Assembly: GCA_029865385.1 (NCBI GenBank)
Contig: JAOUGX010000017.1
Span: 1-53,010 of the forward strand
Source of the DNA: Gammaproteobacteria bacterium
GTDB lineage: Bacteria > Pseudomonadota > Gammaproteobacteria > Steroidobacterales > Woeseiaceae
Length of the DNA stretch: 53,010 nucleotides
Direction of reading: 5' to 3'
In this document: one piece after another, positions 1 through 53,010 of the stretch
Numbering within the stretch: the stretch's first letter is position 1
Layout: every line of letters begins with the position of its first letter
The notes under the pieces: model-generated
The model's input: the letters and a program-made list of their open reading frames with translations, nothing else
What the model was told of the DNA's origin: nothing
Databases searched by the model: none
Made by a program: the position numbers and the translations under genes

Positions 1-116
1 ATACCTTTTCTGGAAAAATGTATCCGGCCCCATTTTGTAGCAAGTTTGGAAACGCAGTGCGATCCCGGCTTTGCTACCTTGCCCCGTAACAGGAAGCACT
101 TGAACGGGGTGCCGCA

Positions 117-980
117 ATGGTTGCCAGCTATTCGGATCGAATCGATCGCATCGTCCGGCTTCTGAACGAACAGGTTCAGTCCAGTCACTCGCTGCGGGAT
201 CTCGCCAGCGTCGCTGAAATCTCCCCCTACCATTTTCACCGCGTTTATCGCGCCGTAACCGGCGAGACGCCCTCCGGTACCTTGCGCCGGCTGCGCATCG
301 CGCGTGCAGTCGCAATGTTACGGGATAGCACTAAGACCATCACCGAAATTGCTTTCGACGTCGGCTACGAAACCTCGCAGGCGTTTTCGAAAGCGTTTCG
401 CCAGAGGACCGGACACAGTGCAACCGAAGCACGCAAAGACCGCAGCAAACTGGACGCGCTGATCGAGCAATTGTCGGGCGCTCCGAAACGGCGCAAGCAA
501 AGCGAGCTGGAGGTGCGGCTGGTGTCGGTCGAGCCCTTCAAAGTTATCGCATCGCGGCACATCGGACGGCCCGAAGGCTTGTTCGCCGCATTCGGCGCCT
601 TGTTCGAGTGGGGCGAGAAATCGGGATTGCTCAATGATTATCGCGGCATTTACGGCATCCCTGTCGACGACCCGCGGGACGAAGAACAGGCCCGCTTCGA
701 TTGCTGCTTCGACTTCGGCCCGAAAGCGGTACCGGACAAGGAATACAGGAAAGAAACGCTGGGCGGCGGTCTTTATACGGTGACCCGTCTCACCGGTCCT
801 TACGATGGACTCGAAGACAAGTACGACGAATTCTACGGTTCGTGGCTCGCGTCGTCGAATTACGTTCTTCGCGACAGCCGCGCCTACAATCACTACGTCA
901 TCGACCCGGGCACGGTACCGCCGGAGCAGTGGCAGACGGATATCTACCTGCCAGTGGCCAGCTTGCCGCTGAACTCCTGA
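117..980 (+). CDS. AraC-family transcriptional regulator with GyrI-like effector domain
   Basis: The first ~107 residues form an AraC/XylS double helix-turn-helix. The second HTH carries the usual signature (TEIAFDVGYETSQAFSKAFR, then an RTGHSATEARK tail). The remaining ~155 residues resemble the GyrI-like/SOUL small-molecule-binding domain, including the late D-I-Y-L-P-V strand. This is the common SoxS/Rob-plus-GyrI architecture (family knowledge) and implies a ligand-responsive DNA-binding activator in the cytoplasm. The ATG follows a GAACGGGG stretch that is only a weak ribosome binding site. The next gene begins 25 bases downstream on the same strand, so co-transcription is likely. The ligand cannot be deduced. 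Confidence 0.9.
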   Translation: MVASYSDRIDRIVRLLNEQVQSSHSLRDLASVAEISPYHFHRVYRAVTGETPSGTLRRLRIARAVAMLRDSTKTITEIAFDVGYETSQAFSKAFRQRTGHSATEARKDRSKLDALIEQLSGAPKRRKQSELEVRLVSVEPFKVIASRHIGRPEGLFAAFGALFEWGEKSGLLNDYRGIYGIPVDDPRDEEQARFDCCFDFGPKAVPDKEYRKETLGGGLYTVTRLTGPYDGLEDKYDEFYGSWLASSNYVLRDSRAYNHYVIDPGTVPPEQWQTDIYLPVASLPLNS

Positions 981-1005
981 GTCTCATCGAAAGGAAATCT
1001 CGCAC

Positions 1006-1506
1006 ATGAAAACCATTACCCTCCTATTGCTAATTGTATCCGGTACCTTTTCTGCCTTTTCTGCGTCGAAAGCGCTGGCGGCGCATCCGCTCGAATTCCT
1101 GCACGGCACATGGGAAGGCACGGGCACGACGTCAGGAATAGCGTCAACGGTTCGATTCAACTGGGGCCCTGCGCTCGGTGGACGCTATACCAGCTTGCAG
1201 ATTCACAACCGGATGCGCGGTGAAAACGACCTGGAATACCTGTTCGAGGGTATCGGCTATTACCAGCCGTCGAACGAGCAAACCTTGACCGGCGTATGGG
1301 TCGACAACCAGGGCGACATTCTTCCCATACTCGCAACGCTCGAAGAGCAAACGCTGATCGCCACCTGGGGAAGCGAAGATTCCAAGCAGGGCCGGTCCGA
1401 GTATCGCCTGTTGCCCGACGGCACACTCGAAGCGATTGACTCGATCAGGAATGACGGGGGCGAGTGGCGCGAATTCGGTCGCGCGCGCCTTGTGCGGGCA
1501 AGGTGA
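1006..1506 (+). CDS. Secreted small beta-rich protein of unknown function
   Basis: This 166-residue protein starts with a clear Sec signal peptide (MKTITLLLLIVSG..., predicted cut near A-L-A at about residue 25). The mature part begins with F-L-H-G-T-W-E-G and alternates short hydrophobic strands with turns. That pattern is like small lipocalin/nitrobindin-type or DUF1579-like barrels that start F-L-x-G-x-W. I cannot assign a family firmly. A GAAAGGA ribosome binding site precedes the ATG. It follows the AraC/GyrI gene by 25 bases, so it may be that regulator's target or partner. No catalytic motif is visible. Confidence 0.75.
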   Translation: MKTITLLLLIVSGTFSAFSASKALAAHPLEFLHGTWEGTGTTSGIASTVRFNWGPALGGRYTSLQIHNRMRGENDLEYLFEGIGYYQPSNEQTLTGVWVDNQGDILPILATLEEQTLIATWGSEDSKQGRSEYRLLPDGTLEAIDSIRNDGGEWREFGRARLVRAR

Positions 1507-1626
1507 TCCTGATTCGCTCGCGGCAATGTCCTTGAATACCGCTTCATGATACGAGATGTTACAGACTGCGGAACCGCAGCGTGGCATTGTAGCGGCTGGA
1601 GAAAGCAGAGACTTCCGGAGTTTTTC

Positions 1627-2166
1627 ATGCGCGCTGTTTTAGGAACGCTACTTGCAATGAGTATTTCACTAACGAATGCCAACGCTGCCGATCTTCTCGA
1701 TCAGGATTTCCGCCGCCTTGCCGGAGAGGAAGTCGTCAACCTGGAGTCCGCGTATTCCGGTAAGGTCGTGCTGGTGGTGAATACTGCATCCAAATGCGGC
1801 AACACACCCCAGTACGAAGGGCTGGAAGCGCTCTACCAGCAATACGGCGATGACGGCCTCGTTGTGCTCGGCTTCCCGTCCAATGACTTCATGGGGCAGG
1901 AACCGGGCACCGAAGAGGAAATCCAGGATTTCTGCCGACTCACTTATAAAGTCAAGTTTCCGATGTTCGAGAAAGTGGTCGTGAAGGGCGACGATGCGCA
2001 CCCGTTCTACAAGGAACTGGCAGCCGAATCCGGTACCTACCCCACCTGGAACTTCCACAAGTACCTGATCGGCAGGGACGGAAAGTTAATCGCACAGTTC
2101 AGCCCGCGAACGCAGCCCGACGACAGCAAGCTGCTCGACAGCATCAGGACCGCGCTCGCCAACTGA
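1627..2166 (+). CDS. Exported glutathione peroxidase (Cys-type)
   Basis: This thioredoxin-fold peroxidase should reduce hydrogen or lipid peroxides using thiols, probably in the periplasm. The Cys57 site lies in N-T-A-S-K-C-G-N-T, Gln91 in the F-M-G-Q-E-P-G loop, and Trp141 in T-W-N-F, giving the full GPx Cys/Gln/Trp triad. Selenocysteine is replaced by Cys, as is normal in bacteria. The frame is open upstream to 1546, but I chose the ATG at 1627. It has CCGGAG seven bases before it and gives a signal peptide (MRAVLGTLLAMSISLTNANA) directly followed by the mature enzyme. The length (179 aa including the signal) matches the family. Confidence 0.9.
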   Translation: MRAVLGTLLAMSISLTNANAADLLDQDFRRLAGEEVVNLESAYSGKVVLVVNTASKCGNTPQYEGLEALYQQYGDDGLVVLGFPSNDFMGQEPGTEEEIQDFCRLTYKVKFPMFEKVVVKGDDAHPFYKELAAESGTYPTWNFHKYLIGRDGKLIAQFSPRTQPDDSKLLDSIRTALAN

Positions 2167-2286
2167 AGATTTCCCGCCAGACAGCGGTGAAACGGCGCCG
2201 GCGAAATGCTTCCGGCTCCTTTTCTTGTGCTTGCGTGCCCGGCACGGGCGGGGTCGAATAACGGATCCATCGCAGGAGCAGGGCCA

Positions 2287-3012
2287 GTGACAGCAGCGCC
2301 TCCGCAAATTGAAATCGGGCTGCACAAGCTGAGGCGAACCTATATGGAGGGTCGGCGTGAGCACGTCGTTCTCGACGACATCAATGCCGGGTTCGTCCGT
2401 GGGGAATCGGTGGCGATCCGCGGCCGCAGCGGCTCGGGCAAGTCGACACTTCTGAACCTGATCGGTGCCATCGACGTTCCGGACAGCGGCGAGATCGTCG
2501 TTTCCGGTGTCAACCTGACGAAACTTTCGGAACGCGATCGAACCCTGTTCCGGCGTCGGCACGTCGGCTTCGTCTACCAGGCTTTCAACCTGATTCCGAC
2601 GCTGAGCGTAGCGGACAATATTCGCTTCGTTCTGGAATTAAACCAGGTCGATGCGCGTGCGGCCTCGCAACGCATCGACGAATTGCTTACGGCCGTGGGT
2701 CTCGCGGATCGTGCTGCCAGTTATCCGGATGTTCTCTCCGGCGGCGAGCAGCAACGCGTCGCGATTGCGCGAGCATTGAGTCATCGCCCATCGCTGCTCA
2801 TCGCCGATGAACCCACCGGCAATCTGGACGACCGCACAGCCGACGATGTGCTACGCCTGCTAAACGATCTCGTCCGTGAAAACGGCGGCACCCTGTTGAT
2901 CGCGACTCACAGCGCGCGCATTGCCGCCTCATGCGACCGTTCCTTTCAATTGCACAACGGCAAGCTCGAGGAAACCAAGGTCGAAGAAACGATGAGCCGC
3001 AGCGACACATGA
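2287..3012 (+). CDS. ABC transporter ATP-binding subunit (LolD/MacB/AttE-like)
   Basis: This is the ATPase of an FtsX-type exporter. It shows Walker A (GRSGSGKST, about residues 46-54), the signature LSGGEQQRVAIARA, Walker B with LLIADEPTGNLD, and the switch H in ATHS. An ATG-started reading from 2206 is possible. The GTG at 2287 is preferred because GGAGCAGGG lies just upstream and the protein then begins directly at the ABC domain (241 aa, typical of LolD-like subunits). Its stop overlaps the permease start (ATGA), showing translational coupling. With the next two genes it forms an AttEFGH-like module, known in vibrios for antimicrobial-peptide transport; that role is inferred here. Confidence 0.92.
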   Translation: MTAAPPQIEIGLHKLRRTYMEGRREHVVLDDINAGFVRGESVAIRGRSGSGKSTLLNLIGAIDVPDSGEIVVSGVNLTKLSERDRTLFRRRHVGFVYQAFNLIPTLSVADNIRFVLELNQVDARAASQRIDELLTAVGLADRAASYPDVLSGGEQQRVAIARALSHRPSLLIADEPTGNLDDRTADDVLRLLNDLVRENGGTLLIATHSARIAASCDRSFQLHNGKLEETKVEETMSRSDT

Positions 3013-5540
3013 TCCCGGTCACCTGGCGCGCCAATTTCGGCTACCTGCTGCGGCATCCCTGGCAACTTGCCCTGGCACTACTCGGCATCGCCGTCGGGGT
3101 GGCTGTCATCGTGGCAGTCGACCTCGCCAATGCGAGTGCACGCAAGGCGTTTCTGTTGTCGATGGACGCGGTAACCGGCGAAGCAACACACCAGGTTGTC
3201 GGCGGACCCGGCGGGATACCCGAAGAGACTTACGTACAGCTTCGTACCGTGCACGGCATACGAAGTATTGCGCCGGTCATCGGAGGATACGTAACGGTTG
3301 CAGACACACAACTGCAACTCATGGGCGTCGACCTGTTCGCCGAACAGGAAATGCGCTCGTTTACCGCCGAGGCCTCAAAAAGCACGACAGCCGGAGGAAC
3401 GAATGTCGAGGCCCTCATTCGCGGCTTTCTGACGGAACCGGGCACGGTCACGATGTCGCGCCGTACCGCCGCATTGCTCGAACTCGAAGTCGGCGATCGT
3501 TTTGAAGTAATTGCAGATGGCCGGTTGCATAATGCGGTCCTGCTCGGCGTCTTCGGCGATGCCGATGCGGCCGGCCTCGACAGACTCTTGACGACGGACA
3601 TTGCGACGGCGCAAGTCTGGCTCGATCAACTCGGCTTCATCTCACGCATCGATGTGCGTGTCGACGACGGTGACAATGCCATGGTCGAGCGGCTCGAATC
3701 GGTGTTGCCGGATGGCACCCGGCTGTTGACCGCGGCGGGCCGGACCAGGACCACAGCCGACCTGAGCGCGGCGTTCATGACCAATCTCACCGCGATGAGC
3801 TTGCTTGCATTGCTGGTCGGACTTTTCCTTATCTATAACAGCGTGAGTTTTTCGGTGCTGCAACGGCGCGGACTGATAGGAATTCAGCGCGCGCTGGGTG
3901 TGACGCGCGGCGAACTGTACGTACTGATTCTCGGCGAGGCGGCGCTGATCGGCCTCGTCGCCGCGTGTATCGGCGTGCTGGCCGGGCTGTGGCTTGGCGA
4001 ACAGTTGCTGATGCTGGTGTCACAGTCGATCAATGACTTCTACTATCGCGTCAACGTCACCGACGTCGTTGCAAATCCGCTGTCGATCGCAAAAGGCATT
4101 GCTGCCGGGGTTGGCGTCGCTTTGCTGGCCGCCGCCGTACCTGCCATCGAAGCAAGCTCCTACCATCCGCGGCTTGCCATGACACGCTCGACGCTGGAAC
4201 AGAGGACGCGGCGCCTGTTGCCGGTAGTGGCCCTGGCGGGTTGTGCCGCAATCGTCGTCGCTGCGGCCGTTCTGATGTTTTCAGGACGCAATCTCGTGGC
4301 AGGGCTTTCGGCGGTGTTCCTGTTGATCCTCGGGTTCGCTTTGTGCATCCCGCTGCTCATACGCGTAATCTCCCGCACACTCGCACCGGCAGCGAAACGG
4401 ATAGGCGGCACGCTGGCAAGCATGGCAATTTCGGGCATTGCGGCGAGCTTGAGTCGCACCGGTGTCGCGATCGTCGCACTGGCCGTCGCCGTTTCCGCGA
4501 CCATTGGCGTCAGCGTAATGGTCGACAGCTTCCGCGGATCCGTCCGGCAGTGGCTGGACCAGACCTTACAGGCCGACATCTATGCAGGCGTAGAAAGAGG
4601 TTCGATGGATCCCGCAGTGCTCGCGGATCTTGTTGCGTTGCCCGGCGTCGAAAATTACAGCACCAGCCGCCGCAGCTTTCTCGAGGATGAAGACGGCCGC
4701 ACCCAGCTGGTCGTGATACAGATGGCGCCCGATTCCTACGCCGGCACCGAAATTCTCGATGCCGATCCGGCCGAGGTGTGGCCAGCATGGGAAAGCGACG
4801 ATGTCGTGCTGGTCTCGGAACCGTATGCCTACCGCAACGGCGTCGCTCTGGGCGACACGATCGAGCTGCGCACAGCCGCAGGAGAACGCGACTTCCGCAT
4901 CGCTGCCACCTACCAAAGCTACGACATCAATGCGAGTGCATTGCTGATCAGCCGCAGCACCTACGACCGGCACTGGAACGACGACGGCATCGATTCGATC
5001 GGCCTGTATCTCGCCGATGGTGTCGATGCGCAAAAAGTCCTGCAGCGCATTGAATCCGTCAGCGCCGGTCGTCAGCAAATCCGCTTCGAATCGAATCAAC
5101 GGATCCGCGATCTGTCACTCGAGATCTTCGACCGCACGTTCATCATCACCGATGTTCTGTACTGGCTGGCGATCGTCGTTGCGTTGATCGGGATTCTTGG
5201 CGCGATGCTGGCTATGCAGCTGGAACGCGCACGCGAGTTTGCCGTGCTTCGAGCGCTCGGCATGACGCCGGCGCAGCTCGGCGGAATGATTACGCTGCAA
5301 TCGGCTGTGATCGGTCTTTTCAGTGGTATCGCAGCCATTCCGCTCGGCGTGGTCATGGCTTACGTGCTGATCGAGGTCATCAACCGGCGCGCTTTCGGCT
5401 GGCAGATCGACATGACGTTCGCCGGCGGGATCTTTTTTTCTGCCTTACTTTTTGCCGTTGGCGCCGCAGTGCTCGCGGGACTTTACCCGGCCTACCGCGC
5501 TGCGCAAAGCCAACCGGCGCTGGCGATGCGGGAGGAATAG
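3009..5540 (+). CDS. FtsX-like ABC permease, AttF-AttG fusion type
   Basis: This 843-residue inner membrane permease has two tandem FtsX/MacB-type halves. The first has an N-terminal membrane helix (residues ~18-40), a large periplasmic domain, and helices near 265-400. After two linking helices the second half repeats the pattern: a helix near 495-525, a periplasmic domain, then three helices at ~720-835 ending P-A-Y-R-A-A. The ATG at 3009 overlaps the ATPase stop. An upstream in-frame start at 2931 lies inside the ATPase gene and would only add a polar tail. Family knowledge says such permeases couple ATP hydrolysis to periplasmic substrate extrusion or lipoprotein release; the substrate is unknown. 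Confidence 0.9.
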   Translation: MIPVTWRANFGYLLRHPWQLALALLGIAVGVAVIVAVDLANASARKAFLLSMDAVTGEATHQVVGGPGGIPEETYVQLRTVHGIRSIAPVIGGYVTVADTQLQLMGVDLFAEQEMRSFTAEASKSTTAGGTNVEALIRGFLTEPGTVTMSRRTAALLELEVGDRFEVIADGRLHNAVLLGVFGDADAAGLDRLLTTDIATAQVWLDQLGFISRIDVRVDDGDNAMVERLESVLPDGTRLLTAAGRTRTTADLSAAFMTNLTAMSLLALLVGLFLIYNSVSFSVLQRRGLIGIQRALGVTRGELYVLILGEAALIGLVAACIGVLAGLWLGEQLLMLVSQSINDFYYRVNVTDVVANPLSIAKGIAAGVGVALLAAAVPAIEASSYHPRLAMTRSTLEQRTRRLLPVVALAGCAAIVVAAAVLMFSGRNLVAGLSAVFLLILGFALCIPLLIRVISRTLAPAAKRIGGTLASMAISGIAASLSRTGVAIVALAVAVSATIGVSVMVDSFRGSVRQWLDQTLQADIYAGVERGSMDPAVLADLVALPGVENYSTSRRSFLEDEDGRTQLVVIQMAPDSYAGTEILDADPAEVWPAWESDDVVLVSEPYAYRNGVALGDTIELRTAAGERDFRIAATYQSYDINASALLISRSTYDRHWNDDGIDSIGLYLADGVDAQKVLQRIESVSAGRQQIRFESNQRIRDLSLEIFDRTFIITDVLYWLAIVVALIGILGAMLAMQLERAREFAVLRALGMTPAQLGGMITLQSAVIGLFSGIAAIPLGVVMAYVLIEVINRRAFGWQIDMTFAGGIFFSALLFAVGAAVLAGLYPAYRAAQSQPALAMREE

Positions 5541-5542
5541 GC

Positions 5543-6697
5543 ATGCGAGCTTTTGGTATGGCCCTGTTCGCATCGCTGATCTGCGTAGCAGGCGTCACCG
5601 CGATCGGCGAAAACGACGCCGCGAACGGATCGCGACTGGCCGAATTGCTCGGCAGCGGTGACGATCGCGGCTTCGCCAGGGCGCTGCAACCGCGAAGCTT
5701 TTCGTTCCCGCAGGATCACGGCCCGCATCCCGAATACCGTAACGAGTGGTGGTACCTGACGGGGAATCTCGACGGCGATGGCGGGCGGCGATTCGGATTC
5801 GAGCTCACGTTTTTTCGCTTTGCGCTTGAGCCATCGATGCCGGAAACCGACTCGAACTGGCGCAGCAACCAAGTGTACATTGCACACTTGGCGATCACTG
5901 ACGCCGCCGGCGAAAAGTTCTATGTAGCACAGCGATACTCGCGTTCGGCACTCGCGCTCGCGGGGGCGCAGGCGGAACCGTTTCGCGTGTGGATCGATGA
6001 CTGGGAGATTTCGACCGAGTCCGCAGAAAACTCGAACGTATGGCGACTTCAGGCCGGCGAGCGGGAGTTTGGCCTCGATCTGCTTCTGACCGCGGTCAAA
6101 CCACCGGTCTTCAACGGCATCGACGGCCTTTCGCAGAAGTCCGCCGAGCCGGGCAACGCATCCTACTACTACTCGATTACGCGCTGGCAAACCGAGGGGC
6201 TGCTGCGCATCGGATCCGCGCAGTTTCGTGTGTCCGGCTTGTCATGGCTCGATCGCGAATGGAGCAGCAGCGCGCTGGCTGCGGATCAGCTGGGCTGGGA
6301 CTGGTTCGCGTTGCAGCTGTCCGATGGCACTGAGCTGATGTTCTACAACCTTCGACGAAACGATGGCCGGCGGGATTCACACAGCGCCGGCACCTGGATC
6401 GCTGCAAATGGCGAAGCCAGCCACATCGATAGCGGCGATCTGGACATTGTCGTCACAGACCAGTGGCAGAGTCCATCCGGTGGCGTGTACCCGGCGGCAT
6501 GGACATTGCGGCTGCCGAAAAAGTCGCTGACGCTCAATGTCCGTCCGATCCTGGACAACCAGGAACTGATCACGACCGTGCGTTATTGGGAAGGCGCGGT
6601 CGACCTCAGCGGCGACCGCGATGGCAAGACTATCGGCGGCCGCGGTTACGTCGAGCTCACTGGCTACGCCACCGCAACTCGGGGACAGTGGCCCTAA
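5543..6697 (+). CDS. AttH/CrtC-like secreted lipocalin-type protein
   Basis: This 384-residue protein has a signal peptide (MRAFGMALFASLICVAGVTA). The mature part carries the CrtC/AttH N-terminal signature: H-P-E-Y-R-N-E-W-W-Y-L-T-G-N-L followed by F-G-F-E-L-T-F-F. Further paired lipocalin-like strands contain W-L-D-R-E-W-S-S and G-W-D-W-F. CrtC homologues include carotenoid hydratases, but linkage to an ABC ATPase and permease is the AttH context, where it acts as a periplasmic partner of the transporter. GGAGGAATAGGC precedes the start, only two bases after the permease stop. The last five codons and the stop lie inside a REP-like palindrome, so the C-terminus has been shaped by that element. 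Confidence 0.88.
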   Translation: MRAFGMALFASLICVAGVTAIGENDAANGSRLAELLGSGDDRGFARALQPRSFSFPQDHGPHPEYRNEWWYLTGNLDGDGGRRFGFELTFFRFALEPSMPETDSNWRSNQVYIAHLAITDAAGEKFYVAQRYSRSALALAGAQAEPFRVWIDDWEISTESAENSNVWRLQAGEREFGLDLLLTAVKPPVFNGIDGLSQKSAEPGNASYYYSITRWQTEGLLRIGSAQFRVSGLSWLDREWSSSALAADQLGWDWFALQLSDGTELMFYNLRRNDGRRDSHSAGTWIAANGEASHIDSGDLDIVVTDQWQSPSGGVYPAAWTLRLPKKSLTLNVRPILDNQELITTVRYWEGAVDLSGDRDGKTIGGRGYVELTGYATATRGQWP

Positions 6698-6726
6698 TTC
6701 AACGTTAATTTAGGGTCTCTGTCCCC
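6681..6726. repeat. REP-like imperfect palindrome
   Basis: A 46-base imperfect palindrome begins GGGGACAG and ends CTGTCCCC. The inner arms CCCTAA and TTAGGG surround a central AACGTT. It spans the stop codon of the AttH-like gene and could also act as a terminator between convergent genes. The sequence style matches gammaproteobacterial REP units linked to REP-associated tyrosine transposases (family knowledge). No such transposase is seen here. Confidence 0.75.
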
Positions 6727-6736
6727 GAACTATTTC

Positions 6737-7483
6737 TCAGGATTCAATGCGCTGGCCATCCCAGGCGAAAACGCCTCCGCTGTCCGAGTTTCGGACTTTG
6801 TCAACGACCTCCAGCAAGTAGCCCGCTGCGATCGGCGGCGTGAAAAGTTTTTCCCCCGGCGTGTGTTTCGTATACGGACTGGAAAGACCGGTCTTGACGG
6901 TGCCGGGGTGCAGACCAATGACGACTGATTGCGGCCAGAGCCTTGCGTGTTCGATAGAGAGTGTTTTCAGCAGCATGTTGAGCGCGGCCTTGGACGCGCG
7001 GTACGCATACCAGCCGCCAAGCCTATTGTCGCCGATGCTTCCCACCCGTGCGGATAATGCGGCGAAAACCGTTTTCGAATCTTTCCTCAACCTTGGCAGG
7101 AAATGTTTTGCGACCAGCACAGGTCCTGCCGCATTTACGGCAAACACACGGCCGAGATGCTCGGCGTCCAGTTCCTTCATGCTCTTCTCCGGCCGAAGGC
7201 TCTCGCCGGCCCAAAGCATTCCGCTCGCCACGATCACGATGTCCAGCGGACCCTCGGACGACGCCAGGCCGGCACATTGCCGAATGGAATCCTCGTCTGC
7301 CAGGTCGAGTTGCCCATAGGCAACCTTGGGTGAGGAGAAAGTACAGGGGCTTCGCGAAAGGGCATGAACCGACGCAACGCGCGGATGCCGGGCAAGGGTT
7401 TCGACCAGTGCACTGCCGATACCGCCGCTCGCGCCAATGATTGCGACGCGAACTTGCGATGGAAAAGAATCAAGTGTGTTCAT
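6737..7483 (-). CDS. Short-chain dehydrogenase/reductase, C-factor (CsgA)-like
   Basis: A Rossmann-fold NAD(P)-dependent oxidoreductase of 248 residues. The cofactor motif G-A-S-G-G-I-G is near residue 20, and the catalytic Y-A-Y-R-A-S-K is preceded by L-S-A-R-V-G-S, giving Ser/Tyr/Lys. The spacing and the N-R-L-G-G-W insertion before the Tyr resemble CsgA/C-factor-type SDRs. Substrate unknown. A TTG two codons upstream (7489) is also possible, but the ATG is preferred; neither has a strong ribosome binding site. It converges on the AttH-like gene with the REP-like palindrome between them. Confidence 0.85.
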   Translation of the reverse strand: MNTLDSFPSQVRVAIIGASGGIGSALVETLARHPRVASVHALSRSPCTFSSPKVAYGQLDLADEDSIRQCAGLASSEGPLDIVIVASGMLWAGESLRPEKSMKELDAEHLGRVFAVNAAGPVLVAKHFLPRLRKDSKTVFAALSARVGSIGDNRLGGWYAYRASKAALNMLLKTLSIEHARLWPQSVVIGLHPGTVKTGLSSPYTKHTPGEKLFTPPIAAGYLLEVVDKVRNSDSGGVFAWDGQRIES

Positions 7484-7524
7484 TGACAAGGGGGCACGTC
7501 CTTGTGCCAGGGGGAGAGTCTCTG

Positions 7525-7653
7525 TCAGTTGGGCAGGATCACGGAGTCGATCACATGGATGACGCCGTTGCTTGCGCCGATGTCCGTTTTGATGACGTTA
7601 GCGTTGTCAACGCGCACACCGCTGTCACCGACTGTATGTGCAAGCGTATCCGG
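7525..7653 (-). pseudogene. C-terminal remnant of a fasciclin-domain protein
   Basis: Reading the minus strand gives ~40 codons ending in the fasciclin H2 block: [13 protein letters not shown], then [16 protein letters not shown] and a TGA. There is no start codon or N-terminal domain. The homologous stretch begins almost directly behind the stop of the neighbouring epimerase gene, so the 5' part of the gene has been lost at that junction. A complete fasciclin domain has ~130 residues. Confidence 0.8.
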
Positions 7654-7663
7654 TTGTAACCGG

Positions 7664-8584
7664 CTAGTTGCCCAGGTAGGCGAGGTTCGCAGCACGGAAT
7701 GAAATCGGCTGCCTTTCGATCAGCGATTCGAGCTCCGCGGGATCTGCGACATTGCCTTCCTTCAGCATGACAAGCTGATCACGCGTTACCGGAAAAAACG
7801 GCAGCCAGTCGAAAAGTGTTGCGCCGATATGCATCAGCCCGATCGGCATGGGCAGAATCGTTTTCTTGCGGCGTGTCGCCGCGGCAATGCGCGATATCAT
7901 TTCCTTCCAGGTCAAGACCTCCGGCCCGCCGAGCCGGTAGGTTTTGCCGATGCACTCGGGCTTTTGCAATGCTGCAACGAATGCCGACGCCACGTCTTCA
8001 ACATGAACCGGGGACATGACGACGGCGCCTTTATTCGGGCCCAGGCTCGAGAAAAAGTTTACGGCGGGAATCGGCGGGCGAACCATCTCATCGAAAAGCT
8101 GGGTGGCGAATTCCATTGTCCCGCGAGGATCGCCGAATATGACGGACGGGCGAAACACGGTGACGTCCAGTCCGCTGTTGAATGCATACTCTTCCGCCCG
8201 CCGCTTGGTCTCCTGGTAGCGGGTTCCCGGAATCTTTACGCCATTGGCGCTCATCAACAGCAATCGCCTTACGCCGACCTCACGCGCAGCCTCGACCGTG
8301 CTGACCAGCCCCTGGTATTGCGTCTTCTCGAAAGTAATCCCCTCTCGCGGTACCTCGCGCAGAATCCCCACGTTGTAGATAAGCGCATCGCAGCCCTCGA
8401 TCAGGCTGCGAATCGACTCGGCGTCGGAAATGTCGCCAGGCACAGTTTGCACATGCTTCGCTCGTTTGAGTTTGTTGTCGCCGCCTGGTCGAACAAGCAA
8501 GGATACGGCGTGCCCCGCATCCAGCAGCGCATCCGTCAGGTAGCTACCGACAAATCCCGTTCCACCTATGATCGCTACTCGCAT
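7664..8584 (-). CDS. NAD(P)-dependent epimerase/NDUFA9-like atypical SDR
   Basis: This atypical extended SDR of ~306 residues has the N-terminal glycine motif [16 protein letters not shown] motif stands in the active-site YxxxK position, followed by [10 protein letters not shown], the typical strand of the NDUFA9/complex-I-associated epimerase group. These proteins bind NADP; some bacterial homologues act on quinone or sugar-nucleotide substrates (family knowledge). An ATG 27 bases upstream (8611) is possible, but starting at 8584 puts M-R-V-A-I-I-G right at the nucleotide-binding strand. It is 27 bases from the outer membrane protein gene, so the two could share a transcript. Confidence 0.85.
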
Positions 8585-8611
8585 CGAACAGAATGCTCCA
8601 ACCGTGCCCAA

Positions 8612-9691
8612 TCAGAAAACGTAGGATATCGTAGCAAAACCCTTGACGACGTTGCGCTCTTCGACCAGCGGACTGGCAACGACCTCGTCGTCCAGTCTCT
8701 CGATCGCGAGATCCATTACGAATTGCCAGTGCTCGGACAACTCCAGGAAAACGCCAAGGCCCAGCTCGTAACTGGTGGTACTGCCCAATGCATAGGCAGG
8801 CCGGCCCGCCGTGGCTGCGGCAAGCGGAACGCCGAAATCGTAGTTGCTCAACTCTTCGCCCAACCAGTTCATCGACAGCTGCGGCACGAACGTGACCGGC
8901 CCGACGGGCACTCCGCGCGACAGGCGGGCGTTCGCCTCCCCGCCGCCAATCCTGTCGAGGACGTCATGCCGGTAAGCGAGGTCCAGTTCGAATCCATTTG
9001 CAATTTCGTATTGCAGGCCCAGGCCGGCCATCAGGGTGCTGTCCCTGTCACCGAGGCCCGACAGGACAAGGCTGTCGGTTTCCTCGTAACTGCCGATTCG
9101 GTACTCGGCCACGGCAGCCAGTCTGAACCTTCCGCTGCCGGCGATACCGTATCGCAATGCCGGTCCGAACCACTGCAAACGTTCACCCACGTAGGTGATA
9201 CCGGGAATCACCTGCGTAACCGACTTGGTTGATCCTACGTATGGGCTGCTGCGGCCCACGACACCTGCGCCGACACCGAGACGCCCTCGCTTGCCGAGTA
9301 ACCGGTACATCTCCATCTCGAGCGGACCGTTGTCCGGCAAGGGCAATTCGAAGCTTGCCCGGACGAAGCTCGGCGGCCCTATAGGCCGGTAGTTGTTCGA
9401 AAAGGCCAGGCGTTCCTTTGGTATACCGATGAAGTTCTTGTCGACCAGGCCGTTGGCATTTTCGTCAAAGTAGACGAACAGCGCGATACGCGCGCCGTTG
9501 ACGTCCGGCAGCAGGTAGTCGCCATCACCCCGTGCCTGCACGACGATTTCCTGCGCCGGGTCACGAAGATCGCTGAAGGTGTCGGGAGAATCGTAGACCT
9601 GGAATACCAGCACGCCTTCGGCAGGCGCGCCGCTGACGCGCACTGTGATCTCCATAGCGTCGATCGTCAAAGGTAACGCCGCCAAGAGCAT
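8612..9691 (-). CDS. Outer membrane protein, DUF2141-like plus MipA/OmpV-like barrel
   Basis: The first ~125 residues after the signal look like a DUF2141-type domain (D-S-P-D-T-F-S-D..., then F-V-Y-F-D-E-N-A-N-G-L-V-D-K-N). The following ~230 residues are alternating amphipathic strands ending in Y-V-F, as in MipA/OmpV-type barrels. The terminal Phe fits the BAM recognition signal. The start is doubtful: from the ATG at 9691 the signal peptide has no basic residue. In-frame codons upstream (ATT ATC AAG TCT GTT TTT GCA, after a TGA) would add I-I-K-S-V-F-A, so initiation at a non-ATG codon near 9712 is plausible. Confidence 0.75.
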   Translation of the reverse strand: MLLAALPLTIDAMEITVRVSGAPAEGVLVFQVYDSPDTFSDLRDPAQEIVVQARGDGDYLLPDVNGARIALFVYFDENANGLVDKNFIGIPKERLAFSNNYRPIGPPSFVRASFELPLPDNGPLEMEMYRLLGKRGRLGVGAGVVGRSSPYVGSTKSVTQVIPGITYVGERLQWFGPALRYGIAGSGRFRLAAVAEYRIGSYEETDSLVLSGLGDRDSTLMAGLGLQYEIANGFELDLAYRHDVLDRIGGGEANARLSRGVPVGPVTFVPQLSMNWLGEELSNYDFGVPLAAATAGRPAYALGSTTSYELGLGVFLELSEHWQFVMDLAIERLDDEVVASPLVEERNVVKGFATISYVF

Positions 9692-9843
9692 TGCAAAAAC
9701 AGACTTGATAATCGTTCATCCCGGTCAGAGCCGGTGGCTACAGGTCACCGGCGATAGATTCATTGAATCAGAGTCGGGCGGCAAGAGGATTGCCGGGCTG
9801 TCACATGATGTTTCATTTTGTAACTGCGTCGACCCTGACAGCA

Positions 9844-10389
9844 CTATTTCATGGCATGGAGATCGTGGCTTACGTAGATGAGCTCATCCACAGGAAAATC
9901 CAGACTCTTCGCTTTATCTACCAATGACGTCAGAACAGGCTCGGGCAGTTCGGGAGATCGCGCCAATATCCATAAGTATGAACGATTCGGACCGGCAACC
10001 AGCGCATACTGGTAGTTTGCGTGATCCAGTTCCAGGATGTTGTAGGCGCCGTAGAACGGTCCGAAAAAAGACACTTTGAGGCGGCCGACATCCGGCGCAT
10101 CGACCAGGTAGGCCTTGCCCGTCGCCTCGTTCCACTCGCCGGCATCCGGGTCGAACCCCCGGTTGACGACCCGCACACCTCCGTCATCCTGCAACGTGTA
10201 GCTTGCCGTTACGTTTGTCAGGCCACGTTCGAAGCGATGATCGAGCCGGGCAATTTCATACCAGCTACCGAGGTAGCGTTCGAGATCGAAATCAGTAACG
10301 GCACTGGTGCCTTCCGGCACACCGGTGCACGACGCAACCAGTGCCAGCGCGGCGATGGCAGCAAGGCGAAAGTTTTTTCGAATAAACAT
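9844..10389 (-). CDS. blc: Outer membrane lipoprotein lipocalin (Blc-like)
   Basis: A 181-residue lipocalin with a lipoprotein signal peptide ending L-V-A-S-C (lipid-modified Cys about residue 21). The lipocalin signature Y-L-G-S-W-Y-E-I-A-R-L-D comes next, then the bacterial Blc motifs N-R-G-F and G-K-A-Y and a W-I-L-A-R-S-P strand. Blc binds lysophospholipids or fatty acids at the outer membrane and responds to envelope stress in enterobacteria (family knowledge). It starts nine bases after the stop of the upstream minus-strand reading frame, so the pair was probably one operon. Confidence 0.9.
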   Translation of the reverse strand: MFIRKNFRLAAIAALALVASCTGVPEGTSAVTDFDLERYLGSWYEIARLDHRFERGLTNVTASYTLQDDGGVRVVNRGFDPDAGEWNEATGKAYLVDAPDVGRLKVSFFGPFYGAYNILELDHANYQYALVAGPNRSYLWILARSPELPEPVLTSLVDKAKSLDFPVDELIYVSHDLHAMK

Positions 10390-10398
10390 TTTCCCAGT

Positions 10399-10962
10399 CT
10401 ATCGTGCGCGACTGATCGAAGACCAGTCCGCGCCCGGATCGAACGAGACATCGTTGGTGAGTACGTAGTCGCCTTTGCCGTTACTGAATACACGATCGTA
10501 GCTGGCCGACATAAGAGAAGTGATTGAACGCGTCGACCGTTGCCAGCGACTACCGCCGGCACTGTAAATCGATTCGATGGAAAAGGCCTGTTGATCGGCC
10601 CGCATCGATGAATCCCCGCTGTCGAAGCTTGCGTAGAACCTGGCCATCGGCGCGTACAGTTTCCTGCGTTTCCCGGTAAGTTCCGGGACCATGCGGGCTT
10701 TGGTGATGCGTATGTCGGTGGCATCGCGATAGGTGGAGAGAATCGAGTTCTGCTGCACCCACTGCCCCCATTCGTCGGCGTTGGCCGGCATTGGCCGGTT
10801 CAAAAGGCCACTGGCCCGATTCACACTGCCCGGCAGAGCCGGCTGCGGATTCTGCCGATAGCCGCCCGATACTCCCGTGTCATTGCCGTAGGTCTCCTGG
10901 TACACCAGCCGGTAGTGCCGGCAGGGACACGAGCATTCATTGCGACATAATACAACCTGCAT
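10399..10962 (-). CDS. Hypothetical protein, probably truncated at its 5' end
   Basis: I do not recognise this family. The frame is open for 187 codons. From about residue 16 onward the composition looks like real protein (D-A-T-D-I-R-I-T-K-A-R-M-V-P-E-L, then F-S-I-E-S-I-Y-S-A-G-G-S). It ends nine bases before the lipocalin start. The first ~11 codons lie antisense to the glucanotransferase remnant and are Cys-rich junk-like sequence. The native start was probably lost at a rearrangement junction near 10925, or translation begins at an internal ATG (10791, M-P-A-N-A-D-E-W). It has no signal peptide, membrane span or known motif. Confidence 0.45.
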   Translation of the reverse strand: MQVVLCRNECSCPCRHYRLVYQETYGNDTGVSGGYRQNPQPALPGSVNRASGLLNRPMPANADEWGQWVQQNSILSTYRDATDIRITKARMVPELTGKRRKLYAPMARFYASFDSGDSSMRADQQAFSIESIYSAGGSRWQRSTRSITSLMSASYDRVFSNGKGDYVLTNDVSFDPGADWSSISRAR

Positions 10963-11189
10963 TCAAGTCGCTGGCGTGACTTGCGATTGCAACGATGCGG
11001 GATTACCTTGGTCCGGGGTCGGAAGCGCGCCTCAACAAGCCAGGCAGAACGGACAGGTACTGGCGATGGCGACTCCAGGAGAAGCAAAAAAATGACGCAT
11101 TGCTCGCAGATGTTCACAAAGCCATTTGGCTTGCGGACCGGGATTCCCGAGTTGCGGCGAAAATGGGCCCGCCATTCGTGTCACAATGA
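10929..11189 (+). pseudogene. malQ: C-terminal remnant of 4-alpha-glucanotransferase (GH77)
   Basis: The + strand encodes a recognisable GH77 C-terminus: I-H-C-D-I-I-Q-P-A-F-K-S-L-A, an in-frame TGA (10977-10979), then L-A-I-A-T-M-R-D-Y-L-G. It continues G-S-E-A-R-L-N-K-P-G and Y-W-R-W-R-L and stops at 11187. In intact GH77 enzymes this block reads as D-L-I-R...Q-D-x-L-G-L-G-S-E-A-R-M-N-x-P-G...W-x-W-R. About 85 of ~500+ codons remain, so it cannot be active. It sits 45 bases before glgC, as expected if malQ once headed the glycogen operon. Confidence 0.75.
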
Positions 11190-11234
11190 AGCACGCCTTC
11201 CATGCCACGACGAACATAAAAAGAGAGTTGCGCG

Positions 11235-12518
11235 ATGGCTGAAAAAAAAGAGATTTCCGACTCCCGCTTCGTAAGCCGGTTTACTCGCGAAACAATGGCG
11301 CTGATTCTGGCGGGCGGACAGGGAACCCGGCTGTACGAACTGACCGAGTGGCGGGCCAAGCCGGCACTCTATTTCGGCGGCAAGTACCGCATCATCGATT
11401 TTCCGCTTTCGAATTGCATCAACTCCGGCATACGCCGAATCGGCGTACTGACACAGTACAAAGCGCACTCACTGATTCGCCACCTTGTACACGGCTGGTC
11501 GTGGTTCAAGGCCAGTCATCGGGAGTTCGTCGATATATTGCCGGCATCACAGCGCGTCGGCGGCGAATGGTATCGTGGTACCGCAGATGCGGTTTATCAG
11601 AATCTCGATATCGTACGCACGCACAGACCCCGATTCGTGCTGATACTCGCCGGCGATCACGTCTACAAAATGGATTACGGCCCGTTTATCGTCGCGCATG
11701 CGAAAAGCCACGCCGACATGACCGTCTGTTGCCTGGAGGTACCAATCGCAGAAGCGGCAGGCGCACTCGGCGTCATGACCGTCGACGAAAGCGGCCGGGT
11801 AATCGCTTTCGACGAGAAGCCGGAAAAACCCACGCCAATTCCCGGCCGGGACGACGTCTGCCTCGCATCAATGGGCAACTATGTCTGGAACACCGACTTT
11901 CTTTACGAGCAGGTAATCAAGGACGCGGATACACCCGGAACACAACACGACTTCGGCAAGAACATCATTCCTTCGATCATCAATAAATACCATGTGCAGG
12001 CGTTTCCATTTCGCGATGTCGAAACCGACGCACAGGCCTATTGGCGGGACGTCGGTACGCTTGACGCTTTCTGGGAAGCCAACATGGAACTCGTGAGCGT
12101 TACGCCACAGCTGAACCTGTACGACGAGCAATGGCCAATTCACACCTATCAACGACAGGCACCGCCGGCCAAGTTCGTATTTGACGATCCGGGTCGGCGC
12201 GGCGAGGCGATTCAATCCATGGTTTCGGGCGGATGCATAGTGTCCGGGGCGCAGGTCCGAATGTCCTTGCTGTTTTCAAACTGTCATGTCGACGCTCGCA
12301 GCCAGATCAGCCAGTCGCTGCTTCTGCCGGATGTCATTGTCGGCAAGAACTGCCGTATCAATCGGGCGATCATTGATAGAGGTGCCGTAATCGGAGACGA
12401 TACCGTCATTGGCGAGAATGCAGATGATGATCGAGCGCGAAACTTTCGCGTTACGGACAGCGGGCTAACCCTGGTTACGCCTGATATGCTCGGACAGCAG
12501 ATGCACATGACCCGATAA
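11235..12518 (+). CDS. glgC: Glucose-1-phosphate adenylyltransferase
   Basis: This enzyme makes ADP-glucose from ATP and glucose-1-phosphate, the committed step of bacterial glycogen synthesis in the cytoplasm. The 427-residue product has the pyrophosphorylase motif A-G-G-Q-G-T-R-L near residue 22. It also has P-L-S-N-C-I-N-S-G, the [12 protein letters not shown] substrate loop, the F-D-E-K-P-E-K-P sugar-phosphate lysine motif, and C-terminal left-handed beta-helix repeats ([15 protein letters not shown]). Length agrees with enterobacterial GlgC (~431). AAGAGAG precedes the ATG. It is the first intact gene of the glycogen/ATP-grasp cluster. Confidence 0.97.
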
Positions 12519-12578
12519 CAGCAACCTTTTCAGAAAACTCCATAACGCACATTGCTGCGCTCCGACGGAAAAAGACCA

Positions 12579-15083
12579 GTGCCTCCAACCGATGACGATG
12601 CTGCCGAAACCGGCAGCTTCAACATGACAAAGACACGCGCCTTGTCGATGACGGCGCAGGCCATTTACGACGACATCAAGCACTACTTCTGGCGCACCAT
12701 GGGGCGGCGTACGATTCATTTGCGGCAGCCTTTCCTGTTTCAGTCCGTTGTGCTGGCCACCAGGGACCGGCTCATGGAGCGCCGCAACAACGTTCGCAAC
12801 GCCGCCCAGCGCAGCGGGCACCGACAAACCTATTACCTGTCGCTCGAATACCTGATGGGTAGACTGCTTCGCAACGCGCTGCAAAGCCTCGGCATTGAAA
12901 ACGAGACCGGCGCGGCGCTCGGTCATCTTGGGATCGAACTCGAGGACATTTACGACCGTGAGCACGATGCCGGACTCGGAAACGGCGGCCTTGGCCGTCT
13001 CGCCGCCTGCTTCCTCGACAGTTGTGCGACTCTGCGACTGCCGGTGCTTGGATACGGTATTCGCTATCACTACGGCATGTTCCGCCAGCGTATTCAGGAC
13101 GGCTACCAGTTCGAGGAACCGGACGACTGGCTGCGCGAAGGGTTTCCCTGGGAAGTTCGCCGCATCGAGTTGACGAAAACCATCAAGTTCGGTGGACGCA
13201 GCGTCGCCTATACCGACGAAAAAGGGGAGCTGCGTCACAACTGGACTGACACGCATGACGTACTGGCGATTCCATACGACATCCTGATCCCGGGCTTTCG
13301 CAATGATCACGTCAACACCCTGCGCCTCTGGTCCGCGGCGGCAACGGACGAGTTCGATCTCGACGAATTCAATGCCGGGAGCTACGCAGACGCCGTGGCT
13401 GCCAAAAATGCGGCGGAGAACATCACGATGGTGTTATACCCGAACGCGAACTCCGAAGCCGGCCAGGAGCTGCGATTGCGGCAGCAGTATTTCCTGTCTT
13501 CGGCGAGCCTCCAGGACACTTTGCGTCGCTGGGTCTCGCGCCACGGCGACGATCTCAGCCGATTTGCCGAACTGAATTGCTTCCAGCTGAACGACACACA
13601 CCCGGCCATGGCTGTGCCGGAACTGATGCGTTTGTTGATGGACGAGCACGGACTCAGCTGGGAGGCGGCCTGGAATATCACTAACAGAACCATGGCGTAC
13701 ACCAACCACACGCTGCTGCCGGAAGCGCTCGAGCAATGGCCGGCCGAGACTTTCGCGCGCCTGTTGCCGCGCCTGCTGGACATCATCCACGAAATCAACG
13801 CGCGGCTTCTCGCTGCAGTCGCCGAACGCTGGCCCGGCGACCAGCAGCGCCTGAACAGGATGTCGCTGGTCAGCAATGACTCGACGCCGATGCTGCGCAT
13901 GGCGCATCTTGCGATCGCCGGCAGCTTTTCGGTAAACGGTGTTGCCAAACTGCATTCGAAGCTGTTGTGCGAAGGGCTTTTCCGCGATTTTGCCGAACTG
14001 TGGCCGGAGAAATTCAACAACAAGACGAACGGTGTCACACAGCGGCGCTGGCTTGCGGCCTGCAACCCGGGACTTGCCGCAACCATCGATTCAAAGATCA
14101 GCGAGGACTGGATCACCGACCTGGATCGGTTGCAGCAGCTCACGGCATTCGCCGATGACAGCGAATTTCAGAAGCGTTGGCGCGCCGTGAAACACGGCAA
14201 CAAATTTCGCCTTGCCGGCCTCGTTGAGGCAAAGACCGGCATCGCGATCAGTGCCGACGCGATGTTCGACGTTCAGGTCAAACGAATCCACGAGTACAAG
14301 CGGCAGCTGCTGAATCTCTTGCACGTAATTCACCTTTACGACCGCATCTGTCGCGGCGACGGTGAAAACCTGGTGCCGAGAGTCGTGCTCATTGGCGGCA
14401 AGGCAGCTCCAGGCTACGTCATGGCGAAGCACATCATAAAATGTATCGGCGACGTCGCCCGTGTAGTCAACTCGAACCCGGCGACGGAAGGTCGCCTGAG
14501 GCTGGTGTTTTTCCCTGATTACAACGTTTCGGCGATGGAGTGCATTTGCCCGGCCGCCGACCTGTCCGAGCAGATTTCGACAGCCGGCAAGGAGGCCTCG
14601 GGAACGGGCAACATGAAGTTCATGACCAACGGCGCCGTTACCATTGGCACGCTCGACGGTGCCAACGTCGAAATACTGGAGGCTGTCGGGGAGGAGAACT
14701 TTTTCCTGTTCGGCCTGACCGTGGAAGAGATTGCAACGCTTCGACCGATATACGAACCGTCGTCCTTTATCGACAAGGACGAAGACTTCCTCAGGGTCAT
14801 GACTCTGCTTCGCGACAAGCATTTCTCGGGCAACGATACGGCGGCGCTCGACGCGATCCTGCACTCGATACAGAATCCGCACGATCCGTGGATGACGGCG
14901 GCCGATTTCCGCAGTTTCGTTGACGCACAGCAGCGTGCCGAAGCCGCCTACCGGAATGTCGGGCAATGGACGAAGATGAGCATCCTGAATACCGCGGCAG
15001 CGGGGCGATTCTCGAGTGACCGGACCATCCTCGACTACAACAGGGATATTTGGCGCCTGACGCCAATTGATCTCGAAGCCTGA
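12579..15083 (+). CDS. glgP: Glycogen phosphorylase
   Basis: A GT35 phosphorylase that releases glucose-1-phosphate from glycogen ends. The PLP-binding lysine is in G-T-G-N-M-K-F (about residue 680), followed by N-G-A-V-T-I-G-T-L-D-G-A-N-V-E. Other family blocks include Y-Y-L-S-L-E-Y-L-M-G-R, N-D-T-H-P-A-M-A and K-R-I-H-E-Y-K-R-Q. The start is uncertain: TTG 12552, GTG 12579 and ATG 12624 are in frame. I prefer the GTG, which has GGAAAAAG upstream and gives 834 residues, close to the family's ~815. Its stop overlaps the glgX start by one base. Confidence 0.95.
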   Translation: MPPTDDDAAETGSFNMTKTRALSMTAQAIYDDIKHYFWRTMGRRTIHLRQPFLFQSVVLATRDRLMERRNNVRNAAQRSGHRQTYYLSLEYLMGRLLRNALQSLGIENETGAALGHLGIELEDIYDREHDAGLGNGGLGRLAACFLDSCATLRLPVLGYGIRYHYGMFRQRIQDGYQFEEPDDWLREGFPWEVRRIELTKTIKFGGRSVAYTDEKGELRHNWTDTHDVLAIPYDILIPGFRNDHVNTLRLWSAAATDEFDLDEFNAGSYADAVAAKNAAENITMVLYPNANSEAGQELRLRQQYFLSSASLQDTLRRWVSRHGDDLSRFAELNCFQLNDTHPAMAVPELMRLLMDEHGLSWEAAWNITNRTMAYTNHTLLPEALEQWPAETFARLLPRLLDIIHEINARLLAAVAERWPGDQQRLNRMSLVSNDSTPMLRMAHLAIAGSFSVNGVAKLHSKLLCEGLFRDFAELWPEKFNNKTNGVTQRRWLAACNPGLAATIDSKISEDWITDLDRLQQLTAFADDSEFQKRWRAVKHGNKFRLAGLVEAKTGIAISADAMFDVQVKRIHEYKRQLLNLLHVIHLYDRICRGDGENLVPRVVLIGGKAAPGYVMAKHIIKCIGDVARVVNSNPATEGRLRLVFFPDYNVSAMECICPAADLSEQISTAGKEASGTGNMKFMTNGAVTIGTLDGANVEILEAVGEENFFLFGLTVEEIATLRPIYEPSSFIDKDEDFLRVMTLLRDKHFSGNDTAALDAILHSIQNPHDPWMTAADFRSFVDAQQRAEAAYRNVGQWTKMSILNTAAAGRFSSDRTILDYNRDIWRLTPIDLEA

Positions 15084-17155
15084 TGATCGAGACCGGCCGA
15101 CCCGAACCGCTGGGCGCGAGCTTTGACGGAGACGGCGTCAATTTTGCGCTGTTCTCGGATGCCGCCAACGCTGTCGAGCTCTGTCTGTTCGATGCCAACG
15201 ATCATGAACGCCGCGGACAGTTCCTCGAAGACCGTGGTGATGGCACCTGGTGCGGTTACGTTCCCGGTTGTTTGCCGGGACAACGCTATGGCTATCGGGT
15301 ACACGGTCAGTATGACGTCGAACAAGGACTTCGCTGCAACCCGCACAAGCTGTTGATAGATCCGTACGCGCGGGAGCTCCGTGGCCGATTCCGCTGGTCA
15401 CCGGAGCTGTTCGACTTCGTGAGCGACGTCGATGACTGGCGCATCAACGAACAGGACAGCGCCGGTTCGGTGCCGCGCTGCGTTGTAAGCGAGCCGGCTT
15501 CGCCGCTTTCGAAAGGTCCCGCGATACCCTGGGCCGACACGATCATTTACGAACTGAACGTTCGCGGCTTCACTATGCTGCATCCCGATGTGCCGCAAGC
15601 GGATCGCGGAAAGTTTTCCGGCATGAGCAACGGCAAAGTGCTGTCCTATCTCAAGGCACTCGGCATCACCGCTGTCGAGATCATGCCGGTACAGGCTTTT
15701 ATCGACGAGACCTTCCTGGCCAGGCGCGGCCTCAGGAACTTCTGGGGTTACAACACGCTGAACTTTTTCGTGCCGGCCGGCCGTTACGCGAAAGTCGATC
15801 CTCGTGCCGAGTTCTGCAACATGATCAACGCGATTCATGATGCGGGTCTCGAGGTGTTCATGGACGTCGTCTACAACCACAGTGCCGAAGGCGGTAAACC
15901 GGGCCCCACGCTGAGCTTTCGCGGCATAGACAACCTGTCCTACTACCGTACCGAGACCGACAGGCCCGGCGAGTACGTCAACGACACCGGCTGTGGCAAT
16001 ACGCTCAACGTCGATCATCCGCGCGTTCAGGAATTGATTCTGCTCAACCTCAGGTACTGGTCGGCAGAGATGGGTGTCGACGGCTTTCGCTTCGACCTGG
16101 CATCGGTGCTCGGCCGCGGCGCACGGGGCTTCGATGCGCAGCATCCCTTATTAAAGGCTATCGAAAGCGATGCATCGCTCTCGTCCTGCAAGTTCATTGC
16201 CGAACCCTGGGACCTGGCTCACGATGGTTACCAGCTGGGGAGTTTTCCCGCGTCCTGGGCCGAATGGAATGACAAGTACCGTGACTCGCTGCGACGCTAT
16301 TGGCGAGGTGATACGAACGAAGCGGCGGAACTGGGGCGTCGCATGCTCGGTTCTGCAGATGTCTTTGAAAAAAGCGGTAAATCACCCTGGACCAGTATTA
16401 ACCTGGTGACTGCGCACGACGGGTTTACACTCAATGACCTTGTCAGTTACGAGCAACGTCACAACCATGCGAATGGAGAAGACAACGCCGATGGTCATCG
16501 ACACAACTTCAGTTGCAACTACGGCGTTGAAGGGCCAACGTCCGACGCAGCAATTCTCGCGTTGCGCCGAAAACACCGCCTGAACCTTTTGGCGACATTG
16601 CTGTTCTCGCAGGGAACTCCGATGCTGCTGGCCGGCGACGAGTTCGGCAATTCACAGCACGGCAACAATAACGCTTACGCCCAGGACAACGAGACCGGCT
16701 GGCTTGCCTGGTCCGGTCTGGCCTCCGATCCCGCGTTTGCAGAAGCGGTGCGCCTGCTGATCCGGCTGCGCCGCGACATGCCGCAATTCCGCCAAGCGGA
16801 TTTTCTGCACGGGCAAAAATTTAACAGGCAGGATGTACAGGACGTAGCCTGGTTCAGGCCCGACGGCGATGTGATGCTGGCGAATGATTGGGATAAAGCT
16901 CAGGCCCTGTACGTTTGCTTTGCCAGGGCCGATGAATTCGGGACACTTCAGATTGCAGCGTTACTCATGAATCCGGCGATCATTGAATGCACCTTCACAC
17001 TGCCGGACTACAGAGAACGCTCGGAATGGCTGACTCGTTTTTCAAGTGACGCAACTGTCCAGTCGCGAACGGACAGGCTGCGTATGACGGTTCCCGACAG
17101 GTCCGTCGTCATGCTGGAACTTCCCCGTTTCTGTGACGGCAATACGTCAACCTGA
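15083..17155 (+). CDS. glgX: Glycogen debranching enzyme (GH13_11)
   Basis: This isoamylase-type enzyme hydrolyses alpha-1,6 branches of phosphorylase-limit glycogen. The 690-residue protein has an N-terminal CBM48-like domain (G-V-N-F-A-L-F-S) and the GH13 barrel. The nucleophile is Asp338 in G-F-R-F-D-L, the acid/base Glu374 in I-A-E-P-W-D, and a third acid lies in T-A-H-D-G-F-T. Length and catalytic positions are close to E. coli GlgX. ATG overlaps the glgP TGA (TGATG), so glgP and glgX are translationally coupled. The two act in sequence in glycogen breakdown. Confidence 0.96.
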   Translation: MIETGRPEPLGASFDGDGVNFALFSDAANAVELCLFDANDHERRGQFLEDRGDGTWCGYVPGCLPGQRYGYRVHGQYDVEQGLRCNPHKLLIDPYARELRGRFRWSPELFDFVSDVDDWRINEQDSAGSVPRCVVSEPASPLSKGPAIPWADTIIYELNVRGFTMLHPDVPQADRGKFSGMSNGKVLSYLKALGITAVEIMPVQAFIDETFLARRGLRNFWGYNTLNFFVPAGRYAKVDPRAEFCNMINAIHDAGLEVFMDVVYNHSAEGGKPGPTLSFRGIDNLSYYRTETDRPGEYVNDTGCGNTLNVDHPRVQELILLNLRYWSAEMGVDGFRFDLASVLGRGARGFDAQHPLLKAIESDASLSSCKFIAEPWDLAHDGYQLGSFPASWAEWNDKYRDSLRRYWRGDTNEAAELGRRMLGSADVFEKSGKSPWTSINLVTAHDGFTLNDLVSYEQRHNHANGEDNADGHRHNFSCNYGVEGPTSDAAILALRRKHRLNLLATLLFSQGTPMLLAGDEFGNSQHGNNNAYAQDNETGWLAWSGLASDPAFAEAVRLLIRLRRDMPQFRQADFLHGQKFNRQDVQDVAWFRPDGDVMLANDWDKAQALYVCFARADEFGTLQIAALLMNPAIIECTFTLPDYRERSEWLTRFSSDATVQSRTDRLRMTVPDRSVVMLELPRFCDGNTST

Positions 17156-17201
17156 TATTGTAGCGACACCACTCGACGCAGTTTCCCTGGAAGATGAACC
17201 C

Positions 17202-18431
17202 GTGCAGGCAAAGCAACACGTCATTTTTGCAGCGCCCTTCTTCATGGACGCTACGCTGGCCTTCATCAATGGTGCCGCACAACTTCCGGGAATCAACCTG
17301 ACGGTTGTCAGCCAGGACCCGCAAGAAAAGATCCCCGAGAAGATTCGCCACAGGCTGGCCGGACATTGGCGCATCGACGACGGGCTCGACCCGCAACAGC
17401 TGGTAGACGGCGCCCGCGCTCTTGCCGGTCGATTCGGCAGGCCCAAGCGCTACATCGCAACCCTCGAGCAATTGCAGGTACCGCTGGCCGAGGCGCGCGA
17501 AGCCCTTGGAATCACGGGGCTCGGCGTTACGGCTGCCCGGCAGTTTCGCGACAAGGCCTTGATGAAGACGGTGCTGAGCAAGGCCGGCGTGCCATGCGCG
17601 CGCCACGCGCTGGTCGGTACACGCGACGCGGCGGAGTCTTTCGCGAAGCAGGTCGGCTTTCCGCTGGTCGTAAAGCCGCCCGCCGGCGCCGGCGGAAAAG
17701 GCACCTACCGGCTGGACAGCAATAACGACCTCGACAAGTTCCTGGACAGCTTTCCTCCCGATCCGCGAGCGCCGGCGCTTTACGAAGAATTCGTTCACGG
17801 CACCGAATACTCTTTCGACAGTGTCGTGATTGCCGGCCAGCCGGTGTGGCACTCGATATCCCGCTACATGCCATCGCCGCTCGAAGTATTGAAAAACGAC
17901 TGGATACAGTGGTGCGTGATGTTGCCGCGTGATATCGGCGGGCCGGAGTTCGATCCGATTCGCAAGGCAGCGTTTGGCGGCGTTCGTGCTCTGGGTCTGG
18001 AGACCGGCCTGAGCCACATGGAATGGTTCCGTTTGCAGAACAACCGCATCGCGATTTCGGAAGTCGGTGCGCGTCCGCCCGGCGCACAGTTCACGTCGCT
18101 CCTGTCGTATGCGCATGACATGGACTTCTACCGTGCCTGGCCGAAGCTGATGGTATTCGACGAGTTTGATGTGCCGCAGCGTCGCTATGCAGCAGGGGCG
18201 GCCTACATTCGCGGCCAGGGCCGCGGCCGCATTCGTCGAATCCATGGCCTGGGCGAAGCGCAACGCCGCTTCGGCTCACTCGTCGTCGAGGCGAAATTGC
18301 CGCAGGAAGGACAGGCGCCATCCGACAGCTACGAGGGCGACGGCTATATTATCGTCCGCCACCCGGAAACCGGCGTCGTGGAAAACGCATTGACGGAAAT
18401 CGTAAAGCTTATCCGCGTCGAGTTGTCCTGA
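17202..18431 (+). CDS. ATP-grasp ligase 1 (E-x-G-A-R-P-P-G type)
   Basis: A probable carboxylate-amine ligase. The pre-grasp domain starts H-V-I-F-A-A-P-F. The grasp domain shows D-K-A-L-M-K, the ATP-binding lysine in L-V-V-K-P-P-A-G-A-G-G-K-G-T, the E-E-F motif in Y-E-E-F-V-H-G-T-E-Y-S-F-D, and the metal site in I-S-E-V-G-A-R-P-P-G-A-Q, where Gly replaces the commoner Asn. Frame is open from GTG 17133, inside glgX. GTG 17202 is preferred because GGAAG sits eight bases upstream and the product then starts like its two relatives at 22517-23734 and 25290-26510. It lies between glgX and the S51-like gene, 13 bases from the latter. Substrates unknown. Confidence 0.88.
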   Translation: MQAKQHVIFAAPFFMDATLAFINGAAQLPGINLTVVSQDPQEKIPEKIRHRLAGHWRIDDGLDPQQLVDGARALAGRFGRPKRYIATLEQLQVPLAEAREALGITGLGVTAARQFRDKALMKTVLSKAGVPCARHALVGTRDAAESFAKQVGFPLVVKPPAGAGGKGTYRLDSNNDLDKFLDSFPPDPRAPALYEEFVHGTEYSFDSVVIAGQPVWHSISRYMPSPLEVLKNDWIQWCVMLPRDIGGPEFDPIRKAAFGGVRALGLETGLSHMEWFRLQNNRIAISEVGARPPGAQFTSLLSYAHDMDFYRAWPKLMVFDEFDVPQRRYAAGAAYIRGQGRGRIRRIHGLGEAQRRFGSLVVEAKLPQEGQAPSDSYEGDGYIIVRHPETGVVENALTEIVKLIRVELS

Positions 18432-18444
18432 AAAAAAGAAGCTG

Positions 18445-19377
18445 ATGTTGCATCGAATACTCCTGGGGCCGCAGCGCCCCGTCAAAAATCTGAGCGAAAT
18501 CGCCGGCAATACCGATCTGCCGGCAGGTCCCTTTGCCGTGATCTCGGCGGCCTGGCAGGAAGACGAGGCGTATACCGACGATGTCGCCGAGCTGGTCGGA
18601 CGTCCGTTGCAGAACCTCATGCTGTATGGTCGCGCCGAGAAAATTTTCGCGGCCGATGTAAAACTGCACGCAGCCTATCGCGAGCGCCAGGAGCGACTGA
18701 TGGCATTGCAGCGGCTGTATCGTGCCAGGTTGCGACAACTCATGATCGCGGCCCGCCACCTGCAACGCAGCGAAACGGATGCCGATTTGCTGGAGCCCGA
18801 AATCCGGCACTCGATCACCCAGATCCGGGCACTGGATCGGCATCACCATCACAGGGTCGAGGCGATACATGCGTCTTACTCCGATGCCATAAGCGAAACC
18901 ACATCCGCCGTGCTTGCCGAGCACAAAGCCGAAATGGTCGAACAACTGGCGGCTTGCGAGACGCTGGTGATTACGGGCGGCAACGTGGTCGTGCTGCAGA
19001 ACAGGATGCGCTTGTTCGGCATGGGCGAGCTGATCGCCTCCAGGCACATTGTCGCTTGGTCGGCCGGCGCAATGGTGCTCGGTGACCAGGTCGTGCTGTT
19101 TCACGACCATACGCCACAGACTCGTCGCGATCCGGAGATCCTGTCGGCCGGGACCGGAACCGTGCCGGGGTGCGTGTTTCTGCCCGATGCAAAGCATCGA
19201 CTGAAGAGCGGAGATGCTTCCCGCATAGGTTTGTTGTGCCGCCGATTCGCGCCCGTCAAATGCCTGACGCTCAACAGCGGTTCGATGCTGTGGTTCGAGG
19301 ATGCTCATTTACGCGCGGCAAACGATGTCCGGCGACTGTCGAGGAACAACGGGCTCAAGCGAGTCCGGACCTTATGA
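18445..19377 (+). CDS. Peptidase S51/class I amidotransferase-like protein
   Basis: This 310-residue protein looks like a member of the peptidase E/cyanophycinase superfamily. Its central strand-turn L-V-I-T-G-G-N is followed by V-A-W-S-A-G-A-M-V-L, where Ser206 would be the nucleophile in the conserved x-S-A-G-A elbow. The C-terminal half continues G-T-G-T-V-P-G-C-V-F-L-P-D-A. A long, charged helical insertion (residues ~70-165, R-E-R-Q-E-R-L..., R-H-H-H-H-like) separates the N-terminal strand from the core, which is unusual. S51 relatives cleave Asp-containing dipeptides or cyanophycin; here it could hydrolyse the product of the neighbouring ligases (inference). Its stop overlaps the esterase start (ATGA). 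Confidence 0.7.
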   Translation: MLHRILLGPQRPVKNLSEIAGNTDLPAGPFAVISAAWQEDEAYTDDVAELVGRPLQNLMLYGRAEKIFAADVKLHAAYRERQERLMALQRLYRARLRQLMIAARHLQRSETDADLLEPEIRHSITQIRALDRHHHHRVEAIHASYSDAISETTSAVLAEHKAEMVEQLAACETLVITGGNVVVLQNRMRLFGMGELIASRHIVAWSAGAMVLGDQVVLFHDHTPQTRRDPEILSAGTGTVPGCVFLPDAKHRLKSGDASRIGLLCRRFAPVKCLTLNSGSMLWFEDAHLRAANDVRRLSRNNGLKRVRTL

Positions 19378-20510
19378 ACCCATCGCTACGCAAACTGTTT
19401 CGCAAGCGCGCGCCGGGCAAAAAGGAGATCGATGCCTTTGTTGCGAAGACCGACTTCCCGCTGGTCGACGGCAACGACATCACCTTCGTCTATCGAGGCC
19501 ATGCGGAGAGCGTCCACCTGCGATGCTGGATATCGGGGTTCAACGCTGCGCAGACATTCCAGCAGCTGCTGGGGACCGATTTGTGGGCGGTCACCATCGA
19601 ACTGCCGCCAGGCTCCCGGATAGAGTACAAGTTCGAAGTCGTTGCCAATGGCCGACGCAGTCTTATAGTCGACCCGCTGAACCCTGTGCTTGCACACGAT
19701 CCGTTCGGCGCCAACTCGGTTTGCCAGGGCGCGGGTTACGAGCGCCCGGCCTGGACCTTGCCGGACCCCGGCGCGCGGCGTGGCACGATCGAGGAAATGC
19801 CGCTCGCCAGCAAGGCGTTCGGCGAGGACAGGTCGTTGAAGGTGTATTTGCCGGCGCGCTTTCGCCGAACGCGACGGTATCCCTTGCTGATCGCGCACGA
19901 CGGCGCCGACTATGCGCGATTCGCAGACCTGACGACCGTGCTGGACAACCTGATTCAGTCCCTGGAGATTCCGCCGATGATCGTCGCGATGACGCAATCG
20001 CCCGACCGGCTCAAGGAATACGGCGCGGACGACCGCCATGCCGAGTTCATCGGCAACGAGCTGTTGCCTTTCATGGCCATGAATTATCCGCTCATCGACG
20101 AACCGCGTGCCAGGGGGCTGATGGGCGCCAGCTTCGGCGGTGTTGCGACACTGCACGCGGCCTGGCGAAATCCGGGTGTCTTCGACCGTCTGCTGCTGCA
20201 GTCGGGATCCTTTGCTTTCAGCGACCTGGGGCAACACGAACGCGGTCCCGTGTTTCATTCCGTGGTACGGTTCATGAACGAATTTCGCGAAAAACCCGGC
20301 CAGCCGGCTGGAAAAATATATATGAATTGCGGAATCTACGAGTCGCTGATCTACGAGAATCGCTCCCTTGTTCCGCGTCTGCAGCAGCAGGGAATCGATG
20401 TATTGTTCGAAGAAGCGAGAGATGCTCACAACTGGGAAAACTGGCGGGATCGATTGCGCAATGGTTTGACCTGGTTGTTTCCCGGTCCCGTGTGGATCGT
20501 CTACGAATAG
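19374..20510 (+). CDS. Fes-like esterase with N-terminal E-set domain
   Basis: This 378-residue protein has an N-terminal immunoglobulin-like/E-set domain (V-T-I-E-L-P-P-G-S-R-I-E-Y-K-F, like CBM48 or the Fes N-domain). An alpha/beta-hydrolase of the esterase D/Fes group follows: K-V-Y-L-P, oxyanion region A-H-D-G, nucleophile Ser253 in M-G-A-S-F-G-G, and His352 in D-A-H-N-W. The family cleaves ester links, as in enterobactin esterase. An E-set domain would also suit binding near a glucan (inference). A much longer frame from 19170 runs through the previous gene; the ATG at 19374 overlapping that gene's TGA is the likely start. No signal peptide, so it acts in the cytoplasm with the ligases. 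Confidence 0.82.
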   Translation: MNPSLRKLFRKRAPGKKEIDAFVAKTDFPLVDGNDITFVYRGHAESVHLRCWISGFNAAQTFQQLLGTDLWAVTIELPPGSRIEYKFEVVANGRRSLIVDPLNPVLAHDPFGANSVCQGAGYERPAWTLPDPGARRGTIEEMPLASKAFGEDRSLKVYLPARFRRTRRYPLLIAHDGADYARFADLTTVLDNLIQSLEIPPMIVAMTQSPDRLKEYGADDRHAEFIGNELLPFMAMNYPLIDEPRARGLMGASFGGVATLHAAWRNPGVFDRLLLQSGSFAFSDLGQHERGPVFHSVVRFMNEFREKPGQPAGKIYMNCGIYESLIYENRSLVPRLQQQGIDVLFEEARDAHNWENWRDRLRNGLTWLFPGPVWIVYE

Positions 20511-20522
20511 AAAGGAACGAGA

Positions 20523-21767
20523 GTGGCAAACAAGACCCGTCGTATTGGCCTGTCACTTGGCGCGGATATTTGCTGGCCAATCTGTTACGAGGCGCTGATC
20601 AAGAAGCTCGATCTGGCGATTACCGAAGGCGGTAACACCAACCGTTTCGAGGTCGAGCGAGTCTACATCGAGCCATTCGACCTGATGCAACCGTGCAGCT
20701 ATGACGTCGTTATCGATCGCCTGACGCACTGGTATCACACGTCGAGAGAGTGGATAAAGAAAGCGATTCTTACGGATGACCTGTACGTCTTCAACAACCC
20801 GTGGTCATTGCAGTCGATGGAAAAGCAGACCACGTATTGCGCGATGATGCGCCTTGGACTGCCGATTCCCGATACCTGGATGATACCGCCGAAGTCGTAC
20901 ACCGAATCTGCCGATCTCAAGCCGACCCTGACGCGTTATGCAAAGCTGTTCGACCTCGGCGAGATTGGCGACCGGATAGGCTATCCGTTGTTCATGAAGC
21001 CTTACGATGGCGGCGCCTGGGTAGGCGTTACGGCCATCAAGGACCGGCAATCCCTGCTCGCAGCGTACGACCAGAGCGGCACCCGGGTCATGCACCTGCA
21101 AAAGGGGGTCATACCCAACGACGCGTTCGTGCGCTGCATCGGCCTCGGACCGCAATGGCGCTGTGTCAACTATGATCCGGCGGCCCCGCTGCATGATCGC
21201 TACCAGATGGACGTGGATTTCCTGTCGCCAGCCGACGAAAGCCACCTCGCCAATCTCACCATGGTCATCAATGCGTTCTTCGGCTGGGACTTCAACTCCT
21301 GCGAATCGTTGCGCAGCAACGGGACCTGGCATCCAATTGATTTTGCGAACGCCTGCCCGGACTCACAGGTGACCTCGCTGCATTTCCATTTTCCGTGGCT
21401 CATCAAATCGAACATTCGCTGGTCGATTTTCTGTGCGGCAACGGATCGCCGCATGAAAACGAATCTTGACTGGGAAAAATATTTTCGCATCGCGGATAAG
21501 GACAAGCCTTTCGAGGAGAAGTTGAGCGGTTACGTGAAGCTGGCCGAAGAGCATTTCGACGCGGAGCGATTCTATGAATTCTGCGACAAGCACCTGGCAC
21601 ATCTCGATGAGGTCGCGAATGAGTTTTTCAGGACGGATGTGGTTCGCGACGCGATCCACCAGAAAGTGTCCGCACTGTATCCGGCTCATGAAATCGAGGA
21701 GTTCACGGACCTGTTCTGGAACAGGGTGCAGGATTCGATACGTATCGAGGCAGGGACGGACAAATGA
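20523..21767 (+). CDS. ATP-grasp ligase 2 (divergent)
   Basis: A 414-residue ATP-grasp protein that differs from the other three-member set. The pre-grasp region has I-G-L-S-L-G-A-D-I-C-W-P. The grasp lysine is in G-Y-P-L-F-M-K-P-Y-D-G-G-A-W-V-G-V, and the metal-binding end reads H-P-I-D-F-A-N-A-C-P-D-S, with Asp and Asn in place of E...N. A charged helical tail (~80 residues) follows. GTG at 20523 is preceded by AAAGGAACGAGA, a good ribosome binding site. It is 12 bases after the Fes-like esterase and its end overlaps the next esterase start (ATGA). Position inside the run argues it works on the same substrate pathway as its neighbours. Confidence 0.82.
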   Translation: MANKTRRIGLSLGADICWPICYEALIKKLDLAITEGGNTNRFEVERVYIEPFDLMQPCSYDVVIDRLTHWYHTSREWIKKAILTDDLYVFNNPWSLQSMEKQTTYCAMMRLGLPIPDTWMIPPKSYTESADLKPTLTRYAKLFDLGEIGDRIGYPLFMKPYDGGAWVGVTAIKDRQSLLAAYDQSGTRVMHLQKGVIPNDAFVRCIGLGPQWRCVNYDPAAPLHDRYQMDVDFLSPADESHLANLTMVINAFFGWDFNSCESLRSNGTWHPIDFANACPDSQVTSLHFHFPWLIKSNIRWSIFCAATDRRMKTNLDWEKYFRIADKDKPFEEKLSGYVKLAEEHFDAERFYEFCDKHLAHLDEVANEFFRTDVVRDAIHQKVSALYPAHEIEEFTDLFWNRVQDSIRIEAGTDK

Positions 21768-22495
21768 GCCGTAAGGACACTTTTCGCTGGTATTCGCCGC
21801 ACATCGAGCAGGAAGTTCAACTCGTGCGCTGGGGAGAAATCGGCACACCGGTACTGTTGTTCCCGACGGCGGGCGGCGATGCCGAGGAAGTCGAGCGATT
21901 CCACCTGATACGCATGCTCGAGCCGCTCATCGACGCCGGCCGCATCAAGGTCTACTCGACCGACAGTGTGGCAGGAAAAGCGTGGATATCAGGCACGCAC
22001 TCGGGCGATTACTGCTCGAAGCTGCAGAACCTGTTCGATGCGTTCATTTACAAGGAAGTGACACCGGCAATTCGCAAGGACTGCGCATCGAACGACATCG
22101 AGATCGTCGCAACAGGCGCATCAATCGGGGCTTTCAATGCGGTGGCAACAGTCTGCCGGCACCCCGATGCTTACAAACTTGCCATCGCGATGAGCGGCAC
22201 CTTCGATTTGTCGAAATATCTCGAAGGCAAGTTCAACCAGGACTTCTATTTTTCATCGCCGCTGCACTATCTTCCCGGGCTCGAAGGCGAACAGCTGAAC
22301 CTGCTGCGCAAGCGCCTCATCCTGCTGCCGACCGGGGAAGGTGATTACGAGGATATCGGCGAATCCTGGCGCATCGCCAAGGTGCTCGGCGCGAAGGGCA
22401 TTCCCAACAGGGTCGATCCCTGGGGAACCCAGTACAATCACAACTGGGTTACGTGGCGCGAGATGCTGCCAAAATACCTCGACGAATTCGCCTGA
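21764..22495 (+). CDS. Esterase D-like alpha/beta hydrolase
   Basis: This 243-residue cytoplasmic hydrolase belongs to the putative esterase/S-formylglutathione hydrolase-like group. The nucleophile Ser120 is in A-T-G-A-S-I-G-A-F-N-A, where Ile replaces the usual Gly/Met after Ser. The late P-W-G-T-Q-Y-N-H-N-W-V-T-W block provides the probable catalytic His. Such esterase-like proteins are often found beside ATP-grasp genes (my recollection of this family's contexts). The ATG overlaps the ligase stop, so these two proteins should be made in equal amounts. It is the second hydrolase of the run and is only distantly like the Fes-type one; no signal peptide. Confidence 0.82.
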   Translation: MSRKDTFRWYSPHIEQEVQLVRWGEIGTPVLLFPTAGGDAEEVERFHLIRMLEPLIDAGRIKVYSTDSVAGKAWISGTHSGDYCSKLQNLFDAFIYKEVTPAIRKDCASNDIEIVATGASIGAFNAVATVCRHPDAYKLAIAMSGTFDLSKYLEGKFNQDFYFSSPLHYLPGLEGEQLNLLRKRLILLPTGEGDYEDIGESWRIAKVLGAKGIPNRVDPWGTQYNHNWVTWREMLPKYLDEFA

Positions 22496-22516
22496 GCCCG
22501 GAAAGCCTTTACGCGC

Positions 22517-23734
22517 CTACTCGGCGTACATGTGCAGTTCCGAACCGACAGCGTCGGCCATCTCGAGCGTCTTTTGCAGGTCGGGATGGCGCAGCATGAC
22601 GAAGCCGTCTGACACCAGTGTCTGGCGCCAGTCACGGCGACGCGAACCCGGTGGCAGCAAGGTGTTCCAGACGACATGCTGGCCAAAGCGTTTTTGCAGC
22701 TCGTCGACACCGTCGATGCGCGTTATGCGGCCGACGCCGCGCGCACGCTTGAATATAAGGGCGACGTTGTACCGACGCTCGAACGGAATATCCACGCGGC
22801 CTTTTGCAACAGCCTGGCCCCAGGCAGCGAAAACGTCGAAGTCACAGGCGAATTTCATCTGATCCACCTGGTGAGCACCGGGCGGCCTCGCGCCGATCTC
22901 GCCGAACACGACCTCGCCATTGGACTTGCGATACCACTCCATGTGCGTGAAACCGGTATCGAAGTTGAGCGCCCTGATCACGTCGTGGCCCATCTTTATG
23001 CCTTCCGCGAGATCCGGCTGATCGACGTTGCGCAGCGCGATAACCTGCGGGCTGATCCACTCGTTGCTGCGCGCGATCAGCGGTCGCGGCCGATACCAGG
23101 CGATATTGTAATAAGCGATCTTGCCATTGACCGTTATCGTGTCGAACGTAAACTCCTCGCCATCGACGAACTCTTCGACGCTTACGGTTTGCACGTGGCG
23201 CAGCAGCGGCAGGACCGAACGCAGTTCCTCGGAATTGTTGACGCGGTACGTGTCCGCGGATCCGGCGCCGGCTATCGGTTTCAGAATCAAGGGAAAACCG
23301 ATCGCTTCGGCCGCTTCCCAGCAACCGGCAACCGAGTTCGTCGCCACGTGTCGGGGTGTGCGAACCCCAGCGACATCGAGGGCGAGCTTCATCGCCTCTT
23401 TGTCACGAAAACATTTGGCCTGATCGACACTCAGGCCGGGTACGCCGAAATGCTGCCGCAGCTCCGCAGCGAGCATGATTCCAGGCTCCCAGAGGCATTC
23501 GACTCTGTCGAGATTCTTGCCGCGCAGGCGACCCCGCAACTCGCCGATCACCGCTTCGCTGTCCCAAAGCGAGCGCACCTGGATGTAGTCACTCAACGAA
23601 CGGCGAACGAGTTCCGGCAGCATTGCGGCACCCTGGTCGCCGATGCCGATGACGCGTGCACCGCTTTCGGCAAGTCCGCGTGCGAACTCGGGCATGTCGG
23701 CCGGGTAACCGGGTGAAATCAGCAATACATTCAT
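22517..23734 (-). CDS. ATP-grasp ligase 3, inverted in the cluster
   Basis: The 405-residue product is a close architectural relative of ligases 1 and 4. It begins M-N-V-L-L-I-S-P-G-Y-P. It has C-F-R-D-K-E-A-M-K, the ATP lysine in F-P-L-I-L-K-P-I-A-G-A-G-S-A-D-T-Y, E-E-F-V-D-G-E-E-F-T-F-D-T, then H-M-E-W-Y and F-G-E-I-G-A-R-P-P-G-A-H. It is the only minus-strand gene inside the glycogen run, converging on the esterase (21-base gap) and diverging from glgA. It may therefore be controlled separately or mark an inversion. Substrate unknown; the shared motifs suggest the same chemistry as ligases 1 and 4. Confidence 0.88.
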   Translation of the reverse strand: MNVLLISPGYPADMPEFARGLAESGARVIGIGDQGAAMLPELVRRSLSDYIQVRSLWDSEAVIGELRGRLRGKNLDRVECLWEPGIMLAAELRQHFGVPGLSVDQAKCFRDKEAMKLALDVAGVRTPRHVATNSVAGCWEAAEAIGFPLILKPIAGAGSADTYRVNNSEELRSVLPLLRHVQTVSVEEFVDGEEFTFDTITVNGKIAYYNIAWYRPRPLIARSNEWISPQVIALRNVDQPDLAEGIKMGHDVIRALNFDTGFTHMEWYRKSNGEVVFGEIGARPPGAHQVDQMKFACDFDVFAAWGQAVAKGRVDIPFERRYNVALIFKRARGVGRITRIDGVDELQKRFGQHVVWNTLLPPGSRRRDWRQTLVSDGFVMLRHPDLQKTLEMADAVGSELHMYAE

Positions 23735-23820
23735 TTATTGGCGGCTTTTTTTGTTGTGGCAGCTCGGTGATGCAGCAGAAAGGTTAGAATAGCAGTTTAC
23801 AACAACAAGTCGGACTGATC
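23735..23820. promoter_or_regulatory. Divergent promoter region between ligase 3 and glgA
   Basis: These 86 bases separate divergent start codons, so promoters for both directions are expected here. A TAGAAT -10-like hexamer lies at 23785-23790 for glgA, but I see no convincing -35 at 16-18 bases. A T-rich run (23746-23754) and a repeated AACAACAA are present. No clear operator palindrome was found. Confidence 0.35.
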
Positions 23821-25293
23821 GTGGCAGCGGGAAAAAAACTAAGAATATGTCTCGTCAGTTCGGAAGTCGCGCCGCTCGCCAAAACCGGCGGACTGGCCGA
23901 CGTCAGCATGGCGCTTGCGACTTACCTGCACCGCGCAGGTCATGACGTACGCGTCCTGATGCCCTGCTACGATACGATCGACGCGAAATCGTTGATTATC
24001 GTGCCCGTCGACTTTCTGCAAAACATACCGATAAGCATCGGCAGCAGGCACGGCAAGTATTCGATCGATACGGCGATACTGCCGGGCAGCGACACACCGA
24101 TTTATCTGCTTCGCTGCCCGGACCTCTACAATCGCGGCAAAATTTACACCAATGATGCCGACGAGCACCGACGATTCATTCTGCTGTCGCGGGCAGCAAT
24201 AGAAATGTGCCAGCGCATGGCATTTTCTCCCGACATTTTCTCCTGTCACGACTGGCATACCGCCCTGATACCGCTGTATCTGAAAACCGTCTATCAATGG
24301 GACAGGATTTTTGCCCGGACGAAAACCGTGCTGACCATTCACAACATCGGTTATCAGGGCATATTCAGCGGCGACATCATTGACGACATCGGCCTGCACG
24401 GTGCCGAGGGCCAGCTGCACCAGCAGGACCTGGGGCAAGGCCGCATCAATTTCCTCAAGACAGGGGTACTTCACGCGGATCAGCTCACGACCGTCAGCCC
24501 GACCCACGCGCAGGAAATTCTGAGTGACGAATACGGAATGGGCCTGCAAGACCTTTTGAAAGCCAGGCGATCATCGCTTGCCGGCATCCTGAACGGCGTG
24601 GATGACGCGGAGTGGAATCCGGCGACCGATCCGCTGATCCCGAAAAATTTTTCCGCCGGCAGCATGGCCGGCAAACGCGTATGCAAACTGGCCCTCATGG
24701 ATGACCTGAAGCTATCGGGTGGCGCCGATCGACCGCTTGTCGGAATCGTCACGCGCCTTACTGGCCAGAAGGGAATCGACCTGATGGAAGCATCGCTGCC
24801 AAGACTTCTGACGGAGCGTGATTTTAATATAGCCGTGCTGGGCAGCGGCGAACCGCGTTACGAGCGATTTTTCGAGAGCCTGCAGCGCGCAGCACGGGAT
24901 CGAGTGTGCTTTTATCGCGGTTACAGTAACAAGCTGGCACACTGGATCGAGGCCGGAAGCGATTTCTTCCTGATGCCATCGCTTTACGAGCCCTGCGGAC
25001 TGAACCAGATGTACAGCCTAATGTACGGGACCGTTCCGATCGTTCGCCAGACAGGTGGTTTGGCCGATGCCGTGCAGATGGTCGACCCGGCCAAGGGCAG
25101 CGGCACGGGCATTGTTTTTCGCGACTACAATCACACTGCGTTCAATTGGGCGATGAATGCCGCGCTCGATCTGTTCGGCAATCGACCACTAATGAAGAAA
25201 ATCATAAGCAACGGTATGTCACAGGATTTCTCGTGGAATCGCCAGGTGAATGTCTATGTCAACCTGTTTCGCGCATTGAGCAAAGAATCATGA
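23821..25293 (+). CDS. glgA: Glycogen synthase (GT5)
   Basis: GlgA transfers glucose from ADP-glucose to the growing alpha-1,4-glucan. The 490-residue protein has the N-terminal substrate-binding block A-K-T-G-G-L-A-D-V (Lys21), the H-D-W-H-T-A-L-I-P motif, G-I-L-N-G-V-D and V-T-R-L-T-G-Q-K-G. The C-terminal catalytic loop reads P-S-L-Y-E-P-C-G-L-N-Q-M-Y with R-Q-T-G-G-L-A-D-A-V. Length is normal (~477-490). It starts with GTG and has only a weak ribosome binding site. Its TGA overlaps the start of ligase 4 (ATGA), a striking direct coupling of glucan synthesis to an ATP-grasp enzyme. Confidence 0.97.
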   Translation: MAAGKKLRICLVSSEVAPLAKTGGLADVSMALATYLHRAGHDVRVLMPCYDTIDAKSLIIVPVDFLQNIPISIGSRHGKYSIDTAILPGSDTPIYLLRCPDLYNRGKIYTNDADEHRRFILLSRAAIEMCQRMAFSPDIFSCHDWHTALIPLYLKTVYQWDRIFARTKTVLTIHNIGYQGIFSGDIIDDIGLHGAEGQLHQQDLGQGRINFLKTGVLHADQLTTVSPTHAQEILSDEYGMGLQDLLKARRSSLAGILNGVDDAEWNPATDPLIPKNFSAGSMAGKRVCKLALMDDLKLSGGADRPLVGIVTRLTGQKGIDLMEASLPRLLTERDFNIAVLGSGEPRYERFFESLQRAARDRVCFYRGYSNKLAHWIEAGSDFFLMPSLYEPCGLNQMYSLMYGTVPIVRQTGGLADAVQMVDPAKGSGTGIVFRDYNHTAFNWAMNAALDLFGNRPLMKKIISNGMSQDFSWNRQVNVYVNLFRALSKES

Positions 25294-26510
25294 ATGTTAT
25301 TTTTATCGAACCGTCCTTTCCCTATAACCAACGCGAATTCGTACGTGCCTTGCACGCGGCAGGCGCCAACGTCATTGGCATCGGCGAGCGGCCGGTCGCA
25401 TACCTCAACGACGAGCTGAAGGGCTGGTTGAGCGAGTACCTGCAGATCAGTTCCGTCGTCAACGAATCGGCTTTGCTCGAAGCCGTGAAAGCAGTGCAGC
25501 GTGTTGCATGGGTTGATCGGCTCGAAGCGACCGTCGAGGCACACATCATGGCGGCGGCAACGGTTCGTGAGGCAACCGGTATTCCCGGCACATCGATACA
25601 AACCGCTTTTCTTTGTCGCGACAAGCCGGCCATGAAAGAAGCGCTGCGCAAGGCAGGAATTCCCTGTGCGCAATCGACTCGCGCAGTATCGCCACAGGAC
25701 GCACGCGATTTCGCGGCAGCGATTGGCTACCCGTTGATCGTCAAGCCGCCGGCCGGGGCCGGGGCGTCTGCAACTTACCGGGTACGCGACGACGCCGATC
25801 TCGAACGCGTCATAGGGGAATCGGGCCTGCGCCAGGGTCGCGAAGTGGCCATCGAAGAATTCATCGAAGGCCACGAAGGTTTCCTCGATACGCTGACCAT
25901 CAACGGCGAGGTGTGTCACGAATTCATTACGCATTATTACCCGAACGTGCTGACCGCGATGCGAGAACGCTGGATTTCTCCCCAGATGGTGACGACCAAC
26001 CGGATCAATGCGCCGGGATACCAGGGTGTTCGAGAGATGGCGAGGAAAGTTATCCGCGTGCTGGACATCGACACCTCCGCTACGCACATGGAGTGGTTTG
26101 CAGGACCGAAGGGGCTGAAGTTTTCGGAGATCGGCTGCCGGCCGCCGGGTGTCGGTCAGTGGGATGTGTACAACACGGCAAACGATTTCGATCTCTATTT
26201 CGAATGGGCGCATGCACTGGTGCACGGCGCCACGCATACGCAGCCGTCGCGGCGCTATTCGGCCGGCATGATTGCCCTGCGACCGCAACAGGACGGCAGG
26301 ATCACCGGATATTCCGGCGTAGACAGGATCAATCGGCAATACGCCGACAACATCGTTGCCGCGCACCTGCCGAATCCCGGCACGCCGACGCAACCGGTCG
26401 AAGGCGGGTATATGGCAAACGCCTGGATGCGTGTTCGCCATCGGGACTATGACCATCTTCGCGGCATCCTGGATGACATCGGGCAGACGATCAAAGTACA
26501 TGCTGCCTGA
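25290..26510 (+). CDS. ATP-grasp ligase 4, coupled to glgA
   Basis: This 406-residue paralogue of ligases 1 and 3 begins M-N-V-I-F-I-E-P-S-F-P. It shows C-R-D-K-P-A-M-K, the lysine motif P-L-I-V-K-P-P-A-G-A-G-A-S-A-T-Y, E-E-F-I-E-G-H-E-G-F-L-D-T, H-M-E-W-F and F-S-E-I-G-C-R-P-P-G-V-G. Again Gly stands where Asn is common in the metal-binding motif. The frame is open to 25146, inside glgA, but the ATG overlapping the glgA stop gives a start matching ligase 3. glgB follows after 27 bases. Being sandwiched between glycogen synthase and branching enzyme is the strongest link between the ligases and glycogen. Confidence 0.9.
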   Translation: MNVIFIEPSFPYNQREFVRALHAAGANVIGIGERPVAYLNDELKGWLSEYLQISSVVNESALLEAVKAVQRVAWVDRLEATVEAHIMAAATVREATGIPGTSIQTAFLCRDKPAMKEALRKAGIPCAQSTRAVSPQDARDFAAAIGYPLIVKPPAGAGASATYRVRDDADLERVIGESGLRQGREVAIEEFIEGHEGFLDTLTINGEVCHEFITHYYPNVLTAMRERWISPQMVTTNRINAPGYQGVREMARKVIRVLDIDTSATHMEWFAGPKGLKFSEIGCRPPGVGQWDVYNTANDFDLYFEWAHALVHGATHTQPSRRYSAGMIALRPQQDGRITGYSGVDRINRQYADNIVAAHLPNPGTPTQPVEGGYMANAWMRVRHRDYDHLRGILDDIGQTIKVHAA

Positions 26511-26537
26511 GCCACAAAGAGGAGGAAATTCGCAATA

Positions 26538-28745
26538 GTGGCCGCCAGAAAAACTACTCTTGACGATGAGAATGCCAGGCGCCTCATCGAAGCCCGTCAT
26601 CACGAACCTTTCGCGGTGCTCGGACGGCATGGTAGCGGCAAGGCGGCAGCGATTCGCGTATTCATGCCGCGCGCGCGCCAGGTGTTCGTCGAATCGAAAC
26701 AGAACCAGGCGCTGCGCGTTGGCGATACCGACTTGTTCGAGTTTCGCGGAAATTTGCGCGACATACCGGAGCACTACAAGCTCGTTATCGAAGCCGATGA
26801 TGGCAGCTGGCATGAGCGAGTCGATCCGTACACGTTCAAAGCAACGATCGATGATTCGCAGCTCCGCCGCTTCAACGACGGTACACACCGGCGGGCACAG
26901 GACATACTGGGATCCAGCGTTTGCGAAATCGACGGCGTGCGCGGCACACGATTCTCGGTCTGGGCGCCGAACGCCGAGCGTGTAAGCGTCGTCGGCGATT
27001 TCAATCAGTGGGATGGCCGCATTCACCCGATGCGGGTTCGTGGTGAAAGCGGCGTGTGGGAACTTTTTATCCCCGGTCTCGATACAGGTCGATACAAGTT
27101 CGAGCTGCGTAACCGGGATAACGGCAATCTGCTGCTTAGGACGGACCCGTATGCCCGCGCCACAGAGTTGCGCCCGGCAACCGCCGCTGTCATTGCAACA
27201 GACAGTCAGTACCAGTGGCAGGACCGCGACTGGTTGTCAAGGCGTGGCGGCCACGACTGGCAGGCGCGGCCGTTGTCGGTTTACGAGGTTCATATAGCGT
27301 CGTGGCGGCGGGCCGCAGACGGCACTTTCCTTAACTACCGTACGGTGGCCCCGCAACTCGCCGAACATGTAAAGCGGCTGGGATTTACCCATGTCGAACT
27401 GCTACCCGTCACGGAACACCCGCTAGACGAGTCCTGGGGATATCAAACCACAGGCTATTTTTCGCCGACCAGTCGGTTCGGCACGCCCGACGATTTTCGC
27501 TACTTCGTCGATCTCCTGCATCAGCAGGGTATCGGCGTAATCCTGGACTGGGTGCCCGCACACTTTCCTCGCGATGAATTTGCACTGGCCAATTTCGACG
27601 GCAAGAGTCTCTACGAATACCACGAGAGTTCGCGGGCGGAACATCGTGACTGGGGCACACTGGTCTTCAACTACGAACGCGACGAGGTTCGCAGCTTCCT
27701 GATTTCCAGCGCGCTTTTCTGGCTGCGCGAATTCCACCTCGATGGCCTTCGGGTCGATGCCGTGGCATCGATGCTGTATCTCGATTTCTCGCGACAGGCG
27801 GAAAACTGGGCGCCTAATCGCTACGGCGGCAACCAGAACCTGGAGGCTATCGATTTCATTTGCGAATTGAACAACGCCGTGCGCGAAGAAACGCCGGATT
27901 GCCTGATGATCGCTGAGGAATCGACGGACTGGCCCGGTGTTACCGAATCGACATCTGCCGGCGGACTCGGTTTTCACATGAAATGGAACATGGGCTGGAT
28001 GCACGACACGCTGAACTACTTCGGCAAGGAAACAATCCATCGAAAGTACCACCAGGACTGGCTGACCTTCAGCCCGACCTACGCCTTCGAAGAGAACTTC
28101 ATGTTGCCGTTTTCGCATGACGAGGTGGTTCACCTGAAGCGCTCGTTGCTCGGTCGCATGCCAGGGGACGAATGGCAAAGGTTTGCAAACCTGCGTGCGC
28201 TGTACGTCTATCAATGGTGCTTCCCGGGAAAGAAACTGTTGTTCATGGGCGGCGAACTGGCACAGCCCACGGAGTGGGCAGCCGGCGGCGAGATTCCATG
28301 GGAACGACTGCAAAGAGAGGACGTAGCCGGCGTGAATCGGCTGCTATCCGCTCTCAATCGACTTCATCACGATACGCCCGCCCTCACGGAGTGGGATTTC
28401 GACCGGCGGGGATTCGAGTGGATAGACGGTGACGATCGCGAACGATCGGTCATACTGTTCATGCGCCATGCACCAGGGCAGTCCGTCGTGGTCGCAATGA
28501 ACTTTACACCGGTCGTGCGGCACCAGTACCGTATCGGCGTGCCCTGCGCCGGCCGTTTTCGTGAAATACTGAACTCCGACGACGGGCGTTTTGGCGGCAG
28601 TGGCGTAGGCAACGGAAACAATATCGAGAGCCAGCCCGTACCGTGGCAGGGCCGCGCGCACAGCATCGAAGTAACGTTGCCGCCGCTGGCCGGGCTGGTG
28701 TTACTGCCCGGGCAGGCCGTTTCCAATACAAGGGACGCGAAGTGA
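26538..28745 (+). CDS. glgB: 1,4-alpha-glucan branching enzyme (GH13_9)
   Basis: GlgB cuts alpha-1,4 chains and re-attaches them as alpha-1,6 branches. The 735-residue protein has the extra N-terminal domain of proteobacterial enzymes (R-H-H-E-P-F-A-V-L-G-R), a CBM48 (F-S-V-W-A-P-N-A), and the GH13 barrel. Nucleophile Asp407 is in G-L-R-V-D-A-V, Glu460 in I-A-E-E-S-T, and H-D-E-V-V-H contributes the third acid. Positions are nearly those of E. coli GlgB (728 aa). GTG start with GAGGAGG upstream. Its TGA overlaps the start of the PGM1-like gene (GTGA), extending the coupled chain. Confidence 0.97.
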   Translation: MAARKTTLDDENARRLIEARHHEPFAVLGRHGSGKAAAIRVFMPRARQVFVESKQNQALRVGDTDLFEFRGNLRDIPEHYKLVIEADDGSWHERVDPYTFKATIDDSQLRRFNDGTHRRAQDILGSSVCEIDGVRGTRFSVWAPNAERVSVVGDFNQWDGRIHPMRVRGESGVWELFIPGLDTGRYKFELRNRDNGNLLLRTDPYARATELRPATAAVIATDSQYQWQDRDWLSRRGGHDWQARPLSVYEVHIASWRRAADGTFLNYRTVAPQLAEHVKRLGFTHVELLPVTEHPLDESWGYQTTGYFSPTSRFGTPDDFRYFVDLLHQQGIGVILDWVPAHFPRDEFALANFDGKSLYEYHESSRAEHRDWGTLVFNYERDEVRSFLISSALFWLREFHLDGLRVDAVASMLYLDFSRQAENWAPNRYGGNQNLEAIDFICELNNAVREETPDCLMIAEESTDWPGVTESTSAGGLGFHMKWNMGWMHDTLNYFGKETIHRKYHQDWLTFSPTYAFEENFMLPFSHDEVVHLKRSLLGRMPGDEWQRFANLRALYVYQWCFPGKKLLFMGGELAQPTEWAAGGEIPWERLQREDVAGVNRLLSALNRLHHDTPALTEWDFDRRGFEWIDGDDRERSVILFMRHAPGQSVVVAMNFTPVVRHQYRIGVPCAGRFREILNSDDGRFGGSGVGNGNNIESQPVPWQGRAHSIEVTLPPLAGLVLLPGQAVSNTRDAK

Positions 28746-30292
28746 TCGACGAACAGGAAGAATCCCGACGGTTTGCCGCCCTGAACGCGCGCCTGCAGAC
28801 GATCTGGTCGAATCTGCAGACCGATGCCGAATACGAGCACACCTCGCTGATCGTGCCGTCACTCAGTGTGAACCAGGAAGAGCTTGCCAAAGTGCTGGGT
28901 GCTGCACATTACGAAGAGCGCCTGTTGTTCGCCCTCATTCGCCTGCGGAATCCCAATGCGCGGGTCATCTATGTGACCAGCCAGCCGGTGCACCCGGACA
29001 TCGTCGACTACTACCTGCAGCTGCTCGACGGCGTGCCGCTGAGTCATGCACGCCAGCGGCTGAAAATGTTGTCCGTATACGATGCAAGCGTAAGGCCCCT
29101 GAGTGAAAAGATTCTCGAGCGCCCCCGACTCATGAAACGGCTTCGGCAGCTGCTGGGCGATGCCGATCGTGCCTATCTCACCTGTTACAACTCGACGGTG
29201 CTCGAAAAACGGCTGGCCGTCGAACTCGGCATTCCACTGAATGGCGTCGATCCCGAGCTTCTCTACTACGGCACGAAATCCGGCAGCCGAACGGTGTTTG
29301 CAGAGACGGGTGTCGCTGCCCCACTGGGAAACGGGGATCTGCACACCGAAGCAGAGATCGTCGAGGCGCTTTTGCGGCTGGCAAAGGAGCGGCCAGGCTT
29401 GCGCCGGGCGGTGGTCAAGCTGAACGAAGGCTTCGCCGGTGAGGGCAACGGAATGTTTACGTTCCCGCAAGGCGAGCTCGACGCGGCAACCATCGGCGCC
29501 GCGCTGCGGAAGCTCAGGTGGTCTTCAAAGACCGAAACTTACAGGGCATTCCTCAGAAAGTTCGCCGAAATGGGCGGTATCGTCGAGGAAATGATCGAAG
29601 CCGACGAGGTTCGGTCCCCGAGCGTGCAGATGCGCATATCCCCCGACGGCCAGAGCGCACTGGTATCGAGCCACGAGCAGATCCTCGGCGGTTCGACAGG
29701 GCACGCTTACGTCGGCTGCCGCTTTCCGGCCAACGACGACTACCGGCTGCAACTGCATACCGAAGCAGAGAAAATAGGCCGCTACCTCAGCAGCAAAGGC
29801 GTCATCGGGCGCTTCGCCATCGACTTCCTGGCGGCACGCCGCAGCGGCGACCAGTGGTCGATTTACGCGATCGAGATCAATCTCCGCATGTCGGGTACGA
29901 CGCCGCCATTTCATGCACTCGAATTCCTGACCGGCGGGTCGCTCGACGTGAGCAGCGGTCGCTTTCGGGCGCCCAACGGGCAGGAAAAATTCTATCGCGC
30001 GACCGACAACCTCAAGTCACCTGCGTACCGTGGTTTATTGCCGGAAGATCTTTTTCAGATCATGAACCGGACCGGCCTGAGTTTCAGGCATTCGACGGAC
30101 ACCGGCACCCTGTTCTACATGATCGGTGCCCTGTCGCAATTCGGCAAACTCGGCATGACCTGCATTGGTAACACGCCGGAAGAAGCACAGGATATTTTCA
30201 AGCGCACGGTCGCCGCGCTTGATGGCGAAGGCGCCAGCGATCTTCATGGTGAGGACGCTCCGATTTTCGATCGCTACCTGGCGATGGAGTAA
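28742..30292 (+). CDS. PGM1-like ATP-grasp peptide ligase
   Basis: This 516-residue protein resembles peptide ligase PGM1 (pheganomycin biosynthesis) and related bacterial proteins. The N-terminal ~200 residues contain I-Y-V-T-S-Q-P-V-H-P and D-Y-Y-L-Q-L-L, typical of that family. The ATP-grasp half has R-A-V-V-K-L-N-E-G-F-A-G-E-G-N, V-E-E-M-I-E-A, and the metal motif I-E-I-N-L-R-M-S-G-T-T-P-P. Here the canonical Asn is kept, unlike in ligases 1, 3 and 4. PGM1 joins peptides through an acyl-phosphate (family knowledge); the substrate here is unknown. GTG at 28742 overlaps the glgB stop. An earlier in-frame start (28643) lies inside glgB and is unlikely. Confidence 0.88.
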   Translation: MIDEQEESRRFAALNARLQTIWSNLQTDAEYEHTSLIVPSLSVNQEELAKVLGAAHYEERLLFALIRLRNPNARVIYVTSQPVHPDIVDYYLQLLDGVPLSHARQRLKMLSVYDASVRPLSEKILERPRLMKRLRQLLGDADRAYLTCYNSTVLEKRLAVELGIPLNGVDPELLYYGTKSGSRTVFAETGVAAPLGNGDLHTEAEIVEALLRLAKERPGLRRAVVKLNEGFAGEGNGMFTFPQGELDAATIGAALRKLRWSSKTETYRAFLRKFAEMGGIVEEMIEADEVRSPSVQMRISPDGQSALVSSHEQILGGSTGHAYVGCRFPANDDYRLQLHTEAEKIGRYLSSKGVIGRFAIDFLAARRSGDQWSIYAIEINLRMSGTTPPFHALEFLTGGSLDVSSGRFRAPNGQEKFYRATDNLKSPAYRGLLPEDLFQIMNRTGLSFRHSTDTGTLFYMIGALSQFGKLGMTCIGNTPEEAQDIFKRTVAALDGEGASDLHGEDAPIFDRYLAME

Positions 30293-30333
30293 GCAACAGC
30301 CGAGATCGGCTCGTATCAGGAATCCCGGATCCA

Positions 30334-31395
30334 GTGCTACCTAAAAAATCTGCCGAAAGAATTGCGATAATCACCGGCGATCCGTCACTGCCGGATCCTA
30401 CCAAGCAGGATCAGCGATACAGTGCCGAGGATCTTGCCGTGCATGCGGCGATGCGCGATGCGTTCGCCTCGCTGGACAGGTTCGAATTCACCGTGATCGA
30501 ACAACACGCCGGCATGTTCGACAAGCTTCGCGAATTCGCACCGGATCTCGTCGTCAATTTCTGCGACACGGGGCTCTTCAATAATCCGAATTTCGAGATT
30601 CACGTTGCAACGCAGCTCGAGATGATGCGTTTGCCGTACACCGGTGCGCCACCTCGCGCCATGACTCTCTGCTACGACAAGCAAATCGTGCGGCTGCTCG
30701 CCGAAGCACTGGGCGTCGACGTACCAATGGAGCGATTCGTGCCGGCCGCGAGTGTCAGGGATGCTCACGTGCCGGTTTTTCCGGCGCTGATCAAGCCGAA
30801 CACAGCCGATGGCAGCGTCGGCATTACGAAGAATGCGCTGGTGCAGGACAAGTATGAAGCGCGTGACTATCTTGCGTGGCTGGCCAGCGAGCTGCCCGGC
30901 CGTGACGTTCTGATCCAGGAATATTTGCCGGGCACCGAATACGGGCTCGGAATCATCGGCAATCCCGAAGGCGAGTTCACGCCGCTGCCCATGCTCGAAG
31001 TGGATTTCTCGGCGTTGCCGGACGGCTTTGCGCCGATCCTGTCATTCGAATCGAAGACCGACCCGGACTCACCGTACTGGACAGATATCCGTTTTCAGCC
31101 GGCCGCCCTGCCGGAAAAAACCCAACAGGAACTCGCCGATCAGTGCCGCGCGTTGTTCAGCCGCCTGAGCCTGCGCGACTACGGTCGTTTCGATTTTCGT
31201 ACGGCAGCCGACGGCAGCATCAAACTGATGGAGGTCAATCCGAACCCGGCATGGGGCAACGATGCGAAGCTGGCCATCATGGCAAGTCTTGCCGGTTGGA
31301 GCTACGCCACGATGCTGGAACAGCTCGTTGCCACGGCCTGGGCTCGCATTACACGAGAAGCCGTGGAACGCGGACGTCGAAGTCCCGTTCGATGA
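30334..31395 (+). CDS. D-Ala-D-Ala ligase-like ATP-grasp enzyme
   Basis: The 353-residue product has a Ddl-type fold: L-P-Y-T-G-A-P-P-R-A-M-T-L-C-Y-D-K before the grasp domain, lysine in F-P-A-L-I-K-P-N-T-A-D-G-S-V-G-I, Q-E-Y-L-P-G-T-E-Y, and the metal site M-E-V-N-P-N-P-A-W. It lacks the N-terminal features of housekeeping Ddl. Its setting beside the PGM1-like ligase rather than mur genes argues for a peptide-like accessory product (inference). GTG start, 41 bases after the previous gene. The last 47 bases overlap, tail to tail, the end of the CocE-type hydrolase on the other strand. Confidence 0.85.
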   Translation: MLPKKSAERIAIITGDPSLPDPTKQDQRYSAEDLAVHAAMRDAFASLDRFEFTVIEQHAGMFDKLREFAPDLVVNFCDTGLFNNPNFEIHVATQLEMMRLPYTGAPPRAMTLCYDKQIVRLLAEALGVDVPMERFVPAASVRDAHVPVFPALIKPNTADGSVGITKNALVQDKYEARDYLAWLASELPGRDVLIQEYLPGTEYGLGIIGNPEGEFTPLPMLEVDFSALPDGFAPILSFESKTDPDSPYWTDIRFQPAALPEKTQQELADQCRALFSRLSLRDYGRFDFRTAADGSIKLMEVNPNPAWGNDAKLAIMASLAGWSYATMLEQLVATAWARITREAVERGRRSPVR

Positions 31396-33358
31396 AACGC
31401 TCGGTTCCCTCGTCCGCTTCCAGGCGACCTTTGATATAGAAGGCCTCTGCATCGGCGGTCTGCGTCATCGAGATGCGCAATGTGACTCGCCAGTCCGCAC
31501 GCGTCAATGTCGTGCGCTGATCTATAATTTCGGTTGCCGATAGTGGATCGTCCTCGGCGATTTCGAAACATTTGTTCATCGTGTAGCCGACCTTGAGATC
31601 GATGTCCTCGAAATACACGAGGCTCGCGTCACTGAACTCGTTGCCGTTCAACTCGTAGTGGAATCGGTTGGTGGTCAGGTCGATAGCGAGTTTGCGGTTG
31701 AACTGATGATGCCGAATACGTTGCATCGAGCCGCGCTCGCCCGTTTCCGGCGCTTCAAAAGGCCTTAAGTCCGCATCGTCGTCGCGAGGCTTCCGTACCG
31801 GCAGCGTGAGCCGGCTCTCGCCGTTCATGATGTACAGGCAGGGCGTTGAATTGCTCGGCCAGACGATGGGCCAATAGGCCGTTGAAACGGCGACACGAAT
31901 ACAGTGCCCCTTCGGGAACGCATGCGCGATGTCGTTCAACTGCAGGTCGACGACGATGCGTTCGCCGGGCACGAGTGGCTCGGGATGCGCGTGGCCATCG
32001 CGGTGCGTCAGGTTGAGTACGCCATAACTGACGCGCAACGACGTTCCATCCGGCGCGATGTCGCACAGGCGCACGATGACGTTCGCTGCCGGCTGGTCCG
32101 AACGCAGCTTGAGCCTGACGACTGGTGCGCCGAAAATTTCGATACGCTCCTTCAATGGTGGCGTATCCCAGGTGAGTGAAAAACCGTCGTCGGGGCGTTG
32201 GTCCCGTGGCATCTCGCCGTCGCTGCCGAATGCACACCACTCACCGCCACGAATGCCGCAGGACTGCGGTGACGACAGAATTTTTTCTTCCGGCTCTCCC
32301 GGTTCACGAACGCAGCCGTTCGCCGACAGGTACAGCTCCATTGGCACAATGTCCGGGCTTGGCCAGACCGGCTCTGCAACCCATCGACCGGGCATCGTCT
32401 TGTATTGCGGCGCCGGTGTAACGGCCTCCTGCAACCATGCGCGCAAGACCGGCTCGCGGTCTATGCCGTTGTCGATGCCCTTGAGCCAGCGGTCCCACCA
32501 ACGCACGGCTTCCTGCAGAAATCCGATCGCCGGCCCCGGCACACCCTGGTGCGGGAAGTTGTGCGCCCACGGACCAATCAGTCCTTTGCATGGCGACTTC
32601 AATGCGGCGACCAGGCGCGGAACCGCATTGGAATATCCATCGGCCCAACCGCCGATCGCGTAAACCGGAATCTCGATCCTTTCGATGTGGTCGCGGACCG
32701 ATCCTTCGCTCCAGTATTCGCCGCGCCACTGTTGCCGCAACCAGAGCTCCGGAAAGATCGGCAGATTTTCGAGACGTTCACGCCACTGCTCGCGCCATAC
32801 CTCGCCCACGATCTCGGGATCCGGCGGCAATGCCTGGTTCGCCATGAAAATCGATCCCCATTGCAGGTTCTCGGTCAGCAGGCAGCCGCCCATGTAATGC
32901 GCGTCATCGCTGTAACGATCGTCGGCTGCACAGAGCGCCATGATCGCTTTCAGCGCCGGCGGCCGCCGCGCTGCAATCTGAAGTGAATTAAAACCGCCCC
33001 AGGAAATGCCGAACATACCGACATTGCCATCGCACCAGTCCTGGGCCGCGAGCCACGCGATTACTTCGACACCGTCGGCGTGTTCCTGTGCGGAATACTC
33101 GTCGGTGAGCAGGCCTTGCGAATCGCCGCACCCGCGCAGGTCGACGCGAACGCTTGCGTAACCATGGCTTGCGAAATAGCCGTGCATGGGTTCGTCGCGG
33201 TGCCGCATGAAATCGCGTTTGCGGTATGGCAGAAACTCGAGCAGCGCGGGCACCGGCTTATCGAACGCGTCGTCGGGACGCCAGATGCGCGCGGCGAGGC
33301 GGCAACCGTCCGCGAGTGGAATCCACTCGTTCTCTATTACTTCGATTCCATTACTCAC
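31349..33358 (-). CDS. CocE/NonD-family (X-Pro dipeptidyl-peptidase-like) hydrolase
   Basis: A 669-residue serine hydrolase. The N-terminal alpha/beta domain has E-F-L-P-Y-R-K-R-D, the nucleophile Ser119 in G-I-S-W-G-G-F and an Asp in G-G-W-A-D-G-Y. G-P-W-A-H carries the likely catalytic His. The C-terminal jelly-roll contains R-V-A-V-S-T-A-Y-W-P. The group includes cocaine esterase, acylases and X-Pro peptidases; amide or ester bonds are possible substrates. No signal peptide. The GTG start overlaps the upstream gene's end by eight bases, and the 3' end overlaps the Ddl-like gene. It could trim or turn over the product of the ligase cluster (inference). Confidence 0.87.
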   Translation of the reverse strand: MSNGIEVIENEWIPLADGCRLAARIWRPDDAFDKPVPALLEFLPYRKRDFMRHRDEPMHGYFASHGYASVRVDLRGCGDSQGLLTDEYSAQEHADGVEVIAWLAAQDWCDGNVGMFGISWGGFNSLQIAARRPPALKAIMALCAADDRYSDDAHYMGGCLLTENLQWGSIFMANQALPPDPEIVGEVWREQWRERLENLPIFPELWLRQQWRGEYWSEGSVRDHIERIEIPVYAIGGWADGYSNAVPRLVAALKSPCKGLIGPWAHNFPHQGVPGPAIGFLQEAVRWWDRWLKGIDNGIDREPVLRAWLQEAVTPAPQYKTMPGRWVAEPVWPSPDIVPMELYLSANGCVREPGEPEEKILSSPQSCGIRGGEWCAFGSDGEMPRDQRPDDGFSLTWDTPPLKERIEIFGAPVVRLKLRSDQPAANVIVRLCDIAPDGTSLRVSYGVLNLTHRDGHAHPEPLVPGERIVVDLQLNDIAHAFPKGHCIRVAVSTAYWPIVWPSNSTPCLYIMNGESRLTLPVRKPRDDDADLRPFEAPETGERGSMQRIRHHQFNRKLAIDLTTNRFHYELNGNEFSDASLVYFEDIDLKVGYTMNKCFEIAEDDPLSATEIIDQRTTLTRADWRVTLRISMTQTADAEAFYIKGRLEADEGTERFIERDFDVRVPRLLV

Positions 33359-34295
33359 CGGGTTTTCGCCGCCCGCGCTGCAACAATTGCTGCGTGGACC
33401 AGAAATTCAATGCCAGCTCCTGTCGTATGCTGCGACCGAGCTCGAGATCAAAGGTATTGACGATGGCGAGCCGGAATCCCCCCGGTGGCATCGAATGACT
33501 CGCGGGAGGGCGGTCTTCATGAAAGGTGATCTGAATGCTCAGAACTCCCTCCTTCGCACGCAGCTGGTTAACGAGCTGCTGCTGCGGGTGCCGGTATTGC
33601 ACACCATGCGTGCCGAACAGCACGACGCTGTAGCCGTCACGCCGTTGCCGATCATCGAACCTCCAGACACCTTCGGCATAGAGTGCAACCAGGGCGTCGA
33701 CCCAACCTTCACCGTACAGGTCGGGCCACTGGTCGGCGAAGCGCATGTGCACCTCGATGATAACGGCGTCGATGGTCTCGAAATTCAGCATGCCCGTGTA
33801 GCCGGGCATGTGCGTCTGGACCCAGTTCGCCAGGTAGCTTTCGATTCGCGGTTTGGACGCTGCCAGCACGGTCCAGTGGTCGAACATGCCGCCCTCGAGC
33901 GGCTCGCCCACCGCATGCCGCTGCCATTTGACCTCGCCTTCGACGACTGCGACATCGGTGCTGACATGCTCACCCTGCAGCATCTGCATCCACATATGAC
34001 CCGGCCGCTGGCGGTTCTTGTATTCCTTGAGCGTGCGTAACACACCGCTGCCCGCCCCCATACCACGCATGTTGTAAATCGGCTTGCTGAATACCGGGAA
34101 AGATTCGGGATCGATGCCATGCGGAGCGCAGTCGAGGTTTTGGCTCTCGGCAATGGCGAGCTTGTTATAAACCCACTTGTACGCGGGATACCAGCGCCAG
34201 GCGTCACCGTCTTCGGTCGGGACATTCACATCGTCCGGACAGGCGATACCTTCGAAGTATTGCATTCGCCACGGGTCCGCTTCGCATATTGGCAT
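33351..34295 (-). CDS. Probable divergent ATP-grasp-like protein
   Basis: I cannot name the family. The 314-residue protein has features in ATP-grasp order: F-P-V-F-S-K-P-I-Y-N-M-R-G-M-G-A-G-S (lysine plus glycine loop), M-W-M-Q-M-L-Q-G-E-H-V-S-T-D-V near the E-x-x grasp strand, then N-F-E-T-I-D-A-V-I-I-E-V-H-M-R-F-A-D-Q. That last block is like a metal-binding E-x-N/H-x-R. The pre-grasp part is short. A clean AAAGGAG eight bases before the ATG supports the start. It overlaps the CocE gene by eight bases and follows the flavoprotein by 79 bases. I infer a ligase or a non-catalytic relative acting with the cluster. Confidence 0.65.
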   Translation of the reverse strand: MPICEADPWRMQYFEGIACPDDVNVPTEDGDAWRWYPAYKWVYNKLAIAESQNLDCAPHGIDPESFPVFSKPIYNMRGMGAGSGVLRTLKEYKNRQRPGHMWMQMLQGEHVSTDVAVVEGEVKWQRHAVGEPLEGGMFDHWTVLAASKPRIESYLANWVQTHMPGYTGMLNFETIDAVIIEVHMRFADQWPDLYGEGWVDALVALYAEGVWRFDDRQRRDGYSVVLFGTHGVQYRHPQQQLVNQLRAKEGVLSIQITFHEDRPPASHSMPPGGFRLAIVNTFDLELGRSIRQELALNFWSTQQLLQRGRRKPGE

Positions 34296-34374
34296 CGGCT
34301 TGCTCCTTTGGCCTTCCCTGCGCTACGCACATTACCGCATCAGGCTGACGACGAATTCGCGTTGCAGCGATTCG

Positions 34375-36288
34375 TCAATCCAGATCGCCGACGGCACGAA
34401 ATGCTTCGACGATCGCGGACTCGGTCATCGCATTCGATGCAGCATCGGTTCCTGCGATGCTGATGTTGCCGAATCGGCGGCTGCCAATTTCCCAGTGGCG
34501 CTTGTCCTTGGGCCAGCGGCTCGGCTCGAACGCAACCTGGTCGCTTTGCGGGTCGTAGCTGTAAGCGTAGCCGTGCGGCCAGCGATTGACCGTAATCGCT
34601 GCAATATCGCGCGCCGAATCGAATCCACCTGGCCCGAGCAGCCTGTTCAGCTGGTCCCGGATATTGCGCTCAAAAACCTCGAACGAGGTCGTCAGCAGAT
34701 CCCGCTTGCCGGCCGCGAATTGTTCGCGCGCACTCGGGTTGCCCGGCTCGCCCGGCACCCTGGTCAGGTGCAGCACGATGGGCTCGTCGGGCGACTTCGG
34801 ACACTGGTACGCGCCGATGCTGACCGGGTAGTCGAGTGCAATACTGTGATGATACCCGGCCGGGCAGTAAACCCAGTTTATCCCGAGCCTGGCGAAACTC
34901 TGCCAGTTGCGTACCAGCACGTTGCTGTAAACCAGCGGCGCGCGAATGCAATTCGCCAACGCAGACTTCTGCGCTTCGGGCATTTCCGCACAAAGCCTCG
35001 GAATCAACGCGTTGTAGCAGGCCATGACAACTTTGTCGCCGCGAACTTTGTGGCCTTTGCCGTCGCGCACATAGGTAACGTCCACCGGCTCCGAAAATCT
35101 GTCGTTTACGTGCCTTGCGCGAACGACAGTGCTGTTGAGACGAAGCCGGACGGGAGACTCCGGATCGTCCAGCCGACTGTAGTCGAAACGGGCTGTAACA
35201 ATATCCTCCATGTCGCGGCCCGGAGCTGCCGCCGGAATCATATTGCGAACAAGCAGCCTGGCAACGGTCGCGTTGCCGTCGGGAAAATGAAAAATGTTCG
35301 GTTCTTCCTGATCGCCTTCGCGATCATAAGACTCGACGCCGAGATCGAGATCACCAAAACCCGGATAGCCGCCACTCCAGGCATCGAACGCCGGATACGC
35401 ATCGATGTTCACTGCCCATACGTTTCGTGCAACGGCCAGCATGACCTTGAGCGCTTCGTCGCCGATCGCAGCATGGTTTCGCAGGTACGCCTGGTAGCTG
35501 ATTTTCTCGAGCACTGCACTTCGCTGGTTCGCCGGAATGTCCTGCAGGTAATTGCGCTCGTCTTTGTACAGGCGATTGAGATCGGCCCGGGCCTTTTCGG
35601 AAAGCGGCGAGTCGGCGAGGGTTGCCGGATCGGCAAGGTCACCGACCGCCAGGAAATCGGATCCGAAGGTTTCCTTGTCAAGAAAAAGCCCTTCGGACAA
35701 GCCAAGCGACGAATAGAGATCGCGGTCGAAATACCTGTAAAAGCGCTCCGTTTCGATGCCGAGATCCCGTAACAGTTGCTTTGCGACGGCGGGATAACCG
35801 GCGGGCGCTTCGATCAGCATCGTGCCACCGTAGCCGATGATATGCCGCTCGCCAATACGAAACTCGTTGCGCTTGGCGTGGCCGCCGAAGTCGTCGTGGT
35901 TGTCGAGTATCAGGATCCGCGCGTCGGGCCCGTGCGCTTCGCGATAATAGTAGGCGGCCGCGAGCCCGCTGATGCCGCCGCCGACGACCACGAGATCGTA
36001 ACGTTCTCCGGTATCGTCCCCATCGAACGTCTGCCCGTCCCGGACCAGATGCGCCGTCTCGAAAGAACCGGCATGGGCTCCACGCATACCTGTCAGTTCA
36101 GGTGGATAGTAGCCCGGCACATCCTGCGAGCCGGCGCCGGCAGCAGCATCCATCCACGGCAACCAGGATGCGCCGACGGCAACAGCCGCGCCATTCAGGA
36201 AATCACGCCGCGAGATCTCGGTATCCATACCCAGTTGCCGGTCGGTAGCCGAAAAGTGTCCGTGGTTGCGCCGGTTTTTCCTGTTCAT
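34375..36288 (-). CDS. Tat-exported FAD-dependent amine-oxidase-like protein
   Basis: A 637-residue flavoprotein. A twin-arginine signal (I-S-R-R-D-F-L-N-G-A-A) sits ~20 residues from the N-terminus, followed by the FAD-binding R-Y-D-L-V-V-V-G-G-G-I-S-G-L-A-A-A. The C-terminal block G-N-I-S-I-A-G-T-D contributes to the flavin site. The overall layout resembles bacterial spermidine-dehydrogenase-like NAD(P)-binding proteins, which act in the periplasm after Tat export. I chose ATG 36288 over 36324, as the upstream codons are not signal-like. It is divergent from the ferric-reductase-like membrane gene (50-base gap), so the two may form a redox pair; electron acceptor not evident. Confidence 0.83.
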   Translation of the reverse strand: MNRKNRRNHGHFSATDRQLGMDTEISRRDFLNGAAVAVGASWLPWMDAAAGAGSQDVPGYYPPELTGMRGAHAGSFETAHLVRDGQTFDGDDTGERYDLVVVGGGISGLAAAYYYREAHGPDARILILDNHDDFGGHAKRNEFRIGERHIIGYGGTMLIEAPAGYPAVAKQLLRDLGIETERFYRYFDRDLYSSLGLSEGLFLDKETFGSDFLAVGDLADPATLADSPLSEKARADLNRLYKDERNYLQDIPANQRSAVLEKISYQAYLRNHAAIGDEALKVMLAVARNVWAVNIDAYPAFDAWSGGYPGFGDLDLGVESYDREGDQEEPNIFHFPDGNATVARLLVRNMIPAAAPGRDMEDIVTARFDYSRLDDPESPVRLRLNSTVVRARHVNDRFSEPVDVTYVRDGKGHKVRGDKVVMACYNALIPRLCAEMPEAQKSALANCIRAPLVYSNVLVRNWQSFARLGINWVYCPAGYHHSIALDYPVSIGAYQCPKSPDEPIVLHLTRVPGEPGNPSAREQFAAGKRDLLTTSFEVFERNIRDQLNRLLGPGGFDSARDIAAITVNRWPHGYAYSYDPQSDQVAFEPSRWPKDKRHWEIGSRRFGNISIAGTDAASNAMTESAIVEAFRAVGDLD

Positions 36289-36338
36289 GTATTGTCCAAT
36301 GGTCCTGTGGCAAGCCGCCACCACTTATAAGAAGTTAA

Positions 36339-37214
36339 TTGAGCGACACACTCAATAGCAAATCCGTCAATGGCTGGAACCTTTTCTGGCTGATCACCGC
36401 GCCTGTTTCCGTTGCCATGATTATCGCCACGGCAGCCACCGATCTGACGAGCGGCGAAGGCGTGTCTTCGCTGATTCAGCTTTCGGTGCGCTGCGCGGTT
36501 CCGTTGCTGTACGTCACGTTTGCGGCATCTTCCGTACAGGCATTGTTTCCGGGAAACGCCGGCCGCTGGTTGCTGCGTAATCGAAAGTACATCGGCCTCT
36601 GTTTCGCCGCGGCGATGGCCTGGCAGGGATTCTTCATCCTGTGGCTGGTGACGATCCACAGTGAATACTACATGCAGCAGGTGTACGTGCTTCGCGATGC
36701 CATCGAGGGCGTTGTCGGCTACCTGTTCCTGACTGCAATGACGATTACCTCGTTCCGGCCGGCCCGGCAGAGAATGAAGCAGAAAACGTGGCGGCTGTTG
36801 CACCTGAGCGGCATTTATTTTCTCTGGGCCTATGCATTCAGCGTTTACTGGTGGGCGCTTTTTTATTATTCCAACCCGGTGCCGCTCGATTACGTTTATT
36901 ACTGGGCTGGCTTCCTGGCCTGGGTCCTTCGCGCTGCCGCATGGAACAGGAAGCGGCGAAGAATCGCGGCGACGAGCGTGCCGCAATCGGGCATGCAGCC
37001 GGCATTGAACGTCCTGGGCATCACTGTTGTTGCATTGGGTTTCGTTGCCGCCAGCACAGGATCGCTGTGGTACGGCACAGCGGAAAAATGGCTGAGCGGA
37101 TATGCTTTTACGCACATTCCGGAAACATACTTGCCGTACTGGCCGTTCGAGCCATGGTTGCCGCTTGCGATCATCGCGCTCGGAATGTTGCTTGCCACCA
37201 AAGTTCGCGCGTAG
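36339..37214 (+). CDS. Ferric-reductase-like/YedZ-type membrane protein
   Basis: A 291-residue inner membrane protein with about eight hydrophobic helices. Helix 1 is near residues 15-35 and others lie near 85-105, 125-145, 155-180, 185-200, 230-250 and 265-285. Candidate haem-ligand His residues lie in W-L-V-T-I-H and R-L-L-H-L-S-G, the arrangement of ferric reductase-like/YedZ haem proteins. It starts with TTG after AAGAAG, which is weak. It reads away from the Tat flavoprotein, so it could pass electrons between the quinone pool and that enzyme (inference). Confidence 0.72.
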   Translation: MSDTLNSKSVNGWNLFWLITAPVSVAMIIATAATDLTSGEGVSSLIQLSVRCAVPLLYVTFAASSVQALFPGNAGRWLLRNRKYIGLCFAAAMAWQGFFILWLVTIHSEYYMQQVYVLRDAIEGVVGYLFLTAMTITSFRPARQRMKQKTWRLLHLSGIYFLWAYAFSVYWWALFYYSNPVPLDYVYYWAGFLAWVLRAAAWNRKRRRIAATSVPQSGMQPALNVLGITVVALGFVAASTGSLWYGTAEKWLSGYAFTHIPETYLPYWPFEPWLPLAIIALGMLLATKVRA

Positions 37215-37311
37215 AAGCGCCGCTTGCCGGGCTTTTATTTCGACCTTTTGGTCTGTTCAAAGGCTATCATCCGGTCTCGCCTGATAAAAACAAAAACCCA
37301 GGGATGGAATA

Positions 37312-39039
37312 ATGTCCGCTTCGTTCACACTCGCCGACAGTCCACGAGCCCGCTTCGCCATCGGCTCGATCATGTACTTCGCTCAGGGGATTCCCCAGGG
37401 CCTGCTGGCAATTGCCATTCCCGCCTGGCTGGCGAGCCAGGGTGTCAGTCCAGCGGACATTGGTTCGTATCTCGCCGTCATCGTGTTGCCCTGGGCTTTC
37501 AAACTGGTCACCGGCCCGTTGATGGACCGTTACGAATTTTTGCCGATGGGCCGGCGAAGGCCGTGGGTGATAGGTGCACAGCTGGGCCTGTCACTTTCCT
37601 TGCTCGCCCTTATGCTTGTGGAACGCCCTGCCGAACAGATTGGGCTGATGATGATGATCGGCGTACTGATAAACAGTTTCGCGGCAACGCAAGACGTTGC
37701 CGTCGATGGCATGTCGATCGATCTGACGCCGGTAAGGGAGCAGGGTCGCCTCAATGCCTTCATGAGCTTTGGCAAAGCGATTGGCTGGAGCGTGACTGCT
37801 GCACTTTCGGGTGTGCTGCTCGTTACCTGGGGATTGAAAGCTACGGCGATGCTGGCAGCGACCATCGCCGGCATCGTATTACTGGCAATAGTGTTTGTCC
37901 GGGAACGCGAGGGCGAACGCGCTTTGCCCTGGACCGGAGGGCAGGCAGCAACGGCTCACCAGCCCGGTAAGTCTTTCAAAGTCGTGTTCGCTGGCCTCAA
38001 CAAAGTGCTGTGGGCACGCGCAAGCGTTATCGTCCTGATCGTCATGTTCTTCGATGGCCTGGTGTACGGCTTCGGCCAGGCGTTGATGCCGATCGCGGCG
38101 ATAAAACTGTTCGGCTACACCACGCCGCAATGGTCACAGCTGGTTGCTGTGATGGGCTTGATCGGCGCAGTTATCGCGCTGGCGCTTGGGCCGCTGATCG
38201 ATCGCTTCGGCGCAAAACGTTTGCTGATAGTTACGATCTCACTGCTTGGCTTGCACGCATTCCTGCTCGCCCAGACGCAGCACCTTTGGGAGAACACGAC
38301 TTACGTACGAGTGATGCTGTCGATCTGGATAATGATGGTACCGGTCGTGATGGTGTCGGTCATCGCGCTGGCAATGGCCATCTGTTCCAGCAGCATTTCA
38401 GCTACGCAGTTCGCGATCTATATGTCGGTTGCCAATCTCGGGCATTCGGTCGGCTCCAAGGTCTATGGCACGGTCGCCGAGCAGTCTACCTATGTGGAGA
38501 CCTACACCTTGCTGGGCTTGTTCGTCTTGACTATGATTCTGGTGCTTTTCTTCCATCGTCACGACAACGATGAAACCATCCCGCAAGGAGCTCGGGAAAA
38601 ACCGGCCCCTCGATACACTGTCGCCCTGGGCGGCGGCGACGCGGGGCTATACTGGTCAGGTGCCATGCGCTGTCCAAAATGCAGATCGGATATGGAGCAG
38701 GTCGTACACGACGGCATAGAGATCGATCGCTGTACGAACTGCAACGGCATCTGGTTCGATGTCGGCGAGGCCGAGCAGCTCAGAAACAAGCAGGCCGCTG
38801 CGGCTATCGATACCGGAGACTCCAAAAGAGGCCAGCGTGGCAATAATATTGATCGTTATCGTTGCCCGAGATGCAGCGGCGCAATGGTAAGAATGGTCGA
38901 TCCCGGGCAACGGCACATCTGGTACGAGACCTGCGGTTCATGTCACGGGTCATTTTTCGATGCCGGAGAGTTCAAGGACCTCTCTGAACTATCCCTCTCC
39001 GACTGGTTCAAAGGTCTGGTGACATCGGAACGCACATGA
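37312..39039 (+). CDS. AmpG-like MFS permease fused to a TFIIB-type zinc-ribbon protein
   Basis: Residues 1-~425 form a 12-helix MFS permease with AmpG-like elements (I-M-Y-F-A-Q-G-I-P-Q-G-L, D-V-A-V-D-G-M-S-I-D). AmpG carries muropeptides into the cell, and this is only a distant relative. Residues 452-575 are a soluble zf-TFIIB tandem: M-R-C-P-K-C...C-T-N-C-N-G-I-W-F-D-V-G-E and Y-R-C-P-R-C...C-G-S-C-H-G-S-F-F-D-A-G-E. zf-TFIIB proteins normally stand alone and begin exactly at such a Met. The in-frame ATG at 38665 and a Gly-rich linker suggest a recent fusion with possible separate re-initiation. No frameshift is visible. Confidence 0.82.
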   Translation: MSASFTLADSPRARFAIGSIMYFAQGIPQGLLAIAIPAWLASQGVSPADIGSYLAVIVLPWAFKLVTGPLMDRYEFLPMGRRRPWVIGAQLGLSLSLLALMLVERPAEQIGLMMMIGVLINSFAATQDVAVDGMSIDLTPVREQGRLNAFMSFGKAIGWSVTAALSGVLLVTWGLKATAMLAATIAGIVLLAIVFVREREGERALPWTGGQAATAHQPGKSFKVVFAGLNKVLWARASVIVLIVMFFDGLVYGFGQALMPIAAIKLFGYTTPQWSQLVAVMGLIGAVIALALGPLIDRFGAKRLLIVTISLLGLHAFLLAQTQHLWENTTYVRVMLSIWIMMVPVVMVSVIALAMAICSSSISATQFAIYMSVANLGHSVGSKVYGTVAEQSTYVETYTLLGLFVLTMILVLFFHRHDNDETIPQGAREKPAPRYTVALGGGDAGLYWSGAMRCPKCRSDMEQVVHDGIEIDRCTNCNGIWFDVGEAEQLRNKQAAAAIDTGDSKRGQRGNNIDRYRCPRCSGAMVRMVDPGQRHIWYETCGSCHGSFFDAGEFKDLSELSLSDWFKGLVTSERT

Positions 39040-39093
39040 ATTTGTGCCAACACATGACCCAGGGTACGCAATAGAGCGTTTGGAGTCCGCCCT

Positions 39094-40566
39094 ATGAGAT
39101 GCGCCGCCGGAACGTTGCTTCAGGTCGCCGTTGTATTGTTGCCGGCCACGATAGCCGGATGCGGCGCAAATGTCGCGCCGCCTACCGAGTTCTGCCTGCG
39201 CGGCAAATTAGACCTGGGTGCCCGCCTGCAGGGAATGCAGCCACGGGGCAGCGAATTTTCCGACACCAGCTGGTGTGTCGTTACCGACGACAACGGTCAG
39301 CGTGTACGCTTCATAGCGCGCGGCAAGTCGAATCCGGATATGGACGGTGACTTTGTCGTCGACTACCTGCCGCCCGATACCGTGCGGATAATTGACGACG
39401 CCGGGCCCGATCTCGAAATTCATCCGGCTTCGATTTCCGACGAGGCACGGCGCTACCGATGGCTGGATCCGGTGCGACTGGTCCAGGATCTGCAAGCAAA
39501 TTCCGACTGGGTGACTGCCGAAAAACCGGACGGCTGGAAGGTCGTCACGATTCCCGGTTCGCCCGCCGAGGTCAGTCTGCGCATTGTCGACGGCGATCTT
39601 TTCAGCTTGCTGACAACAACCGACCTGCCGCTGCGAGGCAGGGTGCCGGTTGCATGGACATGGACCAGAAGCGCCGACGGCGATGTCAGCGCGACACTCG
39701 AAGTGGACGGCGACATATTGCTGCGCGCTCAGGCGGGGTGGCGACTGCTTGCGGAAAGCGAAGCAAGCCTGCTTTGGCAGCCCAAGGAAATCCCCGCGCC
39801 GATACAGATTCCCGGCCATGCCTGGCCTGCAAGGGTTGCCATGCAGCTCGAATCGCTTGCGGATGGTGTGTTCGTGGTCAACTCGGTGCGCACCGGTTTC
39901 AGTCACCTCGTAATAGATACGGTCGAGGGCCTGGTCATTGCGGACGCACCGGCTGGTTGGGTGGAATTTCCGCAGGTGCCGCCAGCGGATCTTGTTCCGG
40001 GACTCGGCGTGAGCGGATTATCCGAGCAATTCGTCGATTTCCTCGCGCGTGAATTACCCGGCCGTCCGATTCGTGCAGTCGCATTGACTCATGCACATGA
40101 CGATCACGCCGGTGGCGCACGGGCTTTCGCCGCCGCCGGTGCGACAATCTACGCGCCGGCCGAAGTCAGTGACTTCCTGCAGGAAGCGCTGAATCGCGGG
40201 GAGATGCCCGCAGATCGATTCACGTCGCGGGACCACGACCTTGCGGTCGTCGGCATCAGGGACCGTGTAATGCTGCCGGACGCAACAAACAGCGTCGCGT
40301 TCGTTTCGCTTGGCGCCAGTCCTCATGTCTCCGCTTCACTCGGCGTGCACGCCGTCGATGCCGGCCTGTTCTATCAATCGGACCTGCACGTCCCGAACTC
40401 CGATGCGGAAACGCCGCGCACAGAGCGCGCGGCAACCGAATGCTGGTTTGCGCGATGGGCCGTCGATAATCTTCCGGATGAAACCATCGTCATTAATTCG
40501 CACAGCGACGTCAAAACGCCCGTATCGCGCCTGGCCAAATACCTGCAAAGCGAGCCGTGTCAGTAG
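39094..40566 (+). CDS. Metallo-beta-lactamase-fold lipoprotein
   Basis: A 490-residue protein with an N-terminal signal ending A-T-I-A-G-C (probable lipid-modified Cys). A ~220-residue N-terminal region of unknown fold is followed by an MBL-fold domain with the zinc motif T-H-A-H-D-D-H-A-G-G (first His about residue 333). A late S-D-L-H and N-S-H-S-D supply the remaining metal ligands. MBL enzymes hydrolyse esters, amides or thiols with zinc. It should face the periplasm. It is followed by soxC after 79 bases and might belong to the same transcript, but no direct tie to sulfur oxidation can be shown. Confidence 0.82.
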   Translation: MRCAAGTLLQVAVVLLPATIAGCGANVAPPTEFCLRGKLDLGARLQGMQPRGSEFSDTSWCVVTDDNGQRVRFIARGKSNPDMDGDFVVDYLPPDTVRIIDDAGPDLEIHPASISDEARRYRWLDPVRLVQDLQANSDWVTAEKPDGWKVVTIPGSPAEVSLRIVDGDLFSLLTTTDLPLRGRVPVAWTWTRSADGDVSATLEVDGDILLRAQAGWRLLAESEASLLWQPKEIPAPIQIPGHAWPARVAMQLESLADGVFVVNSVRTGFSHLVIDTVEGLVIADAPAGWVEFPQVPPADLVPGLGVSGLSEQFVDFLARELPGRPIRAVALTHAHDDHAGGARAFAAAGATIYAPAEVSDFLQEALNRGEMPADRFTSRDHDLAVVGIRDRVMLPDATNSVAFVSLGASPHVSASLGVHAVDAGLFYQSDLHVPNSDAETPRTERAATECWFARWAVDNLPDETIVINSHSDVKTPVSRLAKYLQSEPCQ

Positions 40567-40645
40567 GCGCAAATCCTGGCTGGCAGATTGCGGCGTCCTT
40601 GCGGTGGTATTGTTCATCCCACAATAACGATCGGGGGAGGCGCCA

Positions 40646-41899
40646 ATGACTGACATCGGTGACCTGCCGGTAGCAGGCAATGGTCTTTTGAATCGACGCC
40701 TGTTTCTGCAGGCGGGCGCTGCAGGTGCTGCAACAATCATGACGGCACAGGCTTCGGCGCAGGACCAGCCGGACTCGATGCGGATACCGGGCGCGGGCAT
40801 GAGCGAGAGCGGCGCGCCGTCCCGCTACGAATCGGAATTGTATCGGCGTGCAATTGCATCACAGCCTGGTACGACCGGTGCCGGAGTGTCTCGAACTCCC
40901 CTAGAACATCTCGACGGCATCATCACGCCGAGCCGCCTGCATTTCGAAAGACATCACAGTGGCATACCGGACATCGATCCCGGCCGTCACAGGTTGATCA
41001 TCCACGGATTGGTCAAACGCCCGCTTTCGTTCAGCATGGATGCGCTGGCGCGTTACCCGAGCGTTTCGCGCATCCAGTTCCTGGAATGCTCGGGCAACAG
41101 CGGCGCACTGCTCTCGGCAGAACCCGTACAGAGCGGCTGCGGCGAATTGCACGGGCTGGTCTCCGCCAGCGAATGGGGCGGTGTTCCGCTGTCTGCACTG
41201 CTGGCGGAAACCGGCGTAACAGCAAATGCCAGGTGGATTGTTGCGTCGGGTGCGGATGCGGCCAAAATGAGTCGCAGCGTGCCACTGGACAAGATCATGG
41301 ACGATGCAATCGTTGCGCTTTACCAGAACGGCGAACCACTGCGGCCCGCCAATGGTTATCCGATGCGGCTGTTCCTTCCCGGCTGGGAAGGCAACATGAG
41401 CGTGAAGTGGTTGCACACGATCAAGGTCGTTGACCAGCCGGCAATGACAAAAGACGAAACCTCAAAGTACTCCGATTTGCAGGACGACGGTGACCTGCAA
41501 CTCTTTACATTTCCGATGGCTGTGAAGTCGGTGATTACGAGCCCTTCGCCGGGACTGAATCTCGGGAGCACCGGTATATACCAGGTCTCCGGCATTGCTT
41601 GGAGCGGCGCCGGCAGGATTCGCCGCGTGGAGGTTTCTGCGGACGGCGGCGAGAGCTGGGCTGACGCCGCGCTGGATGAACTCGTTCTGCCGCACTGCCT
41701 GACGCGCTTCCGTTCGGCGTGGGCGTGGAACGGCGGTCCCGCCGTTATCTTAAGCCGGGCAACTGATGAGGCTGGCAATGTGCAGCCGACACGCGCCGCT
41801 GTACTTGAAGGTCGTGCCGTAGGCACTTTCTATCACTACAACGGAATACAGGCGTGGCAGGTCAATCGCGACGGGAGCGTAAACAATGTCTATGTATAG
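40646..41899 (+). CDS. soxC: Sulfite dehydrogenase-like molybdopterin subunit SoxC
   Basis: A 417-residue Moco oxidoreductase of the sulfite oxidase family. It begins with a signal-anchor-like segment (N-R-R-L-F-L-Q-A-G-A-A-G-A, a possible Tat motif), then S-R-T-P-L-E-H-L-D-G-I-I-T-P-S-R-L-H-F-E-R-H-H. The Mo-ligating Cys148 lies in Q-F-L-E-C-S-G-N-S, and the dimerisation domain follows (P-G-L-N-L-G). SoxC with SoxD forms the sulfur dehydrogenase of thiosulfate oxidation (established knowledge). GGGGGAGG precedes the start. It overlaps the next cytochrome gene by 14 bases, the classic soxC-soxD arrangement. The other sox genes are not within this window. Confidence 0.93.
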   Translation: MTDIGDLPVAGNGLLNRRLFLQAGAAGAATIMTAQASAQDQPDSMRIPGAGMSESGAPSRYESELYRRAIASQPGTTGAGVSRTPLEHLDGIITPSRLHFERHHSGIPDIDPGRHRLIIHGLVKRPLSFSMDALARYPSVSRIQFLECSGNSGALLSAEPVQSGCGELHGLVSASEWGGVPLSALLAETGVTANARWIVASGADAAKMSRSVPLDKIMDDAIVALYQNGEPLRPANGYPMRLFLPGWEGNMSVKWLHTIKVVDQPAMTKDETSKYSDLQDDGDLQLFTFPMAVKSVITSPSPGLNLGSTGIYQVSGIAWSGAGRIRRVEVSADGGESWADAALDELVLPHCLTRFRSAWAWNGGPAVILSRATDEAGNVQPTRAAVLEGRAVGTFYHYNGIQAWQVNRDGSVNNVYV

Positions 41900-42407
41900 G
41901 AAGCTGCTTGTCGCCGTGACGATAGTCGCCGGCAACGTTTTCGCCGGCGATTCCCCGAATCTCGGCGAAGCGGTAACAGCAGCGGAGATTGCTGTTGCCG
42001 ATTACACGGTGTTGCCGAACGGCGATGGCTTGCCGACCGGTTCCGGCAATGCCAAAAATGGCGCGGCGGTATATGCGAAACATTGCCTCGCCTGTCACGG
42101 CGACGAAGGCAGGGACGGCCTGAATGACAGGCTGGCCGGCGGCCATGGCACATTGCTCACCGACAATCCCGTTCGCACCGTCGGCAGCTACTGGCCATAC
42201 GCAACAACGCTGTTTGACTACGTGCGGCGCGCGATGCCTTATACGACGCCCGGCAGCCTGACAAACGACGAAATCTACGCTGTCGCTGCCTACATTCTCT
42301 TTCTGAACGGCTTGGTCGCGGAAGACACAAATATCAATTCAGAAACTCTGCCAAGCATAAAAATGCCGAACAGCGACAAAATCGTCTGGCAATACCGGCC
42401 CGAGTGA
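41886..42407 (+). CDS. soxD: SoxD-like c-type cytochrome
   Basis: The 173-residue protein has a signal peptide (M-S-M-Y-R-K-L-L-V-A-V-T..., cut near residue 20). One haem c site, C67-L-A-C-H, follows Y-A-K-H. Distal ligand candidates lie around V-R-R-A-M-P-Y-T-T-P, where a Met serves as the sixth ligand in this class. This is the haem domain that accepts electrons from SoxC; full-length SoxD proteins are often longer with two haems, so this is a short form. The Y-T-T-P-G-S-L-T-N-D-E-I-Y-A block is typical. The overlapped start within soxC gives a fixed ratio of the two subunits. Confidence 0.9.
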   Translation: MSMYRKLLVAVTIVAGNVFAGDSPNLGEAVTAAEIAVADYTVLPNGDGLPTGSGNAKNGAAVYAKHCLACHGDEGRDGLNDRLAGGHGTLLTDNPVRTVGSYWPYATTLFDYVRRAMPYTTPGSLTNDEIYAVAAYILFLNGLVAEDTNINSETLPSIKMPNSDKIVWQYRPE

Positions 42408-42408
42408 T

Positions 42409-42434
42409 CAGGGACAGCGGAATTCGCTGCCCTG
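42409..42434. terminator. Hairpin between convergent genes
   Basis: A near-perfect inverted repeat, CAGGGACAGCG and CGCTGCCCTG (one bulged base) around GAATT. It lies directly after the soxD-like stop and before the end of the convergent gene at 42453. It could serve as a bidirectional terminator, though no T-run follows. The GGGACAG arm also recalls the REP-like element at 6681. Confidence 0.5.
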
Positions 42435-42452
42435 CATCTGTAACTTGAAATC

Positions 42453-43613
42453 CTAGTTGCCGAATCCGATGCATGCCGCCTGCGCGATTCCGGGCACGGT
42501 TTGCATGTATTCCTCTTTTGTGGGCAAACCCGCGTTGCACCGCATACCGACCCTCAGCGATACAATTTCAATGCCGCCTCCCGAGGCCATTTTTTCGAAC
42601 ATTTCCAGTTGCGGGCCCATTTGCGCCATGATCATGTTGCGCTGAGCTTCCGTCAGGCCGGACATCTGCGTTTGGAACTCCGCCAGTTGCTGCTGCGCCT
42701 CTGCCATTTGTGCCTGTTCTTCGGCATTCATCACGCCGGAGATTCGCATGACGCTGCGCATCGGCTCGTACAGCGATCCGCAGCCGGGCCTGGTTTCGTA
42801 AGCCATGTCCTCACGTTCGATGCGCATTGCACGTGATTCGCCTCCATCGGTGGCAATGCCGTCCATCTGCATCTTCAATGGCACGTACTTTTCCGAATCT
42901 ATCCACAGGTGCAGCGTATCTAATGTGAACTCCTGGTTGTTCGCCGTTTGCACCTGGTCCAGATCCTCTGCGACGAGATAGATTGCCGGCCGGTTTCTTA
43001 GGGTGTCGTGGCCTGCGATTCTCGTGCGCTCCGCAATGGAGGCCAATCGATCCTGTTTGGCTTCCTGCTCTGCCTGCTCCGCGAGCCTGGCATTTTCTCT
43101 TTTACCTGCCGCGGCGCCTTCGAGCATCATCGCGTAATTTTCCATCATGTCGCCCGGCATCGGCGACAGCCAGGGTTTGTCCGCAGGCGGATTCGACAGC
43201 ATGGTACTCAATGTGCCTGGGACACCGATGGTCTGCATCTCGTTTCGCACGGCCTGGTCCATCCTCGGCCCCTGCTGGCGCAATACGTCGGCGGCATGTT
43301 CGAGGTCTTCAGGCGAAGCCTGCGAGAATGGAGAATCCGGCGAATCTCTTTCCATGACTTCGCTGATCGGAACCATACGCATGTACTCAATGGTGCCGCC
43401 ACCATCCGCGGATTCTGTCGATTCCTTTTCAAAATGCTCCAGCGTGCACATGCCCATGGAGGTTTTCATCACGCTGAAATTTTCAATGCCGCTAAGGCTG
43501 GCGCGCTTGCGGCTCTCCATTTCCTGAAATATCTCTGCCGGCGTTTCGGCGGCTGAGCCAACCGACGTGAAGAAAACGCTGCAGGACAAGATGACCCGGG
43601 TAAGTATTCGCAT
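42453..43613 (-). CDS. Secreted Met/Gln-rich protein of unknown function
   Basis: A 386-residue exported protein I cannot assign. The signal peptide (M-R-I-L-T-R-V-I-L-S-C-S-V-F-F-T...) ends near S-A-A, residue ~22. Mid-protein helical segments rich in Ala, Gln, Glu and Met (A-E-Q-A-E-Q-E-A-K, A-E-A-Q-Q-Q-L-A-E-F-Q-T-Q-M) suggest coiled coil. Between them is a beta-rich stretch with L-H-L-W-I-D, resembling outer-membrane lipoprotein-sorting (LolA-like) regions. Four Cys residues may form disulfides. I preferred ATG 43613 because AACGGAGG lies nine bases upstream; 43649 would add a polar tail in front of the signal. It converges on soxD. Confidence 0.75.
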   Translation of the reverse strand: MRILTRVILSCSVFFTSVGSAAETPAEIFQEMESRKRASLSGIENFSVMKTSMGMCTLEHFEKESTESADGGGTIEYMRMVPISEVMERDSPDSPFSQASPEDLEHAADVLRQQGPRMDQAVRNEMQTIGVPGTLSTMLSNPPADKPWLSPMPGDMMENYAMMLEGAAAGKRENARLAEQAEQEAKQDRLASIAERTRIAGHDTLRNRPAIYLVAEDLDQVQTANNQEFTLDTLHLWIDSEKYVPLKMQMDGIATDGGESRAMRIEREDMAYETRPGCGSLYEPMRSVMRISGVMNAEEQAQMAEAQQQLAEFQTQMSGLTEAQRNMIMAQMGPQLEMFEKMASGGGIEIVSLRVGMRCNAGLPTKEEYMQTVPGIAQAACIGFGN

Positions 43614-43825
43614 GAGTACGTTCCTCCGTTTCTTTTTTGTTCCGGTCATGATACCCGGATTGCCGCGGAATTTTCAGGAGATCCCCGCGGCTGGGCCAGT
43701 GCAAGTCCCGCGTGTGGCGGTGTTCTGGTGTGCAAAGTGATAGCCGGCACAAACCTGATCGCTATACTTTAGAATGAGTGGATCAATTCGACTGCGCTGA
43801 ACGTCCTTTAACAAGGCAGATGATC
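43614..43825. promoter_or_regulatory. Divergent intergenic region before the desaturase-type gene
   Basis: This 212-base gap lies between divergent genes. A TATACT -10-like hexamer is at 43763-43768, upstream of the desaturase start, but no convincing -35 is seen at the right distance. No palindrome or other gene was recognised. In the first ~60 bases there is only the ribosome binding site of the minus-strand gene. Confidence 0.35.
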
Positions 43826-44488
43826 ATGTCCCGGAATTCCGTCGAGTACTCGCGCGAAGCATTTCGCCGGAAATACGTTTCGCCGAACTACTCCGGCCCT
43901 CTGCATCTCGCGACCACCGTAAGTATCTGTCTTGTCGTTGCGCTGTTATGCGCCGTGATGTTGGAAAACGTCCAGCCCCTCGAGTGGCTGACCATTCCAT
44001 TGACATTTCTCTACGCCAATTTAAGCGAGTACCTCGGCCACCGCGGGCCGATGCATCATCGGAAACCGCTGCTCTCGGCCGTATTCCAGCGCCACACGAT
44101 CGAGCACCATGCGTTCTTCACCGATCAGGCCATAAGCTATGAATCCAGCAAGGATTTCAAAGCCGTGCTGTTTCCGCCAATACTCCTGTTCTTTTTCATC
44201 GGAGCATTCGCAGTACCCGCAGGCGCTCTTTTATTTTTCCTTGTAAGCGCCAACGTTGCGTTTCTGTTTATGTTGACCGCCGTGCTGTACTTCCTCAACT
44301 ACGAACTGCTGCACTTTGCCTACCACGTGCGTCCGTCATCATGGATAGGCCGCCTGCCCTTCATGAGCCGCCTGCGACAGCACCACGCACATCACCACAA
44401 TCCACAATTGATGACCCGATACAATTTCAACATCACTTATCCATTGTGTGACTATTTCTTTGGCACGGTATACAAGAATCCCAAATAG
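43826..44488 (+). CDS. Fatty acid hydroxylase/sterol desaturase-type membrane enzyme
   Basis: A ~220-residue integral membrane di-iron enzyme. Histidine boxes run H-R-G-P-M-H-H, H-T-I-E-H-H and R-Q-H-H-A-H-H-H-N, with an extra H-F-A-Y-H, and four membrane helices lie between. This matches the fatty acid hydroxylase superfamily, which inserts hydroxyl groups or double bonds into lipids using O2. The frame is open to GTG 43778 and ATG 43820; ATG 43826 has AAGG nine bases upstream. A diverged duplicate of its last ~38 codons is found at 47448-47570, on the far side of the TIR gene. Confidence 0.85.
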   Translation: MSRNSVEYSREAFRRKYVSPNYSGPLHLATTVSICLVVALLCAVMLENVQPLEWLTIPLTFLYANLSEYLGHRGPMHHRKPLLSAVFQRHTIEHHAFFTDQAISYESSKDFKAVLFPPILLFFFIGAFAVPAGALLFFLVSANVAFLFMLTAVLYFLNYELLHFAYHVRPSSWIGRLPFMSRLRQHHAHHHNPQLMTRYNFNITYPLCDYFFGTVYKNPK

Positions 44489-44569
44489 CTGCAAGCATGT
44501 CCGCAGCCCACGGATACACAGCTTGAAGCCTTGCAGCACCGCATGCGCCAGCGGGCAAAAGGGACACCC

Positions 44570-44804
44570 ATGTCACGACATGCATGGACAGTTGTTTTGT
44601 TCTGCCTGGTGCTCGCCGCCTGAGACCGCGGTTCCTCCGGCAGCGGCGGCCTGCAACCGGTCACCATAGTCCTCGTCGGTCTCGAGCCCCTCACCAGTGC
44701 AACGGCGACGGGTAAGTTCCGCAACAATAGACTATCGCGTTTCTGTGGCAAAATAGCGGACGGCGCCAAGGCTGCAGCTTTAGCTTCACCGACGGGAGCG
44801 TTAA
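44570..44804 (+). pseudogene. Possible lipoprotein gene broken at its lipobox codon
   Basis: A good ribosome binding site (AAAAGGGA) precedes ATG 44570. This encodes M-S-R-H-A-W-T-V-V-L-F-C-L-V-L-A-A and then TGA (44621), exactly where a lipobox Cys (TGC) would be expected. The frame stays open afterward (D-R-G-S-S-G-S-G-G-L-Q-P-V...) past 44804. So this 316-base gap holds a leader that looks like a lipoprotein with a Cys-to-stop change. Alternatively it is only a short translated leader for the TIR gene. No family is recognised in the tail. Confidence 0.35.
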
Positions 44805-47435
44805 TTGGACAAGCCTTTTCCAGCCTACGACGGGGACGGGCCTTATGTGTTCGTTTGTTACGCGCACGATGATTCAAGGATCGTGTACCCGGAGATCCTG
44901 TGGCTGCGGGATCAGGGCATCAATATCTGGTACGACGAGGGCATCAGTCCGGGTGCGGAGTTTCCCGAGAAGCTCGGCAAAGCGATTCTCGGCGCAAGCC
45001 TGGTACTTTTCTACGTAAGCCCGACTTCGGTGAATTCGCGCCATTGTCGCGACGAAGTGTATTTCGGGATCGACAAAAACATACCGGTACTCGCGTCGCA
45101 CATCGCCGCAACAGAAATGCCGCCGGGACTTGCGATGTCGACCGGTACAACGCAAGCACTCATGCGTTACGAGATACGGCAGAAAAATTATCGCAGGAAA
45201 CTGCTTGCCGGCGTAAAACTTCTGAGTGAGTCGCCGGACTATTTCGACCTGGCTTCGATTTCCGCTGAAGCACCTACGTTGCTTTCTGCTTTGTCCCGAT
45301 ACGCGATCCCCGTGTCCCTGCTGGCACTGGTCTCGGTCGCTTCATTTGCCGTTTTTGAGTTCAAACGGTATCTCGATCACGAGGCCGATGTTCGCTGGGC
45401 GAAAGACGAGCTCCTGCCGGAAATCAGAAGCCAACTGGAAGTGAACTGGGGCGACTTTACGGAAACGTATGACCTGGCGCTACAGGCGGAGGAGATCATC
45501 CCGGACGACCCGGGCCTTGCCGACATCTTTGAAACCATATCGATGCGCATCGACATCGACTCGGATCCACCAGGTGCCGACGTTTTCATGAAAGACTATC
45601 GCAGCCCCGAGGAGCAGTGGAGACGGCTGGGCGTTACACCTGTCACGAGCATCCGTGTCCCGGTTGGCGTCTTCCGCTGGAAGTTCGTCAAAGAAGGCTA
45701 TGAGACCGTCACCGCGGCGGCGTCTTCCTGGGACATCAGCCTGAGCGGCAAGATGACCAACAAGGAGCTGCTGCACCCGAACAACATATTCAGAAAGCTG
45801 GACAGGATCGGTGAGCTCCCGCCGGGCACAGTCCGCGTCGCCGGCACAGCAACCCCGCAGGGCGAAGTACGGGACTTCTTCATCGACCGCTACGAGGTGA
45901 CCAACGGCAAATTTCAGAAATTCGTCCAGGCCGGTGCATACAGGAACAAGGATTACTGGCGGCACGACTTCGTCGAGGACGGCGAGGTAATCAGCTGGGA
46001 GGAAGGGATTTCCCGCTTCGTCGATAGCACCGGACGGCCGGGCCCGAGTTCCTGGCTCGGCGGCACATATCCCGACGGAACGGAGAATTATCCGGTCTCC
46101 GGCGTGAGCTGGTACGAAGCCGCCGCGTACGCCGAGTACGCCGGCAAATCGCTGCCAACAGGCATGCACTGGGGAGTAGCGCGAGGCGAGTACTCGCCGC
46201 TCATTCAGTTCCCGCAGCTGGGCGGTTTCGCGCTGTTCGCGCCGTTCAGCAACTTTCGTGGTAAAGGCACTGTCGAGGTGGGCAGTCTGCCGGGCGTCAC
46301 AGCGTACGGCACCTACGATCTCGCCGGAAACGTTCGTGAATGGTGTTCGAACGATACGGCGATGGGCAAGTTGGTGCGGGGCGGATCATTCAGCGACAAC
46401 CCGTATCGATTCTCCGAGTTGAGCCAGGCACCGCCGATGTTCCGCGGCCCGGACTACGGGTTCCGGACGGTCGTCTACCCGGGCGGTCTGAACGTACCCG
46501 AAGCTGCGTTTACAGCCGTTCCGATCAATCCGGCGACGGACTGGTACGACCACGAAGTGGTCTCCGACGAGATCTTCGAAGTTTTCCTGCGCCAGTACGA
46601 TTTCGACGATCTGGATCTGAATGTCCGACAGGAATCGCTGGATAACAGCTCCGAATTATGGACGGTCGAGCGCGTCTCGGTCGATACGCCCTACGGCGAT
46701 GAACGGATGATCATCAACCTGTTCCTGCCGAAAACTTCGGAACCGCCTTTTCAGACCGTCATTTATTTTCCGGGCAGCGCGTCCCTGTTCAAGGAGTCGA
46801 GCAAGGACATCGACCAGTACTACGAATACCCGGTATTCCTGTCATTCCTCGTCAAGACCGGCCGCGCGGTCGCCTACCCCGTTTACAAGGGCACTTTCGA
46901 GCGGCGCGACGACAGGCTGCTGGCAATCCACATGGGCACTAACACTTACCAGTACAGCGAGTTTCTGACTCAGCTGGTGAAAGACTTTCGCCGCACGATC
47001 GATTACCTGGAGACGCGACCGGACATCGACGGAGAGCGACTGGCTTTTTACGGCATGAGCTGGGGCGCCGTCATGGGCGCGATCATTCCTGCCGTCGAGA
47101 CCAGGCCGAAGACCGCCATCATCCTTGCCGGCGGTATCTACGAGGCCGGCCTCCCGGAAGTAAGCCCGATCAACTACGCACCCCGAATAACGATGCCGTT
47201 TCTGATGATGGTCGGGCGATACGATTCGATCGTCGATCAAGAGGCTTCCGCAAAACCGCTGTTCGACCTGATCGGCACTCCGGAGGAGCACAAAGTCCTG
47301 AAAATATACGAGACCGATCACATCCCGCCGAAGAGCGAATACATTTCGGAGATGCTGGCCTGGCTCGACCTGTATCTCGGGCCGGTCGACAAAGCCGCGG
47401 CAACACCTGCAACAGTGTCCCCGGGAGCTTATTGA
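44805..47435 (+). CDS. TIR-TM-PEGA-FGE/SUMF1-hydrolase fusion protein
   Basis: An 876-residue, multi-domain membrane protein. Residues ~10-135 are a TIR domain (Y-V-F-V-C-Y-A-H-D-D-S, I-W-Y-D-E-G-I-S-P-G, and S-R-H-C-R-D-E-V, where the Glu matches the NADase catalytic position). One membrane helix (~166-185) follows. Residues ~245-310 form a PEGA-like fold (S-D-P-P-G-A-D-V). An FGE/SUMF1 domain spans ~338-560 (F-I-D-R-Y-E-V-T-N-G, D-L-A-G-N-V-R-E-W, R-G-G-S-F), but its usual catalytic Cys pair is missing. A C-terminal alpha/beta hydrolase (~620-860) has Ser752 in G-M-S-W-G-A, with G-R-Y-D-S and T-D-H-I-P. TTG start after GGGAG. The kinase-FGE-hydrolase type of protein is the nearest known layout; here TIR replaces the kinase (inference). 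Confidence 0.82.
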   Translation: MDKPFPAYDGDGPYVFVCYAHDDSRIVYPEILWLRDQGINIWYDEGISPGAEFPEKLGKAILGASLVLFYVSPTSVNSRHCRDEVYFGIDKNIPVLASHIAATEMPPGLAMSTGTTQALMRYEIRQKNYRRKLLAGVKLLSESPDYFDLASISAEAPTLLSALSRYAIPVSLLALVSVASFAVFEFKRYLDHEADVRWAKDELLPEIRSQLEVNWGDFTETYDLALQAEEIIPDDPGLADIFETISMRIDIDSDPPGADVFMKDYRSPEEQWRRLGVTPVTSIRVPVGVFRWKFVKEGYETVTAAASSWDISLSGKMTNKELLHPNNIFRKLDRIGELPPGTVRVAGTATPQGEVRDFFIDRYEVTNGKFQKFVQAGAYRNKDYWRHDFVEDGEVISWEEGISRFVDSTGRPGPSSWLGGTYPDGTENYPVSGVSWYEAAAYAEYAGKSLPTGMHWGVARGEYSPLIQFPQLGGFALFAPFSNFRGKGTVEVGSLPGVTAYGTYDLAGNVREWCSNDTAMGKLVRGGSFSDNPYRFSELSQAPPMFRGPDYGFRTVVYPGGLNVPEAAFTAVPINPATDWYDHEVVSDEIFEVFLRQYDFDDLDLNVRQESLDNSSELWTVERVSVDTPYGDERMIINLFLPKTSEPPFQTVIYFPGSASLFKESSKDIDQYYEYPVFLSFLVKTGRAVAYPVYKGTFERRDDRLLAIHMGTNTYQYSEFLTQLVKDFRRTIDYLETRPDIDGERLAFYGMSWGAVMGAIIPAVETRPKTAIILAGGIYEAGLPEVSPINYAPRITMPFLMMVGRYDSIVDQEASAKPLFDLIGTPEEHKVLKIYETDHIPPKSEYISEMLAWLDLYLGPVDKAAATPATVSPGAY

Positions 47436-47447
47436 CACGTCATACTG

Positions 47448-47570
47448 TATTCCAGGTACCGCAGGCCGATGCATCACCACAACTCCAGTCTGATGACCCG
47501 CTACAATTTCAACATTACCTATCCACTGTGCGACCACCTGTTCGGCACCGTGTACAGGAGTGTGGAATAG
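47448..47570 (+). pseudogene. 3' remnant of a second desaturase-type gene
   Basis: The + strand reads S-R-Y-R-R-P-M-H-H-H-N-S-S-L-M-T-R-Y-N-F, then N-I-T-Y-P-L-C-D-H-L-F-G-T-V-Y-R and a TAG. It matches the last ~38 residues of the enzyme at 43826-44488 (H-A-H-H-H-N-P-Q-L-M-T-R-Y-N-F; N-I-T-Y-P-L-C-D-Y-F-F-G-T-V-Y-K). Many differences are at third codon positions, so this is a diverged paralogue, not a fresh copy. No 5' part remains; it starts right behind the TIR gene stop. Confidence 0.85.
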
Positions 47571-47593
47571 TTGCGAAAGTGAATGCCCGACGC

Positions 47594-48094
47594 TCAGTGC
47601 AAAGCTGATCGGTCGGGATTCCGACGGATCCAAAGCAGCTGCAGGCTGACTCCGACCAGGAACAGGATTAACAGCGCCAGGTAGAGTATTCTGAAAACCG
47701 GATCTTCTATGGACTTGAGAACGGGGTTGCCAACCGGCAGACGCAACAGGCCATCGGTTACCGCGGGGATGGAATGGAAGAGCAAGGTTGCCGAGTAACT
47801 GATCGCCTGCACCTGTCGTGACCATTTGCCGAACGCCTTTACAGTTGCAGCAAGCGTCCCGACCGCTAACGCAAGCAGGGTCATCACAGCCAGCGCATGA
47901 CCCGGGCCGAATTCGCCGCGTTGAAAAATGGCCAGGGCCGTGCCCGCAGTCAACAAGGTTGTCGTCAGATAAACCTGTCCCGACCGTGTATGCAGCAGGA
48001 TTTCCTTGAATCTGGCCAGCGTAAAGCCCCCGCTCAAAAGGGCAACGGCACCCATGACCGTGTGAAGCCAGCCCAGCGGAATGATCTCGGGCAT
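47594..48094 (-). CDS. Small multi-helix membrane protein
   Basis: A 166-residue inner membrane protein with about four hydrophobic helices (residues ~8-27, 42-58, 65-85 and 132-154) and short loops. His residues occur at W-L-H-T-V-M, G-P-G-H-A-L and F-H-S-I-P, at helix ends. This layout and the H-T-R-S-G-Q-V-Y turn resemble DUF2306-like membrane proteins; assignment is weak. AGGA a few bases before the ATG supports the start. It points toward the desaturase remnant and stands 59 bases from the methyltransferase gene on the same strand, so they may be co-transcribed. Confidence 0.7.
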   Translation of the reverse strand: MPEIIPLGWLHTVMGAVALLSGGFTLARFKEILLHTRSGQVYLTTTLLTAGTALAIFQRGEFGPGHALAVMTLLALAVGTLAATVKAFGKWSRQVQAISYSATLLFHSIPAVTDGLLRLPVGNPVLKSIEDPVFRILYLALLILFLVGVSLQLLWIRRNPDRSALH

Positions 48095-48152
48095 AAGGAA
48101 TCCTCGTTTCTATTGTCGGGGCGATGCTAGCAGGAATATCCCCGCTTATTCC

Positions 48153-48884
48153 CTATCTTTCCTCGCGTATTAGCGGGACGAAACGAACCGCGATGACATT
48201 CTTGACGATCAGCAGGCCATCCGAATTCTTTGTCAGTACCTGCAGCACTTGCACTTCACCCTCCGCACCTACCGGGATGACCATGCGTCCGCCAACTGCA
48301 AGCTGCTCTATCAGCGGTTGCGGAATATTCTCGGGCGCAGCCGTTACCAGAATTGCGTCAAACGGCGCCTGATCGGGCCAGCCTGCGTAACCATCGCCTA
48401 TTCTGACCGTGACGTTATTGTAACCAAGGCGATCCAGGACACTCTTTGCACGCTGACCGAGCATTTCGATGATTTCTATCGTGTAGACGTGACCCGCCAA
48501 CTCGGACAGAACTGCAGCCTGGTATCCGGAGCCGGTACCGACCTCCAGCACGACATCGTCCTTCGTCACTTCGGCAAGGTCGGTCATCAACGCAACAATG
48601 TAGGGTTGGGAAATTGTCTGCCCGGCACCAATCGGCAATGGCCGGTTCTCGTATGCGTAACGTTTTTGATCGTCGGGCACGAACTCGTGCCGCGGCACCC
48701 GTCCGAGTACCTCCAGCGTTTGGTCACTGATGCGCGGCGCACCATATTCCTCGGTCAATCGGGACTCGTTGCGCAGCTCGTCGACCATCGCTTGCCGCTC
48801 TGACTCGTAATTCATCTGTCCACAGGCACTATTGAGACCGAGACCGGATGCTATCAGCAACAGAACTCCAGAGAATCGGGGCAT
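48153..48884 (-). CDS. pcm: Protein-L-isoaspartate O-methyltransferase, exported as lipoprotein
   Basis: PCMT methylates L-isoaspartyl residues so that damaged proteins can be repaired. The core carries V-P-R-H-E-F-V-P, P-L-P-I-G-A-G-Q-T-I-S-Q-P, the SAM-binding V-L-E-V-G-T-G-S-G-Y-Q-A and the late D-A-I-L-V-T-A-A-P-E. Unusually it has an N-terminal signal peptide ending N-S-A-C-G-Q, which looks like a lipobox, so it would reach the periplasm or outer membrane. SAM is a cytoplasmic cofactor, making that odd. ATG 48884 has GGAG eight bases upstream and is preferred over 48911. Length without the signal is ~220, as usual. Confidence 0.88.
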   Translation of the reverse strand: MPRFSGVLLLIASGLGLNSACGQMNYESERQAMVDELRNESRLTEEYGAPRISDQTLEVLGRVPRHEFVPDDQKRYAYENRPLPIGAGQTISQPYIVALMTDLAEVTKDDVVLEVGTGSGYQAAVLSELAGHVYTIEIIEMLGQRAKSVLDRLGYNNVTVRIGDGYAGWPDQAPFDAILVTAAPENIPQPLIEQLAVGGRMVIPVGAEGEVQVLQVLTKNSDGLLIVKNVIAVRFVPLIREER

Positions 48885-49234
48885 TACGATAACTCCACAA
48901 TACATCGCCAAACAATGACTAACACTAACCTGAATTCCGGCGACAGTTAAACTATTTGGCGTCTGTCCCGCCGAATACCAACGGGACGCTGTAGGTCACG
49001 TTGAGTAACGGCAGGTGATCCTGATTTGGCATCAAAATGCGCGCTGAGGGACGTAGACGGCGGAATGACTCAACTTTCCGACTGTTCCACAGTTCTGTTT
49101 GCCCAGTCGACGCCCGGTATTCTTCCTGAATGCATTCTTTCGCGCGTGGCGAGTATGTGAGTACTAACCACAAGGGCAATATTATTTCATTGTCGTATGA
49201 TTCATTGGCCTTATTGTCTGGTAGGGTAGGAGCT
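48885..49234. other. Divergent intergenic gap with no convincing gene
   Basis: About 350 bases separate pcm (minus) from the cytochrome gene (plus). The minus strand from ~49110 to 48952 reads ...L-P-L-L-N-V-T-Y-S-V-P-L-V-F-G-G-T-D-A-K and a stop. That resembles the last strand of an outer membrane protein and might be a decayed 3' end, but there is no start and the family is not clear. The stretch also must hold promoters for both flanking genes; none was identified with confidence. Confidence 0.4.
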
Positions 49235-49675
49235 ATGAAACAAAATATGATTTTGGTCGTCGGGTGCGTATTGATCGCGACAGCTTGCGCCGAGAAAGAG
49301 CAGGCTACGACCGAAGCGCTGGACAAAGCGCCAATGACCGCGCCCGAAACCGTCGCCCCAACTGCAGAAAATGAGATTTGGCAGAACGAATCGCTTCGCA
49401 TGCACATGCACGACCACGCGGAAACACTCGACGAGCTCAATTTCGCCCTTGCGGACGGCAATCTCGAAGCAGCGAAGACGGCAGCCAAATGGTTGGCGGA
49501 ACATGAATCCGATGTCTCCGTGCAATCCGACTGGCTACCGCACCTGTATCGCATGCGCACGGAAGCAGAGGCGGTTCAAACCGCATCCGATCTTGCGACC
49601 GCACGCGCCGCAGCAGAACGAATCAGCGCGCAATGTCAGGAATGCCATGTTGCCGCTGGAGTCAGCACGCAATAG
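49235..49675 (+). CDS. Cytochrome c'-like lipoprotein with C-terminal haem site
   Basis: A 146-residue lipoprotein whose signal ends I-A-T-A-C (Cys about residue 19). A Thr/Ala/Pro-rich linker and a helical region follow. The haem motif C134-Q-E-C-H138 is placed near the C-terminus, as in cytochrome c' four-helix proteins. An H-M-H-D-H cluster near residue 55 is a possible extra metal or haem ligand site. Cytochromes c' bind NO, CO or metals (family knowledge). The frame is open to 49130, but ATG 49235 just after GTAGGAG gives the proper lipoprotein signal. It stands alone on its strand. Confidence 0.78.
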   Translation: MKQNMILVVGCVLIATACAEKEQATTEALDKAPMTAPETVAPTAENEIWQNESLRMHMHDHAETLDELNFALADGNLEAAKTAAKWLAEHESDVSVQSDWLPHLYRMRTEAEAVQTASDLATARAAAERISAQCQECHVAAGVSTQ

Positions 49676-49776
49676 AAGATATGCGGTTTGACCTCTTTGG
49701 ACAATGAATTTGTCGGAGGCCATTGGAGGAGAAATTATTGACCCTAGGGCGTCCTTCAGGGTGAGGAATGCCCAAG

Positions 49777-49801
49777 GGTGGTCCGAATCAATCGAACCAC
49801 C
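49777..49801. repeat. Inverted repeat after the cytochrome gene
   Basis: GGTGGTCCGA and TCGAACCACC form ten-base arms (one mismatch) around ATCAA. It is ~100 bases past the cytochrome stop and ~250 before the transposase tail. It could be a terminator stem or the hairpin end of a decayed insertion element. No T-run follows it. Confidence 0.5.
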
Positions 49802-50054
49802 GAAACACGGATTTTCAGTTCGAAGTTTAGTTGCTTCAGGCTGTATTTATGAATAGGTTACCGGGGCGGCCGTTGCTTGATTTGCAGTACGGTGCACAAC
49901 GATGCACAGCTGATCCCCGCAAATTTCCCGCAGCCGTCCGTCGCGCCCGACGGCCAATTTTTGCTGATTGACAAGTTTGGGTCGTGGACCTCGGCAGTCG
50001 GCACTGGTACGCGTGAGTCTCAGCACCGAGCCGTGCAGACCGAGACACCGGGAC

Positions 50055-50257
50055 GATGAGCTCAAATGCACTCGCTGCGGCAGCACCATGCGCATCATCG
50101 CACTCATCGATGATGCCGGAGTCATCGAACGCATCCTCAGGCACCTCAGCGTCTGGAGCCCACAGCCCGAGACCCGCTCACCCGCGGCCCGGATCCGCCC
50201 TGGCCCAACGGCGAGACGCTTCCCCTCACCTGTCACCCGGTACCGGACATCGCCTGA
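50055..50257 (+). mobile_element. Decayed transposase C-terminus (IS91-like)
   Basis: One frame gives D-D-E-L-K-C-T-R-C-G-S, then M-R-I-I-A-L-I-D-D-A-G-V-I-E-R-I-L-R-H-L. A shift near 50150 moves to a second frame with A-R-D-P-L-T-R-G-P-D-P-P-W-P-N-G-E-T, then L-P-L-T-C-H-P-V-P-D-I-A and a TGA. From memory this zinc-knuckle plus H-P-V-P-D-I-A tail is typical of IS91-type transposases. No N-terminal catalytic domain is found, and the upstream ~200 bases hold no clear continuation. It is a non-functional relic with at least one frameshift. Confidence 0.6.
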
Positions 50258-50736
50258 ACCGATATCCGAGGATCGCCTTCGGCTCACTCACGGAAAATGC
50301 ACGCTCATAACATGCCGTTCGCGTGTGTTTCAACCATGGCAACCGCCGCCTCTCCGCGCAATGCCCGTTGGCCCGCCATTCGAGCTCGGCGATCAGCTGC
50401 GACACCAGGATTCAACGGTCGTTTTTCGTTCTTCGGAGTTCGACGACGCGATCGAATTTCCTATCCTTTATCTGGCGGAGTTGAACCGCAAAATTTGCAG
50501 CTCGTCGACAGACACATAATCCGGCACGTCAGCGGATGGCAGCAATAGGTCGGATAGTTGCTTGCGCTTTCAGAGCGCGAGCTTGCATTTCGAAAGGCTG
50601 CGATCGGATGCGGTTTCAACCGGTTTATGCAACACATTCATTAGCCCTCTCGGCTGGCGAGCAAAACTGCAGTGTATTTGCTCATGGTTCGTCAATAGCT
50701 TTCATAGAAGGCAAAACCGGTGTCTGCCGAGCAAGG
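50258..50736. other. Non-coding stretch after the transposase relic
   Basis: About 480 bases contain no reading frame that looks like protein; the frames present have Arg/Ser-rich, shadow-like composition. It probably includes the former 3' end of the insertion element and old flanking DNA. I see no repeats, hairpins or promoter motifs that I would defend. Confidence 0.5.
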
Positions 50737-53010
50737 CTAGTAGACATAGACAGCACCCGACGCGAGGGCTTCCCGGTTCGTCTGGTCGCCGCCGATGCCG
50801 GTCGCGTCACTGCCGTCACGGTAGGCGCCAACCGCGAGGACACGTCCCTCAGCGCTGATCGCCAGCGTCAGTCCGAAGCTCAGATCGCGGCCAAATCCAG
50901 ATGGCGATTGGTCACTGTTCGTCGGTTTGACGTAGGCGATTTGGGCCCAGTCGCCGCTGATAACATCGCGGTTGAACAGGTAGGCCGCCCCAACGTCGAC
51001 ACCTAAACTGGGTTGTGTCTGGCTTCCGTTGATACCTTTAGTCAGCGCATCCTCACCCTCGGCGCCGACGATTGCATAGTGCCCGTCACTGCTTGAATCA
51101 ACAGCGCCGCCAAAGCGATTCTCGCGTGCCGGATTCGATGCCTTGAGGTAACTGCGCTGCTGCCACAGGCCGCCGCTGCGCACAAAAAGGTAAGCTGCGC
51201 CGCTATTGCTGAGCGAATTATCTTGTTCGAGCGACGAGCCGACGCCAATGCCGGCGCCGTCCTCCCCACGAGCACCAACTACCAGAAGATTGCCGTCGCG
51301 GTTCAAAGAAAGTGCGCTGCCGAAAAGATCGTCGGTATCGAGATTCGATGACTTGACGTAGGCCTGTTGGCTCCAGGCACCGTTGTCGCTTGCAAACAGG
51401 TACACCGCGCCGGTTCCGGCGAGCACTGAGCCGATGCCCGACGCGGAGTTGTCACCCTGATCGCCGTCGATGCCGCGTGCTGCGCTGTCCTCGCGCTGCG
51501 CCGCGACGGCGAACGTAAGGCCGTCGCCGCTCATTGCTACACTGGTACCGAACCAGTCTGCGGCTTCGGTGTTCGACGCCTTTACATAAGCCTGTTGCTG
51601 CCAGGCACCAGCGTCGCGAGTGAAGAGATAGCCCGCACCGGCTTCGGGCACGCTGTCGTCGAGCTGATCGCCGTTGAGCCCGGTCGCACCGCCCGACTCC
51701 TCCGGCGCCCCCACGATCAGCGTATTGCCGTCATCGGAAATAGCCAGCGAACTTCCGAAGCGATCCTGTGCGTCCGTGTTCGACGCTTTGAGGTACGCCT
51801 CGAGGCTCCACACTCCGCCGACACGCCGATAGACATACACGGCACCGGCACTGGACATCGAATTGTCTGCCTGGTCGCCATTGATGCCAGTCGCGCTGCT
51901 CGCCTCGCCCGGCGCACCAACGGCAAGGGTATTGCCATCCGCGCTGACGGCGAGGGCTGCGCCGAATCCGTCGAAATTGTCCGTGTTTGACGCCTTCACG
52001 TACGCCTGCTGGTGCCAGCCGCTTCCACTCTCGGTGAATACGTACACTGCGCCGGCGTCTCTCAGCGAGTTGTCACTCTGATCGCCATTGATGTAACGCG
52101 CGGCGCTGTCCTCGTTGTATGCCGTGACCGCGAGCGTGCCGCCATCGTCGGACAGCGCCACCGTCCAGCCGAAAAAGTCGCCCACCTGCGGCGACCGCTG
52201 TTGCGTTCCCTCCGTGTTCGATGCCTTGAAGAAGCCGATTGCACCGAGCATCAGGTCATCGATGCCGACCTCGTTGGAGTCCGTGCAGCCGGCGCTGTTG
52301 CATGCCTGCAGCCGGAAGCGTGCAAAACTCCAGTCCACCAGGTGCGCCGAGACCGGCAGGTAGTAAGCGAGTTCGCCGATCGGGATGTCACCGCCGATCT
52401 GCGTGTAGCCGGACGCACCGCTCGGGTCCATGAACAGCCGATAAAAGCTTGCGCCCGGCACGGCCGCCCAATCGAACACGAGCTGCTTTACGCCGTTGCT
52501 GACGCCGAGCAGCGGTGCATCGGGCGGCAGCGTCACACTATCGTTGTCTACGATTACGACCGGCACAGTGGCCGGTGTACCGAGCTCAGCGCCGCCGGTC
52601 GGATCGAACAACAGCAGGTTGAATGCGTGATCGCCTTCTTCTTCGGCATCGTCGAGAATGACGACATCGACCTGTTTGGGCGCAGTGTCACCGTCGGCGA
52701 AGCTGATCACGGTCTGCAACGCCTCGTAGTCACTGCCGGCGGTTGCATCGGCGTCGGATGTGGAAAGCGTCACGCCGATTGTTCCGGCACTGCCGCCGGT
52801 ACGTGTCACGCTGGCAGTTAACGCGCCGGCGTCCTCGCTGACGCTGTAGCTGGCTTCGGAGAACTGCAGCGTGCCGACGGCTGGCGCATCGTCGTCGTGT
52901 ATCGTCAGCACCGCCGAAGATGGCTCTCCGACGCGATCGGGATCCGTGGACGTCAGGTAAACGATCAGCGTTTTGTCGGCCTCCGGATCCGCGTCGTCGA
53001 GGATCGGGAT
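50737..53010 (-). CDS. Large Calx-beta/FG-GAP repeat surface protein, C-terminal part
   Basis: The frame is open from the right edge (I-P-I-L-D-D-A-D-P-E-A-D-K) to a TAG at 50737, so only the last ~757 residues are seen and the start lies outside. The first ~140 residues hold the end of one Calx-beta domain and one full one (S-V-S-E-D-A-G, G-S-D-Y). A fibronectin-like unit (~150-230) follows. Then come seven ~55-75-residue FG-GAP repeats, each with F-G-x-x-L-A-x-S-x-D-G-x-x-L-x-V-G-A, A-T-G-I-N-G-D-Q-x-D-N-S and G-A-V-Y-V-F, W-x-Q-Q-A-Y-V-K-A-S-N. Seven blades fit an integrin-like beta-propeller that binds calcium. Likely secreted or surface-anchored adhesin. Confidence 0.88.
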   Translation of the reverse strand: MPILDDADPEADKTLIVYLTSTDPDRVGEPSSAVLTIHDDDAPAVGTLQFSEASYSVSEDAGALTASVTRTGGSAGTIGVTLSTSDADATAGSDYEALQTVISFADGDTAPKQVDVVILDDAEEEGDHAFNLLLFDPTGGAELGTPATVPVVIVDNDSVTLPPDAPLLGVSNGVKQLVFDWAAVPGASFYRLFMDPSGASGYTQIGGDIPIGELAYYLPVSAHLVDWSFARFRLQACNSAGCTDSNEVGIDDLMLGAIGFFKASNTEGTQQRSPQVGDFFGWTVALSDDGGTLAVTAYNEDSAARYINGDQSDNSLRDAGAVYVFTESGSGWHQQAYVKASNTDNFDGFGAALAVSADGNTLAVGAPGEASSATGINGDQADNSMSSAGAVYVYRRVGGVWSLEAYLKASNTDAQDRFGSSLAISDDGNTLIVGAPEESGGATGLNGDQLDDSVPEAGAGYLFTRDAGAWQQQAYVKASNTEAADWFGTSVAMSGDGLTFAVAAQREDSAARGIDGDQGDNSASGIGSVLAGTGAVYLFASDNGAWSQQAYVKSSNLDTDDLFGSALSLNRDGNLLVVGARGEDGAGIGVGSSLEQDNSLSNSGAAYLFVRSGGLWQQRSYLKASNPARENRFGGAVDSSSDGHYAIVGAEGEDALTKGINGSQTQPSLGVDVGAAYLFNRDVISGDWAQIAYVKPTNSDQSPSGFGRDLSFGLTLAISAEGRVLAVGAYRDGSDATGIGGDQTNREALASGAVYVY

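What the first reader, a model, noticed from the sequence alone, without database searches (positions are those of the whole stretch)
44805..47435. TIR-TM-PEGA-FGE-hydrolase fusion: possible new signalling or defence protein
A cytoplasmic TIR domain that keeps the NADase-position Glu is tied by one membrane helix to PEGA, FGE-like and alpha/beta-hydrolase domains outside. The FGE part lacks the usual Cys pair, suggesting ligand binding rather than catalysis. The layout parallels kinase-FGE proteins with TIR in place of the kinase, so outside sensing could trigger NAD depletion or immune signalling.
Basis: partly seen in the sequence, partly recalled or inferred. Interest (0 to 1): 0.75.

Follow-up and report, generated by a model that had tools for sequence, protein, structure and literature searches.

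The report
Membrane TIR protein with esterase ectodomain
A bacterial gene joins an immune-type TIR domain inside the cell to a binding-type and an esterase-like domain outside it, and relatives carry the same outside part on a kinase or a DNA-binding domain, so it looks like a receptor whose inner signalling part has been swapped in evolution.

Summary
In detail: 44805-47435 (+) is one intact 876-aa ORF, TIR - one membrane helix - PEGA-like - FGE/SUMF1-like - alpha/beta-hydrolase. It is a real gene: shared start site, and purifying selection in every domain against an 82%-identical copy in another genus. It is not unique. A homologous ~670-aa ectodomain was found in 31 sequences (28 complete enough for a tree) on five kinds of N-terminus: two distant TIRs, Ser/Thr kinase, winged-helix domain, and a multi-TM anchor with or without an extra part. 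In one genus a kinase form is 81-85% identical in the ectodomain to two anchor forms. What it missed: the hydrolase keeps Ser-Asp-His in 29 of 29 sequences that reach it and resembles family-7 acetyl esterases, so the outside part is probably an enzyme or enzyme-derived sensor. Defence is not supported: no defence operon or shared neighbour was found. NADase activity is open: the Glu is present but is common in non-enzymatic TIRs too, and the ligand-contacting Trp position is His. Best reading: a modular single-span envelope sensor/esterase with TIR as output. New variant of a known kind.

The parts
44794..44798 (+). Shine-Dalgarno-like GGGAG, 6 nt before the TTG start
   Evidence: sequence; similar G-rich site before the same TTG in L003 and L077
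44805..47435 (+). whole ORF, 876 aa, TTG start
   Evidence: purifying selection against the G004 copy
44832..45239 (+). TIR domain (aa 10-145), predicted cytoplasmic; Glu84 codon 45054-45056, His80 four residues before it
   Evidence: Pfam TIR_2 5e-13; model of aa 1-188 matches solved TIRs at Z 13-15
45300..45356 (+). single transmembrane helix (aa 166-184)
   Evidence: hydropathy 2.12, next best segment in the protein 1.54; long helix 160-213 in the model
45357..45539 (+). helical neck (aa 185-245)
   Evidence: model
45540..45728 (+). PEGA-like beta domain (aa 246-308)
   Evidence: Pfam PEGA 0.0085 here, under cut-off; 8 of 17 homologues at E up to 1
45816..46484 (+). FGE/SUMF1-EgtB-like domain (aa 338-560), no FGE-type Cys pair
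   Evidence: Pfam FGE-sulfatase 1e-26; EgtB 4x8b Z 22.4, rmsd 2.4, 205 aligned, 27% identity
46617..47384 (+). alpha/beta-hydrolase (aa 605-860), Ser752 (47058-47060), Asp807 (47223-47225), His839 (47319-47321)
   Evidence: family-7 acetyl esterase 5fdf Z 26.0, rmsd 2.9, 265 aligned; triad kept in 29 of 29
44390..44492 (+). 3' end of the fatty-acid-hydroxylase-like gene, left copy of a direct repeat flanking the TIR gene
   Evidence: 75% ungapped over 103 nt; 80% over 89 nt
47472..47574 (+). 3' remnant of a second hydroxylase-like gene, right copy of the same repeat

Best explanation
A single-span inner-membrane signalling protein. The TIR domain is in the cytoplasm; the PEGA-like, FGE-like and esterase domains are outside the cytoplasmic membrane. 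The outside part binds and probably cleaves an ester-bearing envelope or environmental compound. Ligand state or crowding is passed through the helical neck and membrane helix and changes TIR-TIR assembly, which gives the cytoplasmic signal, either by NAD+ cleavage/cyclisation or as a docking scaffold. The TIR is one of several exchangeable outputs on this ectodomain. Shown: the domains, the homologous ectodomain on different N-termini, the conserved triad, purifying selection. Inferred: topology (odd number of membrane segments in most forms, with kinase or DNA-binding N-termini that must be inside) and signalling. Guess: the ligand and the TIR chemistry.
For: Same ectodomain on TIR, Pkinase, Trans_reg_C and multi-TM anchors (Pfam on 10 proteins; sets). 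In genus code g70 the kinase form L040 has an ectodomain 85% and 81% identical to the anchor forms L039 and L108. L038 and L035: TIRs 58%, ectodomains 38%; L035 and L032: TIRs 58%, ectodomains 81%, so the parts have separate histories. In the ectodomain tree the six N-terminal labels need 7 changes (5 is the least; two rows labelled '?' left out). One membrane segment before the ectodomain in 9 of 9 TIR, 3 of 3 kinase and 3 of 3 winged-helix forms, three in 13 of 15 anchor forms: same parity. Triad 29 of 29. Fold matches. Selection on both halves.
Against: Thirteen of the 31 sequences have only a multi-TM anchor and no recognisable cytoplasmic output, so the ectodomain may work without signalling. 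Labels are clustered on the tree (9 changes for seven labels against a shuffled mean of 14.9), so swaps are not frequent. Two anchor forms break the parity by the hydropathy rule (L006 two, L105 four). Positive charges beside the query's membrane helix point the other way: 1 K/R on the N side, 3 on the C side. No output partner gene was found and no ligand is known.
Confidence: 0.6

Rival explanations
1. Anchored envelope esterase: the hydrolase plus FGE-like binding domain is the working part (for example deacetylating glycans or detoxifying esters), and the N-terminal module is only an anchor or a clustering/localising device.
For: Triad 29 of 29; family-7 acetyl esterase fold Z 25-26; 13 of 31 ectodomains sit on a multi-TM anchor without recognisable output, four of them (L004, L005, L008, L010) beside an aspS-like gene (gene named by recall).
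Against: Kinase, DNA-binding domain and two kinds of TIR have been put at the same place, and the TIR is under as strong selection as the hydrolase (dN/dS 0.11 each, one pair).
Confidence: 0.25
2. Abortive-infection defence protein: envelope damage or phage contact outside triggers the TIR to deplete NAD+ and kill the cell.
For: The Glu is kept in 18 of 18 TIR sequences compared (17 different; placed by eye in the f10 type); the TIR model matches NADases (RUN1 14.8, SPARTA 14.2, SARM1 14.1); patchy occurrence, 2 of 107 family genomes, and different surroundings in G000 and G004.
Against: No recognisable defence operon: 57 chosen neighbours from 9 loci gave 27 PADLOC families (25 shown), each in one member, by name mostly helicase-type (one, 'mad2' at 5e-25, was not traced to its gene). 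Other outputs on the ectodomain are kinase and transcription regulator. The position four before the Glu is His, not the Trp described as ligand-binding in SARM1. The fold list does not separate enzymes from non-enzymes.
Confidence: 0.1
3. A sub-version of the best reading: the TIR is a non-enzymatic docking domain that recruits another TIR or TPR protein, and Glu84 is structural.
For: Single-sequence matches among solved structures: after a repeat protein that looks spurious (8frf, 2e-4) come TLR15 (0.006), a TIR-SAVED protein (0.008) and TLR6 (0.018); TLR1/2/6/10 TIRs keep this Glu (PMC7075850); top fold row is a Hydra Toll-related receptor (Z 15.2, tied with plant NADase TIRs); the query's TIR is closest to that of a TPR protein (46% to L016).
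Against: No partner is encoded beside the gene; only one other TIR_2 locus was found in the own genome. The profile search ranks TLR6 second and AbTIR, an NADase, fifth with nearly equal scores.
Confidence: 0.3

Closest known systems
Kinase-SUMF1/FGE receptor-like proteins (here L040, L041, L076)
   Same: single membrane helix followed by a homologous neck-PEGA-FGE-hydrolase ectodomain (33-40% identity over about 670 aa)
   Different: Ser/Thr kinase instead of TIR at the N-terminus (L040, L076 by Pfam; L041 by similarity)
CadC-like one-component regulators (wHTH-TM-ectodomain; name recalled), here L042 and L014
   Same: cytoplasmic output - TM - homologous ectodomain
   Different: Trans_reg_C DNA-binding output
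TIR-TPR proteins of related bacteria (L016 by Pfam; L046 and own-genome L124 by eye)
   Same: nearest TIR domains outside the close relatives (L016 46% identity)
   Different: TPR region instead of PEGA-FGE-hydrolase; no membrane helix seen by eye in L016
Toll-like receptors
   Same: one membrane span, TIR predicted inside, binding part outside
   Different: reverse order (TIR N-terminal here), no leucine-rich repeats, an enzyme-like ectodomain
FGE/CLec domains in bacterial conflict systems and DGR targets (PMC7159879, PMC10907252, passages)
   Same: FGE-type fold and TIR effectors occur in the same systems
   Different: there with STAND NTPases, vWA-MoxR or variable repeats; here the TIR is joined through a membrane helix to FGE plus hydrolase
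Family-7 carbohydrate esterases (acetyl xylan esterase / cephalosporin C deacetylase)
   Same: hydrolase fold, Z 25-26, rmsd about 3, about 265 aligned, 17% identity; other alpha/beta-hydrolases follow at Z 22-23; Ser-Asp-His present
   Different: fused to a membrane signalling protein; substrate unknown

Membership tests
TIR domain | TIR_2 profile above curated cut-off and TIR fold | tested here: met
   50.0 bits against 28; Z up to 15.2, rmsd 2.9, 123 aligned; a non-TIR nucleotide hydrolase (8rps) also reaches Z 12.8
TIR NADase | catalytic Glu in helix alpha-C | tested here: met
   Glu84, kept in 18 of 18 TIRs compared (17 different); not specific for enzymes
TIR NADase | Trp four residues before the Glu (W71 and E75 in the numbering of PMC7075850, described there as ligand-binding in SARM1) | tested here: not met
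   His80 in the three close TIRs, Tyr in the f10 TIRs, Trp in L082 and in the own genome's other TIR
TIR NADase | NAD+ cleavage | not testable with these tools
   needs an enzyme assay
Known TIR anti-phage systems (Thoeris, CBASS and the like) | close match to a system's TIR profile with partner genes beside it | tested here: not met
   best PADLOC E 6e-5 for the TIR alone; 57 chosen neighbours from 9 loci without a recognisable system (which member gave each match is not shown)
Formylglycine-generating enzyme | active-site Cys pair in the C-terminal GGS-tail (motif recalled) | tested here: not met
   no Cys pair in that stretch in 31 of 31 sequences
EgtB sulfoxide synthase | NCBIfam equivalog cut-off, whole enzyme | tested here: not met
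   TIGR03440 61 bits against 360, only aa 354-514
Alpha/beta-hydrolase, serine esterase | Ser-Asp-His triad on the fold | tested here: met
   Ser752, Asp807, His839; 29 of 29 sequences that reach them; fold; activity not tested
Carbohydrate esterase family 7 | AXE1 profile | tested here: inconclusive
   AXE1 matches 4 of 17 members, best 0.026, and is not in the query's own list; fold match strong
PEGA domain | profile above cut-off | tested here: inconclusive
   16.4 bits against 20.8 here; 8 of 17 members match at E up to 1
Toll-like receptor | LRR ectodomain, C-terminal TIR | tested here: not met
   domain order and content

The most novel reading that the evidence does not exclude
A bacterial counterpart of a Toll-type receptor: an extracytoplasmic esterase/lectin-fold ectodomain reads an ester-bearing ligand and gates a cytoplasmic TIR NAD+-cleaving enzyme, and the same receptor ectodomain has been re-wired in evolution to kinase, transcription-factor and two separate TIR outputs.
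Probability: 0.22. Interest if true: 0.8.

Novelty: new variant of a known kind. Interest (0 to 1): 0.52.

Why it matters
Bacterial TIR work known to me (recall) concerns mostly soluble defence effectors. This family offers TIR domains physically tied to an outside part, with natural swap experiments already made by evolution (same ectodomain on kinase, DNA-binding domain or TIR). That makes the question 'can a bacterial TIR act as a transmembrane signalling output' directly testable, and the conserved esterase triad gives a handle for finding the ligand.

Tried and rejected
Defence island: not supported. By blastp (E up to 1e-10, ORFs picked by length) the neighbours of the TIR forms share nothing across the loci compared, apart from the family's own genes and other TIR or kinase proteins. 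Of 57 neighbours that I chose by eye from 9 loci, 27 PADLOC families matched, each in one member (25 shown; best 'mad2' 5e-25, not traced to its gene; by name mostly helicase-type).

Phage or plasmid origin: plasmid matches to the whole protein cover at most 27% of it and, where annotated, are SUMF1-family enzymes (10 records); the TIR alone matches 2 plasmid records at about 30%; one phage record matches the TIR at 36% over 111 aa; a scan of viral contigs with the TIR alignment gave 61 pattern matches and no confirmed relative.

Diversity-generating retroelement link (suggested by FGE-type CLec targets, PMC10907252): not searched for specifically; the repeat list of 43600-48200 was not examined for it in detail.

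Empty-site test: of nine window proteins only PCMT itself matches in the fetched stretches around the best PCMT relatives of G008, G006 and G004. The G008 contig is only 6.9 kb and starts at that gene, and the other two are 54% identical and may be paralogues, so no empty site could be shown.

Single origin of TIR-FGE: the TIRs of the query group and of the f10 group as one clade are rejected only weakly (AU p 0.03, long branches), while the ectodomain tree puts five f10 TIR forms beside the query at 91/92. Two captures or a TIR-for-TIR replacement both remain possible.

Wider sampling: the class search (369 genomes, E up to 1e-12, two candidates scored per genome) gave only matches to the FGE region besides the own gene; the phylum search (398 genomes, E up to 1e-40, three candidates scored) found the ectodomain only in the own genome. 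These are samples, not all genomes. The one genome-contig scan reaches close relatives only (2 loci). Acidobacterial genomes could not be searched as a group.

Structural search: the full-length lists are filled by hydrolase and EgtB folds, so the neck and PEGA part were not tested for fold. Superposition with NAD-bound TIRs was not possible.

Literature, listings only unless stated (listed of found): searches (20 of 25; 15 of 1,597; 15 of 18; 12 of 24), 71 'FGE-sulfatase + TIR' (1 of 1, on caspase homologues, passages read), 72 'Woeseiaceae + TIR domain' (0; the family name was my guess), 76 (0), 86 (6 of 40), 87 (8 of 19). None of the listed titles or passages read (PMC7159879, PMC10907252, PMC3501461, PMC7075850, PMC13142454, PMC5177608) describes this architecture; subscription papers are not covered. 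A kinase-FGE protein of Chlamydia (Pkn1, recalled) was looked up in PMC5177608 and the passages do not mention an FGE domain, so I do not use it.

Full report
What is there. The ORF at 44805-47435 (+) is intact: 876 aa, TTG start right after an in-frame TAA, with GGGAG six bases upstream. The same start with a similar G-rich site is found in both relatives that have this kind of TIR: L003 from genome G004 (82% identical over the full length) and L077 (gammaproteobacterial MAG SZUA-228, 65% in the stretch available, cut by its contig end). Between the window and G004, dN/dS is 0.11 in the TIR, 0.26 in the membrane helix and neck, 0.13 in PEGA, 0.12 in FGE, 0.11 in the hydrolase, and 0.48 in the 19-residue linker. 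Every domain is therefore maintained, judged from this one pair.

Domains. Pfam gives TIR_2 (5e-13), FGE-sulfatase (1e-26) and DLH-type hydrolase (1.7e-4); PEGA is below cut-off here and is matched by 8 of 17 homologues at E up to 1. The AlphaFold model built on 30 rows has mean pLDDT 84.2. The hydrolase matches family-7 acetyl esterases at Z 25-26 (rmsd about 3, about 265 aligned), ahead of other alpha/beta-hydrolases at 22-23, and the FGE part matches EgtB at Z 22.4 (rmsd 2.4, 205 aligned, 27% identity). A separate TIR model (pLDDT 77.6) matches solved TIRs at Z 13-15, enzymes (RUN1, SPARTA, SARM1) and non-enzymes (Toll-related receptor, IL-1RAcPb, MyD88) alike; a non-TIR nucleotide hydrolase at rank 50 reaches 12.8. 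The FGE tail has no Cys pair in 31 of 31 sequences, while Ser752-Asp807-His839 of the hydrolase is intact in 29 of 29 sequences that reach it. So the FGE part is probably not catalytic in the FGE sense, but the hydrolase probably is.

Relatives. In the own family 13 of 107 genomes carry nearly the whole ectodomain (a 14th, G014, a partial one); only the window's genome and G004 have it behind a TIR (sequences). In family f10, 13 of 200 genomes have it: seven behind a different TIR (G332, G277, G299, G390, G306, G338, G784), two behind a kinase (G376, G388), two behind a winged helix (G272, G775) and two behind a multi-TM anchor with an extra region that I take by eye for TolB-like (G369, G770). 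Pfam was run on one or two of each kind; the others were assigned by sequence similarity, and the TolB-like region gave no Pfam match. An acidobacterial MAG (L076) has the kinase form. The commonest form in the own family is a multi-TM anchor, either with a motif near ELKRRKVxRV (for example L004) or of a related kind near SLWxVLGIY (L006, L007, L104; also L036 of family f4); L004, L036 and L039 have no Pfam match there. Of the 31 sequences: 2 query-type TIR, 7 f10-type TIR, 3 kinase, 3 winged helix, 13 anchor, 2 anchor plus TolB-like, and 1 (L015) anchor-like without the hydrolase. L077 is not among the 31 because its ectodomain is cut off.

Module exchange. In genus code g70 the ectodomain of L040 (kinase) is 85% and 81% identical to those of L039 and L108 (anchor plus TolB-like), so the N-terminus was exchanged recently. 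L038 and L035 have TIRs 58% identical but ectodomains 38% identical, whereas L035 and L032 have TIRs 58% and ectodomains 81%. In the ectodomain tree L038, a long branch, sits with the acidobacterial kinase form (99/96) and the five other f10 TIR forms in the tree sit beside the query (91/92, not starred). The labels are clustered on the tree (9 changes for seven labels including '?', least 6, shuffled mean 14.9; 7 changes without '?'), so swaps are real but not frequent. The query's TIR is nearest, outside its close relatives, to that of a TIR-TPR protein (L016, 46%) and only 26-30% identical to three f10 TIRs over 77-100 residues; holding the two TIR groups together is rejected only at p 0.03.

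Topology. By a simple hydropathy rule, all 15 TIR, kinase and winged-helix forms measured have one membrane segment before the ectodomain; 13 of 15 anchor forms have three (L006 two, L105 four). Kinase and DNA-binding domains must be in the cytoplasm, so an odd number of segments puts the ectodomain outside. Charges beside the query's own helix do not support this (1 K/R on the N side, 3 on the C side).

Surroundings. Left: sulfite dehydrogenase SoxC (40646-41899), cytochrome c, a 398-aa protein without a family, and a fatty-acid-hydroxylase-like gene. Right: a DUF2306-like membrane protein (weak match), a PCMT, an ORF without a family, and an FG-GAP/Calx-beta protein. None has a defence annotation and none is shared with the other TIR loci by blastp. 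The gene is flanked by the 3' end of the hydroxylase-like gene (44390-44492) and a remnant of a second copy (47472-47574), and in G004 it lies among unrelated genes. No match at E up to 0.001 was found in the two same-genus genomes G007 and G008 (85% and 67% complete). These facts suggest it was gained or moved, though its GC (58.2%) equals that of the window (58.7%).

How it probably works. An outside esterase/lectin-fold unit with a membrane helix and exchangeable cytoplasmic module is best read as a signalling receptor or sensor-enzyme. The TIR is then the output, through NAD+ chemistry or docking. The presence of Glu84 does not decide this: PMC7075850 (passages read) reports this Glu in more than 70% of all TIRs and over 90% of TLR1/2/6/10 TIRs, and describes W71 as ligand-binding in SARM1, a position that is His80 here. 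That 13 of 31 relatives lack any recognisable cytoplasmic output keeps the plain-esterase rival alive.

Known or new. FGE-type domains and TIRs occur together in bacterial conflict systems (PMC7159879 and PMC10907252, passages only), and kinase or wHTH proteins with the same ectodomain exist in genomes, but the open-library searches listed under Tried and rejected showed no description of TIR-TM-PEGA-FGE-hydrolase among the rows listed. I file it as a new variant of modular single-span bacterial signalling proteins.

Noticed in passing
window 44390-44492 and 47472-47574: Direct repeat flanking the TIR gene: the 3' end of the intact fatty-acid-hydroxylase-like gene and a decayed second copy (80% over 89 nt), a possible trace of how the TIR gene came in.
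   Followed up: partly
L039, L108 against L040: In one genus code (g70), ectodomains 81-85% identical carry either a Ser/Thr kinase or a multi-TM anchor plus TolB-like region (by eye): a recent output swap.
   Followed up: partly
L004, L005, L008, L010: The anchor form of the ectodomain gene lies beside an aspartyl-tRNA-synthetase-like gene (named by recall from its sequence) in these four loci, a conserved place in the family.
   Followed up: no
L004, L005, L008-L013 (ELKRR motif); L006, L007, L036, L104 (SLWxVLGIY-like): N-terminal multi-TM regions of two related kinds; no Pfam match in L004, L036 and L039. L039 and L108 add a further region that looks TolB-like.
   Followed up: no
L043, L044: Short proteins that end after a TIR and one hydrophobic segment (order relatives, f11): TIR-TM without any ectodomain.
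   Followed up: no
L124 (own genome C2, minus strand, contig end): The only other TIR_2 locus found in the own genome: TIR, hydrophobic segment, then a region that looks TolB-like and TPR-like by eye; 658-aa frame cut at the contig end.
   Followed up: partly
L014, L042: Winged-helix (Trans_reg_C) versions of the same ectodomain, i.e. candidate membrane-bound transcription regulators with an esterase sensor.
   Followed up: partly
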